A stretch of 36,691 bases of DNA from Clostridia bacterium (GTDB taxonomy: Bacteria > Bacillota > Clostridia > Oscillospirales > RGIG8002). The stretch is from the NCBI GenBank assembly GCA_017616855.1, contig JAFZXI010000079.1:1-36691 (forward strand), read 5' to 3'. Below are positions 1-36,691 of the stretch, in pieces. Within the stretch, counting starts at the first letter, position 1; the number at the start of each line of letters is the position of its first letter. The notes under the pieces were generated by a model that did no database searches, was not told where the DNA came from, and was given only the letters and a program-made list of their open reading frames with translations. The position numbers were made by a program, and so were the translations under genes.

Positions 1-82
1 GCCTCCCCTGTGCAAGGGGAGGTGTCTTGTTGCCGCTTTGCGGCAGCAAGACGGAGGGGTTGTCGCTCGCGAAGCGAGCCTA

Positions 83-103
83 TAGGGGCGATTATCAATC
101 GCC
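83..103. repeat. 21-bp direct repeat, copy 1 (contains a hairpin)
   Basis: TAGGGGCGATTATCAATCGC plus one C occurs here and again, identically, at 159-179. Inside the unit, GGCGATT and AATCGCC form a short stem around ATC. Confidence 0.8.
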
Positions 104-158
104 AGCAAAGCCTTCCCCTCGAGGGGAAGCCACCGCCGTCCGGTGCAGCCAGCGCCCG

Positions 159-179
159 TAGGGGCGATTATCAATCGCC
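159..179. repeat. 21-bp direct repeat, copy 2
   Basis: Exact second copy of the unit at 83-103, offset by 76 bp. The sequence between the copies holds a perfect CTTCCCCTCGAGGGGAAG palindrome. Confidence 0.8.
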
Positions 180-597
180 CGCCTTGCCTCCCTCTGAGGA
201 GGGAGGTGGCGTCCGAGGCGAAGCCGAGGATGACGGAGGGAGAGATAACGGCGCCCTTCCTTATGTATAAGCGTTGTGCCGTAGACGAATGCTGAATTGA
301 CATCACGCCGTCTCCGACTCAACGTATCCGCAAACCGCAGTTCATCGTTATCTCTCCCTCAGTCTTGCCGTCGCATGCGGCTTCACCGCCGCTCCGTCAA
401 TCCAGCTCCCTCCTCAGAGGGAGCCAAGCCGCCCCTACGACAACCCTTCCGTCAAACGCTCCCTTCGGTCGCATTTGCCACCTCCCCTTGCACAGGGGAG
501 GCCCTCGCACTCCTCAGAGGGAGCCAAGCCCCGCAGACCTCAGCTCGTATGCTGCCTCGAAAACCCCTTTATTTTTTGTCCTTTTTCCACAAAAGAC

Positions 598-644
598 TTG
601 ACAGAATCGCAAATGAATTGTTATAATATATTCGTATATATACG
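598..644 (+). promoter_or_regulatory. Sigma-A type promoter with downstream palindrome (copy A)
   Basis: The -35 is TTGACA (598-603), the spacer is 18 nt and the -10 is TATAAT (622-627). Five bases later comes the perfect palindrome CGTATATATACG (633-644), which would cover the transcription start, followed by GGTGATAGTGT. Element order, spacing and much of the flanking sequence, including a T-rich tract and CACAAAA upstream of the -35, match the promoter at 7220-7266. The palindrome is a plausible operator; that role is inferred from its position and its conservation between the two promoters. Confidence 0.85.
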
Positions 645-1003
645 GGTGATAGTGTCCCTCGGTGTAAAATCGCGAAGCGGTAACCGAAGGGGCGCCAGGT
701 CCGTATTTTCGCCCCGTGAGGAGAAACCGGGCGAAACGTGGCTGATTGCCGACGAGGACAAAACGGATCGGCAAAAGCGATTTGGCCTATATTCAGGCAT
801 ATTGTCCTTATCGCCGATCAGCCAGGTATATGAATTATTTTATTTCCGTATAATTCGGAAAGAGGAGGAGGGATGTTCACAGTGACCGGACGGCTGCGGT
901 ACACCCAGCCGCGGCATGAAGTTCGTTCAAAAAACCTATGTTCATCACAGTTAAACCCAAAACCCGCGAAAAAATCATTTCAAGGAAAAGAGGAAGTAAC
1001 TAA
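645..1003 (+). promoter_or_regulatory. Long structured 5' leader of the 1966-aa secreted protein gene
   Basis: About 360 nt separate the promoter from the start at 1004. Visible structure includes a GGGGCG/CGCCCC hairpin (689-715), a long imperfect stem (740-761 with 802-823), a small TTCCG/CGGAA hairpin near 845-860, and a small ORF at 873-1007. I could not match it to a known riboswitch class. Confidence 0.5.
740..823 (+). ncRNA. Long imperfect stem-loop in the leader RNA
   Basis: The arms 740-761 and 802-823 are 22 nt each and pair at all but about five positions, with uninterrupted 7-bp blocks at both ends (GGCTGAT/ATCAGCC and AGGACAA/TTGTCCT). The 40-nt apical part carries GGCAAAAGCG. 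The arms enclose no open frame of note. Function unknown. Confidence 0.5.
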
Positions 1004-1007
1004 ATGA
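873..1007 (+). CDS. Candidate 44-aa leader peptide overlapping the next start codon
   Basis: ATG at 873 follows the strong Shine-Dalgarno tract AGAGGAGGAGGG (861-872). The frame runs 44 codons and its TGA (1005-1007) overlaps the ATG (1004-1006) of the 1966-aa gene, an ATGA arrangement typical of translational coupling. The product is short and basic (starts MFTVTGRLRYTQ, ends KEEVTK), with no signal peptide or membrane segment, and resembles no family I know. The other giant-protein operon has a similarly placed 40-codon ORF (7462-7584) of unrelated sequence. A regulatory, translation-dependent role is inferred; chance is possible because the composition is not strongly coding-like. Confidence 0.4.
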   Translation: MFTVTGRLRYTQPRHEVRSKNLCSSQLNPKPAKKSFQGKEEVTK

Positions 1008-4000
1008 AAAAAATACTTAGTTCACTGCTTGCTTTCGCGATGGTACTGGCGCTCTTCAGCGGAATAGTCATTTTTGAGGCGTCTGCTGTAGAAGTTTACA
1101 TGCACATACCGTTTGTTAACCAGTACACATTGGAGCAAGTGAGTCCGTATGTGAGCACGATGCTTTACAATTCCTATCTTGGCAGCGCTGACGCTAACGC
1201 TACCAACGTGTCTATCGCGAAGGATGCTCAGGGTAGACTCGTTTATACCGCTACGACTTCGAAGAATACCGGCGGTATGGTGGGAAGCACCGACAGCTAT
1301 CATCACATTATCTGGTCGACGGCTCAGACTGCCAGAAGCAGAAAGCAGACGAGCCTGATAGCCGGTATTGATCCTTTCGGCGACGCCGAGCTGTCGAATA
1401 AGACCAAGCTCGTTATTAAGTTCGGCTTCGATGATGCCGGCTACACGGCATGGGGCAAAAAATCTGCGTATTTCTATTTTGCCAGCAGCCAGACTGTAGC
1501 ATACGTCATCAAGAGCGGTGTCGGAGCGACCTACAGCGATTCCAAAAAAACCGCTACATTTACTTGCGATCTGACAAGTATGTCTTATAGCTCCTCCGGT
1601 AATACGGGTTCGGTCAAGTCTCTTGCCGATGCGTTCGACGGCGTTCTTGACTCGCTGATCATCGACCTCCGCTTCGGCAACGCTGCTGAACCGACTGAGG
1701 TCAAGTTCTGGATTGAAGACGTTTATCTTGTCGGTCCGGCCAACACGGTCAACCTTCACAAGGCCATCAGAGAGGCGAAGACTGCCGGTGTTGATCAGGC
1801 TCTGATTGATGAGGCTGAAGCGGTTTACAAAGACACTGCTTCCACTCAGACCCTCATCAACAACACCGTCGCCAAGCTCGAGGCAGCTATGGGAACCGCC
1901 GCGTATAATTATTATGCGCTGACCGGCTTTACCGCCACGACCCAGGCCGAACTCGATCTCCTCTCCGGCAACGTCGGTTATGTTGACGGCGCGATCTATA
2001 ACGCCGTTACCAGCAAGCTCGAGCTTACCGACAAGCCCGGCGAGATCAAACTCACCACTAACCCGGCTAATAATCAGAAATACAACCAGTCCATCGTCAC
2101 CTATAAGAAGGCTGACGGCTCGACGCTGGCCAGTAACCCTTGGGCTCCCGTTGACACGACCGTTGACCTTTCCACTTTGGACGGTATCCGCTTCAAGCTG
2201 ACCGATGCCGACGGCAAACCTGTCAGTTACTATGGCAATTACAGATTTGTTAACTCTGCAAAGGGTTGGGCGGATTATTGGATGTATCTGGGCAAACCGG
2301 ACATCGATGCTGATGGCTACAATGTGATTGACTTTGGCCGTGTAAGAAGAGTCAAGGGCAATTCTTATGACAATACGCAAGAACTCTTTGTCGATCAGCT
2401 TAAGACGATAAACGCGATTTCCTTCCTCATCTATTCAGCTGCTGACACTCTGTATTTCTCTGATATGCAGGCGTATAAGAGAAATGTTACCAGGGACTAT
2501 GGGATGGACATCCTTGACCTGCCCGGTTTCAGTGACTGGACTGCCGATAACATTACCGCTGCGAATGCTGTTGCGGCGATGGATGGCAATAACGCATATT
2601 CTGCGTTCGAGTTCTATGACAAGGCCTACTGCAACAGAGGCAACGCCGTTCACGGCCTGCTCCCGACCAAGGACTATAAGCCGAATAACTACACTCAGGC
2701 GTGGCATACGCGTTCGAGTACGGATAATGAAGCCGCTCAGCAGAACGGCGACGTCTTCGGCAGCATCAACACCGTCGCTGACTTCCTTAAGTATGACGGT
2801 ATCCGCGTAGGTATTGCTGCCACCGATGGCAGTGATCCGATTACCTATAGCTGGGATGGCAGCCACGTTGTTAACATTTCCTTCGCGCTCAGGGGTTCCG
2901 GCCAGCATACCTTTGACAACAAGTGGTATACTCCGTTTACCGCCCAGTACAGCACCGCGTCCGGCCAGCTTTTCCCCACTTATGAAGACGGTTACGTATA
3001 CTTCTACTTTAAGGATTTCAAGAGCTGGGGCGATTATGTCATGGAAGACTATGATCCCAGCAAGCTCAATCAGGCGTACGGCAACTTCGTTATGACCTAC
3101 GTTGCCGGTGGTTGTAACACCGAGTGGAAGCGCCTCGTCGTCTCCGATATGCAGCTGTTCAGAAAGCATATCGACGATCCGACCGAGGGTCTCTGGGAGT
3201 ACAACTACACGGCTGAGAGCTGGAAGGCGCTGACTGACGCTTATGAAGCGCGCGACGAAGAAGCGATCGCTGCCGCGAAGGCCGCGCTGAAGCCCGCCGT
3301 GACCATGGCTGTCACCGAGGACTTCTTCAAGGGCTGGACCACCGAGGACGTCAACGCTGTCGTTACTACGAACAGCACCAAGCTCTGCGATTCCATCGGC
3401 GACGGTCTGAACACCCAGAACGTCTGGAACGGCGGCGACTTCTCCAACAACACCACCTTCGCGATGGAGAACGGCGCGTTCACCATGACCGCGACTGCCG
3501 ACTTCACCGGCAAGTCCATGGGCTGGAAGAACATGGACCGCAGCGGCACCCTTAACACCGGTAAGGTCAGCACCGGAGACGCCGGCCGTGACTATCCGTA
3601 CATGGCTGCCAACGTCAAGGGTCTCTCCGAGGCCGACGGTATCCGCTTCAAGCTGAACGTCAGCGATAGCGGTTCCTTCGAGAGACTGCTCATCGGTCTC
3701 TCCAACTGCGACGACTTCGTCCGCGAGCAGTACGCTCTCAAGCTTACCAAGGATAACTTCGACGCCGACGGATATATCAATATCCCGTTCAGCGCGTTCG
3801 AGAAGGCCTGGTGGTGCTCCGCGTTCACGCAGGCCGAACTCGAGCAGGTTCTCGTATTCATCGTTGAGGCATACGGCGTGACCAACGGAACGAAGATCTC
3901 CATCTCCGACCTCCACGGCTACACTGTCGCCACGAAGGAAAAGATCATCGGCGATCTGTGGCAGTATAACTACACCGCCGAGAGCTGGGCTCCGCTTGCC

Positions 4001-6904
4001 GCCGCTGCCGAGGCGCTCGATCTCGATGCCGCCGCCGCTGCGAAGGCCGCGCTCGTCCCGGTCAAGACCGCTCGCGTCACCGGCAACCTGATGGAAGGCT
4101 GGACGACCGCCAACGTCAACGCCACCGTTACCGCGAACAGCGGCAAACTGTGCGACTCCATCGGCGAAGGCCTGAACATCAACAACGCTTGGAACGCTGG
4201 CGACTTCTCCAACAACACCACCTTTGAGGCGGACAGCAACCTGTCCCTGACCGCGACTGCCGACTTTACCGGCAAGGCGATGGGCTGGAAGAACATGGAC
4301 CGCAGCAAGACCCTCCAGAACGTCACCAACGGCGCGTTCCCGGCTCTTAACGTTGCCGGGCTGAAGGATGCTGAAGGTATCCGCTTCAAGCTCGAATCCA
4401 ACAAGCCCATTGAGAGAATCCTTATAGGTCTCTCCACCTGCGCCGAACCCTCTCCGTTCGCTACCGGCGGACACAGAGAGATGTACGCGATGAAGATTAA
4501 GCCCGAAAACGTTGGCGCGGATGGTTACATCAACATTCCGTGGAGCTATTTCGAGGCGGCCTTCTGGTCTCAGAAGTTCGCTCAGGATGAACTCGATCAG
4601 ACAATCGTCTTCATCATTGAAGCTTACGGCGCCGAGAACGGCACGAAGCTCACCATCTCCGACCTCCACGGCTATATCACCCGCGACTTCGACGACAGCG
4701 ACCTTGCTAACGTCTGGGAGTACAACTACACGCCCGAGAGCTACAAGGCCTACAGTGACGCTATCCGCGTCGCGAAGACCGCTGCCGAGCGCGATGCCGC
4801 GTTTGCGCTTCTCGTTCCCGCGAACGTCAAGACCGTTACCGAGGACTTCTTCAAGGGCTGGACCACCGAGGACGTAAACGCTGTCGTTAACACTAACAAC
4901 GGCAGACTCTGCGATTCCATCGGCGACGGACTGAACACCAACGGCAAATGGAACGGCGGCGACTTCTCCAAGAACACCACCTTCGCGATGGAGAACGGCG
5001 CGTTCACCATGACCGCGACTGCCGACTTCACCGGCAAAGCGATGGGTTGGAAGAACATGGATCGCAGCGGTACCCTCAACACCAATAAGGTCAGCACCGG
5101 CGACGCCGGCCGTGACTATCCGTTCATGGCTGCCAACGTCAAGGGACTTTCCAAGGCCGAAGGTATCCGCTTCAAGCTCGAATCCAACAAGCCCGTCGAG
5201 AGAATCCTCATCGGTCTCTCCAACTGCGACGATTTCGTCCGCGAGCAGTACGCTCTCAAGATCAAGCCCGAATACGTTGCTGCTGACGGCTATATCAACG
5301 TCCCGTTCAGCTACTTCGAGAAGGCTTGGTGGTGCTCCGCGTTCTCGCAGGCCGAACTCGAGCAGGTCCTCGTATTCATCGTTGAAGCTTACGGCGCCGA
5401 AGAAGGCACCAAGATTGCCATTTCCGACGTCCGCGGCTACAAGACGATCGTTGCTCCGACCCAGGCCGAGATCGACGCTCTCAGCGCCGCTATCACGAAG
5501 CTCGAAGGATATGACTTCGACGCCAAGTACACCGACCTTATCGCCGACGCCAAGGCTCAGCTGACCGCCGTTGACGAGGATTACGTCCTCGACGCGACCG
5601 CCGCTGTCCTGGCTGTCACCGATAAGCTCGACGCTGCCGACCGTTCCGCTCTGAAGGCGAACATCGATGCCGTCAAGGCCATCGACGCGACCCTGTGGGC
5701 GACCGAGATCGCCGCGGGCGTTGACGCTTACTACAACCTCGACGCTGCTCAGTCCGATATCGACGCTGCTGCGAAGGTCCTCAAGAGAATCATCGACAAG
5801 CCCGAAACTCCGACCGTCACCGCGGCTTCCGTTACCGATACCACGATTGAGGTCGTTGCGATCCGCGGCGCCAAGTATAAGCTGAACGACGGCGAGTGGC
5901 AGGACAGCAATGTCTTCGAAAACCTGCTCCCGAACAAGGCTTACGCCATCAGCGCTTACATCGTTGAGACCGAGGACTTCATCGCTTCCGACGTTTCCGT
6001 CGCGGTTGAGATTACCACTGCGAAGGGCTCCTTCGGCACCGCTACCGTTACCCTCAGCGGCACCGAGAGATACAACGAAGTCCTGACCGCTACCGCGGCT
6101 GACGTTCCCGAGTATCTCGGTGAATACGCAATCGAGTGGCGCAACGCGGCGGGCGAGACCGTCGGCACCGGCGCGACCTACACCGTCGCTGCCGCCGACA
6201 TCGGCTCCTTCGTCTACGCGGTCCTCGTTTCCGCGAACGCGGGCGACACCGTCGCTTCCGATCCTACCGGAACCATCGGCAAGGGCGTCATCAAGGGCTA
6301 CACGCTGCCCACCGCTTCTGAGATTATGTATCCTCAGACGCTGGCTGACTCCGTCCTTTCCGGCGCCGATACCGGCATCGTGACCGGTACCTGGGCTTGG
6401 GTTGCTCCCACCACGCAGCCTCTCTCCACTCAGAGCGGCAGCGCGTTCGAAGTCACCTTCACCCCGGACGCCAACTTCATCGATCTCTATGAGATCATCA
6501 CGGCGAAGGTCACCGTCACCATCAATCCCGCGCCTTATGAGCCGCAGACCTTTGTCAGCACTCAGGACGACCTTACCGTTGAAGGCGAGTTTATGCAGAA
6601 CACCGAGATGAAGGTTGAAGAGATTGACTACAAGCAGCCCTCTTACCTGTCCCTGCTCCGTGCTTCCGCTAAGGACACCTCCGGTCTGAAGAAGCTCATA
6701 CTCTTCAAGGATATCTCCTTCACCGTCAATGGCGAAGAGCTCGATGACATGTATGAAGGCAAGCTGACCGTTAAATCCTTCGTCGGATTGAACCGCGCCG
6801 GCCAGACCTACAGCGTATGGTTCTTCGTTGACGGCGCGTCTGTCAACTACGTCGGAACCGTTGACGCCAACGGCATACTGGTTGTCGAGGACGTTATCCT
6901 GTAA
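1004..6904 (+). CDS. Giant secreted modular repeat protein (1966 aa)
   Basis: The N-terminus is a clear signal peptide (MKKILSSLLAFAMVLALFSG, hydrophobic to about residue 25, then ASA), so the protein is exported. Five or six copies follow of a beta-rich module of about 200 aa, recognisable by DGIRFKL, ADGYINIPFS and a closing ISDLHGY/FSDMQAY-like strand; this resembles carbohydrate-binding beta-sandwiches, but no family is certain. Short helical segments separate the modules (e.g. near residue 248). Residues about 731-1481 are three tandem units of about 252 aa. A helical FIVAR-like stretch follows (about 1484-1596), then Fn3/Ig-like segments (about 1600-1845) and a C-terminal domain ending VVEDVIL. 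No LPXTG, SLH, dockerin or terminal membrane helix is seen. The start is fixed by AAGAGGAAG upstream and by the signal peptide. Likely a surface or matrix protein; substrate unknown. Confidence 0.85.
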   Translation: MKKILSSLLAFAMVLALFSGIVIFEASAVEVYMHIPFVNQYTLEQVSPYVSTMLYNSYLGSADANATNVSIAKDAQGRLVYTATTSKNTGGMVGSTDSYHHIIWSTAQTARSRKQTSLIAGIDPFGDAELSNKTKLVIKFGFDDAGYTAWGKKSAYFYFASSQTVAYVIKSGVGATYSDSKKTATFTCDLTSMSYSSSGNTGSVKSLADAFDGVLDSLIIDLRFGNAAEPTEVKFWIEDVYLVGPANTVNLHKAIREAKTAGVDQALIDEAEAVYKDTASTQTLINNTVAKLEAAMGTAAYNYYALTGFTATTQAELDLLSGNVGYVDGAIYNAVTSKLELTDKPGEIKLTTNPANNQKYNQSIVTYKKADGSTLASNPWAPVDTTVDLSTLDGIRFKLTDADGKPVSYYGNYRFVNSAKGWADYWMYLGKPDIDADGYNVIDFGRVRRVKGNSYDNTQELFVDQLKTINAISFLIYSAADTLYFSDMQAYKRNVTRDYGMDILDLPGFSDWTADNITAANAVAAMDGNNAYSAFEFYDKAYCNRGNAVHGLLPTKDYKPNNYTQAWHTRSSTDNEAAQQNGDVFGSINTVADFLKYDGIRVGIAATDGSDPITYSWDGSHVVNISFALRGSGQHTFDNKWYTPFTAQYSTASGQLFPTYEDGYVYFYFKDFKSWGDYVMEDYDPSKLNQAYGNFVMTYVAGGCNTEWKRLVVSDMQLFRKHIDDPTEGLWEYNYTAESWKALTDAYEARDEEAIAAAKAALKPAVTMAVTEDFFKGWTTEDVNAVVTTNSTKLCDSIGDGLNTQNVWNGGDFSNNTTFAMENGAFTMTATADFTGKSMGWKNMDRSGTLNTGKVSTGDAGRDYPYMAANVKGLSEADGIRFKLNVSDSGSFERLLIGLSNCDDFVREQYALKLTKDNFDADGYINIPFSAFEKAWWCSAFTQAELEQVLVFIVEAYGVTNGTKISISDLHGYTVATKEKIIGDLWQYNYTAESWAPLAAAAEALDLDAAAAAKAALVPVKTARVTGNLMEGWTTANVNATVTANSGKLCDSIGEGLNINNAWNAGDFSNNTTFEADSNLSLTATADFTGKAMGWKNMDRSKTLQNVTNGAFPALNVAGLKDAEGIRFKLESNKPIERILIGLSTCAEPSPFATGGHREMYAMKIKPENVGADGYINIPWSYFEAAFWSQKFAQDELDQTIVFIIEAYGAENGTKLTISDLHGYITRDFDDSDLANVWEYNYTPESYKAYSDAIRVAKTAAERDAAFALLVPANVKTVTEDFFKGWTTEDVNAVVNTNNGRLCDSIGDGLNTNGKWNGGDFSKNTTFAMENGAFTMTATADFTGKAMGWKNMDRSGTLNTNKVSTGDAGRDYPFMAANVKGLSKAEGIRFKLESNKPVERILIGLSNCDDFVREQYALKIKPEYVAADGYINVPFSYFEKAWWCSAFSQAELEQVLVFIVEAYGAEEGTKIAISDVRGYKTIVAPTQAEIDALSAAITKLEGYDFDAKYTDLIADAKAQLTAVDEDYVLDATAAVLAVTDKLDAADRSALKANIDAVKAIDATLWATEIAAGVDAYYNLDAAQSDIDAAAKVLKRIIDKPETPTVTAASVTDTTIEVVAIRGAKYKLNDGEWQDSNVFENLLPNKAYAISAYIVETEDFIASDVSVAVEITTAKGSFGTATVTLSGTERYNEVLTATAADVPEYLGEYAIEWRNAAGETVGTGATYTVAAADIGSFVYAVLVSANAGDTVASDPTGTIGKGVIKGYTLPTASEIMYPQTLADSVLSGADTGIVTGTWAWVAPTTQPLSTQSGSAFEVTFTPDANFIDLYEIITAKVTVTINPAPYEPQTFVSTQDDLTVEGEFMQNTEMKVEEIDYKQPSYLSLLRASAKDTSGLKKLILFKDISFTVNGEELDDMYEGKLTVKSFVGLNRAGQTYSVWFFVDGASVNYVGTVDANGILVVEDVIL
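3190..5450 (+). repeat. Three tandem ~756-nt coding repeats
   Basis: The units begin at the conserved W(E/Q)YNYT(A/P)ES motif at about 3193, 3960 and 4716. Units 1 and 3 share long near-identical DNA, such as the stretches around 3316-3352 and 4838-4874. Unit 3 resembles unit 2 instead at about 5161-5220 (RFKLESNKP segment; compare 4376-4435), so it is a mosaic. Confidence 0.85.
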
Positions 6905-6999
6905 GGGAAAACGCTTTGACCTCGGGAAAGGACCTCCGGTCCGTCCCGAAAGATGCGGAAAGCGCGAGCTGACCGCGAAAGGTAAATAATACCGCTGAA

Positions 7000-7031
7000 C
7001 GCGGAGCCGATTCTGTCGGCTCCGCGTTTTT
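7000..7031 (+). terminator. Intrinsic terminator after the 1966-aa gene
   Basis: A perfect 11-bp stem CGCGGAGCCGA / TCGGCTCCGCG with loop TTCTG is followed directly by TTTTT. It lies 96 nt after the stop codon. From here to about 7190 I see no gene or clear element. Confidence 0.9.
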
Positions 7032-7219
7032 GCGTGTGCGCGCTCACGTTGCGCGCGCGGGGGAGAGCGCTTTTTCAGATAAGTCTTCATAATAAATAAT
7101 ATATAGAGCATTCGCTGCGGCAGGTGAACCGAAGAGACGCCGGTGCTTCCTTAACTATATGGCGGTGTTGTGAATATCACAAAATCATCAGATTTTTTTG
7201 CGCTTTTTTCACAAAACCC

Positions 7220-7266
7220 TTGACAAAATCATTGTCTAATTGCTATAATACAATCGTATATATACG
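7220..7266 (+). promoter_or_regulatory. Sigma-A type promoter with downstream palindrome (copy B)
   Basis: TTGACA (7220-7225), an 18-nt spacer and TATAAT (7244-7249) are followed after 5 nt by the palindrome CGTATATATACG (7255-7266) and then GGTGATAGTGT. It is the paralogue of the promoter at 598-644 with identical spacings, and similarity extends upstream into TTTTTTCACAAAA. Conservation fades soon after +20. Confidence 0.85.
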
Positions 7267-7586
7267 GGTGATAGTGTTTCCGGGTGGGAAAGCGTCCCGA
7301 AGCGCTCGCTTTGCGTACTCCGAATAATCGCAAAGTTTGCGCCTTCCGGAAGGACAAGCGTATACCGTTCCGCGTATTATCCGCGGCGCGTTCGCCCGTT
7401 GAAAAAAGAGAGACGCTATTTTATCAGATCGGAACTTGCGATCGAAAAGAGGAGTGAAAGAATGGAAGCATCTTTCGTCAAACCATCGGTTATCTTACCT
7501 GTGTTGAGCATGATTACGGCTCCGCCGGCGTCATGCGCAAAGTCGGGTTTTGATTACACAACAACTAACGGAAAGGAGCACTAACG
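7267..7586 (+). promoter_or_regulatory. Long 5' leader of the 1335-aa secreted protein gene
   Basis: About 320 nt of leader contain several small palindromes, among them CGCAAAGTTTGCG and CCTTCCGGAAGG near 7329-7360, and then a small ORF (7462-7584). Apart from the first 20 nt after the palindrome it shows little primary sequence similarity to the leader at 645-1003. No known riboswitch class recognised. Confidence 0.45.
7462..7584 (+). CDS. Candidate 40-aa leader peptide ending 2 nt before the next start
   Basis: ATG at 7462 is preceded by AGAGGAGTGAAAG, a good ribosome binding site. The frame has 40 codons, and its TAA (7582-7584) stops 2 nt before the TTG start of the 1335-aa gene. The SD of that gene (GAAAGGAG, 7571-7578) therefore lies inside the small ORF. 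The product (MEASFVKPSVILP..., ending NGKEH) matches no family known to me. A longer version from TTG 7399 is possible but has no good SD. The arrangement parallels the ORF at 873-1007. Function is inferred from position only. Confidence 0.4.
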   Translation: MEASFVKPSVILPVLSMITAPPASCAKSGFDYTTTNGKEH

Positions 7587-10500
7587 TTGAAGAATTCGAA
7601 CACCAAAAAAGTATTGACTTCAATACTGTCTTCATGCTTAGTTGTTATGCTCCTGCTCAGCACCCTGGTGATTGCACCCGTTTCGCTTACCGCGAGCGCC
7701 GCTGGGCAGTACGGTATAACCATCAACCACATTTTCAATGACGGCCCCGAAGCTGCCAACTCCTATGATGAGCTTTACGGCTCTTTTGATGCCGGCGAGA
7801 CTCCGGTCGTCACGATCAACGCGCCAAACGGCTACGTGATAGACTCGGTCTATTTCACGACGGCTGCAGGCACGGATTTTGTCCAGTACGTTGAGAATCT
7901 GCAGTATGATAATCCCGTCAAGGGCGTGTATCATATCACGATGCCCGCGTACGATCTGACGATGAACGTAATCTATCGCTGCATTCTCAACAGCGCGATA
8001 GTTGAGCACGTTTACGACGGCGGACATTACGACGATCAGGACTACGACGTTGACCTCGGCGATAATCTGTGCGAAGGTGACACCGTTATTTTCAGCTCCG
8101 ACGTCAAGCAGGGTTATACTCTGAGTGAGATATACGTCATGGGCTACACCGGCAGTTCCTTCATCACTATACTTGACAACGTCGCGATTACCGATTACGG
8201 CACCGGCACCTACTCCATTGAGATGCCTGATTCTCCCGTAATCATCGTCTTCGTCTACACCAGCAACAGACACAGCATAACTCCTCTCGCGCTGCTTGAC
8301 GGACAGGATGGCGTCGGCGCCGACTACTATGACGGCCCCGCCACTGCCGATCCCGGCGAAACGGTCGTGTTCCACGTTGCCGACGTTGCCGATTACTCCG
8401 AGCCCGAAGTTTTCGTTACCGCTCAGGCCGGCGTCGACTTCGTTGAGGTCCTTCCGCTTGAAGGCGAAGAAGGCACTTACTACTTCGTGATGCCTAACGC
8501 GGAAGTCACCGTCCACATGCTTTACACCAACACGAGATTCAACATTACCGTTGAGAACGTTTTCGAGGACGGCACCGTTGACGATACGGTTTACTATGTC
8601 GGCGACGCCACCGCCTGCGAAGGCCAGCGCGTTTACTTCACGGTTGACGCTCCCGACGGCTACGCTGTTTCCGAAATCTACGGAACCTTCGCCGCGGGCG
8701 CCAGCTTCGTCGAGGTATTCCCGGTCGATTCTATCGCCGGCGCGTACTACTTCGATATGCCCGAAGGCCCGGTAACGCTGAGCATCGTCTATGCCGACAC
8801 TCTGTTTGACATCGTGGCCGAAAACGTTTTCGAGGACGGCACCGTTGACAATACCGCTTATTATTCCGGCGCGGCTGAAGCTTATGTCGGCGATCGCGTT
8901 TACTTCACCGTGAACGCTCCCGAGGGCTACGCCGTTAAGGAGGTCTTCGGAACCTTCACCGCGGGCACCAGCTTCGTGGAAGTGGTTCAGGTCGATTCTC
9001 TCGCCGGCGCGTATTACTTCGATATGCCCGAAGGCCCGGTAACGCTGAGCATCGTCTTCACCTCGACGCTGTTTGACGTCAACTTCGTTTCCTATATGGG
9101 CACTGCTGTCGATCAGGAGTGGAAAGAAGAGGACGTTGCCGCCGGTTCCGATTATATCTTCTCGGTTCAGGCGCCTGACGGTTGCGCGATTGACGAAGTA
9201 TTTGCGATGTCCAACCTCGGCGGCACTTTCGTGGAACTGATCCCCGTCCGTGATCTCGGCAACGGTGTGTTCTCCTTTGAAATGCCCGCTGCCGACGTCG
9301 ACGTCGTGATCATGTATAAGTCCACGCTGTTCGACGTCAACTACACTTCCTATGACGGCGACGCCGTCGTCAATGAGTGGACTGACACCGGTATCGAAGC
9401 CGGCGACAAGCACATCTTCACGGTTGCGGCTCCCGACGGATACGTTGTTGAAGACGTCATCGCCACCACCGCGGTGAACGGACTCTTCATCGAGATCCTG
9501 AACGTTGAGAACCTTGCCGGCGCTTACTACTTCGTGATGCCGGAAGCCGACGTTGACGTTACCGTCGTTCTCAAGAAGGTTATCTTCAATGTTACGGTTA
9601 ATGACGTTTTCGACGGTCAGATAGTCGAAATCGCTGACGGCGTTGCTTACGCCAACGAACTCAACCTCTTTGTTGTTGAGAATCCGACCGGATATGAGAC
9701 CGGCTACGATTATTACAGCATCACCGTTCAGAGTGCCAGCGATCCTTCCGTTATTTATGATTACACTCACGTAAGCGGCGACGTTTTCAGCATGATGATG
9801 CCTGAGGACGACGTGGTCATCACTGTCCAGTGGAAGAGCATTCTCCACTCTGTGACCGTTTCCAGCGTCGACCAGTACGGCAACCTTATTGAAGAGTTTT
9901 CTCTCGATGATGTGCCCGAAGGCGAAACCGTTATTACTCCTATCGCGCTTTCCGCTGTTAACGAAGAAGATTACGAATACGTCGAATACTTCGCGGTCGT
10001 GGAAGTTGCTCCTTTCCATGAAATGCTTACGGTTGATGACGTAGCCGGAAAGACCATTGTCTTCGATATGCCTGACGGAAACGTCAATATCACGCTCGTT
10101 TGGCAGAAGGTCGCCTTCACCGTTACCGAACAGTACATCGAGAACGAAACCGAAGTCATCGACTCCCTGACCTCCGTCTGGGACGTCAAGGGCGGCGACA
10201 ACTGGATTTCCATAGCCACGGTTCCCGAAGGATACGAGATTTCCGAAGTCTACGTTACCGCTATTGACGGCGTCTTCGCCGAGTTCGTCGATTACATCTA
10301 TCTGAACGATACCACGATTTACTTTGAGATTCCTTACGGCGACGTCTTCGTCGATTACTACCTCGAGAAGATTGTCAATACCGTAAACTACTACGCTTAC
10401 GTTGACGGCGAGCTCACCCTCGTGAAAGCCGAAGAAGTCGTCTATGGCGAAAAGGCTGCCTGGGGCGCTGATAATGCCGCCGACGACCTGCCCGACGGCC

Positions 10501-11594
10501 ACGCGTTCATCGCCTGGTACCTCGGCGGAGAAGCGTATGACTTCGATTCCGAAGTCAAGGGCGATCTCAACCTGATTGCGGTTTATGAATTCGTTAACTA
10601 CAACGTGACCTTCAACACCGACGGCGGCAGCGAAGTTCCCGCTCAGGTCGTCATCAAGAACGGCAAGGCAGTTAAGCCCGCCGCTCCCGAGAAGGAGGGC
10701 TACGACTTCGCGGGTTGGAAGCTGAACGACGCCGAATACGACTTTGACACCGCTGTCACCGCCGATATCGAGCTGACTGCTTCCTGGACCGAGAAGACTT
10801 ACACCGTCAACGTCCCCACGGGCGAGGGCTATGAAGTCAAGATCGCCGACGGCTCCGACACGACCGTCAAGTACGGCGACAGCTTCAGCTTCACCGTCGA
10901 GTATGACGAAAACGTCAATACAGATGACGCGGTCGTATCCGCCAACGGCGTCGCGCTCGTTGCCGACGATCAGGGCGTTTACACCGTCGAGGACATCAAG
11001 TCCGACGTTTACATCAGCATCAGCGGCGTGGGCATGACCAAGCTCTTCACCGTTAAGTTCAACTACTACGAAGGCGATGAAGCCATCAGCGCGACCTTCA
11101 CGGTCGAAGCCGGCAAAGCCGCTGTCGCTCCCGTCGACACTGCCCGCTACGGCTACAAGTTCCTCGGCTGGTTCGACAACGCCGAGGGCACCGGCGAAGC
11201 CGTTACCGACTTCACGAACGTTAACGCCGACGCCGAATACTTCGCCGTTTACGAGCAGAACCCGCTCGCCGATTACACCTTCGGCGACAAGACCGTGACC
11301 GATTCCGCTTACGGCATCGGCTTCAAGGAAGTCAAGATCGAAGTCGTGAAGAACGACGCCGAGTATCTGGATCGTGACGTTTACGTCATCGCCGCCGCTC
11401 AGCTCAAGGACGGCTCCACCGTTCTCTTCTACGTCCCCGTTTACGTTGAAAAGGGCGAAGCCAAGGCCGACGTTTCCCTGATCCTCAACTCCAACACCTT
11501 CGTTTACGTTGATATGTATCTCGTATACGATGAAGTGGATCTCTCCGGTTCGCTGAACTATATCGATATCGAAGCCGGCATTCAGATTGCCTAA
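7587..11594 (+). CDS. Giant secreted protein with ten ~89-aa repeats and InlB-type repeats (1335 aa)
   Basis: It starts with TTG, supported by GAAAGGAG 8 nt upstream and by the signal peptide (hydrophobic about residues 10-33, ending ASAAG). Residues about 41-930 are ten consecutive repeats of about 89 aa. Each has an (A/E)G..V.F.V.AP.GY.V..V core and closes with YYF.MPEGPVTLSIVY-like strands, which suggests divergent InlB B-repeats (Flg_new-type). Repeats 4 and 5 are nearly identical in DNA around 8738-8790 and 9008-9060. Residues about 931-1225 contain more canonical InlB/Listeria-Bacteroides repeats (FNTDGG...GYDFAGWKL). A unique C-terminal domain follows, ending IEAGIQIA. No anchor motif is visible. 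It is very acidic. Probably an extended adhesin or matrix fibre; the ligand is unknown. It is co-transcribed with the next gene, 15 nt downstream. Confidence 0.85.
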   Translation: MKNSNTKKVLTSILSSCLVVMLLLSTLVIAPVSLTASAAGQYGITINHIFNDGPEAANSYDELYGSFDAGETPVVTINAPNGYVIDSVYFTTAAGTDFVQYVENLQYDNPVKGVYHITMPAYDLTMNVIYRCILNSAIVEHVYDGGHYDDQDYDVDLGDNLCEGDTVIFSSDVKQGYTLSEIYVMGYTGSSFITILDNVAITDYGTGTYSIEMPDSPVIIVFVYTSNRHSITPLALLDGQDGVGADYYDGPATADPGETVVFHVADVADYSEPEVFVTAQAGVDFVEVLPLEGEEGTYYFVMPNAEVTVHMLYTNTRFNITVENVFEDGTVDDTVYYVGDATACEGQRVYFTVDAPDGYAVSEIYGTFAAGASFVEVFPVDSIAGAYYFDMPEGPVTLSIVYADTLFDIVAENVFEDGTVDNTAYYSGAAEAYVGDRVYFTVNAPEGYAVKEVFGTFTAGTSFVEVVQVDSLAGAYYFDMPEGPVTLSIVFTSTLFDVNFVSYMGTAVDQEWKEEDVAAGSDYIFSVQAPDGCAIDEVFAMSNLGGTFVELIPVRDLGNGVFSFEMPAADVDVVIMYKSTLFDVNYTSYDGDAVVNEWTDTGIEAGDKHIFTVAAPDGYVVEDVIATTAVNGLFIEILNVENLAGAYYFVMPEADVDVTVVLKKVIFNVTVNDVFDGQIVEIADGVAYANELNLFVVENPTGYETGYDYYSITVQSASDPSVIYDYTHVSGDVFSMMMPEDDVVITVQWKSILHSVTVSSVDQYGNLIEEFSLDDVPEGETVITPIALSAVNEEDYEYVEYFAVVEVAPFHEMLTVDDVAGKTIVFDMPDGNVNITLVWQKVAFTVTEQYIENETEVIDSLTSVWDVKGGDNWISIATVPEGYEISEVYVTAIDGVFAEFVDYIYLNDTTIYFEIPYGDVFVDYYLEKIVNTVNYYAYVDGELTLVKAEEVVYGEKAAWGADNAADDLPDGHAFIAWYLGGEAYDFDSEVKGDLNLIAVYEFVNYNVTFNTDGGSEVPAQVVIKNGKAVKPAAPEKEGYDFAGWKLNDAEYDFDTAVTADIELTASWTEKTYTVNVPTGEGYEVKIADGSDTTVKYGDSFSFTVEYDENVNTDDAVVSANGVALVADDQGVYTVEDIKSDVYISISGVGMTKLFTVKFNYYEGDEAISATFTVEAGKAAVAPVDTARYGYKFLGWFDNAEGTGEAVTDFTNVNADAEYFAVYEQNPLADYTFGDKTVTDSAYGIGFKEVKIEVVKNDAEYLDRDVYVIAAAQLKDGSTVLFYVPVYVEKGEAKADVSLILNSNTFVYVDMYLVYDEVDLSGSLNYIDIEAGIQIA
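7707..10377 (+). repeat. Ten tandem coding repeats of about 267 nt
   Basis: Each unit ends with a variant of F.MP...V.V..(V/M)Y and starts with F(N/D)(I/V)-type residues. Units 4 and 5 (about 8539-9072) are the youngest pair by similarity; units 1-3 and 8-10 are more diverged. Confidence 0.8.
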
Positions 11595-11609
11595 TTCGAG
11601 GAGGTAGCA

Positions 11610-13478
11610 ATGAAAATGAAAACAGGCAAAAGACTTGCCTCGTTCTTCCTCTCGGCGTGCATAGCGCTGTCGGTGCTTTTCGGCGCGGTGGTTTTCGCCT
11701 CTGCCGATACGATTCCGACCTCCGAATCCGTTTCGGAGCTCAATGCGATATACACCTACGTTGAGAACGAAGACGGGACCGGCACGATTGCCATTGACGC
11801 GAAGGCGCAGAACATCGAAGCCGAAGAGTACATTATGTTCAACGTCTATCAGAACGTCAATGACATTGCCGACCCCACGAACGAAAGGCAGAACGCCCCG
11901 GTCACTTCAAAGGGCTTCTACGCGGCTGACGTCCTGAACGGCGAAGCGCTCGCCAAAGAGCTGCCCCTTACTCCTCTCAAGCTCAACGGCAAATGCGTGC
12001 TCGGTGTTCAGGTCACCAACAGAGGCGAAAACAACGATTGGGTCTATACCTACATCACCACTGCGCTCAAGCTCAATCCCAACGGCGGCACGCTGAAGGG
12101 TGAGGGCGAGCTTCAGGTGAAACTCGGATTCAGCATCCTTGACGAGCTTGGAACCGAAGAGCGCGTTTCCAGAGATTACTACAAGTTTGTCGGCTGGTCC
12201 GAGACCGAAGACGGCGAAGTAATCGGCAACGATTTCCTGATGACTCAGTACGGCGACGAACTGTTCGCGATTTGGGAGCAGCTCACGACCACCGTCACCT
12301 TCGACCTTAACGGCGAAGAAGGCGAAGAAATCGGCCCGATGGAGATCACCGCCGGTGAACCCACCGACCTCCCCGTTCCCGAATCTTCCGATCCCGACAA
12401 GACGTTTGCCGGTTGGGGCACCAGCCCCGAAGGTCCCGTCGTTTATGACGGCACCGAGCCGGTAGTCCTCACGGGTGAGGACAGCGAGCTCCCGCTCTAC
12501 GCGATTTGGGAAACCGTTGAGAAGTACAATGTCACCTTCAACGCCAACGGCGGCAATGGCGAGATGGAACCTCAGCGAATTGAGGCGAACGTCGCTACGG
12601 CGCTTAACCACGTCGGTTTCACTCGTGAAAGATTCGAGTTCCAGGGTTGGGCGACCACCGCGGAAGGCGAAGTCGAGTACGGCGACCAGGCGGAGATCAC
12701 TCTGACTGATTCCGATATCGAACTCTTTGCGGTTTGGAAAGAGGTTTCCAATTACACCATCACCTTCATCGCTAACGGCGGCGAAGGCGAGATGGAGCCA
12801 CAGGTGGTTGAAGTCGGCGTCGCTACTGCGCTGAAGGCCAATGCCTTCACCCGCGACGGCTTTAAGTTCCAGGGTTGGGCGACCACCGTTAACGGCGAAG
12901 TCGAATACGCGAACAAGGCCGAAGTCACGCTGACCGATTCCAATCTTGATCTGTTTGCCGTTTGGAAGCAGAACACGATTGCCGTTATCTACAGCCCCAA
13001 CGGCGGCACCGGTCTTATGAATCCTCATAAGCTGACCGTCAACGAGACATTCAACCTCGATAAAGTCGCTTACACCTACACGGATAAGACCTTCATCGGC
13101 TGGTCCACCACCGCTGACGGCGAGGTCGAATACGAGGATGAAGCGGAGTTCACCATCGGCACGAAGAGCGTCGTTCTGTACGCCATCTGGAAAGACGGCG
13201 CGGAAGAGCCCGGCGAGCCCGAAGAACCTCCGGTCGATCCCGATCCGAATCCGAAAGCGATTCTGTTCAGCACCGGCGGCGGCAACGGGCTCATGACCCC
13301 CATCAAGGGTCTGAGCACCGGCCAGGTCGTTAAGCTTCCCGCTTGTGCCTATACCAAGGACGGCTATACCTTCGCGGGCTGGGCGACCACTTCCGGCGGA
13401 GCTGTCGTATATCAGGATTGCGCAGACTTCACCGTCGGCACCTCCAATGCAGTGCTTTACGCTGTTTGGGTTGCCTGA
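11610..13478 (+). CDS. Secreted InlB/Listeria-Bacteroides repeat protein (622 aa)
   Basis: ATG at 11610 follows GAGGAGG, and a signal peptide occupies about residues 1-32 (ends VVFASA). An N-terminal domain of about 120 aa has no recognised family. Six InlB B-type repeats of about 70-80 aa follow, each with the pattern F..NGG.GEM.P....F....F.GWATT..G.V.Y......L....LFAVW. A Pro/Glu-rich linker (EEPGEPEEPPVDPDPNPK) separates repeat 5 from the final repeat. The last residues (LYAVWVA) are the end of a repeat, so no sorting signal or membrane anchor follows. It lies 15 nt downstream of the 1335-aa gene in one operon and is closed by a strong terminator. The probable role is adhesion or binding at the cell surface. 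Confidence 0.85.
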   Translation: MKMKTGKRLASFFLSACIALSVLFGAVVFASADTIPTSESVSELNAIYTYVENEDGTGTIAIDAKAQNIEAEEYIMFNVYQNVNDIADPTNERQNAPVTSKGFYAADVLNGEALAKELPLTPLKLNGKCVLGVQVTNRGENNDWVYTYITTALKLNPNGGTLKGEGELQVKLGFSILDELGTEERVSRDYYKFVGWSETEDGEVIGNDFLMTQYGDELFAIWEQLTTTVTFDLNGEEGEEIGPMEITAGEPTDLPVPESSDPDKTFAGWGTSPEGPVVYDGTEPVVLTGEDSELPLYAIWETVEKYNVTFNANGGNGEMEPQRIEANVATALNHVGFTRERFEFQGWATTAEGEVEYGDQAEITLTDSDIELFAVWKEVSNYTITFIANGGEGEMEPQVVEVGVATALKANAFTRDGFKFQGWATTVNGEVEYANKAEVTLTDSNLDLFAVWKQNTIAVIYSPNGGTGLMNPHKLTVNETFNLDKVAYTYTDKTFIGWSTTADGEVEYEDEAEFTIGTKSVVLYAIWKDGAEEPGEPEEPPVDPDPNPKAILFSTGGGNGLMTPIKGLSTGQVVKLPACAYTKDGYTFAGWATTSGGAVVYQDCADFTVGTSNAVLYAVWVA

Positions 13479-13497
13479 GCAAAACATTACACATTCG

Positions 13498-13535
13498 CAA
13501 GGGCGGACGGTTTCGTCCGCCCTTGTGCAGTTTTT
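13498..13535 (+). terminator. Intrinsic terminator of the two-gene secreted repeat operon
   Basis: A 12-bp perfect stem CAAGGGCGGACG / CGTCCGCCCTTG with loop GTTT is followed by TGCAGTTTTT. Confidence 0.85.
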
Positions 13536-13569
13536 CGACCGCTTACGCAGCGGCGTGGGAGGAACACCT

Positions 13570-14655
13570 ATGAAGGTGCTTACCGCATTCGGCACGAGGC
13601 CGGAAGCAATTAAAATGTGCCCCGTTATAATAGAACTGCGCCGCAGGGGATGCGAGGTATGCGTCTGCCTTACGGGGCAGCACAGAGAAATGCTCGCAGA
13701 CGTAATGGGCGCATTCGGCATTGAGCCGGATATCAACCTTAACGTTATGCGTGAAGGGCAGACGCTTTTCGATATCAACCGCGAAGTGCTTTCCGGAATG
13801 GATCGCGTCCTCGACGCCGAAAAACCGGATATCGTGCTTGTCCACGGCGATACGACGACTACGTTTGCCTCGGCGCTCTCCTGCTACTATAAGCACATAA
13901 GAGTCGGCCACGTCGAAGCGGGGCTTCGCACCGGCGACGTTTTCTCGCCATACCCCGAGGAGTTCAACCGCCGCGCCGTTACGCTCGTCGCCGATTACAA
14001 CTTCGCGCCGACGGAAACGGCGAAGCGGAACCTGCTCCGCGAGGGAGTGCCGGAGGAACGGGTTTACGTAACCGGAAACACCGAGATAGACGCGCTGAAA
14101 ACTACCGTTCGCGCGGATTACGCAAACCCGCTGCTCGACTGGGCGTACGGCAGCCGCCTCGTGCTGATGACCGCCCACCGCCGCGAGAACTTCGGCAGAC
14201 CGTTTGAGGAGATATTCTCCGCCGTCCGCCGCGTCGTCGAGGAAACGCCGGACGTCAAGCTTATCTATCCCGTTCACCTCAATCCCAACGTCCGCGAAGC
14301 CGCGAAAGCGCTTGACGGCTGCGAGCGGATAAAGCTCACCGACCCGCTCGGCGTGCTGGATTTCCATAATATGCTCGCGCGCTGCTATCTCGCGCTGACC
14401 GACAGCGGCGGAATACAGGAGGACGCTCCGGCGCTTAACAAGCCCGTGCTCGTCCTGCGCAGCGTGACCGAGCGTCCGGAGGGCATAGCCACCGGCGCGC
14501 TGAAACTTGTCGGAACTCGCGAAGCGGACGTTTACGCCGCTTTCCGCGCCCTGCTTGACGACGAGGCGGAGTATGCACGCATGGCGTCCGCCGTGAACCC
14601 GTACGGCGACGGAAACGCCGCCGGACGTATAGCGGACGTCCTGCTGTCAAAATAG
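13570..14655 (+). CDS. wecB: UDP-N-acetylglucosamine 2-epimerase (non-hydrolysing)
   Basis: 361 aa. It interconverts UDP-GlcNAc and UDP-ManNAc in the cytoplasm, supplying ManNAc for wall teichoic acid linkage units or surface polysaccharide. Family signatures appear in order: GTRPEAIK at the N-terminus, HGDTTTT, HVEAGLRTGD followed by PEEFNRR, TAHRREN, and DSGGIQEDAP with RSVTERPEG near the C-terminus. Length is normal for WecB/MnaA. ATG 13570 is chosen because MKVLTAFGTRPEAIK is the family N-terminus and GGGAGGAA lies upstream; the longer open frame reaches back into the preceding gene and terminator. It stands alone between terminators. The symbol mnaA would serve equally well. Confidence 0.95.
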   Translation: MKVLTAFGTRPEAIKMCPVIIELRRRGCEVCVCLTGQHREMLADVMGAFGIEPDINLNVMREGQTLFDINREVLSGMDRVLDAEKPDIVLVHGDTTTTFASALSCYYKHIRVGHVEAGLRTGDVFSPYPEEFNRRAVTLVADYNFAPTETAKRNLLREGVPEERVYVTGNTEIDALKTTVRADYANPLLDWAYGSRLVLMTAHRRENFGRPFEEIFSAVRRVVEETPDVKLIYPVHLNPNVREAAKALDGCERIKLTDPLGVLDFHNMLARCYLALTDSGGIQEDAPALNKPVLVLRSVTERPEGIATGALKLVGTREADVYAAFRALLDDEAEYARMASAVNPYGDGNAAGRIADVLLSK

Positions 14656-14667
14656 GAAAAACACCGC

Positions 14668-14698
14668 AAAAACGGCGTCCTGACGGACGCCGTTTTTT
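14668..14698 (+). terminator. Intrinsic terminator after the epimerase gene
   Basis: AAAAACGGCGTCC / GGACGCCGTTTTTT with loop TGAC begins 13 nt after the stop codon. About 240 nt without a gene follow, up to 14940. Confidence 0.9.
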
Positions 14699-14883
14699 GA
14701 TAAAAAGAAACCGCCCGGAAAGGCGGTCGCCGCGAGCCGGCGGCAAGTCAAAGGGTATATGAAGGGAGTTGCGATGCCTGTATTATAACAGGGACGAGTC
14801 CGGAAAAATGTCGAATACCGTCGGCTCCGGAAAGTTTTTTTGAAATATCCGCTATTAATTTCCGAAATCGTGCAGCGAATATC

Positions 14884-14911
14884 AAAAGGCCGCTCATTCG
14901 AGCGGCCTTTT
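14884..14911 (-). terminator. Intrinsic terminator of the minus-strand HtrA gene
   Basis: The symmetric hairpin AAAAGGCCGCTC / GAGCGGCCTTTT lies 29 nt beyond the stop of the minus-strand protease gene. Its A/T tracts would allow termination from either direction. Confidence 0.8.
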
Positions 14912-14940
14912 GCGTTGTTATTAAATTAAGATATCGATTA

Positions 14941-16239
14941 TCAATCGAAGGTTTCCGTCGGTTTGTATTCGGAGAGGACGATGCTCACGGTGTAGTAGCG
15001 TCCTTCTGAATAGCGGTAGATGACGAGCTCGACGGTGTCACCGGCGGAATACTTCTCCTTTTCTGCGTTCAGTTCGTCCATGGACTTGATCGTTACGCCG
15101 CCTATCGAGGTTATGATGTCGTTCTTCTTCAGTCCCTTGGCGTAGGCGTCGGTCTTTTCGTCAACGGAGGAAACGAGCACGCCCTGCGGTACGTTATTGA
15201 AGTACGCGACGTATTCGTCAATCGTGCTGCCGGTGATGCCTATCATCGGTCTGCCGGGCACGTATCCGTAAGTGAGGATGCTGTCGACGATGGGTTTGAC
15301 GGTGTTCGTCGGGATAGCGAAGCCCATGCCCTCGTATTCCGTATCGACTATCTTCTGCGATGTGATGCCGATGACGTTGCCGTAGAGGTCGATCAGCGGA
15401 CCGCCGGAGTTACCGGGGTTGATCGCTGCGTCGGTCTGTATCAGCTTGACGTTGCCGGAAAGCGAGGTCTTGACGTTGATGCCGGAAACGATACCGCGCG
15501 TGACGGTGCCGGCGAATTCAAGCCCGCCGGGATTGCCTATCGCGATGACGGTTTCCGCGAGCTGTATGTCGTCGGAATTGCCGAAGGAAGCATAGGTCAG
15601 CTCGGAGATTTTCACATTCTCGTCCTCGATGACTTTGAGCACCGCGAGGTCGGTCTGCTCGTCGGAGCCGACTATCGTCGCGAGCACTTCGCGTTTGTCG
15701 TGGAGCACGAGCTTTACGCGGTCCGCGCCCTCGATTACGTGGTAGTTCGTAACGACGTAACCGTCGGCGTTGATGATGACGCCGGAGCCGTAGCCGGAGG
15801 CGGAGAGGGAGTTCATCTTATATTTGACGACGCCGACGACGGCGGGACGTATCTTTGCTGCGACGTCCTTGACCGCGAGCTCCTCCGCTTCAGTGCGTCC
15901 GGAAAGCTCGAAGCCCTCCTTCGGGTCGACGGGCTCCTCGGAGGAAGTCGGCGTACCGCCTTCGTTTTTGACGTTCTGCACGATGTGCACGACGCCGAAG
16001 GAGGCGAGCACGAGCACTGCGCAGATAAAGATCGCAAGCATCGCGTAACCGAAGGAACGCGCGCGGCTGGGCGCCTTTTCCTTCTTCTTTTTCTTGCCTT
16101 CGGGCTGCGCCGCGTCGGTCCAGACGTAGCTGTTGTGTTCGGCGGGCGCGGGAGCGGGCTCGGGCTGCGGAGCCGGCTGCTCGCTCGCGGTATTTTCGGG
16201 ATCATAGGACGCGTATTCTTTTTCGAATTCGTCGCTCAT
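14941..16239 (-). CDS. Membrane-anchored HtrA/DegP-family serine protease (S1C), PDZ
   Basis: 432 aa. It is an ATP-independent envelope protease or chaperone for misfolded exported proteins. The N-terminus is cytoplasmic and Pro/Glu-rich, then Lys-rich. One membrane segment (about residues 64-88, GYAMLAIFICAVLVLASFGV) places the trypsin-like domain outside. The catalytic triad is visible: His167 in NYHVIEG, Asp197 in TDLAVLK and Ser278 in NPGNSGGPL. A single PDZ domain (about residues 330-420, GLKKNDIITSIGG) ends the protein. The start is supported by AGAGGAGA upstream on the minus strand. Divergent from ychF. A second, distinct HtrA gene lies at 26202-27509. Confidence 0.93.
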   Translation of the reverse strand: MSDEFEKEYASYDPENTASEQPAPQPEPAPAPAEHNSYVWTDAAQPEGKKKKKEKAPSRARSFGYAMLAIFICAVLVLASFGVVHIVQNVKNEGGTPTSSEEPVDPKEGFELSGRTEAEELAVKDVAAKIRPAVVGVVKYKMNSLSASGYGSGVIINADGYVVTNYHVIEGADRVKLVLHDKREVLATIVGSDEQTDLAVLKVIEDENVKISELTYASFGNSDDIQLAETVIAIGNPGGLEFAGTVTRGIVSGINVKTSLSGNVKLIQTDAAINPGNSGGPLIDLYGNVIGITSQKIVDTEYEGMGFAIPTNTVKPIVDSILTYGYVPGRPMIGITGSTIDEYVAYFNNVPQGVLVSSVDEKTDAYAKGLKKNDIITSIGGVTIKSMDELNAEKEKYSAGDTVELVIYRYSEGRYYTVSIVLSEYKPTETFD

Positions 16240-16261
16240 ATATATCTCCTCTTTTCACATG

Positions 16262-16297
16262 ATACCTATATTATAAACCTTTTTTTCAAATAGGTAT
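16262..16297 (-). promoter_or_regulatory. Candidate HtrA promoter region flanked by an 8-bp inverted repeat
   Basis: On the minus strand a TATAAT -10 (plus positions 16270-16275) lies about 31 nt before the protease start codon. No good -35 is visible. Perfect inverted repeats ATACCTAT (16262-16269) and ATAGGTAT (16290-16297) bracket it with 20 nt between them, suggesting an operator or a 5' hairpin. Confidence 0.4.
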
Positions 16298-16357
16298 AGC
16301 GATTTAGTTAAAAAAATAGGAAAAAATGTTAAAGATATTTCAAAACAAAACCGCGTC

Positions 16358-16386
16358 TTTACTTTTTGCGCGAAAGCGTGTATAAT
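16358..16386 (+). promoter_or_regulatory. Promoter of ychF
   Basis: TTTACT (16358-16363), a 17-nt spacer and TATAAT (16381-16386). The start codon lies 23 nt beyond, after AAGGAAG. Confidence 0.6.
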
Positions 16387-16409
16387 AAGCAATAAGGAAG
16401 TGAAACGAT

Positions 16410-17510
16410 ATGAAGATAGGAATTATCGGTCTGCCGAACGTCGGCAAGTCGACGCTTTTCAACGCCCTCGTAGGCGGCGGAGCGGAAGCGGCGAACTACC
16501 CCTTCTGCACCATCGAGCCGAACGTCGGCGTCGTGCCGGTGCCGGACGCGCGCCTGGACAAGCTTACGGAGATGTATTCGCCCGTCAAGACGACGCCCGC
16601 GACCGTGGAGTTCGTGGACATCGCCGGCATCGTCAAAGGCGCCTCCGCGGGCGAAGGACTCGGCAACAAGTTCCTTTCGCATATCCGCGAGGTGGACGCC
16701 CTCGTGCACACCGTCCGCTGCTTTGAGGACGAAAACATAACCCACGTCAGCGCGTCGGTCGACCCCGTCGCGGACAGCGAAACGATAAACATCGAGCTTA
16801 TCCTCGCCGATCTCGAAGTGCTCGAGCGCCGCATAGACAAGACCGCGAAGGCGCTGAAGGGCGGCGACAAGAAGTTCGAGAAGGAATACGAGCTGCTCAA
16901 GCGCCTCGAAAAGCACCTTTCCGACGGCCTGCCCGCACGTTCCTTCGAGTGCGACCCGGACGAGCGCGCGGTGATCGAGACCGTCTCGCTCCTGTCGCTC
17001 AAGCCCGTCATCTATGCAGCGAACATGAGCGAAGCCGACTTCTCCGGCGGCATCGAAAACAACGCCGGCTACCGCGCCCTGCGCGAAACGGCGGAGCGCG
17101 AGCACGCGGGCATCATTCCCGTCTGCGCGAAGCTGGAGCAGGACCTCAACGCCTTCGACGACCCCGAGGAGCGGCAGATGTTCCTCGAGGAGATTGGACT
17201 TGAGGAATCCGGCCTCAACCGCCTCATTCGCGAGTGCTACGCGCTGCTCGGCTACATATCCTACTTCACCGCCGGCCAGCCGGAGGTCCGCGCCTGGACG
17301 ATAACGAAGGGCACGAAAGCCCCCGACGCCGCGGGCAAGATCCACACCGACTTCAAACGCGGCTTCATCCGCGCCGAGATAGTGTCTTACGAAGACCTGA
17401 TCGCCTGCGGCAGCATCGCCGCCGCGCGCGAAAAGGGACTTTACCGCAGCGAGGGCAAAGACTACGTCGTCCGCGACGGCGACGTGATACTGTTCAGGTT
17501 CAACGTCTGA
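16410..17510 (+). CDS. ychF: Ribosome-associated GTPase/ATPase YchF (Obg family)
   Basis: 366 aa, the usual YchF length. A translation-associated nucleotide hydrolase that favours ATP in characterised members. Residues 7-14 are GLPNVGKS (P-loop), followed by the switch region FVDIAGIVKGASAGEGLGN. The G4 position carries NMSE (205-208) instead of NKxD, the signature behind YchF's relaxed nucleotide preference. A coiled-coil insert (about 130-170) and a C-terminal TGS domain ending VVRDGDVILFRFNV complete the family layout. The start follows AAGGAAGTG. The TGA overlaps the ATG of the next gene by one base, implying translational coupling to a membrane protein. Confidence 0.96.
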   Translation: MKIGIIGLPNVGKSTLFNALVGGGAEAANYPFCTIEPNVGVVPVPDARLDKLTEMYSPVKTTPATVEFVDIAGIVKGASAGEGLGNKFLSHIREVDALVHTVRCFEDENITHVSASVDPVADSETINIELILADLEVLERRIDKTAKALKGGDKKFEKEYELLKRLEKHLSDGLPARSFECDPDERAVIETVSLLSLKPVIYAANMSEADFSGGIENNAGYRALRETAEREHAGIIPVCAKLEQDLNAFDDPEERQMFLEEIGLEESGLNRLIRECYALLGYISYFTAGQPEVRAWTITKGTKAPDAAGKIHTDFKRGFIRAEIVSYEDLIACGSIAAAREKGLYRSEGKDYVVRDGDVILFRFNV

Positions 17511-18259
17511 TGAAAAACGAAATATCCGGCATCTTTTTCAAACGCGCCGACCCCGGCAGGATAAAGCTTTACGACACCCTGCGCGGATTCATGATGATCC
17601 TCGTGATCATTTTCCACACCGCGTTCGATCTCTATTGGGTGTTCGGCAAGGACTTCGGCTTCCTGCATATCGTGGACGCGCCCTTCGTGCTTTTCCTGCG
17701 CGATTTCTTCGCCGTCTGCTTCATAATCCTTTCGGGCATCTGCACGAACTATTCGCGCAACCCGCTGCGGCGCGGAATAATAATCTTCCTGTTCGGGCTG
17801 ATCGTAACGCTCGGCTCGGCGCTCGTGACGCCGAGTATGACGGTGCGCTACGGGATACTCAGCTTGATAGGAACGGCGATGATAATCGTCGCGATAATGC
17901 GCCCGTTCCACGCGCAGGTGAATTCGCTTTTCGGAGCCGCGGTCGCGCTCGCTGCGTTTTTCGCGACGGTGTTCGTTTTCCCGATAGAAGTGAGCTTCAA
18001 GCATCTGTATTTCCTCGGCTTCGTGACGCCGGACTTCGTCAGCGGCGATTTCTATCCGCTTATCCCGTATTACTTCGCGTTCCTCTTCGGGCACTTCATC
18101 GGCAGGTGGCTGAAGGAGAAGGAATACGACGTGAAATACGGCGGGCTGGATATAAAACCGCTTTCCTTCGTCGGCCGCAACAGCGTGTATTTCTACCTTT
18201 TGCACCAGCCGATCGCCTACGGCATCTGCTGGCTGCTTTTCACGAAGTTGGGACTATAG
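17510..18259 (+). CDS. Polytopic membrane protein, HGSNAT/DUF1624-like acyltransferase family
   Basis: 249 aa, with about seven hydrophobic segments. The opening RIKLYDTLRGFMMILVIIFHTAFD carries the conserved Arg-Gly and an intramembrane His typical of DUF1624 / heparan-alpha-glucosaminide acetyltransferase-like proteins. The last segment NSVYFYLLHQPIAYGI has the family's terminal His. These are thought to move acyl groups across the membrane onto sugars, but the substrate here is unknown. The ATG overlaps the ychF stop codon (TGATG); a longer frame upstream is the out-of-frame shadow of ychF. Followed by a terminator. Confidence 0.75.
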   Translation: MKNEISGIFFKRADPGRIKLYDTLRGFMMILVIIFHTAFDLYWVFGKDFGFLHIVDAPFVLFLRDFFAVCFIILSGICTNYSRNPLRRGIIIFLFGLIVTLGSALVTPSMTVRYGILSLIGTAMIIVAIMRPFHAQVNSLFGAAVALAAFFATVFVFPIEVSFKHLYFLGFVTPDFVSGDFYPLIPYYFAFLFGHFIGRWLKEKEYDVKYGGLDIKPLSFVGRNSVYFYLLHQPIAYGICWLLFTKLGL

Positions 18260-18281
18260 AGGACAATAATAAAACCGCAAA

Positions 18282-18310
18282 CAGCGCCGCCCGGGAGGGC
18301 GGCGCTTTCC
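18282..18310. terminator. Terminator between convergent genes
   Basis: AGCGCCGCCC / GGGCGGCGCT with loop GGGA, then TTCCTTT. It lies between the plus-strand membrane gene (ends 18259) and the minus-strand gene ending at 18313. Confidence 0.75.
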
Positions 18311-18312
18311 TT

Positions 18313-18570
18313 TCATCTTCTCTTTCTCCTCGGCTTCGGCGGGCAGTCGTAGTTGACGAGGATCGCGTCCTCGCCGATCTTCTCGATCGCGCACCAGGGT
18401 ATGACGTACTCCTCGCGGGAGAAGAAGGGAAGGGGCGAGCCCGCGGGCACGATAACGTCGACGATCCTGCCAGAGTCGCACTCGATCCGCAGGTCCCCGA
18501 CGAAGCCGAGACGCTCGCCGTTGCGCGTGTTTATGACTTCCTTGCAGCGTAATTCCGTCAGCTTGTGCAT
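18313..18570 (-). CDS. YlmC/YmxH family PRC-barrel protein
   Basis: 85 aa. It matches the short YlmC/YmxH family found mainly in spore-forming Firmicutes: LTELRCKEVINTRNGERLG, DLRIECDSGRI, VPAG and the REEYVIPWCAIEKIGEDAILV strand pattern of a PRC barrel. The molecular role of the family is not established. The C-terminus is a basic tail (PPKPRRKRR). The ATG at 18570 is chosen because AACGGAGG precedes it on the minus strand and MHKLTELR is the family N-terminus; the longer frame upstream has no support. Divergent from rpsB. Confidence 0.85.
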   Translation of the reverse strand: MHKLTELRCKEVINTRNGERLGFVGDLRIECDSGRIVDVIVPAGSPLPFFSREEYVIPWCAIEKIGEDAILVNYDCPPKPRRKRR

Positions 18571-18639
18571 GTTTGCGTACCTCCGTTTCGGATAATCGCG
18601 CGAAAGCGCAAAAAAATGCCGTTTTTTCGAAAAAAACTC

Positions 18640-18668
18640 TTGCATTTCAAACGGGTTTGTGATAATAT
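18640..18668 (+). promoter_or_regulatory. Promoter of rpsB-tsf
   Basis: TTGCAT (18640-18645), a 17-nt spacer and TAATAT (18663-18668) within GATAATATAT. The leader to the rpsB start is about 95 nt. Confidence 0.6.
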
Positions 18669-18695
18669 ATATCAGCAATTCGCACGCCGTATGCG

Positions 18696-18732
18696 ATTTT
18701 GTCGGTGCCGGAGCTGATTCCGGTCACAAAAT
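18696..18732 (+). promoter_or_regulatory. Stem-loop in the rpsB leader, candidate r-protein binding site
   Basis: The outer stem ATTTTGT/ACAAAAT and inner stem CCGGA/TCCGG are separated by an asymmetric internal loop (CGGTG opposite TC), with loop GCTGAT. It lies 24 nt upstream of the AAGGAGG of rpsB. Ribosomal protein operons are often autoregulated through such leaders; a role for this one is inferred. Confidence 0.45.
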
Positions 18733-18769
18733 TATGGTACGGCGGAGGAAAAACCAAGGAGGAAAAATT

Positions 18770-19813
18770 ATGTCAACAGTAGTATCCATGAAGCAGCTTC
18801 TGGAAGCGGGCGTCCATTTCGGACATCAGACCAGACGCTGGAACCCCAAGATGGCGCAGTACATCTTCACCGAGAGAAACGGCATCTACATCATCGACCT
18901 TCAGAAGACCGTCAAGAAGATCGAAGAAGCTTACGATTTCGTCCGCGAGATCTCCGCTAACGGCGGCACCGTTCTCTTTGTCGGTACTAAGAAGCAGGCC
19001 CAGGATTCCATCAGGGAAGAGGCCGAAAGATCCGGCATGTATTACGTCAACGCCCGTTGGCTCGGCGGCATGATCACCAACTTCACGACCATCCGCCGCA
19101 GAGTAGACCGCCTTTCCAACTTGCGCAAGATGCAGGAGGACGGCACTTTCGATCTGCTCCCCAAGAAAGAAGTCATCAAGCTCAACCTTGAGATAGAGAA
19201 GCTCGAGAAGTTCCTCGGCGGCATCAAGGACATGAAGAAGCTGCCTTCCGCGCTCTTCATCGTCGACCCCCGCAAGGAACACATGGCGCTCGCCGAAGCG
19301 AAGAAGCTCGGCATTCCGGTTGTCGCGATCGTTGACACGAACTGCGATCCTGACGCCGTCGACTACGTCATTCCCGGCAACGACGACGCTATCAGAGCCG
19401 TCAAGCTCATCTCCGAGATAATCGGCAACGCCATCCTCGAGGGCAGACAGGGCACTTCCATGGCGGAAGCGACCGAAGAGGCCTCCGTTGCGCAGGGCGA
19501 AGCCAAGGAAGCCGTCCCCTTCGTGATGGCTGAAGAAGACAAGGTCAAGGTCGAGACCCCCAAGGCCGCGCCGAAGGCCGCCAAGACCGAGAAGCCCCTC
19601 ATGGCCGCGATAATCGGCGAAGAGACCACCCTGGTCGCCAAGGAAGCGAAGAAGCCCGCCGTCCGCCGCACCGTCAAGAAGGCGGAAGCCGTCGCTGAGG
19701 AACCCAAGGCCGAAGAAGTCAAGGCCGAAGAGCCCGCGAAGAAGCCCGTCCGCCGCACCACCAAGAAGGCGGAGCCCAAGGCCGAAGAGAAGGCCGAGGA
19801 AAAGGCCGAGTAA
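18770..19813 (+). CDS. rpsB: 30S ribosomal protein S2 with long Lys/Glu/Ala-rich C-terminal tail
   Basis: 347 aa, against about 230-260 for most S2 proteins. Residues 1 to about 225 are canonical: [27 protein letters not shown]-like [38 protein letters not shown] and VDTNCDPD. Residues from about 226 to 347 form a low-complexity tail alternating KKAEA, PKAEE, PVRR and KKPVRRT blocks, ending EEKAEEKAE. The start is fixed by AAGGAGGAAAAATT ATG and by the family N-terminus; the longer frame upstream crosses the promoter. Co-transcribed with tsf, the normal arrangement. Confidence 0.97.
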
Positions 19814-19826
19814 TCAAACAAGTTCG

Positions 19827-19855
19827 TGATACCCGGCAAGCTTATTGTCGGGTAT
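19827..19855 (+). ncRNA. Strong hairpin between rpsB and tsf
   Basis: GATACCCGGCAA / TTGTCGGGTATC pair over 12 positions with one G-U and loop GCTTA. No U-tract follows (next is GACTATATTTAGG), so it is not a classical terminator. It could be a processing site, an mRNA stabiliser, or a device setting the rpsB:tsf ratio. Confidence 0.5.
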
Positions 19856-19881
19856 CGACTATATTTAGGAGGAAAATGATT

Positions 19882-20796
19882 ATGGCATTCACTGCGAAAG
19901 ACGTTGCACTGCTCAGAGAAAAGACCGGCTGCGGTATGATGGACTGCAAAAAGGCCCTTACCGAGTCTGACGGCGATATGGAAAAAGCGATAGAGTACCT
20001 TCGTGAAAAGGGCATAGCTGCCGCCGAAAAGAAGGCGAGCAGAATCGCCGCCGAAGGCATCATCGGCTCCTACGTTTCCGAGGACGGCAAGGTTGCCGCG
20101 CTCGTCGAAGTCAACAGCGAGACCGACTTCGTCGCCAAGAACGCCGGTTTCCAGGAGTTCGTCAAGGCCGTTGCCGCCACCGTCGGCAAGAACGCTCCCG
20201 CGGACGTCGAAGCGCTCGGCGCTATGACGATTGACGGCGGCGACATGACTGTCACCGACGCTCTCCGCGAAAAGATCCTCACCATCGGTGAGAAGCTCAC
20301 CATCCGCCGCTTCGTCCGTTACGAAGGACACGTCGTCACCTATATCCACGGCGGCGGCACCATCGGCGTCATGGTCAACCTTGACACCGACGACGCGACC
20401 TTCGCGAAGCAGGATTGCGTTCTTATGGCTAAGGACGTCGCGATGCAGATTGCCGCGATGAGCCCCACCTTCCTCGATAAGGCCTCCGTTCCCGCGGAGT
20501 TCATCGAGAAAGAGAAGGAGATCCTTCTCGCTCAGGCGATCAACGAGGGCAAGCCCCAGAACATCGCCGAGAAGATGGTCATGGGCCGTATCGCGAAGTA
20601 TTACAAGGATATCTGCCTGCTCGAACAGGCGTTCGTCAAGAACGACGAGATCAACGTCGACACCTTCATCAAGAACACCGCCAAAGAGCTCGGCGCCGCC
20701 GTCTCCGTCAAGGAGTTCGTCCGCCTCGAGAAGGGCGAGGGTCTTGAGAAGCGCGAAGACAACTTTGCCGCCGAAGTCGCCGGCATGGTCAAATAA
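19882..20796 (+). CDS. tsf: Translation elongation factor Ts
   Basis: 304 aa. It is the guanine nucleotide exchange factor for EF-Tu. The N-terminal UBA-like domain MAFTAKDVALLREKTGCGMMDCKKAL contains the EF-Tu-contacting LREKTG.GMMDCKKAL motif; the core carries VNSETDFVAKN. Two in-frame ATGs exist. AGGAGG (19867-19872) is 3 nt from the first (19876) and 9 nt from the second (19882), and the second gives the family N-terminus MAFTAKD, so 19882 is chosen. It follows rpsB by 68 nt across a hairpin and is closed by a terminator. Confidence 0.97.
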   Translation: MAFTAKDVALLREKTGCGMMDCKKALTESDGDMEKAIEYLREKGIAAAEKKASRIAAEGIIGSYVSEDGKVAALVEVNSETDFVAKNAGFQEFVKAVAATVGKNAPADVEALGAMTIDGGDMTVTDALREKILTIGEKLTIRRFVRYEGHVVTYIHGGGTIGVMVNLDTDDATFAKQDCVLMAKDVAMQIAAMSPTFLDKASVPAEFIEKEKEILLAQAINEGKPQNIAEKMVMGRIAKYYKDICLLEQAFVKNDEINVDTFIKNTAKELGAAVSVKEFVRLEKGEGLEKREDNFAAEVAGMVK

Positions 20797-20809
20797 TCAG
20801 ATTTACGCC

Positions 20810-20841
20810 AAACACCGACCGGTCACCCGGTCGGTGTTTTT
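20810..20841 (+). terminator. Intrinsic terminator after tsf
   Basis: AAACACCGACCG / CGGTCGGTGTTT with loop GTCACC, then TT. The next gene starts only about 18 nt later with no room for its own promoter, so it probably depends on read-through. Confidence 0.85.
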
Positions 20842-20859
20842 GCAAATACGGGGGAAGTT

Positions 20860-21504
20860 ATGAAATACAGATACGTCCTTTTCGACCTTGACGGCACGCT
20901 TACGGAGTCCGCGCCGGGCATAACCAACGCCGCCGCGTACGCGCTCAAAGCTTTCGGCGTCGACGCGAAGCCGTCCGAGCTGGAGTTCTTCGTCGGCCCG
21001 CCGCTGCTGGGTTCGTTCATGCGCTGCGGGCTTACGGAAGCGCAGGCGCGGGAGGCGATAGACGTCTACCGCGACTATTACGTCGCGCGCGGAATGTTCG
21101 AGAACACGCCGTACGACGGAGTCGAAGACATGCTGCGCCGCCTGCGCGAAGCGGGCGCCGAGCTTATAGTCGCAACCTCGAAACCGGAGCCGTTCTCCGT
21201 GCAGATCCTCGAGCGCTTCGGGCTTGCGGGTTATTTTTCCGTTATCGCCGGCAGCACGCTCGACGAAACGCGCACGGAGAAACCGGACGTCATCGAATAC
21301 GCGCTCGCTTCCGCGGGAGTGACCGACAGAAGCGCCGCGATAATGGTCGGAGACCGCAGTTACGACGTCGACGGAGCGAAAGCGACGGGACTCGACGCCA
21401 TGGGGGTGCTTTACGGATACGGCTCCGCGGAGGAGTTCAAGGAGGCGGAATACGTCGCTTCCTCACCCTCCGAAGTTGCGGATATATTGCTCCGCGCATC
21501 TTGA
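20860..21504 (+). CDS. HAD-superfamily phosphatase (phosphoglycolate phosphatase-like)
   Basis: 214 aa. A HAD subfamily I hydrolase with an alpha-helical cap. Motif I is FDLDGTLTES (nucleophile Asp9, acid/base Asp11), motif II is ATSKPE, and the motif III/IV region is KPDVIEYAL then MVGDRSYDVDGAKATG. The layout and GVLYGYGS ending match Gph/PpaX-like enzymes, but the substrate cannot be read from the sequence. GGGGGAAG precedes the ATG. Its TGA stop lies inside the -35 element of the next gene's promoter. Confidence 0.88.
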   Translation: MKYRYVLFDLDGTLTESAPGITNAAAYALKAFGVDAKPSELEFFVGPPLLGSFMRCGLTEAQAREAIDVYRDYYVARGMFENTPYDGVEDMLRRLREAGAELIVATSKPEPFSVQILERFGLAGYFSVIAGSTLDETRTEKPDVIEYALASAGVTDRSAAIMVGDRSYDVDGAKATGLDAMGVLYGYGSAEEFKEAEYVASSPSEVADILLRAS

Positions 21505-21529
21505 CATTTCGGCGCGAAGATGCTACAAT
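21501..21529 (+). promoter_or_regulatory. Promoter of the first dockerin-SGNH gene
   Basis: TTGACA (21501-21506), 17 nt, TACAAT (21524-21529), close to consensus. It overlaps the stop codon of the HAD gene. Confidence 0.8.
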
Positions 21530-21555
21530 TATGATGAAATGGAGGTATGTCACCC

Positions 21556-22995
21556 ATGTTTATGAAAGTTATGGCGATGATACTTACTTTGCTGCCGGTA
21601 ATAGCGATTGTTTCGTGCATGTTCCCGTTTCATACGCTTGCCGCGGCAGAAGCTCTTATAGGCGATATTGACAAAGACGGCGACATCACGGTTTCCGATT
21701 CGCTCGGTGCCCTTCGCGCCGCCGCGGGACTGAAGCAGTACAGCGCGGAAGACGTCCCGGTCTATGACGTTACCGGCGACAGGGAAGTCGGCGTTGACGA
21801 CGCGCTCGGTCTGCTCCGCAGCGCCGTCGGCATAAGTGACGGCGACTACGGTTACGCCGGAGTCGAGCTTTCGTTCGCGCCCAACGCGGACGCGCTCGGT
21901 TACAAGTATACGCAGCAGTCGATAGATAACGCGATCGTTTCGCAGGGCGACACCGCCAAGCTCGCGAGAGTTATGCAGCGCGCCGCCGACGGCGGACGCG
22001 TCAACGTAGTGGTCCTCGGCGGTTCGATAACCGCCGGCTCCTCTGCGACCGAAACACAGAACCGTTACGCGAACCGCGTAACAAGCTGGTGGAAGGAGAA
22101 CTTCCCGCAGGGAAAAATCAACCTTTTCAATATGGGTATCGGCGCGACCGGCAGTATGCTCGGCGTCCACCGTCTCGAGGACGATGTTTTGAGCAGAAAA
22201 CCCGATTTCCTCATCGTTGAATTCGCGATCAACGACAGCGACAGCGATTATCAGTATTATGAAGGCATCATTCGCCGCGTCCTCGCCAACGATCCCGAAA
22301 CTGCCGTGATTATGCTCTTCATGCAGGATCAGTCCGGCTGGAACACACAGAACACCGAGATTCCGATTGGCAACTACTATCGACTCCCGATGATAAGCTA
22401 CCGCGACGCGACAAATCCGCTTATCAAAGCCGGAACGATAAAGTGGACCGATATTTCCCCCGATAACATCCATCCGAACGACGTCGGACACGGAATGGTC
22501 GCTTCGCTCATTACTTCCTATCTCGACGGCGTAAAGGCGAAGTATGACAGACTCTCCAGGGTCATTCCCGCGTTCCCGACCTCTCCGCTTTATTCGGACA
22601 GATACGATAACGCGAAGCTCTGGATGGGCGGCACGCTCGCGCCCACTCAGCTCGGCGGCTGGAGCGTTGAGCCCAATGGCGGCACCTTCTATCACCTGAA
22701 GGGCGCGTGGACTATTTCCAAGAAGGGCAAGGCGATGAAGTTCACGGCGACCTTCAGAGAGCTCAATATACTCTACTGGAGATTCATGCCGGAGAACAAT
22801 CCGAACGCGGGCAAGATAAAGGTCAGCGTTGACGGAGGCGCCGCGATCGAGCTTAATGCGCTTATTGAAAGCGGCGGCTGGGGCAACTATCTCGCCAAGG
22901 AGCACATCTACGATTCCGACGAACCCGCGGAGCACGAGATTACCTTCACCTACGTGGGCGGTAACTTCACGCTTTCCGGATTGATGCTTTCCTGA
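21556..22995 (+). CDS. Secreted dockerin-SGNH/GDSL hydrolase, paralogue 1
   Basis: 479 aa. A signal peptide (about 1-31) is followed at once by a type I-like dockerin (about 34-92) with two calcium loops, DIDKDGDITVSD and DVTGDREVGVDD. The SGNH hydrolase domain has Ser157 in GGSITAG, the GIGATGS block, Asn226 in FAINDSD, and Asp303/His306 in DNIHPND. A C-terminal beta-rich module (about 345-479) may bind carbohydrate. Probably a carbohydrate esterase, such as an acetyl xylan esterase, docked to a cohesin scaffold; the substrate is inferred from family habit. Of three in-frame ATGs (21547, 21556, 21562), 21556 sits 9 nt from GGAGGT, whereas 21547 abuts it. Confidence 0.88.
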   Translation: MFMKVMAMILTLLPVIAIVSCMFPFHTLAAAEALIGDIDKDGDITVSDSLGALRAAAGLKQYSAEDVPVYDVTGDREVGVDDALGLLRSAVGISDGDYGYAGVELSFAPNADALGYKYTQQSIDNAIVSQGDTAKLARVMQRAADGGRVNVVVLGGSITAGSSATETQNRYANRVTSWWKENFPQGKINLFNMGIGATGSMLGVHRLEDDVLSRKPDFLIVEFAINDSDSDYQYYEGIIRRVLANDPETAVIMLFMQDQSGWNTQNTEIPIGNYYRLPMISYRDATNPLIKAGTIKWTDISPDNIHPNDVGHGMVASLITSYLDGVKAKYDRLSRVIPAFPTSPLYSDRYDNAKLWMGGTLAPTQLGGWSVEPNGGTFYHLKGAWTISKKGKAMKFTATFRELNILYWRFMPENNPNAGKIKVSVDGGAAIELNALIESGGWGNYLAKEHIYDSDEPAEHEITFTYVGGNFTLSGLMLS

Positions 22996-23011
22996 TTGAT
23001 AAACAACTTGT

Positions 23012-23034
23012 GGAAGCGGCAGTTTTGCCGCTTT
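23012..23034 (+). terminator. Weak hairpin between SGNH genes 1 and 2
   Basis: AAGCGGCA / TGCCGCTT with loop GTTT, followed by TCACGTTCTCTT rather than a clean U-tract. It may be a weak or partial terminator; no separate promoter for gene 2 is obvious. Confidence 0.4.
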
Positions 23035-23069
23035 CACGTTCTCTTATTCCGTAATATGAGGAGCGTTTT

Positions 23070-24491
23070 ATGAAATACACTGCCACTTTGCTTGTACTCA
23101 CACTGCTGCTCACGCTGATTGCCGGGGTTTTCCCGCTTTCATCGTCGGCGGAGGGCGAATCCCTCATCGGCGACGTCGACAATGACGGCGCCGTGACCGC
23201 TTCCGACTCGCTGCTTACGCTTCGCGTCGCCGCGGGGCTCGGGACGTATATACCGGAGTCTTTGCCCGTTTTCGACGTTACCGGCGATAAGGCAATCGGA
23301 GTTGACGACGCGGTCGGAATAATGCGCTGCAGCTTAGGCATGACCGGCAGCTTCGGATACGACGGCGTAGAGGTCGCTTACAAGCCCAACACCGTCGCGA
23401 AGAAGTACGGCGTCACCCAGGAAATATTCAATAACGTCCTCGTTTCCGCGGGCAATACCGCAAAGCTTGCCGGAGTAATGGAAAAGGCCGCGCGCGGAGA
23501 AACGATAAACGTCGTTACTCTCGGCGGTTCGATCACCTACGGACTTTACGCCTCGACCTCGCAGAAATGTTGGGCTTATCTGACTTATAAGTGGTGGACG
23601 GAAAACTTCCCGAAGGCGCGCGTTAACTACCATAACGTAGGCATAAGCGGCACGAGCAGCATTCTCGGCGTCCACCGTCTCGCCGACGACGTCATCGCGA
23701 AGAATCCCGACTTCGTCGTCGTTGAGTTTTCGGTAAACGACACAATGGAGGATTATCCTTATTACGAAGGAATAATCCGTAATCTTGCGGTAAACTGTCC
23801 TAACGCGGCGGTAATAATGTTCTTTACCATCTGCCAGAGCGGTTGGACGATGCAGGATACCGAAATCCCGATCGGCAGCCACTATGAAGTTGCTATGATA
23901 AGCGGCGCGAACGCCGTCAACGGCTTGCTTTCCGCGCATGCGATGACCTGGTCGGAGTTCGGCACGGACGACGCGCATCCGACCGACAAAGGACATGAGA
24001 TATACGCCTCTCTGATTAACTCTTACCTCGCCTGCGTAAAGACGAAATATACGAAGCTTTCCAAAGTCGTGCCGCAGGTTCCGGAGCCGCTTTACGGCGA
24101 CCGCTACGCGAACGCTAAGCTTTATATGGGCGGAACGCTCGCCGCCGATAAGCTCGGTATCTGGACGGTGGATAAAAACTATCAGACCTCGCATTTCAAT
24201 CACCTCAAGGGCGCGTGGCTCGCCACGAGAAAAGGAACTATGGAGTTCACCGCAACCTTCAAGGAGGTAAACCTGCTCTATATGAGATGGAAAACTGACG
24301 CGAACGCGGGAGCGATCGACGTCAAAGTTGACGGAACGCTCGTCGCGACGGTGGACGGCAACTTCAACGACGGCTGGGGCGACCACCTCTATTACGTTAC
24401 AGTGTTCAAAGAGGACGAGCCGGCGGAGCATAAAATAACCTTCACCGGAAAGGGCGGAAACTTCACCCTTGCGGGCATAATGTTCTCGTGA
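23070..24491 (+). CDS. Secreted dockerin-SGNH/GDSL hydrolase, paralogue 2
   Basis: 473 aa. Same layout as the gene upstream: signal peptide (MKYTATLLVLTLLLTLIAGV, to about residue 28), dockerin with loops DVDNDGAVTASD and DVTGDKAIGVDD, then the SGNH domain with Ser154 in GGSITYG, Asn223 in FSVNDTM and Asp300/His303 in DDAHPTD, and a C-terminal beta module. Block II reads GISGTSS where paralogues 1 and 3 have GIGATGS, and GGSITYGL replaces GGSITAGS, so substrate preference may differ. ATGAGGAG precedes the start. It is probably read from the promoter at 21501, and it ends at a strong terminator. Confidence 0.87.
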   Translation: MKYTATLLVLTLLLTLIAGVFPLSSSAEGESLIGDVDNDGAVTASDSLLTLRVAAGLGTYIPESLPVFDVTGDKAIGVDDAVGIMRCSLGMTGSFGYDGVEVAYKPNTVAKKYGVTQEIFNNVLVSAGNTAKLAGVMEKAARGETINVVTLGGSITYGLYASTSQKCWAYLTYKWWTENFPKARVNYHNVGISGTSSILGVHRLADDVIAKNPDFVVVEFSVNDTMEDYPYYEGIIRNLAVNCPNAAVIMFFTICQSGWTMQDTEIPIGSHYEVAMISGANAVNGLLSAHAMTWSEFGTDDAHPTDKGHEIYASLINSYLACVKTKYTKLSKVVPQVPEPLYGDRYANAKLYMGGTLAADKLGIWTVDKNYQTSHFNHLKGAWLATRKGTMEFTATFKEVNLLYMRWKTDANAGAIDVKVDGTLVATVDGNFNDGWGDHLYYVTVFKEDEPAEHKITFTGKGGNFTLAGIMFS

Positions 24492-24501
24492 TAAAAAACA
24501 G

Positions 24502-24532
24502 AAACGGCAGGACCGCGGTCCTGCCGTTTTTT
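24502..24532 (+). terminator. Intrinsic terminator after SGNH paralogue 2
   Basis: The near-perfect palindrome AAACGGCAGGAC / GTCCTGCCGTTT around CGCG is followed by TTT. Confidence 0.9.
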
Positions 24533-24556
24533 ATTGCAAATAAACGTCTTTGACGA

Positions 24557-24585
24557 TTGACACGCGGACGCTTTAGTGATAGAAT
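24557..24585 (+). promoter_or_regulatory. Promoter of SGNH paralogue 3
   Basis: TTGACA (24557-24562), 17 nt, TAGAAT (24580-24585). About 35 nt of leader. Confidence 0.75.
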
Positions 24586-24625
24586 AAAGATGATGAAAGA
24601 ATATCTTTTTCCAGAGGTGACGATT

Positions 24626-26047
24626 ATGAAGAAATTTGCTGTTGTTCTCGTGTTGGCGATGCTTTTGTCAATGGTCTCCGGAGCGTTTGTGTTTTCCGCT
24701 TCCGCAGCGGGCGCGCTTATCGGCGATATTGACAAAGACGGCGCCCTTACCGTTTCGGACGTGCTTTTGACGCTGCGCGCCGCCGCGGGACTATATGAAT
24801 ACGATGAGGAGGAACTTCCCGTGCTTGATGTTTGGAATGACGGAACCGTCGGCGTCGAGGATGCTCTCGGCGTTATGCGCAGTTCCATGGGTCTGATTGG
24901 CTCTTTCGGCAAGACCGGAGTGGCGCTTACGTTTACTCCGAACGCCGCCGCTCTGAAGGCGACCGTTACTCAGGAAATGCTCAACAGAGCGATCGTTTCC
25001 GCTGACGGCAGCGCCCGTATCGCGAAGGTCATGCAGAAGGCCGCGAGAGGCGAGACCATCAGCGTCGTAACGCTCGGCGGCTCAATCACCGCGGGCTCCG
25101 GCGCTTCTGCCGACAGCAAGCGCTACGCGAACATCGTCGCGCAGTGGTGGAAGAGCGCCTTCCCGAACACGAAGGTCAACTTCCGCAACTCCGGCATCGG
25201 CGCGACGGGCAGTATGCTCGGCGTCCACCGCCTCGAGCGCGACGTTTATAAGTACAATCCCGATCTGCTCGTGGTCGAATTCGCGGTCAACGATACCTCG
25301 GACGGCAACGCCGAAAGCTATGAGAACCATATCCGCCGCGTCGTAACGCAGAGTCCGGAAACCGCGATAATCATGCTCTTCATGACGACCGAGTGGTTCC
25401 ACGATAAGCAGGCGGAGGAAGTGCCGATCGGCAGAGCGTACGGTATCCCGATGATCAGCTACCGCGACGCTATAAAGCCCGAAGTCGAAGCGGGCAGATA
25501 CACCTTCAAGACTCAGCTTTCCGACGACGGAACGCACCCGAACGACTTCGGCTACGCGATAGTCGGCAACCTGATTACCTCCTACCTTGACGGCGTCAAG
25601 GCGGTCTATGAGGATTACACGACGATTATCCCCGCCGTTCCGGAGCAGCCGATGACGAGCGAGAAATACATGAACGCCAAGATGTACTGGTGCAACGAAG
25701 GCCTCGAGCCCACGACGCTCGGCAGCTGGACGACCGACACCTACGCCTTCTATGATTTCCGCGGATCGTGGTACATTACCAAGGGCGTACGCCCGATGAT
25801 CTTCGAGGTGGACGCGCAGAACATAAAGATCCTTTACGAAAAGGTTATTGACGAAAGCAAGTCCGGCAAGATCAAGGTCTCCGTCGACGGAGGCGGCGCC
25901 GTGGTCGTGGATTCCTATTTCCAGAACGGCTGGGGCAACTACCAGACGATTGCGGACGTCTACGACGGGACGGAGTTCAAGACGCGCAGACTGCGCATAG
26001 CGCTTTCCGCCGGAATGTTCCGCATCGCGGCGATACTCGTTTCGTGA
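24626..26047 (+). CDS. Secreted dockerin-SGNH/GDSL hydrolase, paralogue 3
   Basis: 473 aa from the ATG at 24626, which follows AGAGGTG and opens a clean signal peptide (MKKFAVVLVLAMLLSMVSGA, ending SASAA). A longer frame from 24557 begins inside the promoter and is rejected. Dockerin loops are DIDKDGALTVSD and DVWNDGTVGVED; the second has Trp at the position that is normally a calcium ligand. SGNH residues are Ser153 in GGSITAG, Asn222 in FAVNDTS and Asp301/His304 in DDGTHPND. The C-terminal beta module is more diverged from paralogues 1 and 2 than the catalytic part. It has its own promoter. Confidence 0.88.
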   Translation: MKKFAVVLVLAMLLSMVSGAFVFSASAAGALIGDIDKDGALTVSDVLLTLRAAAGLYEYDEEELPVLDVWNDGTVGVEDALGVMRSSMGLIGSFGKTGVALTFTPNAAALKATVTQEMLNRAIVSADGSARIAKVMQKAARGETISVVTLGGSITAGSGASADSKRYANIVAQWWKSAFPNTKVNFRNSGIGATGSMLGVHRLERDVYKYNPDLLVVEFAVNDTSDGNAESYENHIRRVVTQSPETAIIMLFMTTEWFHDKQAEEVPIGRAYGIPMISYRDAIKPEVEAGRYTFKTQLSDDGTHPNDFGYAIVGNLITSYLDGVKAVYEDYTTIIPAVPEQPMTSEKYMNAKMYWCNEGLEPTTLGSWTTDTYAFYDFRGSWYITKGVRPMIFEVDAQNIKILYEKVIDESKSGKIKVSVDGGGAVVVDSYFQNGWGNYQTIADVYDGTEFKTRRLRIALSAGMFRIAAILVS

Positions 26048-26072
26048 CGGGACGAAAACGGTCGCTGAGTTT

Positions 26073-26148
26073 TTAACAGTTTCTTAATAAAACTTCACAA
26101 ATTCATGACCGTATTCTTAAGTTTGAGTAAATAAAGCGGATATAGAAT
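26073..26148 (+). promoter_or_regulatory. Candidate Pho-box-like direct repeats and -10 before the second HtrA gene
   Basis: TTAACA (26073), TTAATA (26084) and TTCACA (26094) recur every 10-11 bp and resemble PhoP-box half-sites of Gram-positive bacteria; weaker matches follow at about 26103 and at 26114 (TTCTTA). A possible -10, TAGAAT, lies at 26143-26148 with no good -35. The assignment is a hypothesis. Confidence 0.3.
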
Positions 26149-26181
26149 AATGGCATCGGAAGCGATTCCGGTGCCATTTTT
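26149..26181 (+). terminator. Terminator-like hairpin just upstream of the second HtrA gene
   Basis: AATGGCATCGGAA / TTCCGGTGCCATT (13 positions, one G-U) with loop GCGA, then TTT. It is 101 nt past the SGNH stop and only 20 nt before the protease ATG, which leaves no space for a promoter after it. It is therefore either the SGNH terminator with partial read-through or an attenuator. Confidence 0.6.
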
Positions 26182-26201
26182 CAATACTCGGAGGCGCTAT
26201 T

Positions 26202-27509
26202 ATGAATAACTGTTACGACTACACGAATTATACAAACGACGAACAGGCCCGTGCGCTTGAAGACGGAACCGTTTCCGCAGAACCGGCGCCGAAGCCGAAA
26301 AAGCGCCGCTTCTTCAAAAAGATGATGTCGCTTCTGCTTTGCGGAGCGATGCTCGGCGGCGGAGCGTCGGCGGCGTTCTACGGGGTAGGGAAGCTCATGG
26401 AGTCCGAACCCGCGATTGCCGAGCAGACGCAGGTGCAGCAGGTGTCCTACGTTTCGTCAAATACGCAGAGCGCGGTGCTTGACGTTGCTTCGATAGCCGA
26501 CGGCGCGATGGCGTCGATGGTGGCGATAACCAACGTCTCGGTCGCTGAGGTGCAGACTTATTTCGGCTACTACTTCGGCGGCGGAACGCAGAAACAGGAG
26601 CAAAAGAGCAGCGGCAGCGGCATCATAATCAATATGAACGATACCGAGCTGCTGATAGTCACGAATAACCACGTCGTCGAGGACGCGGAAACGCTCTCCG
26701 TCTGCTTTGTCGACGAGCAGGTCGTCGAAGCGGTGACGAAGGGCACGGATCCCGATAATGACCTCGCGGTCGTCGCGGTCAAGCTCGCGGATATTCCGTC
26801 CTCCACGCTTTCCGCGATAAAGCTCGCGAAGCTCGGCGACTCCGACTCCCTCAAGGTCGGCGAGCAGGTAGTCGCGATCGGCAACGCGCTCGGCTACGGG
26901 CAGTCGGTAACGACCGGCATCGTCAGCGCGCTCGGCAGGCAGATCGACACGACGGACGCGATTATGATTCAGACCGACGCCGCGATCAACCCCGGCAACT
27001 CCGGCGGCGCGCTCTTCAACATGGCGGGCGAGGTCATCGGCATCAACTCCGCGAAATACAGCGACACCTCCGTCGAGGGCATGGGTTACGCGATTTCCAT
27101 CACTCCGGCGCTGCCGATAATCAACGAGCTTATGAGCCGTACGACTCGCGAAAAGGTCGATTCCTCGCAGGCGTCTTATATCGGCGTCAGCGGAACGGAT
27201 ATCAGCGCCGAAATTGAAGCGTACTACGGCATCCCGCAGGGCGTTTACGTGACCTCCGTTTCCTCCGGCAGTCCCGCCGCTGAAGCGGGCATAACCGAGA
27301 AGAGCGTGATAACGCATTTCGACGGCGTCCGCGTCTCGACGATTTCCGCGCTCGCGGAGCGGCTCGAATACTACGCCGCCGGCGAGACCGTGGAACTCAC
27401 GCTGCAGGTGATCTCCGGCAGCGCCTACGTCGAGAAGACGGTCACGATAACCCTCGGCAGCGCCGCGTTCAAGCAAACCTCATCCTCCCGCGGATATCAG
27501 ACGGTATAA
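26202..27509 (+). CDS. HtrA/DegP-family serine protease (S1C), second copy, PDZ
   Basis: 435 aa. The N-terminal cytoplasmic segment is rich in Asn/Tyr then Pro/Lys (MNNCYDYTNYTNDEQ..., KPKKRRFFKK). One short hydrophobic segment (about 45-65) serves as the anchor. The triad is His157 in NNHVVEDAE, Asp187 in DNDLAVVAV and Ser267 in NPGNSGGAL. A PDZ domain follows (about 325-420, GSPAAEAGITEKSVITHFDG). It differs from the 14941-16239 protease in the N-terminal region, a Tyr/Gly-rich FGYYFGGG insert before the protease domain, and the PDZ sequence, so the two are old paralogues. GGAGGCG precedes the ATG. A convergent terminator separates it from the hydrogenase operon. Confidence 0.93.
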   Translation: MNNCYDYTNYTNDEQARALEDGTVSAEPAPKPKKRRFFKKMMSLLLCGAMLGGGASAAFYGVGKLMESEPAIAEQTQVQQVSYVSSNTQSAVLDVASIADGAMASMVAITNVSVAEVQTYFGYYFGGGTQKQEQKSSGSGIIINMNDTELLIVTNNHVVEDAETLSVCFVDEQVVEAVTKGTDPDNDLAVVAVKLADIPSSTLSAIKLAKLGDSDSLKVGEQVVAIGNALGYGQSVTTGIVSALGRQIDTTDAIMIQTDAAINPGNSGGALFNMAGEVIGINSAKYSDTSVEGMGYAISITPALPIINELMSRTTREKVDSSQASYIGVSGTDISAEIEAYYGIPQGVYVTSVSSGSPAAEAGITEKSVITHFDGVRVSTISALAERLEYYAAGETVELTLQVISGSAYVEKTVTITLGSAAFKQTSSSRGYQTV

Positions 27510-27526
27510 ACGTAAAGGCAATAATA

Positions 27527-27559
27527 AATAACGCCTCCCGTGAGGGAGGCGTTATTTTT
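27527..27559. terminator. Bidirectional terminator between HtrA and hydrogenase operon
   Basis: AATAACGCCTCCC / GGGAGGCGTTATT with loop GTGA. TTT follows on the plus strand; the minus-strand exit is A/T-rich (ATTATT). Confidence 0.85.
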
Positions 27560-27569
27560 ATGCAATGAA

Positions 27570-29327
27570 TTACCTGTCTTTGCCGTAGGTTTCTCTCGGC
27601 TGGTAGTGGGTGTGCAGGACCTCGTGCGCCTTGTGACTGCCGGGCTTGCCGAAATACTCGTCGTAGAGTACCTTGATGACGGGGCTGTCGTGCGACTTGC
27701 GGAGCGGCAGGTTGGCGTCCTCTTCGTAAAGGGCCTTCGCGCGGATTGCCTTCAGGTCGGTGAAGTTGCGGACGTTGGCGGGCTGTATCGGCTGACCGCC
27801 GCCGTTGACGCAGCCGCCGGGGCACGCCATGATCTCAACGATGTGGTAGTTCGCTTCGCCTCTGCGGATGCGGTTGAGCAGCTCTCTGGCGTTCGCGAGT
27901 CCGGAGGCGACAGCCGCCTTGACTTCGAGGCCGGCGACGTTGTAGGTCGCTTCCTTGATGCCCTGGGTGCCTCTGACTTCCTTGAAGTCGACGCTCTCGA
28001 GTTCTTTGCCGGTGAGCGTTTCGACCGCCGTGCGGAGCGCGGCTTCCATAACGCCGCCGGTGGCTCCGAAGATGGCCGCGGCGCCGGTGGTGATGCCGAG
28101 CGGCGCGTCGAACTCCTCGTCGGCGAGGTTTACGAAGTCTATGCCCGCGCGCTCGATCATTCTGGCGAGCTCACGGGTGGTCAGCGCGACGTCCACGTCG
28201 GGGACGCCGGCGGCGGACTGTCCGTCGCGGCTGCGCTCGAACTTCTTCGCGGTGCAGGGCATGATGCTGACGACGACGATATCTTTCGGGTCGAGGCCGT
28301 TCTTTTCGGCGTACCAGGTCTTGACGACCGCGCCGAACATCTGCTGCGGCGACTTGCAGGTCGAGAGGTTATCGAGGAAGTCGGGGAAATTGTGCTCGCA
28401 GAACTTGATCCAGCCGGGCGAGCAGGAGGTGATTATCGGCAGCTTGCCGCCGTTCTGGACTCTTTCGATGAACTCGTTGGCTTCTTCGAGAATGGTGAGG
28501 TCGGCGCCGACGTCGGTGTCGTAAACGCCGTCAAAGCCGAGACGGTGCAGGGCGGCGACCAGCTTGCCCTTGACGTTGGTGCCGATGGGCATGCCGAAGC
28601 ACTCGCCGAGCGTGGCTCTGATTGAAGGCGCGGGATTGACGACCACGTGCTTGGTCGGATCCTCGAGGGCGGCCCAGACCTTATCGGTCTCGTCGCGCTC
28701 ATAGAGGGCGCCGGTCGGGCAGACCGCGGTGCACTGTCCGCAGGCGACGCAGGGGACTTCCCAGAGATCCTGATCGAACGCGCAGCCGATGTGGGTGTTG
28801 AATCCTCTCTCGTTCGCGCCGAGAACGGCGACGGACTGGTTCTTTTCGCAGACCGCGACGCAGCGGCGGCAGAGGATGCACTTGTTGTTGTCGCGGATCA
28901 TGTGCGGCGCGCTGTCGTCGATCTCGTACTGGTTCATCGCGCCCTTGTAGGCGTCGACGGTGTCCACACCGTAGTCGTTGCAGAGCTTCTGCAGCTCGCA
29001 TCTTCCGCTTCTCACGCAGGAGAGGCACTTCTTATCGTGGTTCGAGAGCAGGAGTTTGAGGTTGGTCTTTCTCGCTTCCTGGATCTTCGTGCTGTTGGTG
29101 ACGATCTCCATGCCGTCTCTGTCGACGGGATAAACGCAGGCGGCGACCATTCCGCGCGCGCCCTTGACTTCGGTGAGGCAAAGGCGGCAGGCGCCGATCT
29201 CGTTGATATCCTTAAGATAGCAGAGGGTGGGGATTTCCACGCCGGCGTAGCGGCACGCTTCAAGCACCGTCAGGCCGGTGGGAACGGTATAATCTCTTCC
29301 GTTGATTTTGATATTCAAAGTGTCCAT
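27570..29327 (-). CDS. [FeFe]-hydrogenase catalytic subunit (HydA/HndD-like)
   Basis: 585 aa. It carries the H-cluster that reduces protons or oxidises H2. From the N-terminus: a [2Fe-2S] domain (CYLKDINEIGACRLC), an HDKKCLSCVRSGRC cluster motif, two [4Fe-4S] motifs (CILCRRCVAVC, CVACGQCTAVCP), and the H-cluster motifs TSCSPGW (Cys302), MPCTAKK (Cys358) and MACPGGC (Cys502, Cys506). A small-subunit-like tail ends the protein (YDEYFGKPGSHKAHEVLHTHY). The Ser in TSCSPGW is usual in multimeric NAD(P)-linked enzymes. The ATG at 29327 has AAAGGAG upstream; the longer frame is the shadow of the preceding gene. Last gene of a four-gene operon likely forming an electron-bifurcating or NADP-reducing hydrogenase. 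Confidence 0.95.
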   Translation of the reverse strand: MDTLNIKINGRDYTVPTGLTVLEACRYAGVEIPTLCYLKDINEIGACRLCLTEVKGARGMVAACVYPVDRDGMEIVTNSTKIQEARKTNLKLLLSNHDKKCLSCVRSGRCELQKLCNDYGVDTVDAYKGAMNQYEIDDSAPHMIRDNNKCILCRRCVAVCEKNQSVAVLGANERGFNTHIGCAFDQDLWEVPCVACGQCTAVCPTGALYERDETDKVWAALEDPTKHVVVNPAPSIRATLGECFGMPIGTNVKGKLVAALHRLGFDGVYDTDVGADLTILEEANEFIERVQNGGKLPIITSCSPGWIKFCEHNFPDFLDNLSTCKSPQQMFGAVVKTWYAEKNGLDPKDIVVVSIMPCTAKKFERSRDGQSAAGVPDVDVALTTRELARMIERAGIDFVNLADEEFDAPLGITTGAAAIFGATGGVMEAALRTAVETLTGKELESVDFKEVRGTQGIKEATYNVAGLEVKAAVASGLANARELLNRIRRGEANYHIVEIMACPGGCVNGGGQPIQPANVRNFTDLKAIRAKALYEEDANLPLRKSHDSPVIKVLYDEYFGKPGSHKAHEVLHTHYQPRETYGKDR

Positions 29328-29344
29328 ACTGTTCTCCTTTCCGC

Positions 29345-30856
29345 TTACTGCTTCGAGATAGCGCCGAACTTGCAGGTGGCGTAGCAGGCGCCGCACTTGA
29401 CGCACTTCTCGGGATCGATGGAGTAGGGAACTCCTCTTTCGCCGCTGATCGCGTCGGCGGGGCAGGCGCGCTTGCACATACCGCAGCTCTTGCACTTTTC
29501 GGGATCGATGACGTAGCGGAGCAGGTTCTTGCAGACGCCTGCAGGACACTTCTTGTCAACGATGTGGGCGATGTATTCCTCGCGGAAGTTCTTTATCGTG
29601 GAGAGGACGGGGTTCGGAGCGGTCTGGCCGAGTCCGCAGAGGGAGTTGGCCTTGATGTACTCCGCGAGCTTCTCCAGCTCTTCAAGGTCGGACATTTCGC
29701 CGTTGCCCGCGGTGATCTTTTCGAGGATCTCGAGCATACGGCGGGTGCCGACGCGGCAGGGCGTGCACTTGCCGCAGGATTCGTCGACGGTGAAGCCGAG
29801 GAAGAACTTGGCGATGTCGACCATGCAGTTGTCCTCGTCCATGACGATGAGTCCGCCGGAGCCCATCATGGCGCCGATGGCGGTCAGGTTGTCATAGTCG
29901 ATCGGAACGTCCATCTTCTCGGCCGGGATGCAGCCGCCGGAAGGACCGCCGGTCTGAGCGGCCTTGAACTTCTTGCCGTTCGGAATGCCGCCGCCGATGT
30001 TCTCGATAATCTCGCGGAGCGTGGTGCCCATCGGGATCTCGACGAGTCCGGTGTTTTTGATCTTGCCGCCGAGGGCGAAGACCTTGGTGCCCTTCGACTT
30101 CTCGGTTCCCTTGGAGGCGAACCATTCGGCGCCGCGGAGGATTATCTGCGCGACGTTGGCGAAGGTCTCGACGTTGTTCTCGGTGGTCGGGCAGCCGTAG
30201 AGTCCCTTGATTGCCGGATACGGCGGACGGGGACGCGGCTCGCCGCGCTTGCCCTCGATGGAGGTCATCAGCGCGGTCTCCTCGCCGCAGACGAAAGCGC
30301 CGGCGCCGAGGCGTATCTCCATATCGAAATCGAATCCGGAGCCGAATATGTTTTTGCCGAGCAGGCCCATCTCACGCGCCTTATCGATGGCTATCTGCAG
30401 GCGCTTGACGGCGATGGGGTATTCGGCGCGGACGTAAACGAAGCCCTTGGTGGCGCCGATCGCGTAACCGCATATCGCCATGCCTTCGATGACGCAGTGC
30501 GGATCTCCTTCGAGGACGGAACGGTCCATGAATGCGCCCGGGTCGCCTTCGTCGGCGTTGCAGACGACGTACTTCTGCGGGGCCTGGACGGGCGCGCAGA
30601 GCGACCATTTTCTGCCGGTCGGGAAGCCGCCGCCGCCTCTGCCGCGGAGTCCGGAATCGCTGACGCACTTGATGACGTCGTCGGGGGTCATCTGGGTGAG
30701 CACCTTGCCGAGGGCGGCGTAGCCGTCCATGGCGATGTATTCCTCGATGCTTTCGGGATCGATGACGCCGCAGTTTCTCAGAACGACGCGCTCCTGAGCT
30801 TTGTAGAAGGGAGTGTCCTTGAGGGCGACGTTATTGAAGTCCTGATTATCAATCAT
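29345..30856 (-). CDS. Hydrogenase flavoprotein subunit (NuoF-like, HndC/HydB)
   Basis: 503 aa. It binds FMN and NAD(P)(H) and passes electrons to the hydrogenase subunit. [16 protein letters not shown] and [15 protein letters not shown] form the FMN/NAD site, [13 protein letters not shown] the next conserved block, and [11 protein letters not shown] the N3-type [4Fe-4S] cluster. Two C-terminal ferredoxin motifs ([22 protein letters not shown]) are the extra clusters typical of HydB/HndC rather than of respiratory NuoF. The thioredoxin-like [2Fe-2S] domain that often starts HydB is missing and is encoded separately upstream (30900-31271). The start at 30856 is chosen from AGAAAGGA upstream. 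It ends 17 nt before the hydrogenase start codon. Confidence 0.95.
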
Positions 30857-30899
30857 CTGTATATCATTCCTTTCTAATAATACCGTGTTACGGAGCGTG

Positions 30900-31271
30900 T
30901 CAGTTGAGATTCGCGCCGATGGTGTATTCGACGACGGGCTTGCCGCCTTTGAGGTGTTCCTCAACGACGCGCTGCGCCTTCTCGGCGGTCATCTTGACGT
31001 AGGTGGTCTTTTCCTTGCCGCCCTCGAAAACTTCGACGACGGGCTCGAACTGGCAGATGCCGATGCAACCGGTCTGAACGACCGAAACCTTGTCGCCGAG
31101 TCCGGCCTTTTCGACCTCGTCGACGATGGCGTTGAAGACGGGCTTCGCGCCGGCGGCGATGCCGCAGGTGGCGAGGCCGACGACGACGCGGATCTTATCG
31201 GAGCCGTCGGGGATAACGACAGTGTCTCTGACCTTATCCCTGATCGCGTTAAGTTCTTCCAATGACTTCAT
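30900..31271 (-). CDS. Thioredoxin-like [2Fe-2S] ferredoxin (HndB-like)
   Basis: 123 aa. A small electron carrier with conserved cysteine blocks [18 protein letters not shown] and [15 protein letters not shown], matching HndB of NADP-reducing hydrogenases and the N-terminal domain often fused to NuoF-like subunits. The N-terminal region ([16 protein letters not shown]) is helical. GAAAGGAAA precedes the start. It lies between the NuoE-like and NuoF-like genes with gaps of 36 and 43 nt, so it is almost certainly a subunit of the same complex. Confidence 0.92.
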
Positions 31272-31307
31272 AGCTTTTTTCCTTTCTGAATGGATTCTGC
31301 GGCAGAC

Positions 31308-31811
31308 TTATTTGCCGAAGCCGTACTTGGCGAGGATTCCGTCAAGCTGATCAACGGTGAGACGGCCGTAGACGTCGTCGTTTATCGTCATAACGGGAGC
31401 GAGTCCGCAGGCGCCGACGCAGCGGCAGGCGTCCAGACGGAACTTGCCGTCGGGCGTGCATTCGCCGTTTTTGATGCCGAGCTTCTCCTGCAGCTTGTCA
31501 AAGATGTTGCCGGAGCCCTTGACGTAGCAGGCGGTGCCGAGGCAGACGGAGATGTTGTATTCTCCGAGCGGCTGAAGGGAGAACTGCGCGTAGAAGGTGA
31601 CGACCTCGTAGACCTTCTCCATCGAAATCTGCAGCTTCTCGGCGATCATCTTCTGCACTTCGTAGGGAAGGTAGCCGTAGATCTTCTGCGCTTCCTGCAG
31701 AACGGGAATCAAAGCTCCGCTCTGTCCTGCGTAGACGTCGATCGCCTTGAACAGCTCTTCCTGCTGTTCTTTGGTGCCCTTGAAGGGGATCTTGGTGATG
31801 GTGTTTGCCAT
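31308..31811 (-). CDS. Hydrogenase [2Fe-2S] subunit (NuoE-like, HndA/HydC)
   Basis: 167 aa. A helical N-terminus with the motif GALIPVLQEAQKIYGYLPYE, then a thioredoxin-like [2Fe-2S] domain with cysteines in CLGTACYVKG and DACRCVGACGLAP, as in NuoE/HydC. It transfers electrons between the flavoprotein and partner clusters. AAGGAGG lies upstream on the minus strand. First gene of the operon; its promoter is at 31865-31893. Confidence 0.95.
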   Translation of the reverse strand: MANTITKIPFKGTKEQQEELFKAIDVYAGQSGALIPVLQEAQKIYGYLPYEVQKMIAEKLQISMEKVYEVVTFYAQFSLQPLGEYNISVCLGTACYVKGSGNIFDKLQEKLGIKNGECTPDGKFRLDACRCVGACGLAPVMTINDDVYGRLTVDQLDGILAKYGFGK

Positions 31812-31864
31812 TGCTTAATTAACCTCCTTGTGGTTGTAGGGGAGTATAAACCTCAAACAAAGTT

Positions 31865-31893
31865 ATTATACCAAAGAGCAGCGCCAAATGCAA
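31865..31893 (-). promoter_or_regulatory. Promoter of the hydrogenase operon
   Basis: Read on the minus strand: TTGCAT (plus 31888-31893), a 17-nt spacer and a perfect TATAAT (plus 31865-31870). The start codon is about 53 nt further on. Confidence 0.8.
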
Positions 31894-32110
31894 GAGAAAA
31901 TGAGACTGTTCGACAAAAAAATCTTCACTCTTTGTTTATGAGCGGCGGACGGATGTAAGACCTGCTCCGGCATCTTACGGCGGGAGGTTTTCGGCATGCC
32001 TGAAACCGCGACTTTCACGTGTTGAAAACCGGTGAAAATGTTGATAAAACGCCGTGATTTTCAAATCCGAGCCGCCGCAAAAAATATTTTAAAAAATATC
32101 AAAAAAGGGG
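31894..32110. other. Intergenic region between divergent hydrogenase and mraZ promoters
   Basis: No gene is recognised. Short inverted pairs are present: GTAAGA/TCTTAC near 31955-31978, GGTTTTC (31986-31992) with GAAAACC (32024-32030), and TTTCAC (32013-32018) with GTGAAA (32032-32037). They may be binding sites or minor RNA folds; nothing more can be supported. Confidence 0.4.
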
Positions 32111-32138
32111 TTGATTTTTTGTAAATTATCTGTATAAT
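32111..32138 (+). promoter_or_regulatory. Promoter of the mraZ division/cell-wall cluster
   Basis: TTGATT (32111-32116), a 16-nt spacer and TATAAT (32133-32138), preceded by an A/T-rich tract. Confidence 0.75.
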
Positions 32139-32147
32139 TGTGAGTGT

Positions 32148-32187
32148 AGTGGTATGAAATCCCATACAGTGGTAAAAAAGCCCATAA
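32148..32187 (+). promoter_or_regulatory. Candidate MraZ operator (two 20-bp direct repeats)
   Basis: Two adjacent 20-bp units match at 16 positions, each with AGTGGTA, A-rich middle and CCCATA. MraZ is known to bind short TGGG/GTGG-type repeats spaced about one helical turn apart in its own promoter region. These sites lie between the -10 and the mraZ start, fitting autoregulation. Identity as MraZ sites is inferred. Confidence 0.6.
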
Positions 32188-32212
32188 ATCTCGGTGAAAG
32201 GAGGCCGGACTT

Positions 32213-32626
32213 ATGCTGATAGGACATTATAACCACACGCTTGACCAGAAGGGCAGAGTTTCGGTCCCCGCCAAATACCGCGAGGAAATGGGCGCCTGTT
32301 TCGTCGTTTCCAAGGGCTACGGCAACTGCGTCAGCGGATATCCGCTCGACAGGTGGGACGCCTGGCGCGAAAGCGTCGAGAAACTCCCCGTCAGCAAGAG
32401 CCGCGTCAAGAGGTTCTTCCTCGGCTCCGCGTTCGAGGTCGAGGTGGACAAGCAGGGGCGCATAATCCTTCCCGCCGACCTGCGCGAGTTTGCCGGACTT
32501 GAGACCGACGTCGTCGTCGCCGGCATGAGCGACCATATCGAGATATGGAGCCGTGACAAATGGCTCGACGAGGAACGCAGGGACGATGAGGATATCGAGG
32601 AGCTGCTCGGCAGCATCGAAATCTAA
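32213..32626 (+). CDS. mraZ: Transcriptional regulator MraZ
   Basis: 137 aa. A DNA-binding regulator of the division and cell-wall cluster that works as a ring of double AbrB-like (SpoVT-AbrB fold) domains. Both half-motifs are present: LDQKGRVSVPAKYRE near residue 10 and VDKQGRIILPADLREFAGL near residue 80. The start MLIGHYNHTLDQKGR is typical, with GAAAGGAGG upstream. First gene of the cluster, 3 nt from rsmH, and probably autoregulated through 32148-32187. Confidence 0.96.
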   Translation: MLIGHYNHTLDQKGRVSVPAKYREEMGACFVVSKGYGNCVSGYPLDRWDAWRESVEKLPVSKSRVKRFFLGSAFEVEVDKQGRIILPADLREFAGLETDVVVAGMSDHIEIWSRDKWLDEERRDDEDIEELLGSIEI

Positions 32627-32629
32627 CCT

Positions 32630-33562
32630 ATGGAGTTCAACCACTATTCCGTACTGTTGAACGAATCCATCGAGCTGCTGAACGTCAAACCCGACGGAGT
32701 TTACGTCGATCTGACGACCGGTGGCGGCGGCCATTCGCTTGCGATTGCCGAACGCCTCGGGGAAAGCGGCAGACTGATATGCTTTGACCGTGACGCCGAC
32801 GCTTTGGACGCAGCGAAAGCGCGTTTGAAGGATCACGCCGGCAAGATCACGTTCATCAGAAGAAACTTCGGAGAGGCCGCGGAAGTCATTTCGGGAATGG
32901 GTGTCCGGGCTGACGGCGTTATTGCCGATCTGGGAATCTCCTCCTTTCAGATCGACAATACCGCCCGCGGCTTCTCTTATGCTTCTGATTCGCCGCTTGA
33001 CATGCGCATGGACAACAGCCGGGGCGTGACGGCGGAGGAGCTGGTGAACGAAGCCGACGAAAAGACGCTCGCGCATATAATCGGCGTCTACGGAGAAGAG
33101 AAGTTCGCTTCCCGCATCGCGCGCTTCATCTGCGAGGAGCGGAAAAGAGAAAGAATCAAAACGGCAGGACAACTGACCGAGATTATAAAGAAAGCGATCC
33201 CCGCCGCCGCGAGAAGGACCGGCGGCAACCCCGCGAAGCGGACGTTTCAGGCGCTCCGCATCGAAGTTAACGACGAGCTCGGCGAACTGAAGCGTCTGAT
33301 GGGCAGCTTCTGCGATATGCTGAACGTCGGCGGAAGGATAGCGGTCATCTCCTTCCACTCGCTTGAAGACCGCATCGTCAAGCAGTCCTTCGCGGAGCTG
33401 GCGCGCACCTGCACCTGTCCGCCGGACCTTCCGATATGCGTATGCGGCACCGTGCCGAAGGTCAGGGTGCTGACGAAAAAACCGATCCTCCCGTCCGAAA
33501 GGGAACTGAATGAAAACAAACGCTCGCACAGCGCGAAGCTGCGCGCGGCTGAAAGGATATGA
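32630..33562 (+). CDS. rsmH: 16S rRNA (cytosine(1402)-N4)-methyltransferase RsmH
   Basis: 310 aa, normal length. It methylates N4 of C1402 in the 16S rRNA P site with SAM. HYSVLLNESIELL opens the protein, DLTTGGGGHS is the SAM-binding loop, FDRDADAL binds the ribose, and GVIADLGISSFQID, NPAKRTFQALRIEVN and VISFHSLEDRIVKQ are signature blocks. The C-terminus has the usual KKPILPSERELNENKRSHSAKLRAAER. It sits 3 nt after mraZ and overlaps the ATG of the next frame. Confidence 0.97.
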   Translation: MEFNHYSVLLNESIELLNVKPDGVYVDLTTGGGGHSLAIAERLGESGRLICFDRDADALDAAKARLKDHAGKITFIRRNFGEAAEVISGMGVRADGVIADLGISSFQIDNTARGFSYASDSPLDMRMDNSRGVTAEELVNEADEKTLAHIIGVYGEEKFASRIARFICEERKRERIKTAGQLTEIIKKAIPAAARRTGGNPAKRTFQALRIEVNDELGELKRLMGSFCDMLNVGGRIAVISFHSLEDRIVKQSFAELARTCTCPPDLPICVCGTVPKVRVLTKKPILPSERELNENKRSHSAKLRAAERI

Positions 33563-33564
33563 CC

Positions 33565-33969
33565 ATGGTAAGAGAAAACCTCGCCTACGACTTTTCCAGA
33601 TTTGAGGAGCGCAAACCGAGCGAACACGCCGTTCAGCTCAAGCTTGTGGAAAAGAAAAAGAACAGCAACAAAGCGATGGCAAAGTCCGTGTGGGCGAACC
33701 TTGCCGTGTTCGCCGTTATCGCGGCATTCGTCGTAGGCCTGCTTTTCTCGTATATGCGCTCAAACGAGCTTTCCTCCGAGATTAAAGCGGCGGAAAGACG
33801 CAACCGTGAGCTCAGCGCGCAGAACACTCTGCTGCAGGTCGAGATCGATCAGACGTTCTCGATGAAGAAGGTCAGCGAGCTTGCCGAGAGCTACGGAATG
33901 GTCAAAGCCGAAAAGTATCAATATAAGTATTTCTCCGTCGCGGAAGGCGACAAGGTTTCTGCCGACTGA
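33565..33969 (+). CDS. ftsL: FtsL-like septum protein
   Basis: 134 aa. A small bitopic membrane protein with the FtsL/DivIC architecture: cytoplasmic basic N-terminus, one membrane segment (about residues 44-66, LAVFAVIAAFVVGLLF) and an extracellular coiled coil (SSEIKAAERRNRELSAQNTLLQVEI). Sequence similarity in this family is low, so the call rests on topology and on position between rsmH and the penicillin-binding protein. Two ATGs exist: 33559 overlaps the rsmH stop but lies 1 nt from AAAGGA, while 33565 is 7 nt from it and is preferred. Confidence 0.8.
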   Translation: MVRENLAYDFSRFEERKPSEHAVQLKLVEKKKNSNKAMAKSVWANLAVFAVIAAFVVGLLFSYMRSNELSSEIKAAERRNRELSAQNTLLQVEIDQTFSMKKVSELAESYGMVKAEKYQYKYFSVAEGDKVSAD

Positions 33970-34158
33970 TCCGTGCCGCGCACTGTTGCTGCGGCGTTGA
34001 ACAGTAGCATTCGAAATTGCGGGTTGTGAGGGGTGTCAAAACCGTTCCGAGCCGCATTTTTTCGATATATCGGGGCATTTTTTGCGCCGGAGTAATAGTC
34101 GCAAAAGTGCCGAAATATTATGATTTGAAAGCGGATTTTTCAGTTTCGGGAGAGTATT

Positions 34159-36372
34159 ATGGCTAAAAAACCGAGCAAGCGAATGGGTATGCGCGCCACG
34201 GCAGTGGCGCTTATAATCGCTGTGCTCGGTTCGCTTGCTCTTACGGGGGTTTTGGCGAAAGCGCAGCTCATCGACCACGATTTCTACAGCAAAAAAGCGC
34301 TTGAGCAGCAGACGACCGATACCACCATCAGCGCCAAGCGCGGAAGCATTCTCGACGCAAACGGCGTCGTGCTCGCGCAGAGCGCGACGGTATGGGATAT
34401 AATCCTCAACCCGAGCGACATCAAAAACGACGAAACGCGCGCGCTCGTCGCCACCGGACTTTCTGAGATACTCGAGCTCGACTACGACACCGTCTATAAG
34501 CAGACGCAGAAGAAAAACAAATACGAGCGCGTTAAGCGCCGCGTCGAGAAGGCGGACACGGATAAGGTCAGAGAGTTTGTTTCCGAAAAGGGCATAACCT
34601 GCATCACTTTTGAAGAAAATACCAAGAGATACTATCCTTACGGCAACTTCGCCTCGCATATCCTCGGCTTCACCGGCGCGGATAATCAGGGTCTTGAAGG
34701 CGTGGAGGCGTATTACGACGGCTACCTGCGCGGCACGGACGGCAGGGTGATGTCCTCGCGCAATACGCTGACTGGCGAGTTGACGAGCAAATACGAGACA
34801 CGCATCGAGCCGATCAACGGCTACGACCTCTACCTCACGATAAACCAGGGCGTGCAGAACTTCTGCGAAAAGCATCTTAAGTGGGGCGTTGAACGCGCGA
34901 GAGCGTCCGAGGGCGGCTCGGTCATCGTTATGGACGTAAAGACCGGCGCGGTGCTCGGCATGGCGGTATATCCGGATTACGACCCCAACTCTCCTTACGA
35001 GATAACCGACGAGAGCGTGCTTGAGGAATTGAGCAAGCTCACCGGCGACGAATACGACGACCTGCGCCGCAGGACGCTCACGGAGATGTGGAACAACAAA
35101 GCCGTAACGTCGACGTACGATCCCGGTTCGGTCTTCAAGATGTTCACGATGTCGATGGCGCTTGAGGAAGGCGTCGTCAACCTGAACTCGACCTTCTACT
35201 GCAGCGGCGGAGTCACCGTCGCGGACCGCCATATCGGCTGCTGGTACACCGCCGGACACGGTTCCGAAACGCTGACGCAGATACTCGAGAACTCGTGCAA
35301 CCCGGGCTTCATAAAAGTCAGCGGACTGCTCGGCGTTACGAAGTTCTGCGAATACGCAAAGGCGTTCGGCTTCCTCGGTAAAACGGGGATAGATATTTCC
35401 GGCGAAAGCGCCGGCGTCTTCTTCGATCCGAAGACGATGGGCCCCGTCGAGCTCGCGGTCGCGTCCTTCGGTCAGACCTTCACGGTGTCGCCCCTGCAGG
35501 TGATAACCGCGATGTGCGCCGTCGCCAACGGCGGCTACCTCGTCAAGCCGCACATTCTCAACAAAGTCGTCGATGCCGACGGCAAAACGATAGAAGCCGC
35601 GCAGACGGTCGTCAGGCGCCAGGTCATTTCCAACGAGACCTCAAAAACGGTCTGCAAGATGCTCGAATCCGTCGTCACCAACGGCACCGGCAAAAACGCC
35701 TACGTCGCGGGCTACCGCGTCGGCGGAAAAACCGGCACAAGCCAGAAGATCCAGAAGCAGAACGAAACCGGCAGAGACGACCTCCGTATCGCGTCCTTCG
35801 CCGCTATCGCGCCCGCGGACGATCCTCAGATAGCGATCCTCGTCATGATCGACGAGCCGAACACCGCGAACCGCGGCGGCTCCGCCTGCGCCGCGCCGGT
35901 CGTCGCGAAGATCCTCGAGGACGCGCTTCCTTATCTCGGCATCGAACCGTCTTATACGGAAAAAGAACTGGCGAAGCTCGACAAAACCGTGCCGGACACT
36001 ATCGGCTTTACCGTTTCTGAGGCGAAAAAGAGCGTGACGGACGCCGGCTTCAGCTGCAAGGTGCTCGGCGAAGGCGAGCGCGTCATCGAGCAGATGCCGC
36101 GCCAGGGCGATACGATTCCCGCCAAGGGACAGGTAATCCTTGTGACCGACGGCGCGGAGCTTGAAACAGTCAAGGTGCCTGACCTTACCGGAATGACCTC
36201 GCGCGAAGCGAACAGCGCTTTGACGAACGCCGGCCTGAACATACGAATAAAAGGCACCGACGTCAACAAGAGCGGCACGACGGTCAATACCCAGAGCATC
36301 GCCGCCGGAACTGAAGTGCCTATGGGCACGGTAATCAGCGTAACATTCCTGCACTACGATCAGGTGCAATAG
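34159..36372 (+). CDS. Class B penicillin-binding protein (SpoVD/FtsI type) with two PASTA domains
   Basis: 737 aa. A D,D-transpeptidase that crosslinks peptidoglycan at the septum or spore cortex. The N-terminal membrane segment spans about 13-34. The dimerisation domain starts at RGSILDANGVVLA. Transpeptidase motifs are Ser324 in PGSVFK (SxxK), S379-C380-N381 (SxN) and K524-T525-G526-T527-S528. Two C-terminal PASTA domains (about 608-668 and 672-735, VPDLTGMTSREANSAL) resemble SpoVD and PBP2 of Clostridia. GGGAGAG precedes the ATG. A gap of 189 nt without a recognised gene or clear element separates it from ftsL. Whether it serves division or sporulation cannot be settled here. Confidence 0.95.
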   Translation: MAKKPSKRMGMRATAVALIIAVLGSLALTGVLAKAQLIDHDFYSKKALEQQTTDTTISAKRGSILDANGVVLAQSATVWDIILNPSDIKNDETRALVATGLSEILELDYDTVYKQTQKKNKYERVKRRVEKADTDKVREFVSEKGITCITFEENTKRYYPYGNFASHILGFTGADNQGLEGVEAYYDGYLRGTDGRVMSSRNTLTGELTSKYETRIEPINGYDLYLTINQGVQNFCEKHLKWGVERARASEGGSVIVMDVKTGAVLGMAVYPDYDPNSPYEITDESVLEELSKLTGDEYDDLRRRTLTEMWNNKAVTSTYDPGSVFKMFTMSMALEEGVVNLNSTFYCSGGVTVADRHIGCWYTAGHGSETLTQILENSCNPGFIKVSGLLGVTKFCEYAKAFGFLGKTGIDISGESAGVFFDPKTMGPVELAVASFGQTFTVSPLQVITAMCAVANGGYLVKPHILNKVVDADGKTIEAAQTVVRRQVISNETSKTVCKMLESVVTNGTGKNAYVAGYRVGGKTGTSQKIQKQNETGRDDLRIASFAAIAPADDPQIAILVMIDEPNTANRGGSACAAPVVAKILEDALPYLGIEPSYTEKELAKLDKTVPDTIGFTVSEAKKSVTDAGFSCKVLGEGERVIEQMPRQGDTIPAKGQVILVTDGAELETVKVPDLTGMTSREANSALTNAGLNIRIKGTDVNKSGTTVNTQSIAAGTEVPMGTVISVTFLHYDQVQ

Positions 36373-36395
36373 CAAATACTTCGGGAGACTTGCAA

Positions 36396-36691
36396 ATGAC
36401 TATCAGGGAACTACTCAACGGAATCAAATACGAAGCGAACGTCGATCTCGACGTTGATATAACCGACGTAACCGCGGATTCGCGCAAGGTCGCGCCGGGC
36501 AGTGTTTTCGTCTGCGTAAGCGGAACGCGCGTGGACGCGCACGTCTTCGCCGCGGACGCGAGAAAAGCCGGCGCCGTCGCCGTCATAGGCGAGCGCGACA
36601 CCGGCGACGGAAGCGTAAACGTTCTCGTCGAAAACTGCCGCAAAGCTTACGCGGCAGTATGCTCAAACTTCTACGGCAGACCGCAGAAGGA
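36396..36691 (+). CDS. murE: UDP-MurNAc-tripeptide synthetase MurE, N-terminal part (cut by window edge)
   Basis: 98 codons are visible and open to the window end. The start MTIRELLNGIKYEANVDL and the block ITDVTADSRKVAPGSVFVCV match the MurE N-terminal UDP-binding domain (DSR.V..G..F). VVENCRKAYA-like VLVENCRKAYAAVCSNFYGRP also fits MurE. It would add the third residue, normally meso-diaminopimelate or lysine, to UDP-MurNAc-L-Ala-D-Glu, but the specificity motif lies outside the window. It starts 24 nt after the PBP stop with CGGGAGA upstream. Confidence 0.9.
   Translation, partial: MTIRELLNGIKYEANVDLDVDITDVTADSRKVAPGSVFVCVSGTRVDAHVFAADARKAGAVAVIGERDTGDGSVNVLVENCRKAYAAVCSNFYGRPQK

Follow-up and report, generated by a model that had tools for sequence, protein, structure and literature searches.

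Two loci for large secreted proteins and their shared cassette

We analysed a stretch of 36,691 nucleotides (hereafter the window) from the genome of a Clostridia bacterium (G000). Two neighbouring genes near its start encode very large repeat proteins, and each is preceded by a long leader and by a cassette comprising a T-rich tract, a promoter and a 12-bp palindrome (Table 1). The N-termini of both proteins resemble signal peptides, as judged by eye. Comparison of the two proteins returned weak, repetitive matches only (best E 0.027), in agreement with the initial annotation, which had described them as not homologous end to end. Searches of Pfam and NCBIfam gave no match for gene 1, Flg_new-type repeats only for genes 2 and 3, and no S-layer or SLH domain. 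The structure model of the ~210-residue module of gene 1 has a mean pLDDT of 82. The solved folds nearest to it include CBM11, CBM29 and CBM27, none with E < 0.001 and with TM-scores of 0.3–0.4; the modeled modules thus appear to resemble carbohydrate-binding modules at the level of the fold only.

Table 1. Positions of the features of both loci, in window coordinates
Feature	Position	Strand	Remarks
UP-element-like T-rich tract and CACAAAA	572..597	+	5' of promoter 1
Promoter 1	598..627	+	TTGACA 598–603, 18-nt spacer, TG-extended TATAAT 622–627; 12/12 consensus with TG
Palindrome CGTATATATACG, copy 1	633..644	+	Invariant in 7/7 genus copies; expected +1 at G634
Conserved initial transcript GGTGATAGTGT, copy 1	645..655	+	In-register comparison; GGGTGGTAGTGT in G001 and G003
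Upstream open reading frame, leader 1	873..1007	+	44 aa, after GAGGAGGAGG; stop overlaps the gene 1 ATG (ATGA)
Gene 1	1004..6904	+	Secreted 1966-aa protein with tandem ~210-aa CBM-like modules; genus-restricted family
Predicted intrinsic terminator	6998..7036	+	Strong; separates gene 1 from promoter 2; -25.7 kcal/mol (z -6.5), then TTTTT
T-rich tract and TCACAAAA	7194..7219	+	5' of promoter 2; column conservation over seven copies
Promoter 2	7220..7249	+	TTGACA 7220–7225, 18-nt spacer, TG-extended TATAAT 7244–7249; 12/12 consensus with TG
Palindrome CGTATATATACG, copy 2	7255..7266	+	Pattern match and conservation over seven copies; expected +1 at G7256
Conserved initial transcript GGTGATAGTGT, copy 2	7267..7277	+	In-register comparison; GGTATAGTGT in G001
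Upstream open reading frame, leader 2	7462..7584	+	40 aa; ends within the gene 2 ribosome-binding region
Gene 2	7587..11594	+	Secreted 1335-aa repeat protein (Flg_new / List_Bact_rpt); TTG start, kept in 4/4 species

Full-length relatives of gene 1 were found in 4 of 197 genomes of the order, all from the window's genus, and these four also contain relatives covering most of gene 2. In the species genomes, gene 2 matched only a distantly related repeat protein, encoded in a Clostridia metagenome-assembled genome from goat omasum. Paralogues of the gene 1 type occur in arrays. Codon adaptation of genes 1 and 2 is 0.54–0.55, versus 0.39–0.48 in most non-ribosomal genes of the window, which is compatible with strong expression when the genes are on.

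Because a terminator is predicted between them, the two genes are probably separate transcription units. Their leaders are 370 nt (gene 1) and 331 nt (gene 2) long, and each holds a short upstream open reading frame preceded by a strong Shine-Dalgarno-like sequence. The peptide of the leader 1 frame is not kept in G001 and is partly similar in G003 (both relatives of the same genus). The leader 2 frame is open in four out of four species (40–41 aa, with one in-frame 3-nt indel). A peptide function for this second frame was rejected because its pN/pS is ~1, and the constraint on it therefore looks nucleotide-level. Plausible roles of these leaders, judged from analogous Gram-positive ones (PMC3997798), would be translational coupling or stabilisation of the leader.

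The cassettes span positions 571–665 and 7192–7285. As initially annotated, with correct coordinates, they share promoter and palindrome at equal spacings. The combination TTGACA-N18-TATAAT-N5-CGTATATATACG plus GGTGATAGTGT occurs twice in the window and in none of 100 shuffles. Both copies have the features of a sigma-A (sigma-70) promoter (hexamers matching the consensus at 12 of 12 positions, an 18-nt spacer and a TG-extended -10), and they are the only 12/12 consensus promoters between positions 400 and 8000. A perfect 12-bp palindrome arose in ~0.5% of composition-matched 39-nt shuffles, so chance does not explain an identical palindrome in the same place at both promoters. From the usual spacing between -10 and start, we infer that transcription begins at the G one base into the palindrome, so that the dyad covers approximately -1 to +11. 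In-register identity between the two copies falls to background ~30 nt upstream of the -35 and ~25 nt past the palindrome; the early divergence of the leaders had also been pointed out in the initial annotation.

Conservation of the cassette across the genus

We compared seven cassettes from four species of one genus: copy 2 from all four genomes (G000–G003) and copy 1 from three, since the contig of G002 ends within gene 1. Every column is invariant in the palindrome (12/12), the -35 (6/6) and the -10 (6/6). Invariant columns number 4 of 18 in the spacer, where they form the ATTG that holds the TG of the extended -10, and 1 of 5 between the -10 and the palindrome. The T-rich/CACAAAA stretch has 14 invariant columns out of 28, versus 0 out of 37 farther upstream. 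Spacer length is constant, and the palindrome lies 5 nt from the -10 in all seven copies. The dyad is thus conserved beyond its flanks and at a fixed position relative to the promoter, as in an operator. Among copies, TAGTGT shifts by ±1 nt relative to the palindrome, which argues that the palindrome is a unit of its own, locked to the promoter. Also invariant is the C at -1, which the predicted RNA does not include.

The surrounding sequence has turned over. Spacer identity is 0.50 between the gene 1 copies of G000 and G003 and 0.44–0.56 between gene 1 and gene 2, and the flanks of these two gene 1 copies are at random identity. Across species, the gene 2 cassettes are 0.86–0.97 alike, versus 0.77 to the gene 1 copy of the same genome, which argues against recent conversion. 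Given this divergence pattern, we consider the similarity of the cassettes to be old and selected rather than the product of a fresh duplication or conversion. These data bear out the initial proposal that selection acts on the cassette itself. They also show no trace of the recent duplication including neutral flanking DNA that had been put forward as grounds against it, as spacers are as diverged across species as between genes 1 and 2.

Distribution of the palindrome and searches at the RNA level

In the window genome the exact 12-mer occurs three times: in the two cassettes and once within a reading frame. In the relatives it is found in cassettes only (two in G001, one in G002 and two in G003). 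We read 21 one-mismatch sites in G000, G002 and G003; 20 lie inside open frames of >200 codons and the remaining one in a 133-codon frame. In G001 the site read was TGTATATATACG in the nusB leader, which was rejected because the three other species do not keep it. When the -10 plus palindrome was searched with three mismatches allowed, just two further places were found, both unconvincing. A wider regulon in the order was likewise rejected: near matches in G022, G034, G082, G219, G235 and G302 mostly differ in spacing, and the two inspected in detail (G022 and G034) have nothing else of the cassette. Exact -10/palindrome combinations outside the genus are about as frequent as a reversed control pattern. 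The exact 24-mer had no hit in 84,980 species genomes (GTDB-220) and viral contigs, a set from which records near the window genome may be missing.

The searches of the genome, its relatives and the order placed the cassette before no housekeeping gene, an occurrence that the initial annotation had named as evidence against its interpretation. The small regulon of surface proteins that it envisaged was nevertheless too broad. Paralogues of gene 1 in the genus have different promoters without the palindrome and no further cassettes were found, so the supposed regulon is reduced to one adjacent pair in one genus. No candidate regulator gene lies behind the palindrome; there are only two cassettes per genome (one recovered in G002).

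The first 27 nt of the RNA show no folding beyond that of shuffles (z +0.47 and +0.73 in the two copies), the copies have no common RNA fold, and the window contains no Rfam match; recognition as DNA is therefore favoured. A 5'-terminal stem-loop acting as an mRNA stabiliser was rejected, as neither copy has a stable hairpin at the 5' end. No obvious antisense partner was detected: with at most one mismatch allowed, the genome has six more sites for GGGTGATAGTGT, mostly within open frames.

Interpretations of the start-site element

Our leading but tentative explanation is a DNA operator at +1 under a maximal sigma-A promoter, with a putative DNA-binding reader. In this scheme, a housekeeping promoter of maximal strength (A/T-rich upstream tract, consensus -35 and TG-extended consensus -10) would be overlaid at its start site, from approximately -1 to +11, by a short symmetrical operator. 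A putative dimeric DNA-binding protein would recognise CGTATATATACG and occlude or tune RNA polymerase, and both neighbouring surface-protein genes would be set together despite the terminator and their separate long leaders. We infer that the palindrome is recognised as DNA, that its reader is a repressor and that the genes are co-expressed; the cassette is probably retained so that a single DNA-binding regulator switches the pair jointly.

Operators usually look like this, with a perfect dyad that sits at the start site and is locked to a maximal promoter. Here the dyad has stayed perfect and equally distant from the -10 in all copies while spacer and upstream flank drifted, it extends to the invariant C beyond the predicted RNA, and its RNA shows no fold above shuffles. 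Its exact sites are nearly confined to the cassettes, with almost all of the one-mismatch sites read in long open frames. The architecture matches that of Firmicutes sigma-A promoters with an operator over +1, which have the same hexamers, extended -10, A/T-rich tract and fixed-spacing dyad, although the dyad of the cassette is a gapless 12-mer that stands before only two genes per genome. At twelve base pairs and with no spacer, however, it would be a short operator, and the one-sided conservation (GG, then TAGTGT) is not needed by a symmetrical one. An autoregulated repressor often has its own site before its gene, yet the palindrome precedes no other gene and there is no sign of autoregulation. 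No operator of this sequence is known to us, and a full-text literature search for GTATATATAC returned no paper that, by title, concerns a bacterial regulator of this site.

What is conserved may instead be the opening ~24 nt of the transcript (GUAUAUAUACGGGUGAUAGUGU), which would work as an initial-transcribed sequence or an RNA signal and could bind a protein or set promoter escape and the stability of the 5' end of the long-leader mRNAs. We rate this as possible but somewhat doubtful. It stays alive because conservation is one-sided, reaching into the transcript, and because no regulator gene was found behind the palindrome. A promoter with every consensus element would be expected to respond to its initial sequence, which also counts in its favour. 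Other gene-1-family mRNAs of the genus (p4, p5) have predicted 5' hairpins of different sequence, which point the same way. CsrA control of the GGA-loop hairpins in paralogue leaders was rejected, as PF02599 was not found in G000 (97% complete). Further support comes from Bacillus, in which a strong Shine-Dalgarno sequence and occlusion of the 5' end are known to stabilise leaders (PMC3997798). Long-lived Gram-positive mRNAs have 5' stabilisers (ermC, aprE, cry3A STAB-SD; PMC3997798) that share with the present loci a long leader and a strong upstream Shine-Dalgarno-like sequence; a 5' hairpin is predicted in some paralogues, whereas the cassette mRNAs lack a stable one. This absence of stable 5' structure weighs against a transcript-level role, as do the variable spacing between the two conserved blocks, the invariant C outside the predicted RNA and the lack of an Rfam match or obvious antisense partner.

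It is quite improbable that no dedicated factor is involved and that the element simply gives a very strong constitutive promoter its best start region, under selection for high expression. The co-occurrence of all consensus elements and the codon adaptation of both genes, above the window average, would fit. Generic strength leaves the exact 14-nt block CGTATATATACGGG in seven copies unexplained, though, and in the four genomes the palindrome is absent before any other gene and the promoters of the paralogues look different. It is very improbable that the cassettes are left over from an old duplication, or were made alike by gene conversion between neighbours, without any shared function. The genes are adjacent and in tandem and gene-1-type paralogues form arrays, but flank and spacer similarity has been lost around a palindrome that is still perfect, and gene 2 copies are closer across species than to gene 1 in the same genome; the divergence pattern largely refutes this reading. 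Gene 1 is flanked by two direct copies, and crossover between them could delete or swap it and so vary the surface, but such a recombination site is hardly credible, as cassette, gene 1, cassette and gene 2 follow each other in that order wherever the contigs show it, no empty or inverted arrangement was seen, and the nine window proteins scanned include no recombinase.

Under the operator reading, the control architecture itself is ordinary, and the two-target start-site element is well conserved. Like gene arrays for S-layer or major surface proteins, the loci combine tandem paralogues and very large secreted repeat proteins with long leaders and an upstream open reading frame; they differ in that no S-layer domain was found and the gene 1 modules are CBM-like at the level of the fold. 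We consider it unlikely that the cassette is a genus-specific start-site element for one adjacent surface-protein pair in the sense of a dedicated regulator with two targets or a new initial-transcript signal, either of which would coordinate the synthesis of envelope proteins. The cassette provides a sharply defined control element for two large surface proteins in a little-known genus, and the contrast between drifted spacer and flanks and a constant element is a built-in comparison that shows which bases matter. Should the palindrome indeed be read by a dedicated two-target regulator, the pair would offer a simple system in which to study how bacteria determine the composition of their outer coat.

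Promoters and repeats of the gene-1 paralogues

Paralogues of gene 1, which encodes a secreted protein of 1966 residues, have a third promoter class, found at three loci (L059, L060 and L061). Two tandem hairpins with GGA in their loops lie downstream of this promoter, as does a conserved tiny ORF, ATGAAGCACG(G/T)CTGA (MKHG* or MKHV*), immediately preceded in the leaders by an AGGAGGA stretch. We searched the genome containing the window (97% complete) for CsrA using PF02599 and found none. Each paralogue in the L060 row, from a related species of the same genus, has its own promoter, and the signal-peptide starts are nearly alike (e.g., MKKILSSLLAFAMVLALFSG). The contig of the window begins inside an intergenic repeat region, and stretches resembling this repeat occur 5′ of paralogues in L059 and L061.

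Coordinates of the features described
Feature	Position	Observation
Intergenic repeat GGGGCGATTATCAATCGCC	window 85-103 and 161-179	
Upstream ORF of gene 2	window 7462-7584	Blocks 100% nucleotide-identical in four species
Gene 3	window 11610-13478	Further secreted Flg_new/List_Bact_rpt repeat protein
Ribosomal protein S2	window 18770-19813	A/K/E-rich C-terminal tail of about 110 residues
Third promoter class	L059, about 3180-3450 (reverse complement)	Counterparts in L060 and L061
Gene-1 paralogue row	L060, G003:C18:76000-95500	At least four paralogues in tandem

Surroundings of gene 2

The identical blocks in the ORF upstream of gene 2, which include TCGGTTATCTTACCTG and GGGTTTTGATTACACAACAAC, are unexplained by selection on the peptide. 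Gene 3 lies 15 nt downstream of gene 2, and the two are probably carried on one transcript; their adjacency is conserved in three related species of the genus (G001, G002 and G003).
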